A stretch of DNA of 56,152 nucleotides from Alcanivoracaceae bacterium (GTDB lineage Bacteria; Pseudomonadota; Gammaproteobacteria; Xanthomonadales; Marinicellaceae): assembly GCA_016744455.1 (NCBI GenBank), contig JADGEI010000015.1, positions 1-56,152 of the forward strand. The letters are read 5' to 3'. Numbering within the stretch: position 1 is the first letter of the stretch; each line of letters starts with the position of its first letter. Made by a program: the position numbers and the translations under genes. The notes beneath the pieces are model-generated. The model had not been told where the DNA came from and made no database searches. It saw only the letters and a list, made by a program, of their open reading frames with translations. Below are positions 1-56,152 of the stretch, piece by piece.

Positions 1-49
1 ATTAATAAGTGATAATACCGATGTGATTTTTGTTAATGGTTTTGAATAA
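1..49 (+). CDS. C-terminal end of a probable secreted protein (partial)
   Basis: The window opens inside a reading frame (codons in phase from base 2) that ends at TAA 47-49. The visible residues read LISDNTDVIFVNGFE and then stop. The gene starts outside the window, so its function cannot be told. The last residues match the tail (hydrophobic-x-x-G-F-E-COOH) of three complete secreted or Tat-exported proteins in this window, at 30755-33433, 33560-34933 and 36950-37507. I therefore infer an exported protein of the same tail class. Confidence 0.6.
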   Translation, partial: LISDNTDVIFVNGFE

Positions 50-158
50 GTTAAAACCTTCGTTCTACGATGAAAAAGGTCTTATTATGCCGCAGGGTTG
101 ATATAGCTAGCCAAAGTTTTTCAGTGGTTTTGGGAATAAGTTGCAGAAATTGATTTCA

Positions 159-190
159 GTCAAATTATAAATGATTTGACAACCTATAAT
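159..190 (+). promoter_or_regulatory. Candidate promoter and inverted repeat before the acyl-CoA synthetase
   Basis: A perfect 7-bp inverted repeat, GTCAAAT (159-165) and ATTTGAC (174-180), is followed by TATAAT at 185-190. No good -35 box sits 17 bp upstream, and the repeat covers that region, so a bound regulator could act there. A start about 7 bp after the -10 falls at or next to the ATG at 198, so the message may be leaderless. This is inference from spacing only. Confidence 0.35.
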
Positions 191-197
191 TGCGAAT

Positions 198-2264
198 ATG
201 ATTAATTCACAATTGATAAATCCATCGAGTATCGTCGTTATTGGTGCGTCCAATGACTTACGAAAGGCAGGTGGAAAAATGTTGCATAATATTATTGCGG
301 GTGGTTACACTGGAAAAATATATGCGGTAAACCAAAGGGAATCTCAGGTTCAAGGACAAAATTCTTCTTCGACTATAGAGCAATTACCCAATGTTGATTT
401 AGCCATTTTGGCTATCCCAGCCCAGTTTTGTCCATCTGTTATTGACGAACTTGGTAAGAATCACAAGACCAAAGCTTTTATAGTCATTTCTGCTGGGTTT
501 AGTGAGCTTAATGAAGTGGGAGAAAAATTAGAACAAAAGATGATTGAAAATGCCAATAAATATTCGGCATCCTTATCTGGCCCCAACAGTATCGGTATAA
601 TCAATACACACTATTCTGGCGTTTTTACCACGCCTATACCACAGCTTGACAGCATTACTGGTTGTGATTTCATCTCTAGTTCTGGGGCTACTGCTGTTTT
701 TTTAATGGAAGCAGGTATGCAAGTGGGGTTACGATTTTCCAGTATTTACTCAGTTGGAAATGGTAAACAAATCTGTGCTGAAGATTACCTTGAATACTTA
801 GACGATAAGTTTGATCCAATCAATGGTTCGAAAACCATTATCATGTACTTAGAAAACATTAGTAAACCACAAAAACTACTAAAACATGCAACATCAATCA
901 TTGCAAAAGGTGGGCGTATTGCGGCAATAAAATCTGGTGCTACCAAAGCAGGGTCGCGTGCAGCAAGTTCGCATACTGGGGCAATGGCAACTTCTGACAT
1001 GGCTACCCGGGCTTTATTTAGAAAAGCAGGGATTGTTTATTGCAGCTCAAGAGAGGAACTAATCTCTGTGGCTTCTGTTTTTTCTTATAAAAGGTTAACT
1101 GGTAAAAACATTGCAGTAATCACTCATGCTGGTGGTTCAGCCGTTATGTTGTCCGATGCACTAGCCCAAGGTGGTCTACATGTACCATTATTGTCCGGTG
1201 AAATTGCAGAGGAATTATTGGAATACCTCCACAGTGGTTCATCAGTATCTAATCCCATCGATTTCTTAGCCACAGGAAGCGCAGAACAATTAGGGATTAT
1301 AATTGACTTTTGTGAACATAAATTTGATTGCATTGATGCCATGGTTGTAGTCTTTGGCAGTCCTGGTTTGTTTGATGTAGAAAACGTTTATAAAGTACTC
1401 AATGTTAAAATGGATGTGTGCAAAAAACCCATTTTCCCCGTACTACCCTCATTGGTTAATGCGGCTAAAGAAATTAACTATTTTCTCTCCAAAGGTCATG
1501 TTAACTTTCCTGATGAAGTTATTTTGGGCAAGGCATTGTGTGAAGTTTATAATACAGGAGCCCCAAGTGAACCATCAAATATAGAAAACATAATTGACAT
1601 AAAAAAAATCAAATCAGTGTTAAATACTCCAACTGATGTTGAGGGTTATCTTTCAGTTGAAGCAAATAATACTATTATGGATGCCCTCGGAATTCCACGA
1701 GCTGCTGAAATTGCAGTAGACTCGGAGTATCAAGCATTACAAGCGGCTCAAAAATTATGCTTTCCTTTAGTGATGAAGGTAATAGGTCCAGTTCACAAAT
1801 CTGATGTTGGCGGTGTTGCTTTAGATATCAATTCTAATAATCTTGTTGTGGAGCAATACAAAGCCATGATGGAGATTCCAGAGGCGAGGGGAGTGTTAAT
1901 TCAGAAACAGCACCGTGGGATAGAATTATTTGTTGGAGTGAGTCATGAGCATGGTTTTGGCCATTTATTAATGATGGGTTTAGGTGGAATATTTGTTGAA
2001 GTCTTAGCAGACATAAAGGTTTGTTTATGTCCGTGTAGCAAGGAAGAAATTGTCTTTCGCTTAAAAAACCTTAAAGGCTACCCTTTACTTCAAGGTATTC
2101 GTGGAAAACCGGGTGTCGATATTGATGCTTTTGCAGAAATTATTTTGAAAATTAGCCACCTTACAGAGATATTACCCGAAATTACTGAATTGGATATCAA
2201 TCCTTTATTGGGGACAGGCACAGATATAATTGCTGTTGATATGAGGATTAGGATTGAAAAATAG
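198..2264 (+). CDS. NDP-forming acyl-CoA synthetase (acetate--CoA ligase family)
   Basis: Makes or breaks an acyl-CoA thioester with nucleotide phosphorylation (acid + CoA + ATP to acyl-CoA + ADP + Pi) through a phosphohistidine intermediate. At 688 residues it has the full fused layout: an N-terminal CoA-binding Rossmann domain (residues about 8-130, with VVIGASND), succinyl-CoA-ligase-like domains (about 150-450) with SSHTGAMATSD holding the likely phosphorylated His259, and a C-terminal ATP-grasp domain (about 465-688) ending in a typical ELDINPLL segment. There is no GNAT domain, so it is not a Pat-type fusion. The ATG at 198 fits the family's usual N-terminus. No Shine-Dalgarno is visible and a -10 box ends 7 bp upstream, so translation may be leaderless. 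The acyl substrate cannot be read from the sequence. The 3' end overlaps the next gene. Confidence 0.88.
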   Translation: MINSQLINPSSIVVIGASNDLRKAGGKMLHNIIAGGYTGKIYAVNQRESQVQGQNSSSTIEQLPNVDLAILAIPAQFCPSVIDELGKNHKTKAFIVISAGFSELNEVGEKLEQKMIENANKYSASLSGPNSIGIINTHYSGVFTTPIPQLDSITGCDFISSSGATAVFLMEAGMQVGLRFSSIYSVGNGKQICAEDYLEYLDDKFDPINGSKTIIMYLENISKPQKLLKHATSIIAKGGRIAAIKSGATKAGSRAASSHTGAMATSDMATRALFRKAGIVYCSSREELISVASVFSYKRLTGKNIAVITHAGGSAVMLSDALAQGGLHVPLLSGEIAEELLEYLHSGSSVSNPIDFLATGSAEQLGIIIDFCEHKFDCIDAMVVVFGSPGLFDVENVYKVLNVKMDVCKKPIFPVLPSLVNAAKEINYFLSKGHVNFPDEVILGKALCEVYNTGAPSEPSNIENIIDIKKIKSVLNTPTDVEGYLSVEANNTIMDALGIPRAAEIAVDSEYQALQAAQKLCFPLVMKVIGPVHKSDVGGVALDINSNNLVVEQYKAMMEIPEARGVLIQKQHRGIELFVGVSHEHGFGHLLMMGLGGIFVEVLADIKVCLCPCSKEEIVFRLKNLKGYPLLQGIRGKPGVDIDAFAEIILKISHLTEILPEITELDINPLLGTGTDIIAVDMRIRIEK

Positions 2265-3621
2265 AATTGTGAATAAAACAGAATTACTCTCGCCTGCGGG
2301 CACCTACAAGAACATGCAATATGCATTTGCCTACGGAGCAGATGCGGTTTATGCAGGGCAACCACGATACTCATTACGGGTACGTGAAAATGATTTCAAA
2401 AATACCGAAAGATTAGCACAAGGTATCGAAGAAGCTCATCGGCTCAACAAATTATTTTTTATTGCTTCAAATCTAGCTCCCCATAATAATAAGGTAAAAA
2501 CCTATATTCGTGACTTATCACCCATTATAGACATGAAACCTGATGCATTAATCATGTCAGATCCGGGTTTGATTATGATGGTAAGAGAAAAGTGGCCCGA
2601 GATACCAGTTCATTTATCAGTTCAAGCCAATGCGATTAATTTTGCCACGGTTAAATTTTGGAAATCCATGGGCTTGAGTCGAATCATATTATCGCGAGAA
2701 CTCAGTTTGGATGAAGTCAAAGAAATTCGACAAGAATGTCCTGATATCGAACTGGAGGTTTTTGTTCATGGTGCTTTGTGTATTGCTTACTCTGGACGTT
2801 GTTTGTTATCGGGTTACATGACTCATAGGGATTCCAACCAAGGCGCTTGCACCAATTCATGCCGATGGAAATACAATGCCATGGAAGCTACACAAGATTC
2901 AACTAGTGATGTTGTTCCTTTACATCAATCATCTGGCACAAATACCTACCAACCACATGAAAATGATGATGAAAACCCAATGTTTTTATTAGAAGAACAT
3001 GGCCGTCCAGGTGAACTCATGCCAGCCTATGAAGATGAGCATGGCACCTACATCATGAACTCAAAAGACTTGCGTGCAGTTCAACATGTCAAAACATTAA
3101 TTGACATGGGTATAGACTCTTTAAAAATTGAAGGCCGTACTAAATCACACTTTTATGCTGCACGAACAACTCAAGTTTATAGAAAAGCCATTGATGATGC
3201 ACACGCTGGCAAACAATTTGACATGGGGTTAATGGATACACTTGAAGGTTTAGCCAACCGTGGTTTTACCGAAGGGTTTTACCGCCTTCATCCACCAAAA
3301 GAGTTTCAAAACTACGAAACTGGTTTTTCAGGCAGTGACAAACAACAATTTGTTGGTGAAGTGATGACTTATGACCAAGGTTCCGGCTTATTGAAAATTG
3401 ATGTTAAAAATAAATTTCTGGTTGGAGACAACCTTGAATTGATGATGCCTACTGGAAATATTCAATTCAACTTATCTGATATGATTGGAAAGAAAGGGCA
3501 AAAAATAAATTATGCACCGGGCTCTGGTCATGTAGTCGATATACCGGTAGCAATTTCAGGGAAAGATTTAGCCGAAATTGATTTTGGATTATTGGTCAGG
3601 TACTTGCCGAATAAAGCTTGA
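2254..3621 (+). CDS. trhP: tRNA 5-hydroxyuridine synthesis protein TrhP (YegQ, peptidase U32 family)
   Basis: Prephenate-dependent hydroxylation of U34 in certain tRNAs is the known role of the E. coli homologue YegQ/TrhP. The protein follows that sequence closely: ELLSPAGTYKNMQYAFAYGA at the N-terminus, the U32 signature with EVFVHGALCIAYSGRC and the following Cys-rich CTNSC segment, and MNSKDLRAVQHV with LKIEGRTKS further on. Length (455) is normal. The start is uncertain. TTG 2254 has GAGG at 2243-2246 with 7-bp spacing and overlaps the previous gene by 11 bp; GTG 2269 matches the family N-terminus better but lacks a well-placed ribosome site. The overlap suggests co-transcription with the acyl-CoA synthetase, although no functional link is obvious. 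Confidence 0.92.
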   Translation: MKNRIVNKTELLSPAGTYKNMQYAFAYGADAVYAGQPRYSLRVRENDFKNTERLAQGIEEAHRLNKLFFIASNLAPHNNKVKTYIRDLSPIIDMKPDALIMSDPGLIMMVREKWPEIPVHLSVQANAINFATVKFWKSMGLSRIILSRELSLDEVKEIRQECPDIELEVFVHGALCIAYSGRCLLSGYMTHRDSNQGACTNSCRWKYNAMEATQDSTSDVVPLHQSSGTNTYQPHENDDENPMFLLEEHGRPGELMPAYEDEHGTYIMNSKDLRAVQHVKTLIDMGIDSLKIEGRTKSHFYAARTTQVYRKAIDDAHAGKQFDMGLMDTLEGLANRGFTEGFYRLHPPKEFQNYETGFSGSDKQQFVGEVMTYDQGSGLLKIDVKNKFLVGDNLELMMPTGNIQFNLSDMIGKKGQKINYAPGSGHVVDIPVAISGKDLAEIDFGLLVRYLPNKA

Positions 3622-3950
3622 TTGATTTTCTTTAATGGTTTGGGCTTGACGTCTTATTATACACAATTGCATATACTACGTATTAAAAATTATATATATT
3701 ACGAATTTTAGTTGAATATATGCTCTAGTCAGTTCTTTATAAATAATCAACAAAATGCAATTGTGAAGTGGTTCGGATTTTTAGTTAGTGTATCATAATT
3801 TTAATAAGAATAAGGCATTGATTGATACAAATAGAGCTCTGTATTTCCCTTAAAAAAAAGACCAAACGGCAGGATAATCGTTTTGCAATGTGTAAGCAAT
3901 CTGAAGGGATTGCGAAAAGGATGTAGCAAGTTAATCCAGCTACTCGATAA
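3622..3950. other. Intergenic region without a recognised gene
   Basis: AT-rich spacer between two converging genes. I see no convincing reading frame and no clear rho-independent terminator. TGTATCA near 3788 and TGATACA near 3820 form a loose inverted repeat. The last 100 bases look less AT-rich than the rest and could be the residue of a decayed gene, but nothing recognisable remains. Confidence 0.4.
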
Positions 3951-4850
3951 TTAACTACCACTAATTACCAACGAAATACTTAACAACAATGGTACTAATA
4001 GTGCCACTATCACATTCATGGCTAAATATTGAGGGTGTTGCCCAATATTTTCCCCATATTTTATAGCACCTGATAGGGAAAATAATGCCAAGGGTATTGG
4101 TATTAATGCCACCAAGCCAAATAGGGGAAGATAAGAAAAAACAACCAATGAAATAATTGTTATGGTAGATAACAATACAAATAGCCCGTAAACCAGGTTG
4201 CTTTTTTTGATTCCAAAAGCTATAGGGAAATGATTTCTCCCCGATTTTTTATCAGCTTCAATATCTGGGTATTGATTTAATAACAATAAATTATTTACCA
4301 GAAAGAATGGAACCAGTGCTATCAAGAATGTTTGATTAAAATAAACGCCTGATAAGACATATTGAGTTCCAAGTACAAACAGAAAACCAAATCCAAAACC
4401 GGGCGCTATTAAACATAATAGAGGATGTTTGTTGATCCAAGAGGTATAACTAATTATCAAAAAAGCCCCTAATAATCCAATGGGTAAAATGCTTATTCCA
4501 TGCTTCCAAAGAAAAAATATACCAATAGATAAAGTTAGAATTAGACTTAAAATACCGATATTTAGTACAGCTCCAAGCATCTGTGGGTTTTGGACTAAGG
4601 CACCGCTTCCGCCGCTAAAAGGTGTTCTCTTGGTAATTAAATCAAGGCCACTTTTGAAATCTAAATATTCATTAAATGTGTTAACACTGATATGTGCAAA
4701 CAAAGCACCGCTAAAAACCAGTAGCAACATTGAAATATCAATTGCAGACTTTGAGTTAAGTACAATGCTTACACCTAAAAAAACACAAATAGGTGTTAGT
4801 ATTAGGAATGGAGCTCTTATGCTGAGCAGTAACGTTTTTATAGTTTTCAT
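3951..4850 (-). CDS. UbiA-family prenyltransferase (MenA/UbiA-like)
   Basis: Integral membrane enzyme that transfers a polyprenyl chain from its diphosphate to an aromatic or other acceptor. Both Asp-rich motifs are present: NEYLDFKSGLD (about residues 60-70), followed by an Arg-Thr-Pro segment, and QYPDIEADKKSGR (about 193-205), which bind the Mg-diphosphate. About eight to nine hydrophobic segments fill the 299 residues. MenA (dihydroxynaphthoate) is the nearest family I can name, but no quinone genes are next to it and the acceptor is unknown. It lies 5 bp downstream of the thioredoxin-like gene on the same strand, so the two are probably one transcript. Confidence 0.8.
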   Translation of the reverse strand: MKTIKTLLLSIRAPFLILTPICVFLGVSIVLNSKSAIDISMLLLVFSGALFAHISVNTFNEYLDFKSGLDLITKRTPFSGGSGALVQNPQMLGAVLNIGILSLILTLSIGIFFLWKHGISILPIGLLGAFLIISYTSWINKHPLLCLIAPGFGFGFLFVLGTQYVLSGVYFNQTFLIALVPFFLVNNLLLLNQYPDIEADKKSGRNHFPIAFGIKKSNLVYGLFVLLSTITIISLVVFSYLPLFGLVALIPIPLALFSLSGAIKYGENIGQHPQYLAMNVIVALLVPLLLSISLVISGS

Positions 4851-4855
4851 AAATA

Positions 4856-5386
4856 CTACGTTCTTAAACGCATTCCAATTTCAGTTGAATACCCTACTGA
4901 GCGATGAGTTACGTTCCCTTCTTCGTCAATGACAAAATAGGTCGGAAAGCCTTTGATTTTATAATCTTGCATTAGTTGGTCATTTCCATAGAGTACGGGC
5001 ATAGTTAGTTCTAACTCATTGGCAAAATCTTGGATTTCTGCTTCAAATTCGTAACTCAGGCCAATCACAAGGATTTCGAGCTCATCTTTATCTCTGGCTT
5101 TCCGTAAAGCATTGAGGTTTCCACCACTCATGTGGCAAATACTACACCATGGTGCGAAAAAATAGATAAGGACTTTTTTGCCTTTTAGTTGGGATAATTG
5201 CAGGGTTTCTCCTGCGATAGATTGCAGTGTAAAATCGGGTGCTGGCTCACCATTAGCGGCTAATGTTCCGCGGTTTTGGTACCATGAAAACAAAACCAAA
5301 ACCAATACAATAATACTGGCTTCAAATAAGATGGATGCCCATTTGTTTTTCTTAACATACTTGACTATTTTTTTTAACGAATTCAT
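4856..5386 (-). CDS. TlpA/ResA-like membrane-anchored thioredoxin
   Basis: A 176-residue protein with a basic N-terminus and one membrane segment (about residues 18-36), then a periplasmic thioredoxin-like domain. The redox motif is CSIC in FFAPWCSICHMSGG (about residues 94-99), and the cis-proline loop is GFPTYFVID. The AhpC/TSA-type start APDFTLQSIAGETLQL is typical of TlpA and ResA, which reduce disulfides for cytochrome or other periplasmic targets. The non-canonical CSIC dipeptide is also seen in TlpA-like proteins. It is first in a probable two-gene unit with the UbiA-type prenyltransferase; a shared role is not evident. Confidence 0.85.
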   Translation of the reverse strand: MNSLKKIVKYVKKNKWASILFEASIIVLVLVLFSWYQNRGTLAANGEPAPDFTLQSIAGETLQLSQLKGKKVLIYFFAPWCSICHMSGGNLNALRKARDKDELEILVIGLSYEFEAEIQDFANELELTMPVLYGNDQLMQDYKIKGFPTYFVIDEEGNVTHRSVGYSTEIGMRLRT

Positions 5387-5464
5387 TATTTATCCTGATT
5401 TTTTTGTATTCTATCCCCTATTGATAAAGAATTCAGTTAAAATCTTTCAAACTTTATTTTAACA

Positions 5465-5491
5465 CGTCATTCCCGCGAAGGCGGGAATCCA
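5465..5491 (+). repeat. Palindromic repeat, left copy of an inverted pair
   Basis: The 27-base unit has the near-perfect hairpin TTCCCGCGAAGGCGGGAA at its core. Its exact reverse complement recurs at 5587-5612. It is a cousin of the 34-bp units of the array at 55688-56152 (same GTCATTCC...GGAATCCA frame). Confidence 0.8.
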
Positions 5492-5586
5492 TTTTAAACA
5501 CAATACTTTAATTATTAATGTGAACCAATTGCTGAGAAGATAGAGCTTGTTTTGTATTATAAATGAATTAAAAATTTAACAAATAC

Positions 5587-5612
5587 TGGATTCCCGCCTT
5601 CGCGGGAATGAC
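5587..5612 (-). repeat. Palindromic repeat, right copy of an inverted pair
   Basis: Reverse complement of the unit at 5465-5491, ending 16 bp before the mutS start codon. With the left copy it brackets about 95 bp of AT-rich DNA, a BIME-like arrangement, in what must be the mutS promoter or leader. Confidence 0.8.
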
Positions 5613-5628
5613 AGTGAGAGATTCATAA

Positions 5629-8175
5629 ATGGCAAAAGTTCAACCAACACATACTCCAATGATGCTTCAGTATCTAAAGATTAAAGCTGACTATTCCGAT
5701 ATGTTGGTGTTTTATCGCATGGGCGATTTTTATGAGTTGTTTATGCAAGATGCTATTGATGCTGCTAAATTATTGGATATTACTTTAACTTATCGTGGTA
5801 AAGCCAATGGCAATCCTATTCCTATGTGTGGCGTTCCTTATCACTCTGTTGATCCTTACTTAGCGAAATTAGTAAAAATGGGCCGTTCTATCGCGATATG
5901 TGAGCAAATTGGTGACCCAAAAACATCAAAAGGACCTGTTGAACGTAAGGTTATGCGTATTATTACACCAGGAACAGTGACAGAAGAAGCGCTAATGGAC
6001 GCACGCAGTGAAAGCCTGTTACTTGCTATTCACAGTAATAAGATTGGTTATGCTCTAGCCACTTGTGAACTATCTTCTGGCCGCATTGTTGTCATTGAAG
6101 TCGAAGATAAAGAAACATTGTTTGCACAAATCGAACGCCTCAATCCTAGTGAAATTTTAGTACAGGAAGATTCAACACTCAGTGCTGAATTAAGCCATTA
6201 CCCAGTCAATGAAAGACCTTCATGGGATTTTGATCAAGACACTGCTTTAATGACGTTGACCAAACATTACAGAACGCAAGATTTAAAAGGCTTTGGTATT
6301 GAAGGCCATTCGTTATCTATAAATGCTCTGGGTTGTTTGTTTAATTATATACAACATACTCAGAAAGCTGTGATGAAACACATTCAACCAATAACCACAG
6401 AATTGTTGAATGAGTTTTTACACCTTGATGCCAGTACCCGTAAAAATCTTGAAATTGAAGTCAATAACAATGGTGGGGTTGAGCATACATTATGCGACTT
6501 ACTTGATTGTGCTTCAACAGCTATGGGTTCTCGGCAGCTAAGGCGTTGGATTAAACAACCCCTGCAAAATCGAAAGAAGCTCAATTCGCGTTTAAATTCC
6601 ATTACAGCCTTAATAGATAATGGCATTATTTTTGATTTACAAGACACCTTTAAGGGAATTGGCGATATTGAAAGGATTACCACACGAATTTCAATGTTAA
6701 GTGCTAGGCCACGTGATTTGGTAACGCTTGCTAGTTCTCTAACAAAGGTTCTGCAGCTCAAAAAAACACTACATACGGTAGATTCTCAAGAATTAAGTTC
6801 TCTTAATGAGCAATTGAACACCCATCAGATGGTTATCAACCTTATCGAAAGTGCCATCAAGGAAAACCCGCCTGTTATCATTCGAGATGGTGGTGTTATT
6901 GCCGATGGTTATGATGAAGAGTTAGATGAATTACGTCGTATCAGTACAGATGCTAGCCAATATATGTTGGACTTTGAACAAGGAGAAAAAGACTCATCAG
7001 GGATATCGGCCCTCAAAGTGGGTTTCAATAGAGTACATGGTTATTTTATTGAAATATCAAAACTGCACACAGATAAAGTGCCAGAACATTATATAAGACG
7101 TCAAACTCTTAAAGCGGTAGAACGTTATACAACACCTGAATTAAAATCCTTTGAAGACAAAGTACTTAGTTCAAAAGAACGTTCATTGGCTTGTGAAAAA
7201 GCGTTATACCAAGAATTGTTAATGTCTTTAGCAAATGATATCTCAGAGTTGCAACAAACAGGGCATGCAGTTGCACAATTAGATGCTTTAAATACGTTGT
7301 CAGAACGGGCCTTAACATTGAACTTTAATCGCCCAGACTTATGTGACGAGAATTGCATTGATATACGCCAAGGTCGCCACCCAGTCGTAGAACAAATTCA
7401 AAATATGCCGTTTGAACCGAATAACATGTCGTTGGATAAACGCACACAAATGTTAATCATTACCGGTCCAAACATGGGTGGTAAATCAACCTATATGCGC
7501 CAGAATGCTCTTATTGTATTGTTAGCCAGTATTGGCAGTTATGTTCCAGCACAAAGCGCAAAAATTGGCAAAGTTGATCGGATATTTACCCGAATTGGTG
7601 CAGGAGACGATCTAACAAAAGGGCGATCAACTTTTATGGTAGAGATGACTGAAACTGCCAATATTCTACACAATGCCACAGAAAATTCATTGGTCTTGAT
7701 GGATGAGATAGGGCGTGGCACCTCGACTTATGATGGTTTATCTCTGGCTCAAGCCTGTGCCTTACATTTGGCACAAGTAAATAGATCTTTCACCTTATTT
7801 GCTACTCATTATTTTGAAATTACTGCCTTTGCTAAGGAAGTCGATAATATCGAAAACGTACACTTGGACGCCATCGAGCATGATGACACTATTGTTTTTT
7901 TGCATTCGGTAAAGAATGGAGCTGCTTCACGTTCTTATGGTTTACAAGTAGCAGCATTAGCAGGTATTCCCAGCAAGGTATTACAAAATGCAAAAAAGAC
8001 ATTGAAATTACTCGAACAAAACAAAATGCCAGAACCAGTCCCTGTGCAAACTTCTTTTTTTGATGATATTGTGGCTGAAAGTGCCATTGAAAAAGAAGTA
8101 AAAAGCATTAACCCGGATGAATTAACTCCACGACAAGCTTTGGATTTATTATACAAATTAAAGAAACTTCAATGA
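5629..8175 (+). CDS. mutS: DNA mismatch repair protein MutS
   Basis: Recognises base mismatches and small loops as a dimer and starts methyl-directed or nick-directed repair with MutL. At 848 residues it is a full-length MutS: N-terminal mismatch-binding domain with the Phe-x-Glu wedge in RMGDFYELF (about residues 26-34), connector, core and clamp domains, then the ATPase with Walker [10 protein letters not shown] (from about residue 613), Walker [15 protein letters not shown] and FATHYFE. The C-terminal helix-turn-helix region ([17 protein letters not shown]) is also present. GAGAG at 5615-5619 could serve as a weak ribosome site for ATG 5629. The stop overlaps the next start by 4 bp, so the two lipoprotein genes downstream are likely co-transcribed with it. 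Confidence 0.98.
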
Positions 8176-9236
8176 AATTTGTATTTCTTTTGATACTCTC
8201 TATTCTTGCTTTATTGACAGCTTGTAGCAATGAATCGCCTGAGCCAATCCATTTTAAACAGCCAAATTTCAACACCATAAACACCACTTATTGGGATTAT
8301 CCATCTCAGCAAGTTTTTAACAGTTTTATGTCAATTGAATTTGATGGTTTGTCTTATGCCAATAAAAGGAAAATGGCAGAAGTCCTGTTAACGCACAATT
8401 ATTCTGGTGAGGCGATTACTGTTTTAGACTCAATTGATGCAGTTAAAAGCCAGTACCTGGTTTATTTGCTTCTATTGGCAAATTATACAAATGGAGATTT
8501 TGAAAAAGCGCTAGATATATTCATAAACGAAAAGTCAAATAAGAGCAATTTGCCATTAGTCAACTTGTACTATAAAATTTTACTCGAATTAGGTCGAGGT
8601 AAAGAAGTTATTAGTCATTTTGTCTTAAATAAACACGCAGATTTTATAACTAACTATTATTTGGCATTGGCCTATTTACAAGATAATCAATGCAACAAAA
8701 CAATTCCATTACTCACAACAGTTATTGACAAAAACCCAAATGCAAATAAGTTATATGCACCGCTTGCAACTGCATTACAAAAGTGTAATCGACTACAAGA
8801 AGCCAATGAAGCACGCCTTAAACATGGAACTATTGCATTACCTGCAAATGATGAATTTGCACAAAGATTGGAAAAAAATGGAAACCCGGTAAAATACACA
8901 AACGAATTACTGCGCATAGCAACTTCTCAAAATGATTCCACTAAAATTAGAGGACTATCAGAACAATTAATTCAATACAAGTATTTTTCAACTGAATTAT
9001 ACGTAAACTATGCTATCGCATTGCGACAAGCTAGACTTCTAAATCAGGCTAATTTAGCCTTGTTTGAAGCGATAAAACTAAATGGTTCTCATGAAAAATC
9101 CTATCAATTATTATTTGAGTTTAACCGCGCCAGTAATAAGGCTATTGCCAAAGAAGCAATTAATAATCTCATTCAATTAGACCCCAGCAACACATTGTAC
9201 AAAAAAGCAAAAAATTATTTGGAGAATAGTGAATGA
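8172..9236 (+). CDS. TPR-like lipoprotein
   Basis: A 354-residue protein with a lipoprotein signal peptide (LALLTAC, Cys at about residue 18). The rest is helical, with repeat-like segments such as [20 protein letters not shown] and [20 protein letters not shown] that look like tetratricopeptide repeats, ending with [19 protein letters not shown]. No catalytic motif is seen. It overlaps mutS by 4 bp upstream and the FG-GAP/UnbV-ASPIC lipoprotein by 4 bp downstream. TPR proteins are common partners of UnbV-ASPIC proteins, so I infer that these two work together at the membrane. The link with mutS is probably only transcriptional. Confidence 0.7.
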
Positions 9237-10858
9237 TTAAACTCATCACGCAGATCGTTTTAGTATTATCCGTTGCAGCTTGTTCTGAAAAACCATCAGA
9301 AACTAGCAATAAAAATGATGAAAGTTTGTTTACTATTACTCAATTAGATAGCGATCCAAGTCTATTTATACATCAGCAAAAATTCAGTATAGATTTCGAA
9401 ATTCATGAGGCGCTTGGTTCAGGTCTTGCTAGCATAGACATCGACAATGATGGTATCTATGAACTATTTTTTGCTCAATATGATAAAAATCATACATCAA
9501 GTGTATTGTATAAATTTGAAAATGGCGTAGCTGTTGATATAACTAAAGAGTCAGGCTTAGGAGATTTAAATGCGATTATGGGCGCATCTTCTGGAGATGT
9601 CAATAATGATGGTTGGGCTGATTTAATTGTGTATGGAATAGATCAATTGCACTTAATGATAAATACAAAAGGGAAATTTGATGTAAAGCATATCTATGCA
9701 TTTGAATCTGGAAGTTTCTTTACGAGTGCAACATTTTTTAATGCTAATAATGATGAGCATCTTGATTTGTGGCTTTCACGTTATGTTGAAATGAATAAAG
9801 AAAAAGTGTGTAAAGGTACTGATGGTTTAAGGCTTTTTTGTTCTCCATCTGCATACCCTTTTCAAAAGGATTTATTACTGATTAACAATGGGGATGGTAC
9901 GTACAAGAAAGCTCTTGAAGATGTTATAACTATTCCAGCTTCTCCTGCATTAGGAGTGGTTGCTGCAGATTTTAATAATGATAACTTACAAGATGTATTT
10001 GTAGCCAATGATGGACAAAATAATTTTCTATTTACCCAGCAACCCGATGGTAGCTTTATTGAGGGAGCCGAGATAAAAGGGTTGAGTAGTAATTTGGCTG
10101 GGTTAAAAGAAGCCAGTATGGGAGTTGCCATTGGTGACTATGATAATGATGGTTTAATGGATTTATTTTTAACGCATTTAGAGCAAGAAACTAATACTTT
10201 GTATAAGAATGAAAATAAATGGTTTTCAGATGTAACCAATACAATGGGATTGGGAGCACATAGTCGAAATTCAACTGGTTTTGGGACTGGTTTTTATGAC
10301 TTAAATGGAGATAATTGGTTAGATCTATTTATTGTTAATGGGAAAATTCAACCCATTGCCTATCAATCTAGAGAAAATTTGACGAAACAATTTTCTGAAA
10401 AACCAATGCTTTATATCAATAAAAAAAATACATTTGCACTATCAGAAAGCTTCAATGACCATAGAGTTGTAGGAAGAGGTTTAACCTTTGTAGACATTGA
10501 TAATGACGGTGATAAGGACATCATAAGCAATAACAATAACCAATCCCCTTCTTTACTTAGGAACAATACTAACCCTGATAATTGGTATGGACTTAATTTG
10601 AGGTGTAACAACAGAATAGACTATGGTGCAAAGGTTGAATTTACTGTGAGCGAATCTGATAAAAAAACCCTCTTTTATCGTAATGTTCATGCCGATGGAA
10701 GTTATGCTTCAGCCAGTGATCCTAGAATCATAATTACATTAGGTGATCAAACCCTACTGGAGTCAGTTATTATACGATTTTCAAACAACCAATCTAACAA
10801 TGTAAAAAGCCTATTATTAGCCAATTCCTATACGAGTATTAATTGTTCTGATAGTTAA
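9233..10858 (+). CDS. FG-GAP/VCBS-repeat lipoprotein with UnbV-ASPIC domain (CRTAC1-like)
   Basis: A 541-residue exported lipoprotein (VLSVAAC, Cys at about residue 17). It carries a series of FG-GAP-like repeats with Ca-binding D-x-D-x-D-G loops: DIDNDGIYELFF, DVNNDGWADLIV, DFNNDNLQDVFV, DYDNDGLMDLFL, DLNGDNWLDLFI and DIDNDGDKDI. Together these predict a beta-propeller. The last 80 residues or so, with GAKVEF, HADGSYASASDPR and ESVIIRFSNNQ, fit the UnbV-ASPIC domain that closes CRTAC1-type proteins. Molecular function is unknown; an extracytoplasmic binding role is likely. It is last in the run mutS - TPR lipoprotein - this gene and is followed by a strong terminator at 10899. Confidence 0.85.
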   Translation: MIKLITQIVLVLSVAACSEKPSETSNKNDESLFTITQLDSDPSLFIHQQKFSIDFEIHEALGSGLASIDIDNDGIYELFFAQYDKNHTSSVLYKFENGVAVDITKESGLGDLNAIMGASSGDVNNDGWADLIVYGIDQLHLMINTKGKFDVKHIYAFESGSFFTSATFFNANNDEHLDLWLSRYVEMNKEKVCKGTDGLRLFCSPSAYPFQKDLLLINNGDGTYKKALEDVITIPASPALGVVAADFNNDNLQDVFVANDGQNNFLFTQQPDGSFIEGAEIKGLSSNLAGLKEASMGVAIGDYDNDGLMDLFLTHLEQETNTLYKNENKWFSDVTNTMGLGAHSRNSTGFGTGFYDLNGDNWLDLFIVNGKIQPIAYQSRENLTKQFSEKPMLYINKKNTFALSESFNDHRVVGRGLTFVDIDNDGDKDIISNNNNQSPSLLRNNTNPDNWYGLNLRCNNRIDYGAKVEFTVSESDKKTLFYRNVHADGSYASASDPRIIITLGDQTLLESVIIRFSNNQSNNVKSLLLANSYTSINCSDS

Positions 10859-10898
10859 TAAGTCAATAGAGTTATATTTTTTTAAATATTATGACCAT

Positions 10899-10926
10899 AA
10901 AAAAGCCCCGTATTCGGGGCTTTTTT
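10899..10926 (+). terminator. Rho-independent terminator after the UnbV-ASPIC gene
   Basis: The stem AAAAGCCCCG / CGGGGCTTTT with loop TATT is followed by a T run. The A run on the other side lets it work in both directions. It closely resembles the terminator beyond the FadL gene at 26135-26165, and it lies just past the stop of a FadL 3' fragment (10944-11051), so it was probably that gene's terminator. Confidence 0.85.
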
Positions 10927-10943
10927 ATTACTTTTTGATGAGC

Positions 10944-11051
10944 TTATTTTCTAGAATAAGTTAATCCAACTTGATACTGATTCACATTGCATTTAATAAT
11001 CTGGCTCATTGCCAATATAATTGCTACAGCCTTATTTCTTGTAAATTCCAT
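10944..11051 (-). pseudogene. 3' remnant of a FadL/OmpP1-family gene
   Basis: On the minus strand the last codons read NQYQVGLTYSRK then stop. The intact FadL-family porin at 26183-27652 ends NQYQVGFTYSRK, differing in one of these residues, and the DNA matches too. A matching GCCCC/GGGGC terminator follows at the same short distance in both. Upstream of the conserved end the frame stays open to an ATG at 11051 (35 codons), but the sequence no longer resembles the porin. I read this as the remains of a duplicated or recombined porin gene, not a working peptide gene. Confidence 0.65.
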
Positions 11052-11078
11052 TTGTTTGCTTTATACATGTTCATATAT

Positions 11079-11132
11079 AGCAACCTTAAAAAAATACTCG
11101 TTCCGCTATTGACCGTATTTACTAAGGTTGCT
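11079..11132. repeat. Imperfect inverted repeat (possible MITE or stem-loop)
   Basis: The outer arms AGCAACCTTA (11079-11088) and TAAGGTTGCT (11123-11132) are exact complements. The inner arms (AATAC / GTATT) also pair, leaving a loop of about 17 bases. The size and terminal symmetry suggest a small non-autonomous insertion, but I see no clear target duplication. Confidence 0.5.
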
Positions 11133-11449
11133 TGATATCAAATTTCTGATCTTCAGATAAAGGTTTATATAACTAAGCTCTATTCAATAATTTGTTTGTA
11201 TTGTATTATATTATACCGCATGGTTAATAGTCACTTTATAACCCTCCAACTTGTGCTGTGATCAGAAACAGAATTACTTTAACTTAGTTGTCTAATTCGA
11301 CGAGACATGAAATCTCGTACCAGTTGTTTTTTTATTTGTCGGTCACCTAAAGCATGTCAGACTTATAGATTCATAATCTTAAATATCATCATTGTTATAA
11401 AATCACTTTAAAAAGTTATGCAAAGTCCCCCTTATATCTAGATCTTTGG
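11133..11449. other. Gene-poor AT-rich spacer
   Basis: No credible coding frame. A short hairpin ACGAGA/TCTCGT lies near 11300-11318, and the string GTTATGCAAAG near 11416 resembles the inner part of the terminal repeats of the MITE-like elements at 27776 and 50425, perhaps a relic. Confidence 0.35.
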
Positions 11450-11478
11450 TTGAAATATTTAGGTGTATAGAATAAAAT
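11450..11478 (+). promoter_or_regulatory. Promoter of the TetR-RND operon
   Basis: -35 TTGAAA at 11450-11455, a 17-bp spacer and -10 TAAAAT at 11473-11478. The predicted start, at about 11485, is at the left edge of the 19-bp operator. Confidence 0.6.
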
Positions 11479-11485
11479 TCATATC

Positions 11486-11504
11486 ATGACCGACAGTCGG
11501 TCAT
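11486..11504. promoter_or_regulatory. Perfect 19-bp palindromic operator, probably for the TetR regulator
   Basis: ATGACCGACAGTCGGTCAT is two exact 9-bp arms around one base. It starts at the predicted transcription start of the TetR-RND operon, an ideal place for autorepression. The ATG inside it is in frame with the TetR gene but would add 16 unusual residues, so I read it as operator and not as start. Confidence 0.7.
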
Positions 11505-11533
11505 TTATAATCCAAAAAATATTTGATAAAAAA

Positions 11534-12130
11534 ATGGCAATAATAGTAGATAAAAACAAAAAAAGAAGAGACATAGCCGTAGCTTGCACAGAATTGTTAT
11601 TGGAAAAAGGCTTTAAAAATTTAACAATAACAGAAATCGCTAAAACTGCAGGTATTGGTAAAGGTACGGTTTATGATTATTTTAGAAACAAAGAGGAAAT
11701 TGTTTTTGAAATTATACGCCACTTGATTGACGAGCATCATGAAGATTTGAATAAACGAAGTAGTGAAAATACTTCATGTAGACAAAAGACATTATATTTG
11801 TTTGATTTTTACTTGTGTGAATTTAAAGATTATTCTCAACACATGGAAGTATATAAAGAATACATGGCTGCCACTTTAAGTAATGGTGATTTAAGCATGT
11901 CCGAATTTAATAAAGAATGTACTGATTTCATCCATCAAATTCTCCACAAAATAATTCATGATGGGATTATTAGGTGTGAAATTAAAGCTGTGGCTAAAAA
12001 ATTAATATCTGGAATACAGGCATCAGAACGAGGTTTTATGTTGATGGATTGGGCAGAAAATAGTGTAAGTAAACAAGAATTAAAAGTGTATATAAACACT
12101 TTATTTGATTTAATAGAGATAAAAGAATGA
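11534..12130 (+). CDS. TetR/AcrR-family repressor of the RND pump operon
   Basis: About 198 residues from ATG 11534. The N-terminal helix-turn-helix is clear: ACTELLLEKGFKNLTITEIA, then TAGIGKGTVYDYFRNKEEIV, the standard TetR DNA-binding module. The C-terminal ligand domain is divergent, as usual, so the inducer is unknown. The frame is open further up to an ATG at 11486, but that codon lies inside a palindromic operator at the predicted transcription start, and the extension would be atypical for the family. The gene overlaps the membrane-fusion gene by 4 bp. I infer that it represses its own operon (TetR, adaptor, pump) through the palindrome at 11486-11504. Confidence 0.85.
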   Translation: MAIIVDKNKKRRDIAVACTELLLEKGFKNLTITEIAKTAGIGKGTVYDYFRNKEEIVFEIIRHLIDEHHEDLNKRSSENTSCRQKTLYLFDFYLCEFKDYSQHMEVYKEYMAATLSNGDLSMSEFNKECTDFIHQILHKIIHDGIIRCEIKAVAKKLISGIQASERGFMLMDWAENSVSKQELKVYINTLFDLIEIKE

Positions 12131-12867
12131 AAAAAATAATTTTAATAACAGGTTTGATTTTGAGTTTAAACATTAATGCCAAAGAAGTGTATGCGACATT
12201 CATTGTGTATGCGCAAAAAAGTGCAAAATTGGCGTTCAACTACTCAGGAATTATCAAAGAAATAAATGTAGATATCATGAGTGTAGTTAAACAGAGTGAT
12301 GTCCTTGCAACATTAATTAGTGATGATTTAATCGCAACCAACAACGCATCTAAAGTCACTTTGGAATATGCAAAATCAGATTTAAAAAGATACCAAGATT
12401 TATATAATAAAAAATTGATTGATAAGTCACAACTGGATAAATATGCGCAAGCTTATGATGCCATAAAAGCACAGATAGAACTAGAAAAAACCATTTTTGC
12501 AAAAACTATTTTGCGTGCTCCTTTTGATGGAGTGATAACGAAAAGAATGATTGAAATCGGTGATGTAGTGAGTGGTCAGATGTTGAAAACAGCTTATGAG
12601 ATACAAAGTGAACATGACAGAATGTTAGTCGTACAGTTTGATCAAAAATACAATTCAATAGTAAAAATAGGAGATGTTTTTAACTATAAGTTAGATGGTG
12701 ATGATCGCCAGTATCAAGGAAAAATATACAGAATTTACCCCACTACAAATATAGAAAATCGCAAGATAGCAGTTCAAGTTTTAGCAAAAGATTTGAAAGT
12801 AGGTATGTTTGGTGAAGGGTATATTGTGACTACTGAAACTGTGTCAAACACACAAACACAAGAGTAA
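12127..12867 (+). CDS. Short RND periplasmic adaptor (membrane-fusion protein)
   Basis: A 246-residue protein with a cleavable signal peptide (ISLNINA-like segment, cut near residue 18), a split lipoyl/barrel-sandwich half (FNYSGIIKEINVDIMSVVKQ), a helical hairpin (about residues 70-120), then the return half ILRAPFDGVITKRMIEIGD and a beta-barrel domain. This is the HlyD/AcrA order, but it is shorter than usual (about 350-400), with a reduced hairpin and C-terminal domain. It would bridge the inner-membrane pump coded 4 bp downstream to an outer-membrane channel; no TolC-like gene is nearby. Confidence 0.85.
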   Translation: MKKIILITGLILSLNINAKEVYATFIVYAQKSAKLAFNYSGIIKEINVDIMSVVKQSDVLATLISDDLIATNNASKVTLEYAKSDLKRYQDLYNKKLIDKSQLDKYAQAYDAIKAQIELEKTIFAKTILRAPFDGVITKRMIEIGDVVSGQMLKTAYEIQSEHDRMLVVQFDQKYNSIVKIGDVFNYKLDGDDRQYQGKIYRIYPTTNIENRKIAVQVLAKDLKVGMFGEGYIVTTETVSNTQTQE

Positions 12868-12871
12868 AACC

Positions 12872-15800
12872 ATGTATAAATTTGCAATCAATAGGCCTAT
12901 CACTATTTTAATGGCAGTAATGGCCTTAATTATCTTCGGTTTAAAATCCTATACATCTATGCCTTTGGCGCTTTTTCCTAATGTTGACTTTCCAATTGTT
13001 ACGATTAAAACAGTTTATCCTGGTGCCGATGCCAAAACTATTGAATCAAAAATCACTGATAAAATTGAAGAAGCTGTTTCAGGTATTAATGGCATTGATA
13101 AGCTCAATTCAACAAGCTACGAAAGTTTAAGTTATGTCATTGTGCAATTTGATTTAGATCGTGACATCAATGAAGCGGCTAATGATGTGCGTGATAAAAT
13201 TGGTGGAGTCATATTACCAGTTACTGCCGAATCACCGATTGTACAAAAAATCAGTACAGCTGGTGAAGCGATAAGTTTGTTTGTTGTCAATAAAAAAGGT
13301 GATAATTCAGCTTTGATGCAAATGGTTGATGAAAAAATAAAACCACGCTTACAACGCATCAAAAATGTTGGCGATGTGGATTCTGACGGTTATCAAGACC
13401 GTGAAATACGAATTATGGTTAACCCTTATTTACTCAGTAAGTACCAAATTTCTGCTTCAGAATTACAAGATAGAATTAGCCTAGAGAATTACAAAGCAAG
13501 TACAGGGAAAACTATCAATGAAGCGCAAGAATTAATCATCAAATTTCAAGGAGATACCAAAAGTGTAAAAGCATTAGAAAATATAGAGATAAGGCCCGGA
13601 CTACACCTCAAAGATTTAGCAACTGTTAGCGACGGACTCAGTGATGTTGAAAGCTTTGCCTCCTATAAAGGACAGCAAGGAGTCTTGCTAAATATTATAA
13701 AAATATCAGGCACAAATGTCATTGATATAATTAAAGGTGCTAAGAAAATTTTACCTGAGCTAAAAGAATTGGCAGGAGAAGATTATGAGCTAACTCTGAT
13801 AAAAGACCAATCAGATAAAATTCTGCATAGCGTAGACCAAGTGAAATTTGATTTAATCTTCGGTGCCATATTGTCTATTGTTATTGTCTTCTTGTTTTTA
13901 AGAAACTTCACAGCAACAATTGTTTCAGCTTTGGCAATTCCTACCTCAATCATTGGTACTTTTGCAATTATTGATTATATGGGCTATGACTTAAATAAAT
14001 TAACTTTAATCGGTTTAACCTTAGCTATCGGAATATTTATAGATGATGCCATTGTAGTGATTGAAAATATCAGTAAAAAAATGGAATCAGGCATGGAGGC
14101 TTTTAAAGCCACTTATGAAGGTGTGCATGAAATCGCCTTTTCTTTATTGGCAATATCAGCCATGTTGTTAGCGGTATTTATTCCTGTGGCATTTATGAGT
14201 GGGATGGTCGGTAAATTTTTCAATGCTTTTGCCATGACTGTCGCCTCAGGTATAGTATTGTCCTATTTCGTGGCTATTATGCTTATTCCTACAATTGGTG
14301 CCAGAGTTTTGCATCATAAAGAAACTAAGTTTCATGCGAAAACAGAACCTATTCTTCAAGCTTTGGATAATGGTTATGTGAAAATATTAAAGCCCCTAAT
14401 TCGGTTTAAGTATTTTACCGTATTGATCACTTTTGGTTTATTGATTCTATCTAGTAAAATATTCACCAATGTCGGAATGGACTTTGTGCCAACAGAGGAC
14501 AATAGTGAGTTTCAAATCACTGTAAAGGCCGAAGTTGGTACTTCAATCGAAGCCATGAAAACAAAAATGCAGCCCATAATTAATGCGGTTAAGTCAGATG
14601 ACATGGTAGATTATTATGCTTTAAGTATTGGTTATACAACAGCCAATGAACCGCATAAAGCTTTGGTTTATGTCAAGCTTAAGCCCATAGAAGAGCGACC
14701 AATTGGGCAAATAGAAATCACTCAAAATTACAGAGATAAATTTACCTCCATCAGAGAGATGAAAATTGCAGTTGAAAAAATACCACCTATAAAAACTGGG
14801 TCAAGTAACTCCCCTTTACAAATCGTCATCACGGGTGATAGTTTGGAAGAACTTAAAGAAATTTCAACTAAAGTCACCAAGATGCTTGGAGGATTTGAAG
14901 GAGCTGTTGATATTGATAGCGATTATCAAGATGGAAAGCCAGAGATAAGTATTACAGTATTGCGACACAATACTTCAAGACTTGGTATAACCGCGTTAGA
15001 AATTGCTTCATTGTTAAATTCGAATTATTCAAGTGACCGTGAAATCAGTACCTTTGAACAAAAAGGCAGAGAGTATGACATCACTTTGCGTTTTGATGAT
15101 GCCAGTCGTGCCAATATTAACAACATTAAAAAGTTACAAATTCGTGCGGCCAATGGCGAATATGTTTTTCTCGATGGATTGATCAAATTTGAAGAAAGCG
15201 CATCAATCGCTTCGGTTAATCGATACGATAGAGAAAGAAAAGTTATGATCAGTAGCAATGTATCTAATGTTCCTTTAAACGCACTGGTCAGCCAAGTCGA
15301 TGAAAATATATTGGAAATATTACCAAAAGGATACAACTACACCTATGCTGGAGATGTTGAAAGAATGCAAGAAACAGCTGTGTCATTTGGAGGTGCTGTT
15401 GGTTTAGCAGTGATACTCATTTATCTTATTTTAGCAGCATTGTATGAATCATTAATTCAACCTATCATTATTATGGTGACTATGCCTCTGGCATTTACAG
15501 GGGTCATTACTGCACTTGGTCTTAGTGGTAATAATTTCTCCTTATTTGTTATGATAGGTATTATTTTATTATTGGGAATGGTCGGTAAAAATGCCATTTT
15601 AGTGGTTGACTTCGCCAATCGAGCGATAAAACAAGGTGAATCGGTTGACGATGCACTGATTCATGCTGGCGAAAAGAGATTAAGACCTATTTTAATGACA
15701 ACATTTGCCATGGTTGGCGCCATGATGCCTTTGGCTTTTGGTAGTGGTGCAGGGCATGAAATGAATTCACCCATGGCATTATCTGTGATTGGTGGCTTAA

Positions 15801-15904
15801 TCAGTTCAACTATATTGGCTTTATTGGTAGTCCCAGCATTTTACAAAATTCTTTATCCTGTAGATTGTTGGTTAAGAAAATGGTATGAAGTGGGTAAGAT
15901 TTAA
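12872..15904 (+). CDS. RND efflux transporter, AcrB/MdtB-type (HAE-like)
   Basis: Proton-driven inner-membrane export pump. The 1010 residues show the RND double layout: a first membrane helix (about 10-28), a large periplasmic loop, helices 2-6 (about 325-470), a second helix-loop-helix half, and a final bundle (about 850-1000). The proton-relay pair Asp391-Asp392 lies in AIGIFIDDAIVVIEN in helix 4. FALFPNVDFP-like and YPGADAKTIE segments at the N-terminus are typical of the hydrophobe/amphiphile efflux group. Substrates cannot be told from sequence. It ends the TetR - adaptor - pump operon. Confidence 0.93.
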   Translation: MYKFAINRPITILMAVMALIIFGLKSYTSMPLALFPNVDFPIVTIKTVYPGADAKTIESKITDKIEEAVSGINGIDKLNSTSYESLSYVIVQFDLDRDINEAANDVRDKIGGVILPVTAESPIVQKISTAGEAISLFVVNKKGDNSALMQMVDEKIKPRLQRIKNVGDVDSDGYQDREIRIMVNPYLLSKYQISASELQDRISLENYKASTGKTINEAQELIIKFQGDTKSVKALENIEIRPGLHLKDLATVSDGLSDVESFASYKGQQGVLLNIIKISGTNVIDIIKGAKKILPELKELAGEDYELTLIKDQSDKILHSVDQVKFDLIFGAILSIVIVFLFLRNFTATIVSALAIPTSIIGTFAIIDYMGYDLNKLTLIGLTLAIGIFIDDAIVVIENISKKMESGMEAFKATYEGVHEIAFSLLAISAMLLAVFIPVAFMSGMVGKFFNAFAMTVASGIVLSYFVAIMLIPTIGARVLHHKETKFHAKTEPILQALDNGYVKILKPLIRFKYFTVLITFGLLILSSKIFTNVGMDFVPTEDNSEFQITVKAEVGTSIEAMKTKMQPIINAVKSDDMVDYYALSIGYTTANEPHKALVYVKLKPIEERPIGQIEITQNYRDKFTSIREMKIAVEKIPPIKTGSSNSPLQIVITGDSLEELKEISTKVTKMLGGFEGAVDIDSDYQDGKPEISITVLRHNTSRLGITALEIASLLNSNYSSDREISTFEQKGREYDITLRFDDASRANINNIKKLQIRAANGEYVFLDGLIKFEESASIASVNRYDRERKVMISSNVSNVPLNALVSQVDENILEILPKGYNYTYAGDVERMQETAVSFGGAVGLAVILIYLILAALYESLIQPIIIMVTMPLAFTGVITALGLSGNNFSLFVMIGIILLLGMVGKNAILVVDFANRAIKQGESVDDALIHAGEKRLRPILMTTFAMVGAMMPLAFGSGAGHEMNSPMALSVIGGLISSTILALLVVPAFYKILYPVDCWLRKWYEVGKI

Positions 15905-16100
15905 GGATAATGCTATGTTTGCTAATGCCTACAAACTACCAAACTAGTGACAATATCAAAACAATACCAGGTCCTGAAAACAAGCCATGCGAAAAATTCA
16001 ACCTCAAAGCACCCAGTAAAGAAATTAAAACGAGAACTAGAAATAAATTCTATCCAAGAATATCATTAATTACTTCAATTTACATTACCATTGACTGATA

Positions 16101-16754
16101 CTAGAACTGCATTTCAGTTAAGCCTTTAAACCTTTCAGTTAGCATTGGATAATGTTGTTTGATATTGTTAAATATGAAATCGGTTGGTACATCTTCAAAA
16201 TGCCCATAATCTTCAATGTACTCCATAAAAACATTGCCTAAAGCATCGTATTTTTGAAAAATAGAGTCATTCTTACCATCAAAGTCTAAAACAGGAACAT
16301 TAGATTTCTCGCACAGTTTTTTATTAAAAGCTGGCGATGCTTTTAGCCATTTGCCGTTAAGGTATATATTAACCATTGCATGTGGGGTTAATTCATTGGT
16401 GCCAAACATTTCTACCAATCGTTCTACGGCAATATGATTTTTAACTTTTGCTAAGTGGATTCTAGCGGGTATCCCTAGAGCTCTTAGGCAGCTAATTAAT
16501 AATATGGATTTCTCCACACATTGGCCTTGTGTTTTTTTTGCGAGATAACTTGATTTAAAATTTTCTTTTGAAAAACTGAAATAATAAGGGTAATACGTCC
16601 AACCATCACGTATCTTTAGATAAAGTTGTTGGACAATTTCTTTTTTGGTTATGCCTTTTTGGGTTAAGTCTTTTGTTTTGTATTCTTTTATTAAGTCCTG
16701 AATTTCATCAGTTTCATAGTCGAAATAATATGTAGATTCAGTATATTGATTCAT
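16101..16754 (-). CDS. Transglutaminase-like cysteine-protease-fold protein
   Basis: A 217-residue soluble protein of the transglutaminase-like superfamily. The likely catalytic residues are Cys79 (in QGQCVEKSILL), His125 (in LTPHAMVNIYLNGKW) and an Asp in VLDFDGK. The pattern Cys - ALGIPARIH - His - W is that of bacterial transglutaminase-core proteins, which may hydrolyse or transfer amide or ester bonds. No signal peptide is seen. It begins 46 bp after the symporter gene on the same strand, so it may be the last gene of the polyester-locus operon. Its substrate is unknown, and its membership of the pathway is only suggested by position. Confidence 0.75.
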   Translation of the reverse strand: MNQYTESTYYFDYETDEIQDLIKEYKTKDLTQKGITKKEIVQQLYLKIRDGWTYYPYYFSFSKENFKSSYLAKKTQGQCVEKSILLISCLRALGIPARIHLAKVKNHIAVERLVEMFGTNELTPHAMVNIYLNGKWLKASPAFNKKLCEKSNVPVLDFDGKNDSIFQKYDALGNVFMEYIEDYGHFEDVPTDFIFNNIKQHYPMLTERFKGLTEMQF

Positions 16755-16800
16755 AGTTCTAATTTATTGGTAATATGGTTAGTTGTTATTATAAAGCTAT

Positions 16801-18288
16801 TTAAATTTTTTGCCATTTTAACCGTGCAATTATCAACAAGGGTAAGATGCTAACAGTTGCTGCTATGGCAGCTGTTACACCTGGATTAACAAATGATACT
16901 ATAGTTTTTGATATAAATTGGTTACCAAAAAAATATAAACCAAAATGTATAACCAGAGCCGTAAGTGATGATATCCAAATATATTTAATCGGTGGTTTTT
17001 GATACATAATCCCAAATATCAAAGCAGGTGCTGCAGCCACAGTTAGCCCGTAAACACCCACTTGCCCAAATATACCCAGTAATTTTGGTGGGTTTAAGTT
17101 GATAAAATAAGCTGCGATGGCTATGACAACTAATACAATATGACTGGTGCGCAATGCTAATTTCATTTTGGTTTCTTGATTCATGTTGTCTTTATTGGCA
17201 AATAAATTTAGCACCAAGTCATTTGCTGTAATAGTGGATATGGAAATTAATAAACCATCTAATGTTGACATAGCAGCAGCTATTAAAATCACACTTGCTG
17301 TTGTATGTACCCAACCAGGAAACATATTCTCTAAATAGGCAGTCATGACTAAATCTTGCCTAAATGCACCTGTTGTTGCATCAATAAGCACTCCATCTGG
17401 GAGAATCAAATGGGCAAAAAATCCAACACTACTTAATAATAAAAATAAAATCCAAATGATGGTAAATACAGTCAGATATTGCTTAACTTGTTTATCATTT
17501 TTGACATATAAAGCTTTGGTTAGGATATGTGGTTGGCAAACTAATACTGCACCAATGATAAACCCTGCAATATAAATTGAAAAAACATCATTGAACAACC
17601 TGCCATTGGAGTTAACTAATGATAGTAAATCAGGATTGATTGCATTTAACCTATCAAAAATAGAATCAGGGGAGTCATTGAGAATGGTTATGCAGGAAAC
17701 CAGTACCAAAATAGTGACTCCAATCATCAATATACCCTGGAGAACATTGGTAAAAATATGGGCATACGTACCACCAATAAAGACGTATCCTGTGACAAAA
17801 ATCAGGGTAATTAGCAAAGCGTTAGAGTTCGAAATACCCAGTAAAGATTGCATGACAATAGAGATACCTCCAACAAGTAGAATCACAAATGCAAATGAAA
17901 GCAAATTTAGAATTGAGAAAAACAAAGCAAAACCGCGTGATTCATAACGTTTCCCAATCCAATCTGGGATAGTTAAAGCATTGTTTTCATCACCAATTCT
18001 TCTAAATTGAAAGGATAAAAAATATAACATAGCAGTAAAACCTAGTCCGATTCCTACTACTAAATGGAACCATGCAGAAAAACCATCTACATAAATAAAC
18101 CCAGGGTTAATAATAAAAGTTGCAGCTGATGCCACACTTGCTGCCAAAGTAATGCCAACAAATACAGGGTGAACATCTTTATTACCCAATGCAAAACTAG
18201 TAAAACCTGATGTTTTTTTCTGTCCTTGCCACCCAATCCAAGCTGTTAATAATAGATAAATTATAAATAAAACCCATGCAAATGACAT
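16801..18288 (-). CDS. Sodium:solute symporter (SSS family)
   Basis: Na+-coupled uptake permease of 495 residues with about 13 hydrophobic segments. Family marks include ASVASAATFIINPGF near residue 55, the KALYVKND loop after helix 7, and AAAMSTLDGLLISISTITAND around residue 340, the usual SSS signature. Its gene overlaps the PHB-depolymerase-like lipoprotein by one base. From this context I infer that it imports a short hydroxy acid or other monomer or oligomer released from the polyester; the sequence alone does not fix the substrate. Confidence 0.88.
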   Translation of the reverse strand: MSFAWVLFIIYLLLTAWIGWQGQKKTSGFTSFALGNKDVHPVFVGITLAASVASAATFIINPGFIYVDGFSAWFHLVVGIGLGFTAMLYFLSFQFRRIGDENNALTIPDWIGKRYESRGFALFFSILNLLSFAFVILLVGGISIVMQSLLGISNSNALLITLIFVTGYVFIGGTYAHIFTNVLQGILMIGVTILVLVSCITILNDSPDSIFDRLNAINPDLLSLVNSNGRLFNDVFSIYIAGFIIGAVLVCQPHILTKALYVKNDKQVKQYLTVFTIIWILFLLLSSVGFFAHLILPDGVLIDATTGAFRQDLVMTAYLENMFPGWVHTTASVILIAAAMSTLDGLLISISTITANDLVLNLFANKDNMNQETKMKLALRTSHIVLVVIAIAAYFINLNPPKLLGIFGQVGVYGLTVAAAPALIFGIMYQKPPIKYIWISSLTALVIHFGLYFFGNQFISKTIVSFVNPGVTAAIAATVSILPLLIIARLKWQKI

Positions 18289-19304
18289 TATTGAACTCCT
18301 GAAATTTCATCAATCATGGAGTTTATGGCTTTGATTTGTGGACCTTTTTGGTTTGAATAATCCTCATTGGTATAACCCCACCAGTCCCAACATCCATTAG
18401 GGTTCATCGGTGTGAATTTACTGCTTATTACTTGCGGATAAAATACCACGATATTGTTTGTCTCAGCCCATTGGTTATATCCTGCGCCTTTTACAAAATC
18501 ATCACCGATAAACTCTGATGACTGTTTGCAGCCATGAAAAACGGTGTGTAATCGACAGGTTTCATTGTCTTTGCATGAATTTGGAATATATAAGTATCCA
18601 GAATCTGCAAACTGTGCATCTTTGTAGGCTGTTTGATCAATAGTTTTCAATTGACCATTCGCTTCACCGCGCGCATTTATCGAGCCATAGAAAGTTTTTA
18701 ATATTTCGCCTGCCGCATCGTAGTTACAAGCATTTAAAAATGATGAACCAATTGACTCGCACGAAATACCTGTGTCGATTGTCGGCATGCCATGGTTAAC
18801 GGGGATATTATAAACAGTTACTATGTTTTTATCATCAGTATACTGGGTGTAAAAGTCTTTAATCGCACGACTGACACTATTTGCCATAACAATATCATTT
18901 GCTCCATGAAATATCCAAACTTTATCATTCTTTAAGTTGGCGACATTGTCAATGATTTTGCCATGTTGTGATTTATTCACATAATCTGATACTGTATTAG
19001 GGTCTGTACCGTTACCGCCTTTCATGCAATAACTTAATGCCCTAGAAATTGAATTACGTGCACACCAATATGGGCCTCCTGCAATTATGGCAACACCAGC
19101 AATTTTTTCAGAATGTGCGATATGAAATTGTGTAGCCATATAACCTCCTGATGAAATTCCAGAAACAGTTATATTGTCTTTGCTTATGTTAAAATCATAG
19201 GCTTTTTTAGATTGGACTTTCTCTTCGGAATTGTGTGAATCACAACCCACTAATAAAGAAAATACGACTAGTATTAGTGTTGAAAATATATATTTCTTTA
19301 TCAT
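18288..19304 (-). CDS. Poly(3-hydroxybutyrate) depolymerase-like esterase, lipoprotein
   Basis: Hydrolyses ester bonds in poly(3-hydroxyalkanoate) or related polymers or oligomers. 338 residues: lipoprotein signal with lipobox LLVGC (Cys21), then an alpha/beta-hydrolase of the Esterase_PHB type. The lipase box is GISSG with nucleophile Ser51 and continues GGYMATQFHIAHSEKIAG, as in the Rhodospirillum rubrum-type periplasmic PHB depolymerase. Other family marks are AGGPYWCA, HGANDIVM (acid-loop region), FHGCKQSSEFIGDDFV (conserved His segment), and NPNGCWDWWGYT near the end. There is no separate substrate-binding or linker domain, so it more likely works on the cell surface or in the periplasm, on short or amorphous chains. 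It overlaps both neighbours in the operon. Confidence 0.85.
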   Translation of the reverse strand: MIKKYIFSTLILVVFSLLVGCDSHNSEEKVQSKKAYDFNISKDNITVSGISSGGYMATQFHIAHSEKIAGVAIIAGGPYWCARNSISRALSYCMKGGNGTDPNTVSDYVNKSQHGKIIDNVANLKNDKVWIFHGANDIVMANSVSRAIKDFYTQYTDDKNIVTVYNIPVNHGMPTIDTGISCESIGSSFLNACNYDAAGEILKTFYGSINARGEANGQLKTIDQTAYKDAQFADSGYLYIPNSCKDNETCRLHTVFHGCKQSSEFIGDDFVKGAGYNQWAETNNIVVFYPQVISSKFTPMNPNGCWDWWGYTNEDYSNQKGPQIKAINSMIDEISGVQ

Positions 19305-20170
19305 GTTTTAATTCTCTTTAAAAATTTATTTATTGCCGACAAGCTAGTTTCTTCATCGAGTAAAGGCACATGACCTCTATCAGGAATCACCGCGGAGATT
19401 AGTTTTGGGTTGGTTTTGAGCATTTTTTGTAATATTTTATCAGTAAGAATATCTGAAAGCTCTCCTCGCAATACCAATGTTTCTATATTTTCAAGAGCTT
19501 CAAACAATTGCCACGGATCTCCTTTTTGAGCCCCTAATCTTTTTATGGCGGTGCTTATGTTTTCATCCATATCCAAGACTGGTTTATTTTGAGAGTTTTC
19601 TCTGTAGGAACGCCTAGCTAAAATCAACCATTGGTCATCAGATAATCCTTTTAGCCAAGAGCCATAAACTTGTTTTGTCTGTTGTGCTGCTTGAGTCCAT
19701 GATTCAACAGGTGGTAACAAACCTGCATATTTTTTTATTCTTTCCAGTCCTTTTGGATCAATTTCAGGGCCAATATCATTTAACACAACTCCATCCAAAC
19801 GGCTTGAATCTTGAGATGCCATTACCATTGCAATCAGGCCGCCAAGTGATGTACCGATAATCGCCACTTTATTTATTGAAAGTTTATTTAATAATGTCCA
19901 AATATCATTGGCATATGTTAATGGATGATAGTTTTGCCAATTCATATCATGTTCTGAAAAACCCCTACCACGTAAATCTGGGCAAATTACTCGGTAATTC
20001 AAGGCAAGATATGAGGCTAATTTTTCAAAATCTCTACTATTTCTTGTTAATCCAGGTAGGCACAAGATTACATCATTTTTATTGTTGCCAATATCACGAT
20101 AGAACAGTTCAAGACCATCATCACTCAAATAGTGATGTGTTGAGTTATAGAAACCTTGATAGTTGTTCAT
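19301..20170 (-). CDS. Alpha/beta hydrolase (probable oligomer or ester hydrolase)
   Basis: A 289-residue cytoplasmic alpha/beta-fold hydrolase without signal peptide. The oxyanion-hole region is CLPGLTRNSRDF, the nucleophile elbow GTSLGG carries Ser108, and the C-terminal His is in PDRGHVPLLDE (about residue 272); the acid is probably the Asp in RGELSDIL. CPDLRGRGFSEHD is typical of the family. It starts 4 bp after the acyl-CoA synthetase gene and overlaps the depolymerase gene by 4 bp, so I infer that it splits imported ester oligomers into monomers. Other hydrolase roles (lactone, C-C bond) cannot be excluded. Confidence 0.8.
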   Translation of the reverse strand: MNNYQGFYNSTHHYLSDDGLELFYRDIGNNKNDVILCLPGLTRNSRDFEKLASYLALNYRVICPDLRGRGFSEHDMNWQNYHPLTYANDIWTLLNKLSINKVAIIGTSLGGLIAMVMASQDSSRLDGVVLNDIGPEIDPKGLERIKKYAGLLPPVESWTQAAQQTKQVYGSWLKGLSDDQWLILARRSYRENSQNKPVLDMDENISTAIKRLGAQKGDPWQLFEALENIETLVLRGELSDILTDKILQKMLKTNPKLISAVIPDRGHVPLLDEETSLSAINKFLKRIKT

Positions 20171-20174
20171 TTAT

Positions 20175-21734
20175 CTATAATCCTAAGTTGTTGTATTGTT
20201 CACGCAACTCTCTTTTTAAGACCTTGCCTGCAGGGTTACGTGGTAGTTGATCAATTTCAATAACCACAGCAACTCTTTGTTGTTTACCAAGTTTAGCATT
20301 TAACCAAGACTTAATCTCTTCACAATTTGCAGTGTTGTTTTCTTTCGTTACAACAATTGCGACAGGTGTTTCACCCCATTTTGAGTGTGAAACCCCAATA
20401 ACTGCAAGTTCTTTAATTTCTGCCCTATCAAATAATACAGCTTCAATATCAGCTGGATATATATTTTGTCCACCAGATATAATCATGTCTTTTTTTCTAT
20501 CTACTAAAAATAAAAACCCTTCATCATCGACGTATCCAATATCACCTGTTCTAAACCATTTTTTATCGCTACCATCAAGCCAAGTTGCTTCTTGGTTAGC
20601 TTTAGGATTATTTAAGTAGCCAGTCATTAAAATTTCACTAATTCCTACAATTTCCCCAGCTTCTCCATTGGCTAATTCTTGGTCATCGTTGCCAATAATT
20701 TTGATATCTTGTCCAGGAAATGGTCTGCCTACTGATTTGACATGGTGTTGCATTTCCTTGGGGCTGAGTATGGTTACCAACCCTTCGGTTAATCCATAAA
20801 GCTCAATAAAGTCACCAGGTAAATCATTTTGTATAATTTGCTTAAGAGAGACTGATAGAGGCGCTCCACAACACATGGTTGCATTGATAGAGCTTAAGTC
20901 AAAGTCATTAAATTTATTGTCGGTTACCAACAATTGAAATTGAATTGGCACCATAGCAAAGTGGGTTATTTTATCTTTTTCAATTTGTGCTAGGCATTGT
21001 TCAACATCAAATTTATCTGCTACATACATCGTACCTCCAACCAAGATTGTATTTAAAAAAGCAACCCAACTGATATTCGAATAAAGTCCAAGAGTAAGCA
21101 ATGTACGAGCATCTGAGTCATAGCGTAAGGAAATTGACATACTAGCCGCCCATTGCGCCCTACATTTATGACTATGAACAATACCTTTTGGCATACCTGT
21201 TGTTCCTGACGAATATATGATATTGCAATCATCTTGAGAATTAATAGCTACATTGGGGTCCAATGATGAGGCTTTATCCAATTGGTCCTGATAATAAAGC
21301 CAGCCTTCTTTGTTATTTTTATGTGCAATAAGCCTTTCGTTAATATTGGTATCAAATTGATTTTTTATTGAATCAATTTTATCTACATATTCATCTGATG
21401 CAATGATGGCTTTTGCATTACAATTATTAACCATTGAAATTATGGCTTCTGAGTTAATGGCTATATTTAATGGCACAACAACCAAACCTGCAGATATAAT
21501 ACCTAAAATAGCTTCCATCATTTCACTAGAATTACGCATCAATACGATGACTTTATCACTTTTTTGTAATTCGAGGTTAAGTAAACTGTTAGCAAGCTTA
21601 TTGGTTTTTTCACCTAGTTCTTGCCAGTTTTGAGTCTGATTATTATAAACAAGTGCAGGTTTTGATGCAAGCCACTTACTATTGTGTTTAACCAACTCTG
21701 GTATTAATACGTCATTTGTTTGAAAATTTGTCAT
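20175..21734 (-). CDS. AMP-forming acyl-CoA synthetase
   Basis: Activates a carboxylic acid to its CoA thioester through an acyl-AMP. The 519 residues carry all ANL-superfamily motifs: P-loop YSSGTTGMPKG (about residues 171-181), YGLTEG near 305, the hinge region RTGDIGYVDDEGFLFLVDRK (about 395-415), GGQNIYPADIE, and the catalytic Lys in NPAGKVLKRELR at the C-terminus. It is the first gene of the minus-strand operon and is read from a promoter that overlaps a TetR-type palindrome. In the inferred pathway it would activate the hydroxy acid, or the keto acid made by the dehydrogenase. Substrate chain length is not readable. Confidence 0.9.
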   Translation of the reverse strand: MTNFQTNDVLIPELVKHNSKWLASKPALVYNNQTQNWQELGEKTNKLANSLLNLELQKSDKVIVLMRNSSEMMEAILGIISAGLVVVPLNIAINSEAIISMVNNCNAKAIIASDEYVDKIDSIKNQFDTNINERLIAHKNNKEGWLYYQDQLDKASSLDPNVAINSQDDCNIIYSSGTTGMPKGIVHSHKCRAQWAASMSISLRYDSDARTLLTLGLYSNISWVAFLNTILVGGTMYVADKFDVEQCLAQIEKDKITHFAMVPIQFQLLVTDNKFNDFDLSSINATMCCGAPLSVSLKQIIQNDLPGDFIELYGLTEGLVTILSPKEMQHHVKSVGRPFPGQDIKIIGNDDQELANGEAGEIVGISEILMTGYLNNPKANQEATWLDGSDKKWFRTGDIGYVDDEGFLFLVDRKKDMIISGGQNIYPADIEAVLFDRAEIKELAVIGVSHSKWGETPVAIVVTKENNTANCEEIKSWLNAKLGKQQRVAVVIEIDQLPRNPAGKVLKRELREQYNNLGL

Positions 21735-21758
21735 TTAATTTGTATTTTAATTCTTTTA

Positions 21759-21788
21759 ATTATATTATTTAATTCATCGTACGTTGAA
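21759..21788 (-). promoter_or_regulatory. Promoter of the depolymerase/acyl-CoA synthetase operon
   Basis: Reading the minus strand: -35 TTCAAC (21783-21788), an 18-bp spacer and -10 TATAAT (21759-21764), about 24 bp before the ATG at 21734. The -35 box is one end of the TetR-type palindrome at 21773-21788, so repressor binding would block it. Confidence 0.6.
21773..21788. promoter_or_regulatory. TetR-type operator, copy 1
   Basis: TTCATCGTACGTTGAA, one mismatch from the perfect palindrome TTCAACGTACGTTGAA. It covers the -35 of the minus-strand operon. It also precedes a TATAAT at 21789-21794 facing the TetR gene, so it could control both directions. Confidence 0.65.
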
Positions 21789-21903
21789 TATAATTGATAA
21801 GCAATATTTTTGCAAGCAAAATAAAGCAGATGAATAAGTACTCAAAATCACTTATAATAGAATTACTAATTTAATATCAGATATGAAATCTAAATAAAAC
21901 ACT

Positions 21904-22551
21904 ATGAAGAATAACCCAGAATCTACCAAGGAAAGACTATTAAATGCCGCTGAAGAACTTTTTGCCATTGATGGCTTTTCGGCAGTTACAGTTCGACAAA
22001 TTGCCAAAAAGGCCGAAGCCGACATCTCGTTAGTTTATTATCATTTCAAATCAAAGCGTAATTTATTTGAGGAGGTTCTTATGCGACGAGCTAAGTACAT
22101 CAATGAATTGCGACTCAATGAATTAGAAAAAATAGAACAAAGACATACTGATGATATTCCATCAGTAGAGGAAATAATTTACGCTTTTGTTCATCCATTA
22201 TTACAAAAACTACATGAAGACCATGACGAATGGAAGCATTATTTTTCTTTAATAGCCATGGTAAATAACTCCCCAAGTTGGGGTGGTGAAATGATGACTA
22301 AGTATTTTGATCCTTTAGTACATCGTTTTCTTAAGTCAATAAAGAGAGCTTTACCCAACTGTGATGAAGCTGACCTTTATTGGAGTTATCATTTTTTATC
22401 TGGTGCATTAACACTAACCTTTGCCGAAACTGGTCGCATCGATAATTTATCAGATGGGGTTTGTAGATCTTCTGACATGAAAAGTATTATTGAAAGATTA
22501 CCCAAATTTGTAGCGGCAGGGTTTACCAGTCTTTGTTCTGATAAACGCTAA
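21904..22551 (+). CDS. TetR-family regulator of the polyester locus
   Basis: 215 residues with a typical N-terminal TetR DNA-binding domain: ERLLNAAEELFAIDGFSAVT, then VRQIAKKAEADISLVYYHFK and SKRNLFEEVL. The C-terminal part (KHYFSLIAMVNNSPSWGGEM and following) resembles the larger CerR/YbiH-like ligand domains. It stands between two divergent transcription units whose promoters both carry copies of one palindrome, so I infer that it binds these and represses both units until a pathway metabolite (perhaps an acyl-CoA or hydroxy acid) releases it. TATAAT at 21853-21858 may be part of its own promoter. Confidence 0.85.
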   Translation: MKNNPESTKERLLNAAEELFAIDGFSAVTVRQIAKKAEADISLVYYHFKSKRNLFEEVLMRRAKYINELRLNELEKIEQRHTDDIPSVEEIIYAFVHPLLQKLHEDHDEWKHYFSLIAMVNNSPSWGGEMMTKYFDPLVHRFLKSIKRALPNCDEADLYWSYHFLSGALTLTFAETGRIDNLSDGVCRSSDMKSIIERLPKFVAAGFTSLCSDKR

Positions 22552-22561
22552 CCTTCGCGCC

Positions 22562-22790
22562 AAAGAAATCATTATTAAAATAAGCTTAGGATCAGGCTCT
22601 TCACGGAGATGGTCACATATAGGTGTAATAAAATCGTTAGCAAAACGGGATTACACCTGATATCGTCTTTGGTACATCTATTGGTTTATTGGTTGGTGCT
22701 TCCTATGTGTCAAACAAGTTGCCTGAGTTATTAATCACCACTTTTAAAGAATGTACATGGAGTTGTGTATGTTTGCCGCCAATATATTAA
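22562..22790 (+). pseudogene. Frameshifted remnant of a patatin-like phospholipase gene
   Basis: Two frames together spell a patatin-like core. The first (22562-22648) reads ISLGSGSSRRWSHIGVIKSL, the oxyanion-loop part. After a small frameshift near 22647 the second reads GITPDIVFGTSIGLLVGASY, with the GTSIG nucleophile elbow, and ends at TAA 22788-22790. The N- and C-terminal parts are missing and no start is seen. It is a decayed piece of an RssA/NTE-type hydrolase left between the TetR gene and the receptor promoter. Confidence 0.75.
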
Positions 22791-22815
22791 TATTTCGTTA
22801 ACTTGCTTAATTTCC

Positions 22816-22844
22816 TTGTTTTTCAACGCACGTTGGATTAATAT
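22816..22844 (+). promoter_or_regulatory. Promoter of the TonB-dependent receptor gene
   Basis: -35 TTGTTT (22816-22821), a 17-bp spacer and -10 TAATAT (22839-22844). The spacer is filled exactly by operator copy 2, and operator copy 3 begins about 4 bp past the predicted start. Confidence 0.55.
22822..22837. promoter_or_regulatory. TetR-type operator, copy 2
   Basis: TTCAACGCACGTTGGA, two mismatches from TTCAACGTACGTTGAA. It lies between the -35 and -10 boxes of the receptor promoter. Confidence 0.6.
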
Positions 22845-22854
22845 TGAAAATTAA

Positions 22855-22870
22855 TTGAACGTACGTTTAA
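22855..22870. promoter_or_regulatory. TetR-type operator, copy 3
   Basis: TTGAACGTACGTTTAA, two mismatches from TTCAACGTACGTTGAA. It is 33 bp (about three helical turns) from copy 2, on the same face of the DNA, just after the predicted transcription start of the receptor gene. Confidence 0.6.
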
Positions 22871-22893
22871 ATTTACCACTTGGGACAACAACT

Positions 22894-25197
22894 ATGAAAA
22901 TAAAACAAATACATAACAATCAAGGCTTGTCAAACCTAAAGAAAGCCATAACAGTCGCCTTATTTGGACTATCAAGTATTGCCATTGCACAATCAACTGA
23001 AGATGAAAAAAATACAAGCAAGGAAGAGTCTAGCCAAGCTATTGAAGAAGTTATTGTCACAGCAAGACGTAGAGAGGAATCATTACAAGAGATCCCTTTG
23101 GCTTTAACAGTATTTAGTGGAGCGCAACTTGAAGAGCAAGGTGTAATTGACATAACAGAGTTGACTAAATCAGCGCCCAATGTAAACCTTGAAGTTTCTC
23201 GTGCAACCAGTTCCACATTAACAGCACATATTAGAGGAGTAGGACAACAGGACCCCGTTGCTGGTTTTGAAGGTGGAGTTGGAATCTATCTTGATGATGT
23301 CTATTTAGCCCGACCACAAGGTGCTGTTTTAGATGTTTATGATGTAGAGCGTATTGAAGTTTTACGCGGTCCACAAGGCACACTTTATGGTAAAAACACC
23401 ATTGGTGGTGCAATCAAATATGTAACCAAAGGCTTATCAGATGAAGCTGAAGGCAGCTTCAAATTATCATATGGATCATTTAATCAGCTTGACATGTTGC
23501 TAAAAGGATCAGGTGCAGTAAGCGATAACTTTAGAATTGGTGGATCAATTGCCTCATTTCAACGTGATGGTTTTGGTAAAAATTTATTTACTGGTGGCGA
23601 ACATTACGATAAAGACCTAGTTGCAGCTCGCCTTAGTTTTGAATGGGATGTTTCAGACAATACACTGGTTAAATTTTCTGCTGATTACAGTGATGATAAT
23701 TCTGCACCAAAATCTGGTCATAGATTAATTCCTGGTGGATTAAATGGTGATCCAGTACTGGATAATGTATTTGATACTCGGGCAGGTATTGAAACCTTGG
23801 CATCATCCAATGCAGGGTTAAATCAAAATGTGACTCAAGCTGGAGCTACTTTATCTATTGTTTCTGATTTAAATGATAACTGGTCATTTAAATCTGTTAC
23901 AGCACAAAGAAAAGACAGATCTGAGTCGCTTATTGATTTCGATAGCCTTCCAAGCAATGATTTTGATGCCCCTGTAATATATAAGAACGAACAATTTAGC
24001 CAAGAATTTCAATTAACATATGCTGGTGATAGTTCAGATGGTGTCATCGGGGCTTATTATTTAGATGCCAATGCATTTGATGCATTTGATGTGGTATTGG
24101 GTAATTTACACCCACTTGGAATAACAGCATTCACATTGGGTGATTATGATACAAAGACAACGGCACTATATGCTGATTTCTCATTTGATTTAAATGAACA
24201 ATGGCAGTTTTCAGTTGGCGGAAGATACACCAACGATGATCGTGATGTACTGGTGCATAGAGAAACATTTCTTGGTTTAGGTTCACATTTTTTTGGCAAC
24301 CCTACTGCGTTCTCACTAACCGTCCCGCTTGAAGGTCTTACACCCGTGTTTACAGGTGGCAGATCAGATAGCGCCTTTACTACTAGAGCAAGCATTAGTT
24401 ATTCTCCTGTAGATGAGCATAATTTTTATGCCACCTACAGTGAAGGCTTTAAAGGCGGTGGATTCGATCCTCGTGGAGCCTATCAATTTGAAGATGTACA
24501 AAAAGGATTTGACCCTGAAGAAGTTTCTTCATTGGAGTTCGGTGCGAAATCATTGTGGAATGACGGAGCTGTATCAACAAATATTGCATTGTTCTTTATG
24601 GACTTTACAGATATTCAAATCCCTGGATCAATCGCAATTGACACAGATGGAGATGGTATAGATGATAGCTTTGCAGGAACAACCACAAATGCAGGAAAAG
24701 CTGATATATGGGGCTTAGAGTTTGAGTCTACAGCACATCTGAGCGACTCTCTTAGTGCAAATGTAGCAATAGGCTATATCGATGCTGAATATGTTGAGTG
24801 GATTGTAGGTGGGGTTGATGTGTCTGCTGACAGGGTATTCCAAAACACTCCAGAATTAACAGCTAGTTTTAGTCTGCGTAATGAATGGGGCATGAGTTTA
24901 TTAAATCGATCAGGAACACTAGTATGGACTGGCTCTGTATCTTATCAAGATGACGTGCATCAATTTGAAATTCCACAACCTCTTCTTGATCAAGAGGCAT
25001 TTTCCTTGATTGATATGAGTTTAGTTTGGTCTTCAACAGATAATAAGTATCAACTTGGATTACATGGTAAAAACCTTGGTGATAAAGAATACAAGGTTGC
25101 ATCCTATAATTTTCCAACTCTCGGCCTTGAAGGTGTTCAATCAGCATTTTACGGAAGCCCAAGACAAATAATAGGTAGTTTTAGCGTAAATTTTTAA
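22894..25197 (+). CDS. TonB-dependent outer-membrane receptor
   Basis: Energised importer across the outer membrane. From ATG 22894 it has a signal peptide (VALFGLSSIAIAQ), a TonB-box-like EEVIVTARRREE, a plug domain with ITELTKSAPNVN, VGIYLDDVYLARPQG and VERIEVLRGPQGTLYGKN, and a 22-strand barrel region. It ends in SPRQIIGSFSVNF with the usual C-terminal Phe. Length (about 767) is normal. An in-frame TTG at 22855 lies inside an operator and would spoil the signal peptide, so I reject it. The operators place it in the same regulon as the depolymerase operon; uptake of polyester oligomers is my inference. Iron siderophore uptake is the main alternative, but no iron genes are near. Confidence 0.9.
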   Translation: MKIKQIHNNQGLSNLKKAITVALFGLSSIAIAQSTEDEKNTSKEESSQAIEEVIVTARRREESLQEIPLALTVFSGAQLEEQGVIDITELTKSAPNVNLEVSRATSSTLTAHIRGVGQQDPVAGFEGGVGIYLDDVYLARPQGAVLDVYDVERIEVLRGPQGTLYGKNTIGGAIKYVTKGLSDEAEGSFKLSYGSFNQLDMLLKGSGAVSDNFRIGGSIASFQRDGFGKNLFTGGEHYDKDLVAARLSFEWDVSDNTLVKFSADYSDDNSAPKSGHRLIPGGLNGDPVLDNVFDTRAGIETLASSNAGLNQNVTQAGATLSIVSDLNDNWSFKSVTAQRKDRSESLIDFDSLPSNDFDAPVIYKNEQFSQEFQLTYAGDSSDGVIGAYYLDANAFDAFDVVLGNLHPLGITAFTLGDYDTKTTALYADFSFDLNEQWQFSVGGRYTNDDRDVLVHRETFLGLGSHFFGNPTAFSLTVPLEGLTPVFTGGRSDSAFTTRASISYSPVDEHNFYATYSEGFKGGGFDPRGAYQFEDVQKGFDPEEVSSLEFGAKSLWNDGAVSTNIALFFMDFTDIQIPGSIAIDTDGDGIDDSFAGTTTNAGKADIWGLEFESTAHLSDSLSANVAIGYIDAEYVEWIVGGVDVSADRVFQNTPELTASFSLRNEWGMSLLNRSGTLVWTGSVSYQDDVHQFEIPQPLLDQEAFSLIDMSLVWSSTDNKYQLGLHGKNLGDKEYKVASYNFPTLGLEGVQSAFYGSPRQIIGSFSVNF

Positions 25198-25226
25198 AAA
25201 AGTAAATCTCATTTATCTCCCTATTT

Positions 25227-25264
25227 AGTCAGTAGCTTGTTATATAGCTACTGACTTTTTTTAT
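25227..25264 (+). terminator. Rho-independent terminator after the receptor gene
   Basis: The stem AGTCAGTAGCT / AGCTACTGACT with a short AT loop is followed by a run of seven or more T. The dehydrogenase start lies only 20 bp beyond it, so that gene depends on read-through or on an undetected promoter. Confidence 0.8.
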
Positions 25265-25283
25265 TAAATTTTGGAAAATAAAA

Positions 25284-26081
25284 ATGAACTTAAAAGTCAA
25301 AAATAAAACAATAGTTATCAGCGGTGGCGCCAGTGGCATAGGTTTAGCCGCAGTTAAGAAATTTATCAATGAAGGTTTTAATGTCTGTGTACTGGATCAC
25401 AACCAAGATGCCTTGAATAAACTAGACAAAGAACTAACTGAATACAAAAACCAACTACTATCAAAAGTATGTGACATAACACAAAGCGACAAAGTGTCTT
25501 TAGCAATGGATGAATGCATGGCTAGATTTGGTTCAATCAATGCTGTATTGCCCGCAGCGGGCATTGTCAAAGATGGTTACTTTATAAAAGTAGACAGAGA
25601 TACAAAAAAAGTGAAAAGCCATATGACGGAATCACAGTTTAAAGAGGTGATAGATGTTAATTTAACCGGCACTTTTAACACCATACAACAAGCTGCTATC
25701 AGAATGATTGACAACCAATGCAAAGGGGTGCTTTATCTTGTTTCTTCAATTAACCAAGCTGGTCAGCTGGGGCAATTAAACTACGCCACAACCAAGCATG
25801 CATTAGCCATGTGGCCCAAATTATTGGTTGGAGAATTTCATAAACAAAATATAGATTTTATACGTGTAGTAAGCATTGCTCCTGGTTATGTAGAAACACC
25901 GATATTAAAAAACATTAAACCTGAAATCAAGCAAAAAATTATAGATAATATTGCCTTGGGTAGATTAGTTCAGGTAGAGGAAATAATTTCAACCCTTTGG
26001 CACATTTGGGAAAATAAAGCTATCAATGCTACAAATATTGAAATTTCTGGCGGACATATTCAAGTAGGAATTTGTAAATAA
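25284..26081 (+). CDS. Short-chain dehydrogenase/reductase (possible 3-hydroxyacyl or 3-hydroxybutyrate dehydrogenase)
   Basis: Classical SDR oxidoreductase of 265 residues. The nucleotide site GGASGIG is at residues 14-20, an Asp after the second strand (VCVLDHN) suggests NAD(H) preference, Asp64 is in KVCDIT, and the catalytic set is Ser155 (LVSS), Tyr167 and Lys171 (YATTK). PGYVETPI follows as usual. The substrate is not fixed by sequence. Its position between a PHA-type receptor and a FadL porin suggests oxidation of a hydroxy acid such as 3-hydroxybutyrate. It stands alone after a terminator, with the convergent porin gene downstream and a shared terminator between them. Confidence 0.85.
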   Translation: MNLKVKNKTIVISGGASGIGLAAVKKFINEGFNVCVLDHNQDALNKLDKELTEYKNQLLSKVCDITQSDKVSLAMDECMARFGSINAVLPAAGIVKDGYFIKVDRDTKKVKSHMTESQFKEVIDVNLTGTFNTIQQAAIRMIDNQCKGVLYLVSSINQAGQLGQLNYATTKHALAMWPKLLVGEFHKQNIDFIRVVSIAPGYVETPILKNIKPEIKQKIIDNIALGRLVQVEEIISTLWHIWENKAINATNIEISGGHIQVGICK

Positions 26082-26134
26082 TAACTAGGAAAGGCAAGCT
26101 ATTGTCTATAATTTTTTTCAAACATGGCTTAAAT

Positions 26135-26165
26135 AAAAAAAAGCCCCATTATAATGGGGCTTTTG
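26135..26165. terminator. Bidirectional terminator between SDR and FadL genes
   Basis: The stem AAGCCCCATT / AATGGGGCTT is preceded by an A run and followed by T-rich sequence, so it can serve both converging genes. Confidence 0.85.
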
Positions 26166-26182
26166 TTATTTCAAAAAGGGAT

Positions 26183-27652
26183 TTATTTTCTTGAATAAGT
26201 AAATCCAACTTGATACTGATTCATATCAATTGAGATGGTTTGACCTGGGTCAAATGGGTTTGGTCCAGATACTTTTTCACCTGCACCGTACATTAGAGAC
26301 ATAGTCATTTCAGAACCACTGGTTAATTGTTTGGTAAAACCAGCTGTGATATGTTTTTCTATAACTGCTGGAGCTAAGATGTTGAAAATCACATCGTCTT
26401 CACCGATAGGCTGATCCGTAACACTGTAACCAACACGGAAAGTCAAACTATCACTATGATCCCATTCGTACCCAGCCTTAACAACAGTCATATCATCCAA
26501 ACCAAAGCCAAAACCGTTAGAACCACCACCACAACCAGGTCCTGAAGCGGCTTGAACACCTGTAAAGAAGAAAGCATTTAGTGCGTCTAAACATTCACCT
26601 TGTGTTAATGGTTCGATACCATTACCGATTGATTTAGTGTCATTGTAATTGATTCTTTGTACATCTAATGCAAAAACACCTTTATCACCTACATCGGCAG
26701 CAACACCAAATGTCCATGTTTCAGGGATATCAAAATCACCGCCTTCAGCAAATAAACCGCGGTACTCATCAAATTCACCCATACTGACTTCAGATTGATA
26801 AGATGCAGCGATACGTATACCATCTGTTACTTGTGTATTAAAACCAACTTTAGCACCAAAACCTGTTGAAGTTGCATAGCCATTTCGGCTTACAACAGCC
26901 CCTAATTGATCAAATACATTGTCAGTTAAATGAGCTGGATCAAGTGTTACACCGCCAAAACTTCTCAAGCCAGTTGCTTTAAAACGTTGAAATGCACCAA
27001 TTAAACTGATGCCAATAGAGGAATTTTCGCCTACTTTCATAGAGAATGTTGGTGCGATAAATAATTGCATTAAATCAATACCCGTTGTTCCGCCACCATA
27101 GGTACCAGGGGCAGTAACTATTGTATTGGTTCCAGGATTATAAACATTGGCTGTACCACCTTGGTATTCAGTATTCATACCACCATTTCCATAAACCATA
27201 ACACCAAAAGAAGTTCTGTCAGACAGCATTTTGTTCCAACCAAAGCTAGGAATTGGAAATACTTGATTGTCAGATTTGATTTTTTGCTGTCCTAAAGAAA
27301 AAGGAAGTTGGCATGGGGCTTGCCCTGGAGCACTACAGCTCGGAATAGCTCCAACTGGTGAAAAACCATTAGGTAAGGCAGGATTGCCTTCTACTTCATA
27401 GGTTCTATCAGGATTAAATAATGCAATACCTAAGTCCCATCTGTCTCCTGCAAATACCATATTGGCTGGATTGGTAGCACCTGTAAGTGCATCGACATTT
27501 TTAACTTTAGCAACACCTGCTCCAGCCATGCCCGCTTCTTTTTGTGAATAAGCGTGAGCGAAATAGCCGTTGGTAGCAGAAGCAGTTCCTGCAATGCTAA
27601 GAGCAGCAGTAATTGCGGCTGTTAATAATAAGTTGTTGTTGTGTTTTTTCAT
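26183..27652 (-). CDS. FadL/OmpP1-family outer-membrane porin
   Basis: Outer-membrane beta-barrel channel for long-chain fatty acids or other hydrophobic compounds. The 489 residues start with a signal peptide (ALSIAGTASA) and the mature N-terminus TNGYFAHAYSQKEAGMAGAG, the family hallmark, then ALTGATNPANMVFAGDRWDL. Later barrel strands include SFGVMVYGNGGMNTEY, ISLIGAFQRF, IRIAASYQSEV and FRVGYSVTDQPIG. It ends YQVGFTYSRK. Hydrophobic monomers or oligomers of the neighbouring locus may enter here, but none of the TetR palindromes lies at its promoter. A remnant of a second copy of its 3' end and terminator is at 10944-11051. Confidence 0.9.
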   Translation of the reverse strand: MKKHNNNLLLTAAITAALSIAGTASATNGYFAHAYSQKEAGMAGAGVAKVKNVDALTGATNPANMVFAGDRWDLGIALFNPDRTYEVEGNPALPNGFSPVGAIPSCSAPGQAPCQLPFSLGQQKIKSDNQVFPIPSFGWNKMLSDRTSFGVMVYGNGGMNTEYQGGTANVYNPGTNTIVTAPGTYGGGTTGIDLMQLFIAPTFSMKVGENSSIGISLIGAFQRFKATGLRSFGGVTLDPAHLTDNVFDQLGAVVSRNGYATSTGFGAKVGFNTQVTDGIRIAASYQSEVSMGEFDEYRGLFAEGGDFDIPETWTFGVAADVGDKGVFALDVQRINYNDTKSIGNGIEPLTQGECLDALNAFFFTGVQAASGPGCGGGSNGFGFGLDDMTVVKAGYEWDHSDSLTFRVGYSVTDQPIGEDDVIFNILAPAVIEKHITAGFTKQLTSGSEMTMSLMYGAGEKVSGPNPFDPGQTISIDMNQYQVGFTYSRK

Positions 27653-27696
27653 TTAAGAAATACCCTCGAATAGTGATTAAGTTAAGAATGCGTTAA

Positions 27697-27725
27697 AGAT
27701 TAGCTTAAAAGACCATAATTGTAAA
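27697..27725 (-). promoter_or_regulatory. Candidate promoter of the FadL gene
   Basis: On the minus strand: -35 TTTACA (27720-27725), a 17-bp spacer and -10 TAATCT (27697-27702), about 45 bp before the ATG. Confidence 0.45.
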
Positions 27726-27775
27726 ACAATTTCCATCAATATTAGTAAAAGGTAATGTAGAACTGGCTAATATTA

Positions 27776-27825
27776 GAGAGTTTTTACAACTTTTTAGCGC
27801 GTCACATGAATTATGCAAAGCTCTC
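27776..27825. mobile_element. Short MITE-like element with 5-bp target duplication
   Basis: 50 bp beginning GAGAG and ending GCAAAGCTCTC, flanked on both sides by TATTA (27771-27775 and 27826-27830). Its right end (reverse complement GAGAGCTTTGCATAATT) matches the ends of the 98-bp element at 50425-50522, while the left end is more degraded. It is probably an internally deleted relative. Confidence 0.65.
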
Positions 27826-27940
27826 TATTAATAGTAATTTCAATTATTCCATTAGTTTAAAAATTGCCTTTTTCAATTGTTTTACTTGAAATTTTATTAA
27901 ATTAGCACAAAATTAGAGTTAAATTAAACACGTAATATAT

Positions 27941-28261
27941 ATGGCGGATAAAGATTTATTTTGGGATAACCAATCATTGGTTTTCGAAGAAACAGAATTA
28001 GAAATTAAAGAACCTTCAATGTATAAGGTTCTGATTATCAATGACGATTTTACACCAATGGATTTTGTCATTGAAGTATTGGTTCGGTTTTTTCGTATGG
28101 ACATAGAACGTGCCACCGAGGTGATGATGCATGTACACACCAGAGGTAAAGGTTTATGTGGTGTTTATACACATGAAATTGCAGAAACAAAAATGTTAAA
28201 AGTAAACCAATATGCCAAAGAGTCAAAACATCCCTTACTTTGCGTTATGGAGAAAGTCTAA
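27941..28261 (+). CDS. clpS: ATP-dependent Clp protease adaptor ClpS
   Basis: Binds N-degron substrates and hands them to ClpAP. The 106-residue protein has a flexible N-terminus and the ClpS core: YKVLIINDDFTPMDFVIEVL (the Asn-Asp-Asp-x-Thr-Pro-Met substrate-pocket strand and helix), then ATEVMMHVHTRGKGLCGVYT with the conserved His, and a terminal C-V-M-E segment. The stop overlaps the clpA start as TAATG, so the pair is translationally coupled, the usual clpS-clpA order. Confidence 0.97.
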   Translation: MADKDLFWDNQSLVFEETELEIKEPSMYKVLIINDDFTPMDFVIEVLVRFFRMDIERATEVMMHVHTRGKGLCGVYTHEIAETKMLKVNQYAKESKHPLLCVMEKV

Positions 28262-30513
28262 TGTTAGATAAAGAACTTGATGAGTGTATAAGCAATATAT
28301 ACCAATTAGCAATTTTTGATAGACATGAATACCTGACTATGGAACATTTGATGTTAGGCTTGTTAAAAAATTCTGCTGTATTGAATGTATTGAATGAAGT
28401 TGACTGTGATGTTGAGTTATTAAAAACAGAATTACAACAACACATCGATCAATACATTGAGGTGTTACCAGAAAATTTGGAATTTACTCCTCAACCAACG
28501 GCTGCTTTTCAACGGGTGATGCAACGAGCAATTTATACCGCCCAATCAGCAGAGGTACCAGTGGTTACTGGAGACAGGGTTTTGGTTTCATTTTTTGAAG
28601 AACACGATTGTTATGTAATTTATTTATTGGCGAAACAAGGCATCGAACGCTTCGATATTGTTAGCTATGTGTCGCATGGTAGTGATTCAACTCTTGAAGA
28701 ATATGATATACAGGATGAAGAAGCACCAAAAGAAGATAAAATGCGGCAGTATTTAATCAACCTTAATGAGAAAGCAGAAGAAGGAAAAATTGATCCTTTA
28801 ATTGGTCGTCATAAAGAACTAGAACGTGTGATTCAAATATTATTACGTCGGAGCAAAAACAATCCTTTATTAGTTGGTGAGCCGGGTGTCGGGAAAACAG
28901 CCGTTGCAGCAGGTCTAGCTAAACGGATAGTTGATAAAGAAGTGCCAGAATTAATCCAAGATGCCATAGTTTTTTCTTTAGATTTAGGTAATTTATTGGC
29001 TGGAACAAAATACCGTGGTGATTTTGAGAAACGCATGAAAAAAGTGATTGAACATGTGCAAAATATTGACCATTCAATATTGTTTATCGATGAGATTCAT
29101 ACCATTATTGGAGCAGGATCAGTCTCAGGCGGCACGATGGATGCATCAAATATGTTAAAGCCAGCCTTGAGCGCAGGAGAATTGAGATGTATAGGGGCGA
29201 CAACGGCACAAGAAGCACGAACTGTTTTTGATAAAGACAGGGCGCTAGCAAGACGTTTTCAAAAGGTTGATATCGTTGAACCAAGTATTGCAGAAACCAT
29301 TGAGATTTTGCAAGGGTTAATACCACATTTTGAAAAACATCATGAGGTGAAATACAGTAAAGAGTCTATCTCTGAAGCTGTTAAATTAACTTCTCGTTAT
29401 CTAAATGACAAATTTTTGCCAGATAAAGCCATTGATGCGATTGATGAAGCAGGGTCTTACCATCGCATAAAAGATTTACAGGAAGCTCCGATAAACGCCT
29501 CGGACATTCGTCGAGTTGTTGCCTCTATGGCAAAAGTTCCTCTTGATGATTTAAATGGCGATGATATTCAACGTTTACAATCAATTGAACGTAATTTGAA
29601 AATGGTCATATTTGGCCAAGATGAAGCAATTAATACTTTGTCAACTGCCATCAAAATGTCGAGAGCAGGGATGGCAAAAGTTGATCAACCGATAGCCAAT
29701 TTATTATTTGCCGGGCCGACGGGCGTTGGCAAGACAGAGGTTGTTAAACAAGTTTCTCATATCTTAGGATTGAAGTTATTACGTTTTGATATGTCAGAAT
29801 ATATGGAAGCACACAGTGTTTCTAGACTTATTGGCTCTCCACCAGGATATGTAGGCCATGAAGACGGTGGTTTATTGACTGATAAAGTTCATCAAAACCC
29901 ACATTCTATTGTGTTACTGGATGAAATTGAAAAAGCACATCCTGATATATTTAATGTGTTGTTACAAGTGATGGATAGAGGTACATTGACAGACTCAAAT
30001 GGCAGGGAAACTGATTTTAGGAATGTCTTGTTAATCATGACAACTAATGCTGGGGCAGCTCAACAATCTCGTGAGTCGATGGGTTTTACTGAACAAGATA
30101 ACTCCAGTGATTCCACAGAAGCTATTAAACGTTTGTTCTCACCCGAATTTAGGAATAGGTTAGATTCAACAATTCAATTTAAGCATTTACAAGAATCTCA
30201 TGTTTTAAAAATTATTGACAAAATTATTATTGAACTTGAAACTCAAATGGAAGATAAGTCAATACGCTTTAAACTCAGTAATGCGGCTAAACAATGGTTG
30301 GTTGATAAGGGTTACGACAAGTCCATGGGCGCACGTCCTATGCATAGAGCCGTAGAAAAGCACATCAAAAAACCCATAATTGATGAAATTCTTTTTGGAA
30401 ATCTAGTCAATGGAGGAATGGTTCACGTAGAAATGATTAACGACAACTTATCCTTTGCAATTAAAAGTAGTACGCCATTGCTAACCAATGACAAATCTAA
30501 GCAAAAAGTTTAA
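28261..30513 (+). CDS. clpA: ATP-dependent Clp protease ATP-binding subunit ClpA
   Basis: AAA+ unfoldase that feeds proteins to ClpP. From ATG 28261 it has 750 residues: an N-domain (1-145) that binds ClpS, D1 with Walker A GEPGVGKTA (from about residue 206) and Walker B ILFIDEIH, and D2 with Walker A GPTGVGKTE (from about 485) and Walker B IVLLDEIEKAH. Sensor and arginine-finger segments such as NRLDSTIQF and MGARPMHR are intact. Gly-rich pore loops (GTKYRGDFE; GPPGYVGHE-like) are present. GGAG about 7 bp upstream and the TAATG overlap with clpS fix this start over an in-frame TTG at 28240. Confidence 0.97.
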   Translation: MLDKELDECISNIYQLAIFDRHEYLTMEHLMLGLLKNSAVLNVLNEVDCDVELLKTELQQHIDQYIEVLPENLEFTPQPTAAFQRVMQRAIYTAQSAEVPVVTGDRVLVSFFEEHDCYVIYLLAKQGIERFDIVSYVSHGSDSTLEEYDIQDEEAPKEDKMRQYLINLNEKAEEGKIDPLIGRHKELERVIQILLRRSKNNPLLVGEPGVGKTAVAAGLAKRIVDKEVPELIQDAIVFSLDLGNLLAGTKYRGDFEKRMKKVIEHVQNIDHSILFIDEIHTIIGAGSVSGGTMDASNMLKPALSAGELRCIGATTAQEARTVFDKDRALARRFQKVDIVEPSIAETIEILQGLIPHFEKHHEVKYSKESISEAVKLTSRYLNDKFLPDKAIDAIDEAGSYHRIKDLQEAPINASDIRRVVASMAKVPLDDLNGDDIQRLQSIERNLKMVIFGQDEAINTLSTAIKMSRAGMAKVDQPIANLLFAGPTGVGKTEVVKQVSHILGLKLLRFDMSEYMEAHSVSRLIGSPPGYVGHEDGGLLTDKVHQNPHSIVLLDEIEKAHPDIFNVLLQVMDRGTLTDSNGRETDFRNVLLIMTTNAGAAQQSRESMGFTEQDNSSDSTEAIKRLFSPEFRNRLDSTIQFKHLQESHVLKIIDKIIIELETQMEDKSIRFKLSNAAKQWLVDKGYDKSMGARPMHRAVEKHIKKPIIDEILFGNLVNGGMVHVEMINDNLSFAIKSSTPLLTNDKSKQKV

Positions 30514-30754
30514 CAGAGGGAGTTGTACAAATCAGAGAGAGTGGCTAAAAAGAGTGATGAAAACACCTCTGAGCGTTGAATATATCGGAAATAACGATAT
30601 TCTTTCTATAAGAGAACATGTATGATTCATGTGACGCAGGGACGTAGCGGAGCACTTTTTACATAATAATTTCATAAAAATTTCATAAAAATTCCATGAT
30701 TCAAATTTAACTGTTCTATACACTTAAACCTAAGTTCATAAAAGGAATAGTGTT

Positions 30755-33433
30755 ATGGTTATAATAAGGTATTGTTTATTATGCTTTTTATTTGAATTGT
30801 TCATAGTTCAAGATGTTTTCGCGGCGACAATCAATTTTGGGTCAAATGGTTGTACTTTGCAAGATGCAATTCATAGCGCTAATAATGATACTTCTGTTGG
30901 CAATTGTTCATCAGGTTCAGGTACTGATGTTCTAATTGCACCTGATGTATGGATTAAGACAATCAACTCTGTATTGCCAACCATTACATCTGATATGACT
31001 ATTACTACTGCAACTAATTCTGGCTTGTTAGAGATAAATGGTAATGGGCATAGGATATTTAAAATCATAGGCACTTCAACTGATATTACTTTAGCTAGGG
31101 TATACCTTCATCATGGTGGTGCAACCAGCGCAATTGATGGTGGTGGAGCGATGAGAATTATTGATGCTTCTGTTAGCCTACAAGATTCTTATTTATATGA
31201 TAACGACAGTTATGTGGGTAAAGGCGGTGCCATTTTCATTGATGATGGCGATTTGAATATTAACCAGACTGTTTTTTTACATAATAATGCATTTAAAACA
31301 GCACAATTTAATGGAATTACTTATGGCGGAGCGATTTACGCTAAAGATTCAAATTTAACAATAGCACAAACTAGTTTCTTAGAAAATAGTTCACAATATG
31401 GATTATCAGCCCAAATATTAGATTTCATCCACATAGGTGTCGCAGCCAGTATATATATGGATAGTGGCGATCTAATCATAAGTGAAAGCTTATTCAATGA
31501 AAATTATACGGGCATTTTGGCAGAAGGTGTGATTGCGACTATTTCCAATAGCACGTTTAATCGAAAATTAAGTAATCCATACCCTGACCGTTCACTTATT
31601 GATTTCAGAGACTTTTCAGCACTAACTTTAAATCACAACACGTTAAAAACACCTGTCCAAGTACAAGACTCTATACTCAATATGACCAACACTATATTAT
31701 ACGGTGAGTGTCGACTTTCTATTAATGTGGATTGGATTATTAATAGCGGAAATATATACAATACAGATAGGTTCAATTGTGATGGCGGTCTATTTGATAG
31801 GCCTAGGTTATTAGATTTGAGCGATAATGGAGGGTCTACAGTTACTTTTGGGTTACATCATTTGTCAGATGCTATTGATGCTGGTGATCCGGCTTATTGT
31901 TTACCTACTGACCAAAGGGGCGAAAATAGAGGTATTTTATGCGATATTGGGGCATTTGAAGTCACCGGTTTTGCCGATATTGAAGTATCGGGTTCTTTTT
32001 TACAAAATTTACCTTATGTCAGTGCCCAAGAAGTTTTATATACCATTACTGTAAAAAACAATGGCCCAGCAATAGCTACTGATGTAGAAGTGGATATAAA
32101 TACAAATCATATATTTGTTACGGGTATAGACACATCTTTATGTGCTTCATTTCCATGTGTGCTTAGTAGTATCCAGCCTAATCAAGAGGTGATTATTCCT
32201 GTTTCTTTAACTATGGGAAACCATTTAAACAGCCCTTTTGAATTAACGGCTTCTGCTCTAGCTACTACTAGCTCTCTTTATACGGATGTTGATTTAGGAA
32301 ATAATTCTACAGTAACAATAAATGAACCAATTAATCAAGGAGCTGACATGGCTGTAAACATGAATTTATTGACATCAGCCCCGTATTTTGTTGGGCAGGC
32401 GTTAACATATGAAGCCACGATTACTAATCATGGTCAGCAAACGGCAAGTAATGTTGTGCTGGAGTTTATTCCATCTGGGTTAAATAATATAATCTTCCAG
32501 AACTGTAACTCTACTGTTGGTCAAACTTGTAGTTATCAAAATATGTTAAACAACGGTACAGGAACTATCATAATTAAAGCAGATATTACAGCATCATCAT
32601 TTGATGCTACTGCTGAAATCTCATCAAGTTTGATAGATATTAATAGTTCCAATAATATTGATGAAATTGGGAATAATGGAGCAGTGACACAAGCAAATAT
32701 CGAAATTACAACGGATATTAATCAATTAGCTCCGTATTATGCCTACCAGTACCTCGAGTTTAATGTGTATATTAGTACTGGAAATACACCAGCAAGTAAT
32801 ATACATGTTTTCTCTGATTTTCCTGATGCAGAATACATCGGTGCGAGTGGCTGTGGTTTCCCTTGTGTTATTCCATCAATGGCTGCAAATAGTATGCAAA
32901 CCATCACCTTACAGTATTTTGCTCCGACTGAAGTGGATGCCATGAATAACTCCTTCACTCATCACATCGTGGTAACGCCAGCTCAAACGGACCCAGATAT
33001 GTCAAATAATGAAGTTACCATTGTGCAGCCGTTAGTTCCAGCAGCAGATGTGGCTGTTGATTTGACTTTGTCAACTCTTGGCCCATTTACCGTTGGGCAA
33101 ACCGTGCAATACCAGTTACGTGTCGTCAATGCTGGTGTTAGTCATGCGTCAAATGTAGACATAGGATTGATTCCTGATAATTTAACCTTGCTTTGGGCTG
33201 TTAGTGATAATTGCACAACTGTCGATTGTAACCTTACTAATTTAGATAGATTTCATGAAGAGAATTTAACCCTGGCTTACACTATAAATGGTCCAGAATT
33301 GTTTGACTTAATGGCCACAGTTGAAGCTAATGAATTAGATATTTTTCCAAATAACAACACAGATGATAGTGGCAATGATGGCAACGCAGTATTAATTCAA
33401 GGTGAATTAATGCTTGTTGATGGTTTTGAGTAA
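30755..33433 (+). CDS. Secreted beta-helix protein with DUF11 repeats and a GFE C-terminal tail
   Basis: 892 residues with a signal peptide (cut near VFAATI, residue 24). The mature start, FGSNGCTLQDAIHSAN, is CSLREAI-like. Residues about 80-330 show short Gly/Asn/Asp-rich repeats (SLQDSYLYDN, LNINQTVFLHNN, LTIAQTSFLEN) that predict a right-handed beta-helix. A choice-of-anchor-Q-like segment ends it (GLHHLSDAIDAGDPAYC ... CDIGAFE). Four DUF11-type Ig-like repeats follow, each opening ADIEV, ADMAV, ANIEI or ADVAV and carrying a xxNxGxxxAxxV core. The last residues are LMLVDGFE, the tail shared with other exported proteins here. A surface adhesin or structural role is likely, but unproven. AAGGA lies before the ATG. 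Confidence 0.75.
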   Translation: MVIIRYCLLCFLFELFIVQDVFAATINFGSNGCTLQDAIHSANNDTSVGNCSSGSGTDVLIAPDVWIKTINSVLPTITSDMTITTATNSGLLEINGNGHRIFKIIGTSTDITLARVYLHHGGATSAIDGGGAMRIIDASVSLQDSYLYDNDSYVGKGGAIFIDDGDLNINQTVFLHNNAFKTAQFNGITYGGAIYAKDSNLTIAQTSFLENSSQYGLSAQILDFIHIGVAASIYMDSGDLIISESLFNENYTGILAEGVIATISNSTFNRKLSNPYPDRSLIDFRDFSALTLNHNTLKTPVQVQDSILNMTNTILYGECRLSINVDWIINSGNIYNTDRFNCDGGLFDRPRLLDLSDNGGSTVTFGLHHLSDAIDAGDPAYCLPTDQRGENRGILCDIGAFEVTGFADIEVSGSFLQNLPYVSAQEVLYTITVKNNGPAIATDVEVDINTNHIFVTGIDTSLCASFPCVLSSIQPNQEVIIPVSLTMGNHLNSPFELTASALATTSSLYTDVDLGNNSTVTINEPINQGADMAVNMNLLTSAPYFVGQALTYEATITNHGQQTASNVVLEFIPSGLNNIIFQNCNSTVGQTCSYQNMLNNGTGTIIIKADITASSFDATAEISSSLIDINSSNNIDEIGNNGAVTQANIEITTDINQLAPYYAYQYLEFNVYISTGNTPASNIHVFSDFPDAEYIGASGCGFPCVIPSMAANSMQTITLQYFAPTEVDAMNNSFTHHIVVTPAQTDPDMSNNEVTIVQPLVPAADVAVDLTLSTLGPFTVGQTVQYQLRVVNAGVSHASNVDIGLIPDNLTLLWAVSDNCTTVDCNLTNLDRFHEENLTLAYTINGPELFDLMATVEANELDIFPNNNTDDSGNDGNAVLIQGELMLVDGFE

Positions 33434-33505
33434 TACTCACGTTAAAAATCATTGATTGCGAGAAGGTGCAAATCTACATAGGCAAATAAAACTACATTTC
33501 CATAG

Positions 33506-33530
33506 AAAAAGGGTTCAATAGAACCCTTTT
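33506..33530. terminator. Bidirectional terminator between converging genes
   Basis: The stem AAAAGGGTTC / GAACCCTTTT with loop AATA sits between the beta-helix gene and the DUF1501 gene, A-rich on one side and T-rich on the other. Confidence 0.8.
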
Positions 33531-33559
33531 ATGCATGAGTTAAAACTATAAAAAAACTG

Positions 33560-34933
33560 TTATTCAAAACCACCTTTATAAATGAGGTCAGGGTCATTAT
33601 TGAAATCAGGTTCTAAGGCTGCACCAGATACGACACCTAGAGGTTTGTATTCAGATTCTGGAAAGCCTGGAAAAATTTGATGGATTTGATTGTTGTGCAG
33701 TCGTTTTAGCAAAACCTCTGACCAAACACTACGATAATCAACTGTACCACGTAAGTCAGCCCCTTGAAACAAGTCATTAGGAGCAAGTCCTGGCCATTGG
33801 CCGTATTGCCTACCACCATTAACACCTCCACCCATAACTAATGAAGTATTAGCCCAACCGTGATCAGTTCCTGCATCATTATTATCGAAAGCACGGCGGC
33901 CAAATTCGCTGTAAACGACCATGGTTGTTCTATCTGCCCATGTCCCACCACCTGGTGCGGCTACATCTAAGTCAGTAAAAAAGGCTTTGAATGCCTCAGA
34001 AATATTTCTTACATTGTCATAAAACCCTTCGCCAACAACTAAGTTGTTTTGGGTGTTATGAGTGTCCCAACCGCCTTGATCAGCTTGACCAATTCTTAGC
34101 CCTGTGTCCTGCTTTATTAATTGAGCCAGAATTTGCATCTTATCACCAAAGCTAGTAAGGCTTCCAGGGTTATCTGCACGCGTTGGGTATTGAGCACCAT
34201 TATCAGGTGGCGCATCAAAATCAACTTGTTCAACAATTTCAACAGCAGTCATGGCTTGTTCACCAGCTGCATCTAGCTCGTTGCTTCCTGCTGCATAGAT
34301 ATCAGCTAAAGCTTGCTCTTGATCATCATTAAAGCCGCCACTTGTGGTTGTGTCAAAATCAAATGAACTAGGGTAACGTAAAGATACGGCTGTAGGTTCG
34401 CGCAACAAAGAGAAAGTTATCTTTGATTCTGCAACAACGGCAGGCAATGGAATGGAGGACGGGTAATTTGTGGCTGTTTGTAAGTGCCTGGTTAGCCAAC
34501 CTTGTTGGGTAAAGCGATTGCCAGGAGTTCCAAGCTCAGCATAACGTTCTGCTTCAAAATGGCTTCGATTTACTTCATAATCAGGTAAACCACAGGCGCG
34601 GACTATTGCCAGATCTTCTTGTTGGTATAGTTCTTGTAGAGGGCCTGCTGCAGGGTGTAAGCCAAAACCGCCACCAACCGAAAGCAATTGATTGCTTGGT
34701 ATCATGGTGCCATTTGATCTTAGTGTTTCATAGTGTCCACGATCTTGGTGGCCATCCATTGGTGTAAATAGGCTCAGCCCATCCATTCCTCCACGTAAAA
34801 AGACAAAGATGAGGATATTGTCAGAATAATTGTTACTGCCACCACCGGCAAAGGAAACTGATGGTGCACCCATTGTTGCTAAAGTTGATGCACCAATGCC
34901 TTTTAAAAAATTTCTACGATTAAATTTACTCAT
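33560..34933 (-). CDS. Tat-exported DUF1501 protein with a GFE C-terminal tail
   Basis: 457 residues. The twin-arginine signal RRNFLKGIGASTLATMGAPS is at residues about 6-25. The body matches DUF1501, a family related to sulfatases/alkaline phosphatases: NILIFVFLRGGMDGLSLFTP near the start, VRACGLPDYEVNRSHFEAE, and in the second half GGWDTHNTQ, MVVYSEFGRRAFDNNDAGTD and HGWANTSLVMGGGVNGG, where conserved Asp, His and Glu may bind metal. Function is unknown. It is second in a tandem with DUF1800, 15 bp downstream, a pairing found in many bacteria. It ends DLIYKGGFE, so the GFE tail here rides on a Tat substrate. A GAGGAG ribosome site supports the start. Confidence 0.88.
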   Translation of the reverse strand: MSKFNRRNFLKGIGASTLATMGAPSVSFAGGGSNNYSDNILIFVFLRGGMDGLSLFTPMDGHQDRGHYETLRSNGTMIPSNQLLSVGGGFGLHPAAGPLQELYQQEDLAIVRACGLPDYEVNRSHFEAERYAELGTPGNRFTQQGWLTRHLQTATNYPSSIPLPAVVAESKITFSLLREPTAVSLRYPSSFDFDTTTSGGFNDDQEQALADIYAAGSNELDAAGEQAMTAVEIVEQVDFDAPPDNGAQYPTRADNPGSLTSFGDKMQILAQLIKQDTGLRIGQADQGGWDTHNTQNNLVVGEGFYDNVRNISEAFKAFFTDLDVAAPGGGTWADRTTMVVYSEFGRRAFDNNDAGTDHGWANTSLVMGGGVNGGRQYGQWPGLAPNDLFQGADLRGTVDYRSVWSEVLLKRLHNNQIHQIFPGFPESEYKPLGVVSGAALEPDFNNDPDLIYKGGFE

Positions 34934-34948
34934 TATTTTCTCCTCTTA

Positions 34949-36760
34949 TTAGCGACGAATAGCATCAGGTGACATTAATATTAACCCAACCAAAGTGTAA
35001 GTGATTCGGTGGTAAGTACTATCATTTGTAGTATCATTGGTATCCATTACATCATGCAATGATTGAAGTGCTGTCACTCCTCCTTTGTCCATTACATAAG
35101 TGATGAGCCTAGTTCTAGTCGCTGCATCATAACTATAGCCTCGTAATCTAAGCATCCACATATCAACTAATTGCGTAGGTGTCCTGTTAGTTGTTGATGG
35201 AAGTTCACTGTTGCCTTGTTCTGCAACATTACAATAATGTAGCCTATCCATTTCGCCTGTGTCAGGATCATCATAAGTATCACCGCTTCGTCCTAAGAAG
35301 TAGGTGATAGTTCTCCAAGTGGTAACTAATGGACCTGTACCAGACCATAACGGCTTTTCATCAGGGTAACCCGTTGGTGTATCGTTATCGTAGGGTTCTT
35401 GACCTGTATCATCAAGCCTCGAATAAACACTGTTACTTGGGCTATGATCATTACGAAAGTCAATATCTACATCAGCTGCACGCATGGCAGCAATAATGTT
35501 TTCTAATGGCCTTTTGACTTTGTTACCCCATGTTGTTTTAAATTCATTTGATAACAATATATGGCGATACACTTCTTTTAGTTGATCGCTATCATTACGT
35601 CTGTTGTAAAATTCATCTGCAGTACTTGAGACTAATGACTCTGGAGGATTGTCACCAACAAATCGTGTACATAATTTCCATGCAATAAAACGTGCAGTAC
35701 CATAATGTTCAGATAGATAAGCTAGTATGTCAGTGACATCATTTTCACCTCCATCAACTGCAATGTTTACATCCAATACTTCAATCGGCTCACTTGCATG
35801 TTCATCGTAATGTTGTTCACTTCGGAATAAAAATTCACCAGTATCAGCTGAACCACCCGTACCATCAGCAACACTCCAGCCAGTAAGTGCACGGGCGAAT
35901 TGAAATACGTCTATTTCGGTATACCCAGATCGTTGCCCTTTACTATTATTGCCAACTGTATTTGGATCAACTGCCCCATAATAGTTTTCAATAGCACCAA
36001 GTGTATGCAGTTCTAATACTTCTCTTGCGTAGTTTTCATTTGGATTTGGCCATGAGTTGCGGTAGTTATCTAGGTAAAATAACATACTTGCTGTTCGTGA
36101 ATTTGCTTCTAACATATCGTAGAAGTTTCCAAACATCCGAGAACGAATCTCTTCATTATAGTGAGGAAGCATGCCTTGAGCAGGAAAATCATTGCCTTTA
36201 ATATTGAAATGGTTAAACCAAAAATCGTTTAGCATTTCACGCAATTGCCACTGGCTGTATACGCCACGAAGTATCATTAAAGTTTCCATTTGCCAGCGTG
36301 GACGATTTCTGATGAGGTAATCATCATCAATTGCATGATCTGCCCATAATTGTAGTGCGGTTTTATTAATTGTGTCATAGGCAGCAATACTCGAAAGAAA
36401 GGCCAGACGGTTATCAATATCTGGATCTGATACTGTTGGATTGAGTTGATTGTCAACCCATGCAGTAAGCCTAGTATTATCATCACCACCCAGGTTATTA
36501 AAATCATCTATGTCACCTGGCTTTGGCCCAAAGGCAGCTTTGTTTAACACTAAGGCGGCTAGTGGTGGTGCAGAGGTGCTTCCTGCCGTTGTAATCGGTG
36601 CTGGCTTTAAACCCTTAATATTATTAAATACGGGTGAAACTGCAGTAGCTTTATTTGACACTGGTAATGTAAAGGCAGTAACTCCTAATGCAGTAGTTGC
36701 AGCACTAGCACTGATAAATTTACGTCGTGAAGTTGACGTGCTTGGTTTTTTTGTTTTCAT
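34949..36760 (-). CDS. Tat-exported DUF1800 protein
   Basis: 603 residues with a twin-arginine signal (SRRKFISASAATTALGVTAF, about residues 11-30). The DUF1800 body shows LNKAAFGPKPGDIDDF, QLREMLNDFWFNHFNIKG, NENYAREVLELHTLGAI, the FARALTGW motif and RFIAWKLCTRFV. No catalytic role is known for the family. It has no GFE tail (it ends with Ala-Ile-Arg-Arg). AGAGAGGG lies before the ATG. It is the first gene of the DUF1800-DUF1501 pair; the two probably form one periplasmic or surface system. Confidence 0.88.
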   Translation of the reverse strand: MKTKKPSTSTSRRKFISASAATTALGVTAFTLPVSNKATAVSPVFNNIKGLKPAPITTAGSTSAPPLAALVLNKAAFGPKPGDIDDFNNLGGDDNTRLTAWVDNQLNPTVSDPDIDNRLAFLSSIAAYDTINKTALQLWADHAIDDDYLIRNRPRWQMETLMILRGVYSQWQLREMLNDFWFNHFNIKGNDFPAQGMLPHYNEEIRSRMFGNFYDMLEANSRTASMLFYLDNYRNSWPNPNENYAREVLELHTLGAIENYYGAVDPNTVGNNSKGQRSGYTEIDVFQFARALTGWSVADGTGGSADTGEFLFRSEQHYDEHASEPIEVLDVNIAVDGGENDVTDILAYLSEHYGTARFIAWKLCTRFVGDNPPESLVSSTADEFYNRRNDSDQLKEVYRHILLSNEFKTTWGNKVKRPLENIIAAMRAADVDIDFRNDHSPSNSVYSRLDDTGQEPYDNDTPTGYPDEKPLWSGTGPLVTTWRTITYFLGRSGDTYDDPDTGEMDRLHYCNVAEQGNSELPSTTNRTPTQLVDMWMLRLRGYSYDAATRTRLITYVMDKGGVTALQSLHDVMDTNDTTNDSTYHRITYTLVGLILMSPDAIRR

Positions 36761-36949
36761 AAAACCCTCTCTTGATTTATTTATGTTTGATATTAATGGT
36801 CAATATTAGTTAAATAATAGCATTAAAATTGTGATGCACTTTGTATTTTTATAAGGATAATTTAATTTTTTCATCTAATTAACAGGTATATTACAATTTA
36901 TATAGCTGGATTGACTATACTTTAAAAATTATTAATCATAGGAAATTTT

Positions 36950-37507
36950 ATGAAACTACTTATTACCATTTGCCTTGCCTTTGTCATTTCTACCAAAGCT
37001 TTTGCTTTTGGAAGTGGTTCAGGTACCTGTGTTATTGATAAAGACTATACCAGTGTGACATTAATGACGGATCGATTCAGAAATTTGAATAGCGGAACAT
37101 ATCAAGTAACCTCAAATATGTCTGAGTATACGCCAGGACAACCGGTAGAATTGACCGTTTCTGGTCCAGAATATACTGGGTTATTATTCACTGTAGTTAA
37201 TGAGGCTGGTGAAAATGTAGGTACATTTATGCCAGAAGCCAATTTCATCCATGAATGTACGGGTACTAACCCGACAACACCCCCTGCTGCTGCAGTTACT
37301 CATTTGTCGACATTTGGTAATTTAACGAGTTATACCTTGTTTTGGATTCCACCATCTTCAAGTGTTGGTAAAGTATACGTATTGGGTTATGTTTTAAAAG
37401 GAGCAAGAGGGGATAGAAATTCACAAGAATTTTTCCGTTTTGTTCGAGATGATGATTCTGCTATTAGCCTTGAAAGCACCATATTATTTGCGAATGGCTT
37501 TGAATAA
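36950..37507 (+). CDS. Secreted Reeler-domain-like protein with a GFE C-terminal tail
   Basis: 185 residues with a signal peptide (cut near TKAFAFG). The mature part resembles the Reeler domain known mainly from animal proteins: SEYTPGQPVELTVSGPEYTG, then VGTFMPE, a Cys at HECTG, AVTHLSTFG and the closing strand YTLFWIPPSSSVGKVYVLGY. The two Cys (in SGTCVID and HECTG) could form the domain's disulfide. The tail STILFANGFE matches the shared C-terminal motif. AGGAA precedes the ATG. The role is unknown; in animals Reeler domains occur in extracellular matrix, defence and ferric-reductase-like proteins. Confidence 0.7.
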   Translation: MKLLITICLAFVISTKAFAFGSGSGTCVIDKDYTSVTLMTDRFRNLNSGTYQVTSNMSEYTPGQPVELTVSGPEYTGLLFTVVNEAGENVGTFMPEANFIHECTGTNPTTPPAAAVTHLSTFGNLTSYTLFWIPPSSSVGKVYVLGYVLKGARGDRNSQEFFRFVRDDDSAISLESTILFANGFE

Positions 37508-37530
37508 TTGGCAAGTCGTAAGGTTAAATC

Positions 37531-38400
37531 TTATAGCTGGACACTAAATACTTGAAATGTCACATTGTTAGTACTGTTTGAATCGGTGTTATTAATTGTA
37601 AAAAGAGCTGACAACAATTCAATTGTATTGACGAGGGTTGCATTAGGAACTTCAAGTATGTGAGAAACAGTGATGATTAATTTTTCACCTGGGTTGATGG
37701 AAGCATTTTGTAAACGTACAAACCCCTCTCCATTATTCATGTCTCCACAGGTAGTTGTTGACCCAGTGCCTATATTGGTTGGATTACAACTCCAATCGTC
37801 TCCAAGTACTCCTGAGAAAAAGGGTTTGCTATTATCAAGAGGGTAATGCTCTGTTAAATTAGCAGATAAATCTGATTCTCCGTTATTTGTAATGACATAC
37901 TGGTATTCAACGGTATCTTGGTCGCTAAAAACCGTGTTGATTGGAAATGTCATGCCATTGCTGTTAAAAATATCCAATTGTAAATCAGTTTCATCAAATC
38001 CGTTCATGAATAAAGTGCCGTTATTTAAAATACCATTTTCAGTAGCACACTGAATACTATTGTCTGTATTGATTTTAGTGATGCCATTTATAAAATCATA
38101 CTCAGTATTAATAATATTATGATTGAGAATTGATAATGGTAAATTATTACTGTCATTAAAGGCTGTAACAATAGTGGTAGGGCTAGAATTATTTAAGCTA
38201 CTACAGACAATAGGAGTCGTTATTTGTAAACTTAGAGTGCTTGGGTTGTTTTGGTATGAATAAACGATATTTCCTTGTGTCGCTAAACTTTTTGAGGCAT
38301 TTAATGAAACTTCTATAGCACTAGCATTATTCGTCATGTAACAAATTGATAGGGTTAATAATTTAGTGGTGTTTTTAAAAAAACTTATGTGCTTATGCAT
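37531..38400 (-). CDS. Secreted DUF11-like protein with an internal GFD motif
   Basis: 289 residues. The N-terminus has a likely signal peptide (CYMTNNASA, about residues 20-28). The first part is a beta-rich domain of unknown family. After residue 137 comes a DUF11-like Ig repeat: VEYQYVITNNGESDLSANLT, CGDMNNGEGFVRL and PGEKLIITVSHIL. At residues about 129-137 the segment TLFMNGFDE looks like the GFE tail of its neighbours but is followed by this extra repeat. One reading is that a tail-ended protein was extended by fusion with a DUF11 module. It converges on the Reeler-like gene. Confidence 0.6.
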   Translation of the reverse strand: MHKHISFFKNTTKLLTLSICYMTNNASAIEVSLNASKSLATQGNIVYSYQNNPSTLSLQITTPIVCSSLNNSSPTTIVTAFNDSNNLPLSILNHNIINTEYDFINGITKINTDNSIQCATENGILNNGTLFMNGFDETDLQLDIFNSNGMTFPINTVFSDQDTVEYQYVITNNGESDLSANLTEHYPLDNSKPFFSGVLGDDWSCNPTNIGTGSTTTCGDMNNGEGFVRLQNASINPGEKLIITVSHILEVPNATLVNTIELLSALFTINNTDSNSTNNVTFQVFSVQL

Positions 38401-38657
38401 TTATATAAACTCTCAGAATTGATTGATAGGCTAATGGTATAGATTATGGCGTTAACAAAATGTTATATTTATAGAAGAATACTGTTACTGTTTTTTTAAG
38501 CCATAAATCTAGCTACTAATTAACAATGATTTAACACGGTTGTTAATTATGACCTATGAGACTGGTGGGCATTTCACTTATACTTATTAGAGATACGGTC
38601 TATGAAAATATGGTATAATATAAGAAGGAATTATTACTTATTGTGTGTATATAAATT

Positions 38658-38664
38658 CGGAGGA
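38658..38664 (+). promoter_or_regulatory. Strong ribosome binding site for the diguanylate cyclase
   Basis: CGGAGGA, 7 bp before ATG 38672, is stronger than most sites in this window. TATAAT at 38614-38619 is a likely -10 box. Confidence 0.6.
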
Positions 38665-38671
38665 ATAAGTT

Positions 38672-39550
38672 ATGAGTATTTATCAATTTAGTTCAGGTCA
38701 AGTTGCGGATTTGTCAAACGAAATAATGAAATTACGGTTGTCACATATGTTATGGTTAATTTCATTTAATAAAGATATTATTTACAAAAGGTTAAAACTA
38801 TCACCAGTCATTAAGCATGATACTTGTGAATTTGGGTTATGGTATTATAAAAATTATAAACAGTTGTCTGACTATAATAGAGATTATATAGAACTAGGGC
38901 AGCTACATGAAAAGTTGCATGAAATAGCCATTAACATTATCAACCACTATCAATTAACTCAAACAGTAAAAGAAGATGACTATGATAAATTAAATCGAAT
39001 TGAGATTAAATTTATGGCGGTATTGGATAATTTTCATGCTTCGATTAATTCATTTAAATACTCTGTTGATGCGTTAACAGGATTGCCAAATAAAGGGTTG
39101 ATTGCTTCAATATTACATAAGGAATACGCTAAATTGAAACGATTGAAAGTTAGTAATTGTTTGGCTTTTGTTGATATTGATGACTTCAAAGGGGTAAATG
39201 ATACATTTGGGCATATAGTGGGAGATCAGGTACTTAAGTTTGTTGCAGGTAATTTGGTATCATCTTTAAGAAAGTATGACATTATTGGTAGGTATGGTGG
39301 AGATGAATTTCTTATATTTTTACCTGATACAGATATTGTTAAAGCAAAGAAAATCCTGGAAAGAACAAGAAAAAAAATTCAGGCATTAGTATATAAGCTT
39401 AATGCAGATACACGTATTTCGTTGACTTGCTCAATTGGTGTTGCAAAATTTGTACAATTAGACAAATGTTATGATAATATTAATAACGCAGACAAGGCAT
39501 TGTACCAAGCGAAACAACTAGGCAAAAATAAAGTAGTAATAAGTGCCTAA
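38672..39550 (+). CDS. Zinc-sensing diguanylate cyclase (CZB-GGDEF, DgcZ-like)
   Basis: Makes cyclic di-GMP from two GTP. 292 residues: an N-terminal CZB zinc-binding domain (1-110) with candidate ligands His25, Cys52 (in KHDTCEFGLWYY), His79 and His83 (in LGQLHEKLHEIA), spacing very close to E. coli DgcZ. Then a GGDEF domain with VDIDDFKGVNDTFGH and an intact active site, GGDEF at residues 209-213. The inhibitory I-site RxxD is present (LRKYD, five residues before GGDEF). So activity is probably blocked by zinc and by product. No cognate phosphodiesterase is in the window. Confidence 0.92.
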   Translation: MSIYQFSSGQVADLSNEIMKLRLSHMLWLISFNKDIIYKRLKLSPVIKHDTCEFGLWYYKNYKQLSDYNRDYIELGQLHEKLHEIAINIINHYQLTQTVKEDDYDKLNRIEIKFMAVLDNFHASINSFKYSVDALTGLPNKGLIASILHKEYAKLKRLKVSNCLAFVDIDDFKGVNDTFGHIVGDQVLKFVAGNLVSSLRKYDIIGRYGGDEFLIFLPDTDIVKAKKILERTRKKIQALVYKLNADTRISLTCSIGVAKFVQLDKCYDNINNADKALYQAKQLGKNKVVISA

Positions 39551-39613
39551 TCCCAAAGACTCTGTTTTTAGGTCAATAACCATGAATGTTTTTAGATTTA
39601 TGAGGATAGATAA

Positions 39614-40057
39614 ATGAAAATAATTATCACATTAGTGTACTTAAATTTTATTGTGGCCTGTGCATCTTCGGGTAATAAAAATGACAGGTATGCAATTTAT
39701 GATGCTTATATTGTTGAGCAAAAATTAGTTGCAGTAAATAAAATTAGAAGTTTTCAATTTAGAGATTGGAAGTCATTGGATAACAAACACTTGATCTTAT
39801 CAAGTTCCCACAAGAAACAATACCTGATAATTTTATCGAATTATTGTACTGATTTAGATTTTACTCAGACGATTGGCTTAGATCAAACCATGAGTTATGT
39901 ATTAGATGTTAAATTTGACGCAATTGTTGTAGACAGCAACCCTAATATGCCTTGTAGAATTAAAAGTATTTATCCAATAAATCGCGCACAAGAAAAGGAA
40001 ATTATTTCTCTGAAAAAAGGCTTAAAAGGCTCACTAAAGAAAACAGATGAACTATAA
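39614..40057 (+). CDS. DUF6491-like lipoprotein
   Basis: 147 residues with a lipobox (FIVAC, Cys at about residue 16). The fold pattern KIRSFQFRDWKSLDNKHLIL, YLIILSNYCTDLDF, the short FDAIVV strand and CRIKSIYPI fits a small family of unknown function (DUF6491, from memory). The last Cys pair may form a disulfide. It overlaps the next gene by 11 bp, so three small genes (39614-40865) are likely one transcript. No role is inferred. Confidence 0.6.
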   Translation: MKIIITLVYLNFIVACASSGNKNDRYAIYDAYIVEQKLVAVNKIRSFQFRDWKSLDNKHLILSSSHKKQYLIILSNYCTDLDFTQTIGLDQTMSYVLDVKFDAIVVDSNPNMPCRIKSIYPINRAQEKEIISLKKGLKGSLKKTDEL

Positions 40058-40496
40058 CTTAGCTCAGATTAACATAGCTCAAGGAAAGGCAGCTGTTGAT
40101 TCGGAGATAATGCATGGTTTTGTCAGCCGTATTGAAGAAATCAATGCTATTGCTGATAAAGCACCAGGTTTTATTTGGCGTTTACAAACTGAAGAGGGAG
40201 ATTCAACAGCAATCAAAGCCTTTGATGACCCAACAATGTTAGTGAACATGAGTACATGGCAAGATGTGGAATCACTTAAAAAATACGTGTATAACTCTTT
40301 TCATGTTGAATTGATTAAGGGTAAAAAGGCATGGTTTGATAAAATTGTTAAAGTACACCAAGTCATGTGGTGGATACCAGCGGGGACCATACCGACCATA
40401 GAGCAAGCTAAAGAGAAGTTAGTTTACCTACAAAAACACGGTTCAACCGAACAAGCCTTTACTTTTGCTAAGCATTATAATAAGCCATGTAACTAG
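40047..40496 (+). CDS. DUF3291-family protein (dimeric alpha-beta-barrel type)
   Basis: 149 residues, soluble. It has the features of DUF3291: NLAQINIAQGKAAVDSEIMH at the start, APGFIWRLQTEEGDST, LVNMSTWQDVESLKKYVYN with the following HVELIKGKKAWF, and HQVMWWIPAGTIPTIEQAKE. Related proteins have the ferredoxin-like antibiotic-biosynthesis-monooxygenase fold, but no activity is known. It is co-transcribed with its overlapping upstream neighbour and with the gene 3 bp downstream. Confidence 0.75.
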   Translation: MNYNLAQINIAQGKAAVDSEIMHGFVSRIEEINAIADKAPGFIWRLQTEEGDSTAIKAFDDPTMLVNMSTWQDVESLKKYVYNSFHVELIKGKKAWFDKIVKVHQVMWWIPAGTIPTIEQAKEKLVYLQKHGSTEQAFTFAKHYNKPCN

Positions 40497-40499
40497 TTT

Positions 40500-40865
40500 A
40501 TGAAGTTATTGCATAAATACAATTCATTAAATAGAGCTGAAAAAAGAGCCCGTTATTTAGAAAGTAAAGGTGTTAAAATATTTATTTCATCTAAATTGTC
40601 ATATGAATTTGGAGGTGTTAAAACTGGCGTCTTTTATGTTGGTTTATGGGTGGTTCATAATCGACAGTATAATGATGCTATTGCCTGTTTTAAAAGCAGA
40701 AAACATCGTGTTGTAAACACCTTATCTAAAAGTGAAATGAAGCAAACCATAGCAAATGAAAAAAATTCAAAGCAATCATCATTAATTATTATTAAAGGTG
40801 GTTTGAAAATAATATTTTTACTAGTGTTGTTGGCCTATCTAATGTATATAACTATGAAGTTTTGA
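40500..40865 (+). CDS. Small membrane-anchored protein, DUF2007-like
   Basis: 121 residues. The first 75 contain LNRAEKRARYLESKGVKIFI and VGLWVVHNRQYNDAIACF, similar in pattern to DUF2007-type signal-transducing-like domains. One hydrophobic helix lies at the C-terminus (LKIIFLLVLLAYLMYIT), giving a tail-anchored topology. It is the last gene of a three-gene run. Function is unknown. Confidence 0.55.
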   Translation: MKLLHKYNSLNRAEKRARYLESKGVKIFISSKLSYEFGGVKTGVFYVGLWVVHNRQYNDAIACFKSRKHRVVNTLSKSEMKQTIANEKNSKQSSLIIIKGGLKIIFLLVLLAYLMYITMKF

Positions 40866-40996
40866 CATGGCAAGCCGTTAATTAGTGAGTCGAAAAACTC
40901 TCTATAAATTGTAAACAAGTATTAACTTTTTAGTTGTTGTGTTGAAATTATTTAATAAATTTGTACTATATTTGCACTCTTTTATCAGGAATGCAC

Positions 40997-41581
40997 ATGC
41001 CTTCAAACTCTAAAATCATCTTCTTATTAACTCTTTTTATCTCAACGTACTCTCAGGCTCAAAACTGCACATACAAACAAGCGCAAACAAAAATGGTGGA
41101 ATTTAACAATATGATGCAAGTTAAAAACCGTGAAAAGATTGCTATGATAGAAAAAACAGGAGATTCAACCCCAGAACTAGAAGCTAAACTAATAGCTATG
41201 GTTGAAGAATCAGTGCCTATTGGGATTTTATTAAGTGATGAGTTTGATAACAATGAGAATATCCAATATACAGATAGTGTTAATCCAGAAATTTGTAAAC
41301 AATATGATGCACTTATGAATAAGCATGCACCTTCAGATTATACGATAGCGAAAGTAGAAGTAGAACCTAGCAAGGCCAGTGAAAACTGCACAACTAATAA
41401 ATTGTGGGAGCGTTTTGGTAAAGCTATTCAAAAACAACAAGCCATTGTTGATAGAATTACTAAAGCAGAATTGCCTGCCTATATGAAATTGCAAACTGAA
41501 ATAGGGCAATATGCAACCACAGATTTAGCTAAAGCTTGTATCAAATTAGCAGAGTTTGAAAAGAAACTAGACTCTGAATAA
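40997..41581 (+). CDS. Secreted helical protein of unknown function
   Basis: About 194 residues from ATG 40997, which has AGGA at 40987-40990 with 6-bp spacing and yields a clean signal peptide (IIFLLTLFISTYSQA). The frame extends up to a TTG at 40961, and an ATG at 40991 abuts the ribosome site, so I prefer 40997. The mature protein is mostly helical and charged, with four Cys (QNCTYK, EICKQY, ENCTTN, KACIKL) that may pair. Two similar Cys-to-Cys halves hint at a duplicated helical hairpin. I do not recognise the family. Confidence 0.6.
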   Translation: MPSNSKIIFLLTLFISTYSQAQNCTYKQAQTKMVEFNNMMQVKNREKIAMIEKTGDSTPELEAKLIAMVEESVPIGILLSDEFDNNENIQYTDSVNPEICKQYDALMNKHAPSDYTIAKVEVEPSKASENCTTNKLWERFGKAIQKQQAIVDRITKAELPAYMKLQTEIGQYATTDLAKACIKLAEFEKKLDSE

Positions 41582-41659
41582 ATGCTGATGATAACTCTCT
41601 AGTAAAGTTAGTGAGTGATACAAAATTAATTGAATGTTGATAATTTCATATGTTATGAA

Positions 41660-44600
41660 TTATTCAATAGGTTTTAAAAAGTCTTGCCATTGTCCATCAT
41701 TTAATACCGAAGAAATATTGCCTTGCCCATCAAAAATACTTTGTGCCAAAGCGTGTTTGTGTTTTTGCATTTTCTGGATGCGTTGTTCGACAGTACCCTT
41801 GGTTATGAGCTTATATACAAAAACATTTTTGTCTTGGCCTATTCGATGAGCACGGTCTGAAGCTTGTGCTTCCGCTGCTGGGTTCCACCATGGATCAAAA
41901 TGAATAACAGTGTCGGCAGCCGTTAGATTAATACCTGCGCCACCCGCTTTTAAACTAATTAAAAAGACAGGTACATCTCCTGATTGAAATGTATCAATTA
42001 ATTGCCCACGTTTATTCGCAGCAGTTTTGCCTGTTAATAATAACGATTCAATGCCTAATTCTTGCAAGTGCTGCTTTATAATATCTAACATACTGGTAAA
42101 AGAAGAAAAAAGCAGGATCTTTTGCCCTTCTTCTATCATATTGGGAACAACGGTGCTGAGCCAATTTAATTTAGCTGAATCGTGATTGTCATTCATTTCT
42201 AATGCTTCAATATTCAATAATGCAGGATGGCAACACACTTGACGTAAGCGAAGTAAAGCATTCCCAATAATTATTTTATTTTGCGCCCCTTGTGATTTAG
42301 CGAAAGCCTGTTTAATTTCATCACTCATCGTTAAACGAATGGTTTCATAAACATTTGCCTGTGCTTCATTTAACTCAATTAATTGGACGATTTCAGTTTT
42401 GTCTGGTAGTTCCTTGGCTACTTCTGATTTAGTTCGGCGCAGCATAAATGGAGAGACACGCTTGCTTAAATCAACTTGACGGTCTTGGTTTTTATCCTTT
42501 TCTATGGGGAATTGATAAATGTGTTCAAATTGCTTTAATTTACCTAAAAAACCCGGCATCAAAAAATTAAACAGCGACCATAATTCACCCAAATGATTTT
42601 CAATAGGTGTGCCACTTAAGCATAAACGATGAGTTGATGGAATGCATGAGGCAGATTTTGCTGCCCTAGTTTTAGCATTTTTAATGGTTTGCGCTTCATC
42701 TAAAATCAACAAATGAAATTGTTGATTTGATAATTCTTTAACATCACGACTCATGATGCCGTAGCTGGTAATGGCAATATCGAAATGATTTATTTTGGCA
42801 TATAATTTTTCACGATTAGGGCCTACGAGTAGCATTGAAGTCAAACTTGGAGTAAATTTATTAATTTCACGTTGCCAATTACTTAATAATGATGTTGGTA
42901 CTACAATTAAACAAGGTGATACGAGTTTTGCGTTATTTTTTTCAGTAAGTATGTGCGCTAACACTTGTAAGGTTTTTCCCAATCCCATGTCATCGGCCAA
43001 TATGCCTCCGAGATCATGTTTAGATAAAAACTGTAACCAAGACAAGCCAATATGTTGATAATCACGTAAAGTCACATTTAGGTTTTTGGGGTGCGGAACC
43101 AATTCTAGTCCACTTGTGCCAATTAGCTCTTTGGCTTTATCATGTAACCATGTGTCTCCTTGCCATTCAATTGTGGGCGATTCGTCTTGTTTAGACAAGG
43201 CATTTTGCAATTGTTGTAATCGAGCGACTTGGTTGTTAGCTAGGCTGAGTTTTTCATCCTTACTTAACGCCTTTTCATCGTATAGTTCTGTCAAGGTTGA
43301 TAAGATTTGTTTTATGCTGTGGTGCTCCAATCCAACATTGGTTCCGTCTTGAAGTTTAATTGAGAACTCTTCATTTGATTTGCCTTGCCATTTACCAGAT
43401 TGAATTGCTTTTACTAAATAAGGCAAAATGTTAATTGTAGTGCCATTAATTTTTACTCCCAATTCTAAATCAAACCATTGAGAATCATTGTCACTTTGCT
43501 TAACTTGAGCATACCAATCATCACTTTGAATTTGGTTCATACGAAAATTGTGATTGATTTCAATTTCCCAACCTTCTCGTTTTAATGCCGCAAATAAAAC
43601 AACATAATTGCTGAAATTTTCTCCTAAAAATCTATCGTTAATATGGAAATCATCCAAGAGTGCCAATTCGTAATGAGCGTAAAGAGAATCAAGCTTTTCA
43701 ATCTCACGCATAAAGCCGGCTAAAAGAGTTAACAATTCTGGGTTGGGTGCAACCTTACCTATGGATAAATCCTGAAAGGTGAATCTATTATTGGCTTGAG
43801 TAAAATAGACTTTCCCAACATCTATGCTTTGTATATGTTCAAATTCTAAGGGTATGGAGACTTCATGTGTTTGCACTGAAATGTGAGGAATAATGGCTTG
43901 GTTGCAATCAATTCTAATTGGTTTTGTTGTAGAATTTTGTTGGGAAATAAATCCAATTAAATTCTCATACATAGAGATATACACAGAATCAAGGATTTTC
44001 ACCATCTTGTTGCTGGGTTGATTTACATCCTCAAAACGCAAGGCAGGACGGTAACAATTTTTCCAAAAGCAACGACCAGATTGCAAAATGTTTTTTAATA
44101 GCTTGTCATCCCTTTTATTAACCAGTTTAAATTGGTGTTGTTGGACAATAAAATTATTTTTCAAACGATTAAGGATAATTTTGTCAGTCAAGCTCACAAA
44201 TTTAGGTAAAGGTTTTTGCTGTAACAAAGAACTGTCCAACTTAGCCTTAGTACTATAGCGATCATCTTTGCTTAAATAAGCTTTGTGTAAAGAAATGGTA
44301 AATTCTTTTTCTTCATCATCGCAATCTAAAAAATACACCAAACGATGACGTGCCATATTAGGGTATGGATCGTGGTTTTGTTTGTTTAGCCACACGCCTA
44401 AGGTTTCTTGGATATTTCGGTTGGCTTGTAATTGACCCGTAAATGGTGGTAATTGATCTAACCTGGCTTTTGATTCAATTAGTAGTGCACATAAGTGTAC
44501 ACAAGGTTTTTCATTGGAACAATGACAAGTTCCAATGCCCAAATCGACATCAACTGGCCAGTTGAGGGTCATTTTATGCAATTTTCCATGTTCTTCGATC

Positions 44601-44791
44601 ACAGCATCAACAGTTTCCAACAATTTATCATAATGCCAATGCACTAGATTATCAGACATTAGTAATTGTAAAGCTTGATAAATTGTTTTTTCAGAAAATA
44701 GATTTTCTAATTGTTTTGCAGGGCCTTTAAATGCCAGTGGTATTTGTAACATGGACCAGATAAAATAAAAATCAATCGGTAATTCTATCAT
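41660..44791 (-). CDS. SNF2-family DNA-dependent ATPase with N-terminal SWIM zinc finger
   Basis: Double-stranded-DNA translocase of the SWI2/SNF2 group (RapA/HepA relatives). The SWIM finger [13 protein letters not shown] lies about 90 residues from the start. The ATPase follows: motif [19 protein letters not shown], Ia [23 protein letters not shown] and III [17 protein letters not shown]. The helicase-C half has [37 protein letters not shown] and [20 protein letters not shown]. The role may be in transcription recycling or repair; none is shown. The frame runs up to 44872. I prefer ATG 44791, but ATG 44752 (just before LQIPLAFKG) is also possible. Confidence 0.9.
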   Translation of the reverse strand: [1043 protein letters not shown]

Positions 44792-44903
44792 TAATCTCAT
44801 GAGGCATAATAAAATGTGGTAATATTTTACAACTTTGAAGCAAAATGATGAGATGAAATATACATCACTCAAATTGCTCGTATTGTTCCTTCGGATTAAT
44901 ACA

Positions 44904-44925
44904 AATTATGCGCCTTTGCATAATT
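44904..44925. repeat. Inverted repeat in the leader of the DUF1579-like gene
   Basis: Exact 8-bp arms AATTATGC and GCATAATT are separated by 6 bases. TTTGCATAATT is also the inner part of the MITE-like terminal repeats in this window, so it may be a relic or a protein-binding site. Confidence 0.4.
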
Positions 44926-44963
44926 GCACATAAACCAACTTAAAGCTAAGGAGTTTTTAAACT

Positions 44964-45434
44964 ATGTCAGATTGTACTATTTTTACTAAAGTAATTGGTC
45001 ATTGGAGTGGTCAGGTGAAAACTTGGTTTGAGCCAGGGAAGCTGGCCGATGAATCTAACATAAACGGTGAAATATCAGAAGCCCTGAATGGTAATTTTAT
45101 TCGTCACACCTACACAGGATCAATACAAGGAAAACCACGTAATGGCGAAGAGCTTACCACCTTAAATACTGTTACCAAACAGTATGAGCAAACGTGGTTT
45201 GACAGTTTTCATATGAATTATGCTATCATGATATCCAAGGGCAAAGCAACAGAAAATGGTTTCAGTGTTTTTGGGAAATATGATGTAGATGTTGGCATTC
45301 CACAATGGGGATGGCGTACTGACTATAAACTAATTGACGATAACCATTTAACCATAACAGCATATAATGTCACACCAGATGGCGAGGAAGCAAAAGCTGT
45401 AGAAACGGTTTATTCAAGAGTTAATAAAGACTAG
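44964..45434 (+). CDS. DUF1579-like protein
   Basis: 156 residues, soluble, beta-rich. VIGHWSGQVKTWFEPGKLAD at the start, GNFIRHTYTGSIQGKP, QTWFDSFHMNYAIM and WRTDYKLIDDNHLTITAYN near the end resemble DUF1579, a calycin-like small family of unknown role. AAGGAG about 9 bp upstream supports the start. Its 3' end overlaps the convergent hutH gene by 14 bp, with no terminator between. Confidence 0.65.
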   Translation: MSDCTIFTKVIGHWSGQVKTWFEPGKLADESNINGEISEALNGNFIRHTYTGSIQGKPRNGEELTTLNTVTKQYEQTWFDSFHMNYAIMISKGKATENGFSVFGKYDVDVGIPQWGWRTDYKLIDDNHLTITAYNVTPDGEEAKAVETVYSRVNKD

Positions 45435-46956
45435 GACATAAACCTTCTAAGTGTTTATTCAAATCACCGTTTAAGACCATATTACGTAAATTGTGCAAAT
45501 CATCTGTCATCAAGCGATCTTTATCTAAAAAGGGTACGTGTTCACGCACTTGTTTATAGATTTTATACAAACTAGGCGAGGTTTTTAAGTCTTTATGAAA
45601 ATCTATACTCTGACAAGCTGCCATAATTTCTATGCCAATAATTGTAGCCGTATTCTCTGCAATATCTGTTAGTTTCCGCGCAGCATAGGTCGCCATAGAT
45701 ACATGGTCTTCTTGATTGGCAGATGTTGGAATGGTGTCACAACTAGCTGGGTGAACCAATGTTTTATTTTCTGATGCCAAAGCAGCAGCAGTAACATGGG
45801 CAATCATAAAACCTGAATTAACTCCAGAATCTGGCACCAAAAATGCAGGCAATCGCGACATATGTGGATCAATCAACATGGCAATTCGACGTTCTGACAT
45901 ATTGGCCATATCGGCTAAACCAATGGCGATAAAATCAGCAACTAAACCAACTGGTTCTGCATGGAAATTACCACCGGATAAGACATCACCTTCGGCAGAG
46001 AATATCAAAGGATTGTCAGTTGCAGCATTCGCCTCAATCAATAATCGACTAGCAGTGTATTCAACTGAATCAGAAATAGCACCCATGACTTGTGGTTGAC
46101 ACCGCAAACAATAAGGGTCTTGTACTCGATCACAATCTTCGTGTGAATTGACAATCTCAGAATCTCTTAATAAGCTGCAGTATATTTTGGCTAATTTTAT
46201 TTGCCCAATTTGGCCGCGTGCCGCATGGATACGTGGATCAAAAGGGCTTAATGACCCTTTTGCAGCATCTACCGATAAGGCACCAGATAAAACTGCGGCT
46301 GTTAAGCAATTCTCAGTTAAAAACAACCCTTTAAGAGCCAAAGCTGTAGAAACTTGTGTTCCATTTAATAATGCTAACCCTTCTTTAGGACCAAGTTTTA
46401 TTTGTTTTAAACCTGCCTGGTGTAAAGCAAATGACGCATCAACCACATCTCCTTTATACATCGCTTTACCCATACCTATCATAACCAAACTCATGTGTGC
46501 CAAGGGTGCTAAATCACCAGATGCGCCAACCGAACCTTTCTCTGGAATAATTGGATAAATCTCATGATTAATCATTTCAATCAATAGGTTGATAGTATTA
46601 GGATGAATGCCTGAAAACCCTTGAGATAAACTCACCGCTTTGAGTGTCATAATCAAACGTGTCGTATCTTTATCAATAGGATTGCCAACACCTGTTGCAT
46701 GAGAGATAACCAAATTACGCTGTAATTTATCTAAATCAACCCGGGCTATTTTCTCGCTTGCAAGCAAACCAAAACCCGTATTAACACCATAAACCGTTTC
46801 ATCAGAATCAGCTATATCAGTTACTGTTTTTCTTGATGCCTTAATTCCAACCATCATTTCATCATTCAACGAAAAGTGAACTGGATTTTCCCAAATGTAG
46901 CGTAACTGCTTAAGTGTTAAACCTGATTTATCTAATTTTATTTTTTTCATATTCAA
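45421..46956 (-). CDS. hutH: Histidine ammonia-lyase
   Basis: First step of histidine breakdown: L-histidine to urocanate and ammonia. 511 residues, normal length. The MIO cofactor tripeptide Ala-Ser-Gly lies at residues 145-147 in GSVGASGDLAPLAHM. The N-terminal YGVNTGFG loop and AATDNPLIF, GGNFHAEPV and TSANQEDHVSM segments are all intact. A second in-frame ATG at residue 3 is an equally good start. It lies downstream of hutU but is cut off from it by about 1.3 kb holding a REP-flanked transposase remnant and a small gene. hutI, hutG and hutC are not in the window. Confidence 0.97.
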   Translation of the reverse strand: MNMKKIKLDKSGLTLKQLRYIWENPVHFSLNDEMMVGIKASRKTVTDIADSDETVYGVNTGFGLLASEKIARVDLDKLQRNLVISHATGVGNPIDKDTTRLIMTLKAVSLSQGFSGIHPNTINLLIEMINHEIYPIIPEKGSVGASGDLAPLAHMSLVMIGMGKAMYKGDVVDASFALHQAGLKQIKLGPKEGLALLNGTQVSTALALKGLFLTENCLTAAVLSGALSVDAAKGSLSPFDPRIHAARGQIGQIKLAKIYCSLLRDSEIVNSHEDCDRVQDPYCLRCQPQVMGAISDSVEYTASRLLIEANAATDNPLIFSAEGDVLSGGNFHAEPVGLVADFIAIGLADMANMSERRIAMLIDPHMSRLPAFLVPDSGVNSGFMIAHVTAAALASENKTLVHPASCDTIPTSANQEDHVSMATYAARKLTDIAENTATIIGIEIMAACQSIDFHKDLKTSPSLYKIYKQVREHVPFLDKDRLMTDDLHNLRNMVLNGDLNKHLEGLCPSLY

Positions 46957-46980
46957 AATTTATTGTTAATTAATATTCTA

Positions 46981-47018
46981 GAGAGTTTTGCATAACTCGT
47001 GGAAAGTTTAAATCTCTC
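46981..47018. mobile_element. Truncated MITE-like element upstream of hutH
   Basis: 38 bp starting GAGAGTTTTGCATAA and ending ATCTCTC, with one arm close to the terminal repeat of the element at 50425-50522. Flanks (TTCTA and TTTTA) do not match exactly. It lies within 30 bp of the hutH start, so it is part of the hutH leader or promoter. Confidence 0.5.
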
Positions 47019-47024
47019 TTTTAT

Positions 47025-47190
47025 TATTTCCGTATAGGCGGAAATCTCATTCTAAACAAAAACTGGATTCCCTTTTTCAAGGCAATGACAATGTACTTTA
47101 CCATAACCTCTATTTGTCATCCTCGCGAATTTGAAGATTCATTTTTATTTAAAAGCTTGATTCCTTTTCATAGTAATGGCAATGCCCTTT
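47025..47190. repeat. Degenerate copies of the GTCATTCC-type palindromic repeat
   Basis: Broken matches to the unit at 5465: TTCCGTATAGGCGGAAATC near 47028, TGGATTCCCTTTTTCAAGGC near 47063 (inverted), TTGTCATCCTCGCGAA near 47116 and TTGATTCCTTTTCATAG near 47158. The hairpins are mostly lost. Together with 47740-47846 this is non-coding DNA around the transposase remnant. Confidence 0.5.
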
Positions 47191-47203
47191 ATAACTCTGT
47201 TGG

Positions 47204-47222
47204 GTAGTTGGCTTTAGCCAAC
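47204..47222 (+). repeat. REP sequence, left of the RAYT gene
   Basis: GTAG followed by the hairpin GTTGGCTTTAGCCAAC (sharing the G). A GTAG tetranucleotide at the foot of a hairpin is the known mark of REP sequences recognised by RAYT transposases. It has the same TTGGGTAG lead-in as its partner at 47777-47795 and is inverted relative to it. Confidence 0.75.
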
Positions 47223-47227
47223 CGTTT

Positions 47228-47739
47228 TTATTCATATACACCATAAAATCTAACACCAGCATCTTTCAAATTTGCTTTAATGGCATTGTTTTTAATATAA
47301 TCATAAACTAATTGAAAATGCTTTTCATCTCGAATTGCTTTATCAAAATAGTCACGTTCCCAGAAAATGCCTTTAAATTTAAATGTTTGTTAATACGAAA
47401 AGCCATTCCACCTTTTAATTTATGCATAATTTTACTCATATTTTGGTATTGTTCAAAGAGTATATGTATATGATTGGGCATTATTGAAATGCATATTAAA
47501 TGAAAGAAATCAGGCTCTAGCTCTTTACAATACTTTAATATGATTTTTATAATGTCACCATTAAGTATTCTTCCTTTGTCCGAAGCATCAAGGTGTTCGT
47601 CTATTTTAAACTGTTTCTTTGATTCTTCTAAATCTGCTTCTTTAATCCTCAATAAAAAATCATCAATACTTGCATTTGTTCTAAATGTGACAAATTGATA
47701 AGTATTTATTTGACTATAATGATGTAATTTTTTTCTCAT
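47228..47739 (-). pseudogene. REP-associated tyrosine transposase (RAYT/TnpA_REP), frameshifted
   Basis: IS200-like Y1 single-strand transposase tied to REP sequences. The frame from ATG 47739 gives HYSQINTYQFVTFRTNASID and the HUH motif IMPNHIHILFEQ, then KLKGGMAFRINKHLNLK. At about 47370 one base appears lost: the original frame stops at 47308, while the +1 shifted frame continues GIFWERDYFDKAIRDEKHFQ, then YDYIKNNAIKANL and ends FYGVYE at TAA 47228-47230. That second part has the family's expected C-terminus, including the catalytic-Tyr region. So it is a recently broken gene, or the frameshift is a sequence error. It is bracketed by inverted REPs. Confidence 0.85.
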
Positions 47740-47776
47740 GTTTCAAGTGGTTTTATTCAATATTGGTGTTGTTTTG

Positions 47777-47795
47777 GTGGACTAAAGTCCACTAC
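47777..47795 (-). repeat. REP sequence, right of the RAYT gene
   Basis: On the minus strand it reads GTAG then GTGGACTTTAGTCCAC (sharing the G), preceded by TTGGGTAG exactly like the left copy. Stem bases differ in compensated fashion (GTTGGCT versus GTGGACT), so structure is conserved over sequence. Confidence 0.75.
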
Positions 47796-47846
47796 CCAAT
47801 GTTTTTCATTTAGTTTTAGTTGTCCTCTAATATTTCTAAGTTTTTT

Positions 47847-48203
47847 CTAATAATTCTGAATTAAATTAAAATATATTTTACGGCAACCAAAATAAATGTT
47901 TAATATTTGGAGCTGTAGACATTTGTTTTTCAGTAACGCTATGTGATTATTCAATAACATTTTTTTTAATACGTTAAGTTTAATAATTGCACGAACAGAT
48001 TGGACAAATAACATTCCCATAAATAAAGTAATTATGCCTCTAATAAATGAGAACCCTGACTCAAATCCAACTAATAAATGTATAAAAAAAACCAACCCTG
48101 ATAAGATGCAAACAAGCCAAATTATCTTTAAGTTTTCACCAAGCAACCTATAAACTTCAGTTGGCCTATTTCTTCTTCTCTCTCTTCTTCTTTTACTTCT
48201 CAT
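47847..48203 (-). CDS. Small membrane protein of unknown function
   Basis: 118 residues. A very basic N-terminus (RSKRRRERRRNRPTEVYRLL) is followed by two hydrophobic segments (IIWLVCILSGLVFFIHLLVG and GIITLFMGMLFVQSVRAI) and a C-terminal tail rich in Leu, Asn and Ile. The latter looks poorly constrained, so the 3' end may be altered. It lies between the RAYT unit and hutU on the same strand. I do not recognise a family. Confidence 0.4.
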   Translation of the reverse strand: MRSKRRRERRRNRPTEVYRLLGENLKIIWLVCILSGLVFFIHLLVGFESGFSFIRGIITLFMGMLFVQSVRAIIKLNVLKKMLLNNHIALLKNKCLQLQILNIYFGCRKIYFNLIQNY

Positions 48204-48260
48204 TATAGCCTTACTTTCTTATAATCTGTGTCATCCGTGTAATCTGTGGAAAATCATCTT

Positions 48261-49943
48261 TTAATCTTTTATCATTGGAAGATTAAGTTCATTCTCTTTC
48301 GCACATTTCTTCGCAATCTCATATCCCGCATCAGCGTGGCGCATGACGCCTGTGGCTGGATCGTTCCAGAGTACGCGTGCGATTCGTTCGTCGGCTTCGG
48401 CTGTGCCATCGCAACAAATAACAATGCCTGAGTGTTGTGAGTAACCCATACCTACGCCACCGCCGTGGTGTAAAGACACCCAAGTAGCGCCGCTTGCAAC
48501 ATTTAACATGGCGTTTAATAATGGCCAATCAGATACGGCATCTGAGCCGTCTTTCATACTTTCGGTTTCGCGATTTGGGCTGGCAACTGAGCCAGAATCC
48601 AAATGATCTCGACCGATAACCACTGGTGCTGTTAATTCACCATTTCTTACCATTTCATTAAAAGCTAATCCAAGTTTGTGGCGTAAGCCTAACCCAACCC
48701 AACAAATACGAGCGGGTAATCCTTGGAATTGAATACGTTCACGCGCCATGTCTAACCAGTTATGTAAATGCGGGTCATTGTTAATAATTTCTTTGACTTT
48801 GGCATCGGTTTTGTAAATATCCTCAGGGTCTCCAGATAATGCTACCCAACGGAAAGGGCCAACGCCACGACAAAATAATGGGCGTACATAAGCGGGTACA
48901 AATCCCGGGAAGTCAAAGGCCTTTTTTAATCCTTCGTTATAGGCTTCTTGGCGAATATTGTTGCCATAATCTACTGTCGGTATACCAAGTGCGTGAAAAT
49001 CTAGCATGGCTTGAACTTGAACACGCATGGATTTACGTGCGTGTTTAGCGACTAAATTAGGGTTTTCTTTGGCTTGTTTACGCCATTCTTCAACCGTCCA
49101 ATTTTGTGGTAAATAGCCGTTAATTGGGTCATGGGCTGAGGTTTGGTCGGTAACTAAATCAGGTCGAATACCATCTAAGTACATTTGTGGGAAAATATCT
49201 GCGGCATTGCCTAGTAAGCCAATTGAAATAGCTGCGCCATTGGCTAATGCGTTATTAAGCATCTCTATGGCTTGTCCAACTGAATACGCTTTTTTGTCAA
49301 CATAACCGGTTTTAATACGAAAATCGATACGTGTTTCATCACATTCCACCGCAATCATGCAATACCCAGCCATGGCTGCTGCCAAAGGTTGTGCACCACC
49401 CATACCACCGAGCCCGCCAGTTAAAATCCACTTGCCTTTGGTGATTCCATCAAAATGTTGTCTTCCAGCTTCAACAAAGGTTTCATATGTACCTTGAACA
49501 ATGCCTTGTGAACCAATATATATCCATGAGCCTGCGGTCATTTGCCCATACATCATTAAACCTTTTTTATCTAATTCGTTAAAATGTTCCCAATTTGCCC
49601 ATGCAGGAACTAGATTTGAATTGGCAATTAACACCCGCGGTGCATCTTTATGGGTTGTGAATACACCAACTGGTTTGCCCGATTGTACAAGTAGTGTTTG
49701 ATTTTCTTCCAACTCTTTTAATGCCTCCACTATTTTGTCATAACATTCCCAGTTTCGGGCCGCTCGTCCAATACCGCCGTAAACGACCAATTCTTCAGGG
49801 TATTCTGCTACTTCTGCATCTAGATTATTCATCAACATACGCAAAGGTGCCTCAGTTAACCATGATTTAGCATTAAGTTTGCTGCCTGTGTAGGCTTTGA
49901 TTTTTCTGCTTTTGTCTATTCTGGTATTGTTTGAATCATTCAT
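48261..49943 (-). CDS. hutU: Urocanate hydratase
   Basis: Second step of histidine breakdown: urocanate + water to imidazolone propionate, using tightly bound NAD+. 560 residues, normal length. Family marks throughout: [55 protein letters not shown] with [11 protein letters not shown] (NAD-binding), CYC-equivalent region [10 protein letters not shown], and near the end [20 protein letters not shown]-like [15 protein letters not shown]. The start codon overlaps the MarR gene by 4 bp, so regulator and enzyme are translationally coupled. The next hut gene, hutH, lies beyond the RAYT insertion. Confidence 0.97.
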
Positions 49944-50413
49944 GTGTTTTTCTCGTTGAACCTTGCTAACAGATCTTTTTGTTTTAGGCCGTTAATGGCA
50001 TTGTTTAATACTTCGTGCAAATTTGCATTTATTTCTTCAGATAGGCTTTTATAGATATTTATTAATGAGTTTTCATTTAATAAATTAGCTTGCTTTTTGC
50101 CAAACTCCGTTAAATGATAAGTTGTTCTACGTTTATCATTTTTATCACTCCTACTTTCAATTAATCCCAGTTTTTGCATCTTTGGTAGCTTCTGTTTAAT
50201 TAATTGATGCGATTGTTTTAAGTGTTTAGCTAAATCTGTTACCGATAAATCATCAAATTTATTCAGGTAATGAATTATCGAACACGATTTAACTGGCACT
50301 ACAATACCCAATGATTCGTAAATGGGTTTAACCTGCTCACGAATCAAATTACTCAAATCATCAGCTTGTTTACCAATGAAAGAATGTGATAATTTATTGA
50401 TAGTAATTGGCAT
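49940..50413 (-). CDS. MarR-like winged-helix regulator, probably of the hut genes
   Basis: About 157 residues from ATG 50413. The winged-helix core is clear: [20 protein letters not shown], then [20 protein letters not shown] and the wing [20 protein letters not shown], a MarR pattern. The frame is open up to ATG 50437, but that codon and its first residues come from the end of the MITE-like element (50425-50522), so I take 50413 as the original start. It overlaps hutU by 4 bp and probably controls histidine use in place of the usual GntR-type HutC; the inducer would be urocanate by analogy. This is inference from position. Confidence 0.8.
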
Positions 50414-50424
50414 ATTTATTAATG

Positions 50425-50522
50425 GAGAGCTTTGCATAATTTATGTGATGCACTAAAATTGTACCTTGATTGGGGGTTTTCCCATTCTTTTTTCCACTAT
50501 CACAGAATTGTGCAAAGCTCTC
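50425..50522. mobile_element. MITE-like element with terminal inverted repeats and 5-bp target duplication
   Basis: 98 bp. The ends read GAGAGCTTTGCATAATT (left) and, reversed, GAGAGCTTTGCACAATT (right); the match continues imperfectly for about 24 bp. The direct repeat TAATG flanks both sides (50420-50424 and 50523-50527). It is too short to code for a transposase, so it must be moved in trans. Related ends occur at 27776-27825 and 46981-47018. It lies 12 bp before the preferred MarR start and so replaces the hut promoter region. Confidence 0.8.
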
Positions 50523-50752
50523 TAATGTAATGTATTGCGCAATATGTTACCTAAAAAAACAAATAGTTCAATAATTATTTTAAAGTGAGTTGTTTTAGAT
50601 AAATTTATGCAAGAGTTATGTTTGAATATTCTTATAAAAGATAAGCGAAAAACACATAAACAAATCTGCTTGTCATAATTCATCATAAATTCAGCATTTC
50701 ATTGCTATAATACTAGGCTAAATTTCAATTAATCAAAATAAAAACACTAATC

Positions 50753-53700
50753 ATGAAAAAAACCTTAATTATTATCACACTGTTTTTCCTTTCTGCTTGT
50801 AACGATGAGCAAGTTAATGATTCAACCATAACAAGCCAACAATCAAGTGTTCAGCTTGTTAATTCTAAATTAAAAAACAATACCCCGATTGAGTATTCTG
50901 AATTAACTGAATTTAAGATTTTAAGTATTGTTGAGGGTTTGTATGATAGCACACCGGCGATACAAATTAACCTAACCTTGCCAATTGATAATCGGCAAAA
51001 GGTATCGCAATTAGTTAAGGTTATGCTTGATGATGAGCAAGTTAAGGGCGAATGGATACATAGCAACAAGAGCAATACCTTGTCATTTCCGTTTATTGAA
51101 GCAGAAAAGAATTATAAAATTATTGTTGAAGAAGGTTTACTGTCACTAAATGGTAAAAGTTTACAAAAAGGGACGGTGAAAAACATAACTTCCAAACCCT
51201 ATCAAAAAAGTGTTCGTTTTACTTCAAAAGGCAGCACCTTGTTAAAAGACAGCAATATCTTGCCTATCGAAGCAGTAAATGTGGATGCTGTTGACATGAA
51301 ATTTTGGCGAATTCATGCCGATAAATACTCGCAATTTTTCAATATGTCTTATCGAAACGAAGTCTATTCGTTAGAGCGCCTATATCAAATTGGTGATGTG
51401 GTTTATACCAGTCAATTTACTTTGGATAGTGTTAAAAATAAACGCGAAAAGCACAATATATCGATAAAAAATATTAAAGAAGTACAAAAAGCCGGTCTGT
51501 ATTTTGTCACCATGTTACCTAAAGATATGTATTCTTATAACCTTGAGACCACTTGGTTTATGAGTACTGACATAGGCTTGCACACGCGTATGTATCAAGA
51601 TTCAATTGTGGCTTTCACGCATAAATTGCCTGATGCAGAAGTGTACCCTGATATAACTATTTCTTTATTGGATAAGACTGGTGGACAACTAGCGCAAGCC
51701 AAAACTGATGAGCAAGGGTTTGCAGAATTAAAAACCACAGATTTGCAAAAGGCGGTATTGTTGGTAGCAAGAAAAGGCGATAACTTCAATCTGATTCGGC
51801 TCAACAAAGCAAAAATGGATTTGTCAGAATTTAATTTAGTGAGTAGGAAAAATAACCCGCAAGAATTGTTTTTGTATGCGCCAAGGGATTTGTATCGTCC
51901 TGGTGAAACAGTCAATATCAATGGTTTATTGCGAAATTATGATGGCGAATATGTTAAAGCCAGCCCGATTAAGGTTAGCATAAAACGCCCAGATAACCGA
52001 GTAGTAAAATCATTTGATTGGCAAGGAGATGCCAGTTCATTGTATGAAACTGAATTTAGAGTACCACTAGATGCCATGACTGGCCAGTGGTTATTTAACG
52101 CACAATTGGCCAATAAGGATATTTTCAATTATAAATTTGCCGTTGAAGATTTTCTTCCAGAACGCTTAAAATTAGAGTTAATATCTGGTGTGGATAGCGG
52201 TCATATTGCTGCCACAATAGAACCAGTTATTAAGGTTCAGAGTGATTACCTTTATGGCGCGCCAGCTGCCAATAATCGTTTTGATGCTACGGTGACAGTG
52301 AAAACAGAAACACAGCTGTTTGATTATAAAAATTATGCCTTTGGCTCAAAAAATTACCGTGATTTTAAATTGACATTTGATACTGACCAGCAAAAGCTTG
52401 ATGCCAATGGCTATGGTGAAATAATTCTGGACAATGAATGGAAAGAAACAAAATTTCCTTTAAGAATAAACAGTTATGTGACAGTATATGAATCAGGTGG
52501 TCGCCCTATATCACGAAACATAACCCATTCAGTTTGGCCTCAATCGGTCGCCGTGGGAGTTAGGCCATTATGGAATACGGATTATGCGAGTCCACAATCC
52601 AATAATGAAATAGAGCTTATTGCCATCAATCAACTAGGCGAAAAAATAGATTTAAACAACGTAGATGTTTTGTTGATTCGTGAAAACGATAATCGCTATT
52701 GGCAATGGGGTGACGATGGATGGAGTTACAGTAACAATCGCGATAACCAAGCGGTCTATAACAGTGTTATCAATATCAGTAAAGACTCGCAAAATGTTGT
52801 CAACATGCCATTGGATTATGGTAGTTATCGTGTTGAAATTAGGGACCAAAATAAACACTTACTCAGCAGTTATGCGTTTTTCTCGGGCTGGCGATGGTAC
52901 GATGAAAACGCAAGCAAGGGAGAGCGCCCTGATCAAGTTAAGTTAGAATGGTTGGCAGATCACGTCACTCCAGATAGTACTGCTGAATTGAAAATTACTG
53001 CTCCGTATGCTGGCACTGCCTTGATTACCATTGAAAGTGACAAGGTTTTATACAAACAAAGCTTACAGATGGATAGTGCAGAACACACCATCTCTATTCC
53101 TATCGCAAAAGAGTGGAATAGCCACAATATATATGCCAGTGTTATGGTGATACGTAAGGGCGAAATAAAACGCAAGCATTTACCTGCTCGTTCGTTTGGC
53201 ATTATTCATTTGCCTCTTAATCGTGACAGTCGTCAATTGGATATTGCCATTGAAAACCCCAAAAGAGTTTTGCCTGAAAGCAAAACTAGTATAAAAATTA
53301 AAGCCAATAATCTTGATGTTGGCAAAGAAACTTACCTGACTTTAGCCGCAGTGGATACAGGTGTATTAAATATCAGCAATTTCAAAACTCCCAACCCATT
53401 TGAGTGGTTTTTTGCCAAACGTAAATACTTGGCAGCTATTCGTGACATGTACCGCTCAATTATTGCTTTAGGAGATGGTAAAAACGCCACGCAGAAATTT
53501 GGTGGTGATGGTGATATCAATCGTGGCGGTGATGAGCCAACTTCAGATGTACAAATTGTGTCTTTATTCAGTCAAAAAGTAAAATTTGACCAAAATGGCG
53601 AAGCAGTCATTGAGCTTGATATCCCCTATTTTAACGGTGAATTACGTTTGATGGCTATGGCTTTTAATGACAACCAATTTGCTGGTGTAGAGTCATTTAT

Positions 53701-55666
53701 GAAAGTAGCCGCTCCCGTTGTGGTATCGGCATCCATGCCCCGTTTTATTGCCAAAGGCGATCACTCTTATGCCACTATTGATATTCATAATACCGAAGAT
53801 TTTGCTCAATCTATTCAACTAGAACTAACTGCTGATAAGGCGCTGGGCGGGCAATCCAGTAAAATAGAATTACAACTTAATGGTAAAGAAAAAAATATTT
53901 TGAAATTACCAATTACGGCAAAATTACATAGTGGTATTGGTAGTATCAATGTCAAAGCCAGTATTTTGGGTCCAAACAGTTATCAGTTAGAAAGAGATTG
54001 GAATCTTGGTATTCGCCCAGCTTATCCAGCAATAACCCAGTCACAAAGTAAAATTTTGGAAAAAGGTCAAATCTTCAAACTCGAGGAAAACAGCCTTAAT
54101 AAATTTGATGATGGCAGTTTAAAATCTATTCTTAAGGTATCAAATATACCGGTATTAAATGAAGGAGAGCATTTGCATAACCTCATCCAATACCCTTATG
54201 GTTGCTTAGAGCAAACCTCAAGTCGCATGTGGCCATTATTGGATGTTGAAGAAAGCGACTTTGGGCTATTTGCCACAGAAAAACAACATGAAATCTTTTC
54301 AAAACGCAGTCAATTGGTCGATGAGGCCATTAGCCGAATTCTTGGCATGCAACGTTATGATGGTAGTTTTGGGTTGTGGAACAAGGATTCTCACGAAGAA
54401 AAATGGTTAACAGCATACGTAACGGACCTGTTATTAAAAGCTAGAGTTTTAGGTTACAGTGTGCCTGACAAAGCCTTACAAAAAGCCACAAAGCGACTAG
54501 CTAAATACGTAAAAGGTAATAAATATATTAATTCTGATATTGCTAGGTATTTAAGCAACAAAAACCACTATTTGCTAGCTTATCAAGCCTACGCAGCATA
54601 TGTGTTGGCAGGTATTAAACAAGTCAATCTACAAGATGTGCGAAAACTCTATGATCAACATGCCAAAAATGCTAAACGGCCTTTGCCTTTGGCTCATCTT
54701 GCCATGGCTTTGGAGTTACTAGGCGATGATCGCAGAGCTAGTGAAGCATGGTTGAAAGCCTTAGATTTTCCTCAAGATACTAAGCGTTCTTATTATGCGG
54801 ATTATGGTTCATCGATTCGAGATTTATCACAGGTAATCTTACTTAGTAATAAAAGTCACATCACTAAGTCTTTAGCAAAATCAGGTTATCAATTGTTAGC
54901 ACCACTACAAGAAGCGATAAAAAAACGTCATTGGCTTTCAACTCAAGAACGCGGCTCGTTGTTTAGGTTGGCAAAATCCATGAAGAAAAATAGATTAAAT
55001 AACAATAAGTGGACCGCAACACTAAATGAACAAAACAATCAAGAGGACTTATCTCAAAGCGACGACTTGATACAGTTATGGCATAACTCATCCGCCAAAA
55101 CTAGTTTTGATTTAAGCAATACTGGTGACCAACCTTTATTTGTCGACTTTAAAACTCAGGGGTATTTAAGCAAATCTAAGCCTGAAAGTAATGGTATATC
55201 AGTGACCAGAAATTATTTTGACACCCAAGGTAATTTATTAGATATAAGCCAATTAACCACAGGCGAGATGATATTAGTGCACTTAGAGGTTAGTATCAAA
55301 GACAAGAAGTTTAACTACATCCCTGATGCCATGTTGGTAGAGTTATTACCTGCGGGCTTAGAGTTAGAAAACCAAAACTTAGAACACGCCTATAAGTTGG
55401 ATAACCTCATCTTCGGAACCAAGAAAAACCGTAAGTCAATTTGGGACTGGCAAAGAAATAACATAAGCAATCATGAAGAATACAGAGATGATCGTTTTGT
55501 TTCCGCAGTTTCATTATCAAAATACTACCCGACACACGTTTTTTATCTTGCCCGTGCCGTAACCCCGGGAACCTACACCATCCCACCTACATTGGTTGAA
55601 GACATGTACCGCCCTGAAATCAGAGCAATAGGTGGAAATGATGGAGTAATGCAGATTAATGAATAG
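50753..55666 (+). CDS. Bacterial alpha-2-macroglobulin lipoprotein (YfhM-type)
   Basis: Large periplasmic protease trap. 1637 residues with a lipoprotein signal (FFLSAC, Cys at about residue 16). Macroglobulin-like domains fill the first two thirds, with the MG/bait-region feature LYAPRDLYRPGETVNINGLL and ALVVLDTGVLNI-like AVDTGVLNISNFKTPNPFEW. The thioester motif CLEQ (Cys1151, in YPYGCLEQTSSRMWPL) is intact, followed by the helical thioester domain (MQRYDGSFGLWNKDS) and a C-terminal receptor-like beta-domain (PDAMLVELLPAGLELEN). In many proteobacteria it pairs with penicillin-binding protein 1C; here the 3' side is a repeat array and then the window ends, so that cannot be checked. TATAAT at 50706-50711 may be its -10 box. 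Confidence 0.93.
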   Translation: MKKTLIIITLFFLSACNDEQVNDSTITSQQSSVQLVNSKLKNNTPIEYSELTEFKILSIVEGLYDSTPAIQINLTLPIDNRQKVSQLVKVMLDDEQVKGEWIHSNKSNTLSFPFIEAEKNYKIIVEEGLLSLNGKSLQKGTVKNITSKPYQKSVRFTSKGSTLLKDSNILPIEAVNVDAVDMKFWRIHADKYSQFFNMSYRNEVYSLERLYQIGDVVYTSQFTLDSVKNKREKHNISIKNIKEVQKAGLYFVTMLPKDMYSYNLETTWFMSTDIGLHTRMYQDSIVAFTHKLPDAEVYPDITISLLDKTGGQLAQAKTDEQGFAELKTTDLQKAVLLVARKGDNFNLIRLNKAKMDLSEFNLVSRKNNPQELFLYAPRDLYRPGETVNINGLLRNYDGEYVKASPIKVSIKRPDNRVVKSFDWQGDASSLYETEFRVPLDAMTGQWLFNAQLANKDIFNYKFAVEDFLPERLKLELISGVDSGHIAATIEPVIKVQSDYLYGAPAANNRFDATVTVKTETQLFDYKNYAFGSKNYRDFKLTFDTDQQKLDANGYGEIILDNEWKETKFPLRINSYVTVYESGGRPISRNITHSVWPQSVAVGVRPLWNTDYASPQSNNEIELIAINQLGEKIDLNNVDVLLIRENDNRYWQWGDDGWSYSNNRDNQAVYNSVINISKDSQNVVNMPLDYGSYRVEIRDQNKHLLSSYAFFSGWRWYDENASKGERPDQVKLEWLADHVTPDSTAELKITAPYAGTALITIESDKVLYKQSLQMDSAEHTISIPIAKEWNSHNIYASVMVIRKGEIKRKHLPARSFGIIHLPLNRDSRQLDIAIENPKRVLPESKTSIKIKANNLDVGKETYLTLAAVDTGVLNISNFKTPNPFEWFFAKRKYLAAIRDMYRSIIALGDGKNATQKFGGDGDINRGGDEPTSDVQIVSLFSQKVKFDQNGEAVIELDIPYFNGELRLMAMAFNDNQFAGVESFMKVAAPVVVSASMPRFIAKGDHSYATIDIHNTEDFAQSIQLELTADKALGGQSSKIELQLNGKEKNILKLPITAKLHSGIGSINVKASILGPNSYQLERDWNLGIRPAYPAITQSQSKILEKGQIFKLEENSLNKFDDGSLKSILKVSNIPVLNEGEHLHNLIQYPYGCLEQTSSRMWPLLDVEESDFGLFATEKQHEIFSKRSQLVDEAISRILGMQRYDGSFGLWNKDSHEEKWLTAYVTDLLLKARVLGYSVPDKALQKATKRLAKYVKGNKYINSDIARYLSNKNHYLLAYQAYAAYVLAGIKQVNLQDVRKLYDQHAKNAKRPLPLAHLAMALELLGDDRRASEAWLKALDFPQDTKRSYYADYGSSIRDLSQVILLSNKSHITKSLAKSGYQLLAPLQEAIKKRHWLSTQERGSLFRLAKSMKKNRLNNNKWTATLNEQNNQEDLSQSDDLIQLWHNSSAKTSFDLSNTGDQPLFVDFKTQGYLSKSKPESNGISVTRNYFDTQGNLLDISQLTTGEMILVHLEVSIKDKKFNYIPDAMLVELLPAGLELENQNLEHAYKLDNLIFGTKKNRKSIWDWQRNNISNHEEYRDDRFVSAVSLSKYYPTHVFYLARAVTPGTYTIPPTLVEDMYRPEIRAIGGNDGVMQINE

Positions 55667-55687
55667 GAAGCGATGATACAAAAAAAC

Positions 55688-56152
55688 CGTCATTCCTGCG
55701 ACGGCAGGAATCCACAATTCTCGTCATTCCTGCGAAGGCAGGAATCCACAATTCTCGTCATTACCGCGAAGGCAAGAGTCCACAACTCCCGTCCTTCCTG
55801 CGAAGGCAACAATCCACAACTCCCGCCATTCATGCGAAGGCAAGAATCCACAACTCCCGTCATTCCTGCGACGGCAGGAAACTACAACTCCCGTCATTCC
55901 TGCGACGGCAGGAAACCACAACTCCCGCCCTTCCTGCGACGGCAAGAGTCCACAACTCCCGTCCTTCCTGCGACGGCAAGAATCCACAACTCCCGTCCTT
56001 CCTGCGAAGGCAGGAATCCACAATTCTCGTCATTCATGCGAAGGCAAGAATCCACAACTCCCGTCATTCCTGCGACGGCAGGAAACCACAACTCCCGCCC
56101 TTCCTGCGACGGCAAGAGTCCACAACTCCCGTCCTTCCTGCGACGGCAAGAA
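55688..56152. repeat. Tandem array of 34-bp palindromic units, running off the window
   Basis: Thirteen full units and a partial fourteenth, each 34 bp, starting at 55688 + 34n. A typical unit begins CGTCATTCCTGCGACGGC and ends in CACAACTCC or CACAATTCT. The core CTGCGACGGCAG can form a small hairpin in some units. Variants recur in the same order (units 5-9 resemble 11-14), which shows block-wise expansion. There are no unique spacers, so it is not CRISPR. Open frames on the minus strand across it exist only because the repeat lacks stops. Confidence 0.9.

Follow-up and report, generated by a model that had tools for sequence, protein, structure and literature searches.

The address for many surface proteins in the type IX secretion of Bacteroidota is a folded C-terminal domain of roughly 70-100 residues, and type I secretion system (T1SS) substrates with a C-terminal signal are not known to carry an N-terminal signal peptide. 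PEP-CTERM tails consist of a PEP motif, a membrane helix and a basic cluster. This label of the exosortase system is lineage-patchy and was discovered through genome comparison, as passages of PMC1569441 relate. The GlyGly-CTERM/rhombosortase system, according to parts of PMC3237569 and PMC6219818, uses a C-terminal label that occurs on many unrelated exported proteins of Gram-negatives and is tied to the type II secretion system (T2SS) in Vibrio; this label has three parts, among them a hydrophobic region and a basic end, and is processed by a rhomboid-like protease. Some T2SS substrates are selected via the PDZ domain of GspC, as sections of PMC12369372 describe for EpsC and VesB, and in the PelI/Pel3 case covered by portions of PMC7949064 an exposed 9-residue loop (loop 3) of PelI is a signal that acts through GspC and GspD. 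Both papers emphasize that T2SS substrates share no linear signal. These signals are protein-specific and structural, whereas the tag described here is linear and common to many proteins. To our knowledge, a portable linear T2SS address is held by the field not to exist. A compact transferable tag would make the question of how T2SS recognizes folded cargo directly testable. Our literature search found no published description of the tag.

The window is a 56,152-nucleotide stretch of an Alcanivoracaceae genome whose base 1 is base 1 of the contig (C13). The earlier note on this DNA had claimed a shared GFE-type tail on four proteins, and translation of the window sequence verified it on all four genes, each time directly before the stop codon. 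DVIFVNGFE (20-49, plus strand) ends a gene that is truncated by the contig start. ELMLVDGFE (33404-33433, plus strand) ends an exported protein of 892 amino acids (30755-33433, plus strand) with a choice-of-anchor Q domain (NCBIfam NF041518, E 6e-16) and DUF11 repeats (Pfam, E 2e-31). DLIYKGGFE (33560-33589, minus strand) closes a Tat-type DUF1501 protein of 457 amino acids (33560-34933, minus strand; Pfam DUF1501 E 3e-29, residues 41-403), and TILFANGFE (37478-37507, plus strand) closes an exported Reeler-domain protein of 185 amino acids (36950-37507, plus strand; Pfam Reeler E 2e-10, residues 48-148). The four had been placed within 30755-38400. Three of the tails do lie there, but the fourth (20-49) is outside, and the genes at 34949-36760 and 37531-38400 lack a terminal tail. 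Export signals, also claimed for the complete genes, are present on all three. By eye, the N-termini of the choice-of-anchor Q/DUF11 and Reeler proteins are Sec-like, the former having gone undetected by our crude signal rule, and the DUF1501 protein bears the Tat motif RRNFLK (Pfam TAT_signal E 0.00086, under its curated cut-off). Predicted structures of the DUF1501 protein (7-row alignment) and the Reeler protein (single sequence) had mean pLDDT values of 29.5 and 36.3, respectively, too low for use.

The phenomenon is larger than these four proteins. Across the whole genome there are 72 in-frame GFE-stop sites, 50 of which close open reading frames of at least 70 amino acids or genes truncated at contig ends; composition predicts about 0.5 GFE ends per 3,200 genes. 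The 50 tails yield a nine-residue consensus, [DE]-x-[ILVM]-F-x-[ND]-G-F-E, with conservation confined to the last nine positions and none before -10, and the [ND]-[GS] core of the motif is nearly strict. A DNA-level search of the genome for F-x-[ND]-G-F-E-stop gave 45 matches, compared with 0 for the reversed pattern. The DNA around the tags is unrelated (mean pair identity 0.31 upstream and 0.30 downstream), which rules out a DNA repeat, and we give practically no credence to chance or repetition at the DNA level as the source of the tails. Codon usage within the tag is varied, with four Gly codons, two Glu codons and all three stop codons represented. Together with the unrelated flanks, this indicates that selection acts on the protein.

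The possibility raised in the earlier note that the motif is simply the last strand of one shared domain did not hold up. By sequence, the 50 tail proteins form 31 separate groups, DUF1501 orthologs without the tail exist, and Pfam domains stop short of the tag, with Endonuclease I ending at residue 718 of 742, subtilase at 467 of 489 and DUF7507 at 896 of 916; a shared-domain origin is thus ruled out. The match in a tagged plastocyanin-like protein covers only residues 28-117 of 232, and so is uninformative about the position of the tag with respect to the end of the fold. A DUF1501 search for related loci returned six close relatives and one distant match. Among orthologs from tag-bearing or low-copy genomes, the tag or a close variant is found in 22 of 24 readable proteins (L184, read in a wrong frame, and L202, not parsed, being left out of this count), compared with 0 of 4 proteins read from tag-poor genomes. 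The tail-less orthologs in these four genomes mark the tail as an add-on and not a part of the fold.

A related proposal is that the tails are evolutionary debris with no sorting role. They would be either the opening strand of a jelly-roll-like domain, left behind at gene ends when the rest was lost by truncation, or the final strand of a domain that the proteins share. Genome G282 lends itself to this view, with two proteins in which the motif is followed by GDTSAW or GDTSSW, once before a long C-terminal region and once as a short tail, and a third that has a DDFETGDTSAW variant; on this view, IFADGFE[ST]GDTS[AS]W in this genome would represent the opening strand of a jelly-roll-like domain. 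Among genes of the six genomes searched, however, the longer form occurs only in G282. Moreover, selection is needed to explain fifty copies whose codons have diverged and whose flanks are unrelated, and which are restricted to exported proteins and behave as add-ons in orthologs; we consider debris to be an unlikely origin.

A Sec or Tat signal was recognized in 41 of 51 tail proteins by the crude rule and in 8 more by eye, a trait that distinguishes the tagged proteins from T1SS substrates and that they share with T2SS substrates. The signal-peptide enrichment that the earlier note proposed to check is evident in the comparison with other open reading frames of the same stretches (41/51 versus 127/318), and becomes sharper when signal peptides without a later membrane helix are counted (40/51 versus 89/318, Fisher p 9e-12), with genes open at a stretch end excluded from the counts. 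These data support the tail as a genuine short linear element common to unrelated Sec- and Tat-exported proteins. Several of the tagged proteins are hydrolases of kinds often exported by T2SS.

We also confirmed, over 55 tailed proteins, the assertion that the tail has no following membrane helix or basic cluster and is not LPXTG. A 19-mer with mean hydropathy of at least 1.6 occurs in the last 60 residues of only 1 of the 55, the last 10 residues contain no K or R in 47 and one in 8, and an LPxTG-like motif is present in 0 of 55. NCBIfam sorting-tail models, for which the tail is maybe too short to score, matched none of the six tagged proteins scanned. The tag resembles GlyGly-CTERM in labelling the C-termini of many unrelated exported proteins, but it comprises only about nine residues, lacks a helix or basic end, and is sometimes N-terminal. 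It is lineage-patchy as is PEP-CTERM, but without the PEP motif, membrane helix and basic cluster; and although it resembles the type IX signal as a C-terminal address on many proteins, nothing is conserved before -10.

The tails had further been described as exactly terminal. This holds for the four in the window and, among the 73 F-x-[ND]-G-F-E matches in the source genome, for 45, but it is no general property of the motif. In other lineages up to about 20 residues follow the motif, the motif is sometimes doubled, and some copies reside at the mature N-terminus, right behind the signal peptide. Exact terminal position is a lineage-specific trait. The placement of the motif also bears on whether it could be a periplasmic quality-control or degradation signal for a PDZ protease of the DegS or DegP type. 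Such proteases bind C-terminal peptides, and the PDZ domain of the genome's own GspC is closest by sequence to solved DegP chains. However, the tag is a constant feature of many kinds of normal exported protein, including at mature N-termini, and is lineage-specific whereas DegP-like proteases are widespread, such that a degradation signal seems very improbable.

The distribution of the tag inside its order is patchy, with about ten to more than 100 motif matches per tag-positive genome (defined as matches minus the reversed-pattern control of at least 8; raising the threshold to 9 or 10 did not alter the picture). Class genomes sampled from outside the order show the tag at chance level, and its stop form has at most two matches in any class genome other than the source genome. 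T2SS in general is too broad to be the partner of the tag, as GspD (TIGR02517) scores above its curated cut-off in 70 of 74 panel genomes, 35/36 tag-positive (G385 partial, at contig ends) and 35/38 tag-poor. Only type A, which the GspD tree separates from type B with support 100, discriminates. Type A GspD co-occurs with the tag, being present in 73/82 tag-positive versus 26/118 tag-negative genomes (p 4e-22), or 30/2 versus 5/32 for genera by majority. These calls include partial contig-end matches in G443, G419, G433, G385, G394, G458 and G323. The match between type A and tag is exact in family f182 (4/0/0/29) and, at the chosen cut, in family f2 (1/0/0/34). In f2, nine matches at 1e-110 to 1e-140, of which six are partial and the other three nearly full length, were scored as non-type A by the profile match. 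All nine f2 genomes with these weaker type A-profile matches are tag-negative; their inclusion gives 73/9 versus 35/83 (p 1e-17), and the f2 match is then no longer exact.

Exceptions occur in both directions. Nine genomes have the tag without type A GspD. One of them, G384, has a type A-like GspE, and scoring it as type A would change the totals to 74/8 versus 26/92. In G389, G448, G319, G330 and G449, which are fragmented or incomplete assemblies, type A GspE was not found either, and G334 and G368, which are 97-98% complete, have neither type A GspD nor type A GspE; the GspE check covered these eight, the ninth genome being G442. Conversely, of the 21 genomes of genus g232, 19 have type A but none is tag-positive. 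The type A profile is matched at 1e-60 by 175 of 274 class genomes, and type A would seem to be the T2SS ordinarily found throughout the Gammaproteobacteria. Given the scarcity of stop-form tags elsewhere in the class, type A needs no tag in general. Our reading of the GspD tree and co-occurrence table places only about four independent losses of type A behind the association, which could reflect shared ancestry. An arbitrary tagged gene, DUF1501 (E ≤ 1e-40), shows a comparable association of 31/36 versus 6/38, compared with 35/36 versus 9/38 for type A on the same panel.

Our tentative interpretation, which falls just short of being probable, is that the tag addresses proteins to the type A T2SS, with the periplasmic region of GspC as the probable contact. 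The tag would be a short linear sorting label on a flexible end, usually the C-terminus, of proteins that Sec or Tat has brought into the periplasm, and would single out these proteins, in their folded state, for passage through the outer membrane via type A. The reader that we infer is type A and, within it, the PDZ-bearing periplasmic part of GspC; the genome's own type A GspC has T2SSC and PDZ matches (PDZ_2 E 8e-9). The coexisting second T2SS, of the deeply different type B, might serve other substrates, and its own GspC (a weak T2SSC match) has no PDZ match. A free carboxyl end directly follows the motif in the 45 terminal matches among the 73 of the source genome, while in other lineages the motif is extended or N-terminal. 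A PDZ pocket that depends on a free carboxyl end is hard to reconcile with residues behind the tag or with copies at the N-terminus. We are more doubtful of the stronger proposal that the order evolved a portable nine-residue T2SS address that functions at either end of any folded protein and is sufficient via PDZ-bearing GspC.

It is also quite possible that the label serves in sorting or anchoring but has some other receptor or enzyme as its reader. This could be, for instance, a receptor on the cell surface, a factor that loads vesicles or a transpeptidase that acts on the [ND]-G bond, and the link to type A would then be indirect, through shared ancestry or through delivery of the cargo to that reader by secretion. 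The occurrence of type A and tag each without the other is consistent with such a reader, as are the near strictness of the core and a pattern familiar from known sorting tags, namely many cargoes per genome, one lineage and a choice-of-anchor Q partner domain. On the other hand, the tag has no membrane helix or basic stretch, unlike known processed tags, and clustering of the neighbours of tagged genes in six genomes, weak evidence that covers neighbourhoods only, gave no candidate for a processing enzyme or a type A link and no recurrent neighbours beyond common families. Untagged families near tagged genes in at least three of the six genomes were response regulators, ECF-type sigma factors, ABC/RND transporters, pseudouridine-synthase-like proteins and kinases, and what we take to be an M13-like peptidase is another recurrent family. 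An alpha/beta hydrolase in the genome's own type A operon (L204, 10776-11690) was rejected as the enzyme, as it has no match in the other 30 type A loci and its only match is in L251, a type B locus; it is probably lineage-specific.

If the tag is a type II address, the secretomes of many poorly known genomes in the order would be readable from sequence, and the tag would offer a small secretion handle. Even with another receptor as its reader, it would represent an apparently undescribed class of sorting tag. Within the window, the exported protein encoded at 37531-38400 also contains an internal, non-terminal near-match, LFMNGFD (37993-38013, minus strand), which is possibly unrelated to the tag.

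The four tails described in the window were all found in the sequence as the earlier note had claimed. Across the 3.62-Mb genome, which is in 47 contigs with the window at the start of C13, GGNTTYGARTRR matches 81 times, versus 39 times in reverse. Nine matches have TGG as their last codon and are hence not stops, and the remaining 72 sites comprise 48 that end ORFs of at least 70 amino acids, two in genes cut by a contig end and 22 in shorter frames; a separate listing of the GFE-stop sites without duplicates holds 71. The stricter form F-x-[ND]-G-F-E-stop gives 45 matches and none when reversed, and base composition predicts only ∼0.5 GFE ends per 3,200 genes. We regard the existence of the tag itself as very nearly certain.

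Its anatomy was read from 50 tails, the 48 that close ORFs and the two cut genes, a set in which G-F-E is invariant by selection. Position −7 is I, L, V, M or F in all 50, position −4 is N or D in 48, position −6 is F in 46 and position −9 is D or E in 37, with no position conspicuous before −10. Variants carry S in place of G, or one additional residue. The tail codons are diverse, with Gly encoded by four, Glu by two and the stop by three, although each of the 47 counted tails uses TTT for Phe at −2, versus both TTC and TTT at −6. Pairs of tails are on average 0.75 identical over their 24 bases (the selected GFE included), compared with 0.31 upstream and 0.30 downstream. Selection on the tail acts at the protein level.

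The proteins that bear the tail are of many kinds. The 48 closed proteins and two variants with one extra residue fall into 31 BLAST groups (E 1e-5), 27 of which hold a single protein. A Pfam scan of 19 tagged proteins returned, among other matches, DUF11, DUF1501, Reeler, subtilase (two), zinc carboxypeptidase, Endonuclease I with a lamin tail domain, and InlB-type, cadherin-like, FG-GAP and MAM-like domains, plus a trypsin-like domain below its cut-off; four of these proteins gave none, and one further tagged protein is plastocyanin-like.

Relatives of the DUF1501 protein were sought in 74 genomes, 36 of them tag-positive and 38 tag-poor or low. A match at 1e-20 was obtained in 50, of which 30 were fetched as loci. 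In tag-bearing or low-copy genomes, 22 of the 24 readable proteins finish with the tag or a form close to it (GSFE, GFD, GFQ and GME included), the exceptions being G362 and G434, compared with none of four in tag-poor genomes, where the protein either halts directly after the domain (G281, G308) or continues as unrelated sequence (G397, G303). The tag is therefore an add-on to complete folds. Six close relatives end variously in DSFE, DGFE, GSFE and DGAE, and thus the end is not rigid. In the window, the Tat-like partner gene adjoining the DUF1501 gene (34949-36760) is untagged and ends in SPDAIRR.

Comparison of export signals, as the earlier note had proposed, bears out an enrichment. Under a crude rule that permits alternative starts, Sec or Tat signals occur in 41 of 51 tagged proteins versus 127 of the 318 untagged ORFs that span 100 amino acids or more in the same stretches, a comparison set made up of crudely called neighbours of motif sites rather than a random genome sample. 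A signal with no later membrane helix is found in 40/51 versus 89/318 (p = 9e-12), and an earlier signal rule gave 38/48 versus 165/370. Among the ten tagged proteins missed by the crude rule, a signal is visible by eye in eight and doubtful in those of loci L007 and L012.

The tail was also said to be exactly terminal, which holds for the four window copies but not for the motif in general. Once the stop is dropped from the pattern, matches number 73 in this genome and 31-99 in 11 others, versus 0-4 when reversed, and in other genomes a few residues often trail the motif. Of the copies in stretches read from five other genomes, 17 lie exactly at the terminus, 26 finish no more than 20 residues short of it, five start within 65 residues of the protein start (one in a gene cut by a contig end) and five are internal, at least two of which look by eye like antisense noise. 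The motif directly follows the signal peptide in L109, L143, L164 and L066, lies between domains in L036 and L082, and occurs as tandem copies 13 residues apart in L132 and L142. A prolonged form, IFADGFE[ST]GDTS[AS]W, is present at L142:5762-6886 and L144:4981-6330, one copy preceding a long C-terminal region and the other forming a short tail; it is possibly the evolutionary source of the tag.

The stop form is present in 20 of 274 genomes sampled from the class, this one included, the others having at most two matches each, and in 94 of 200 sampled from the order, where counts of the no-stop motif are bimodal, from 0 to 113. Judged by eye, 30 loci from eleven low-count genomes look real in 2 of 12 cases in genus g232, 9 of 9 in G334, G393 and G433, 1 of 3 in G403, and 0 of 3 in both G348 and G280.

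A GspD search of the 74 genomes found two kinds, which form two clades with support of 100 in a tree of 60 sequences. Clade B (29) draws on tag-positive and tag-poor genomes alike, and clade A (31) comprises 25 sequences from tag-positive genomes, one from a low-copy genome (G328) and five from tag-poor ones (G353, G281, G300, G315, G329); among the tag-positive genomes fetched, only G368 lacks a type A sequence. A profile built from 16 type A sequences matched 108 of the 200 order genomes at 1e-60, of which 99 were taken as type A and nine weaker matches in family f2 were put aside. Type A then occurs in 73 of 82 tag-positive genomes (at least eight more motif than reversed-pattern matches) versus 26 of 118 tag-negative ones (p = 4e-22). 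This value is inflated by relatedness, as losses of type A seem few, about four on our reading (f2, f182, part of f178 and G280). Counting the nine f2 matches as type A gives 35/118 (p = 1e-17). Genomes with both, tag alone, type A alone and neither number 4, 0, 0 and 29 in f182 and 1, 0, 0 and 34 in f2. The corresponding numbers are 2, 3, 4 and 26 in f178, 27, 3, 2 and 1 in f1, and 11, 1, 20 and 2 in f179, three families in which type A does not separate tagged from untagged genomes. Genus g232 (G281, G300, G308 and others) keeps type A with tags almost absent. In G280, of the same family as the window's genome, the GspD search gave no match, and five motif matches stand against one reversed; the three inspected are not tails.

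Eight of the nine tag-positive genomes without type A GspD (all except G442) were checked for GspE. A type A-like GspE (67% identity) occurs in G384; none was found in the fragmented or incomplete G389, G448, G319, G330 and G449, or in the 97-98% complete G334 and G368.

In the window's genome, the type A locus carries genes for a small lipoprotein, a PDZ-bearing GspC, a hydrolase, GspD, GspE and GspF; among solved structures, this GspD is closest to T2SS secretins, 5wln being the best. Of the 31 type A loci, 28 yielded a GspC, each with a PDZ-like end that looks similar by eye and that Pfam identifies in this genome's own protein. The type B GspC of this genome gives a weak T2SSC match and no PDZ match. 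The alpha/beta hydrolase gene between gspC and gspD (L204:10776-11690) is without a counterpart in the 30 remaining type A loci.

The type A profile matches 175 of the 274 class genomes at 1e-60, many more weakly than those of the order. Type A thus seems to be the usual T2SS of the class, in which case the tag would be a local elaboration of widespread machinery. Excerpts of two articles state that T2SS has no known linear signal common to its substrates (PMC12369372; PMC7949064), and searches of the open-licence literature on the motif, on C-terminal sorting in the order and on linear T2SS signals, judged by titles and abstract openings, turned up nothing on the tag. Association with the tag is comparable for DUF1501 at E ≤ 1e-40 (31/36 tag-positive versus 6/38 other genomes) and for type A in the same 74 genomes (35/36 versus 9/38), and two nearly complete f178 genomes are tagged without type A. 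Address to the type A T2SS is the best single hypothesis for the tag, with a likelihood that we place slightly short of even.

Near tagged genes, ECF-type sigma factors and protein kinases turn up repeatedly, in three to four of the six genomes compared (loci L001, L144, L147 and L148), and are perhaps regulators of these genes. Finally, a tandem array of a 34-base unit, at a spacing of 34, occupies positions 55585-56152 and reaches the end of the window; the repetitive ORF over it is probably false.
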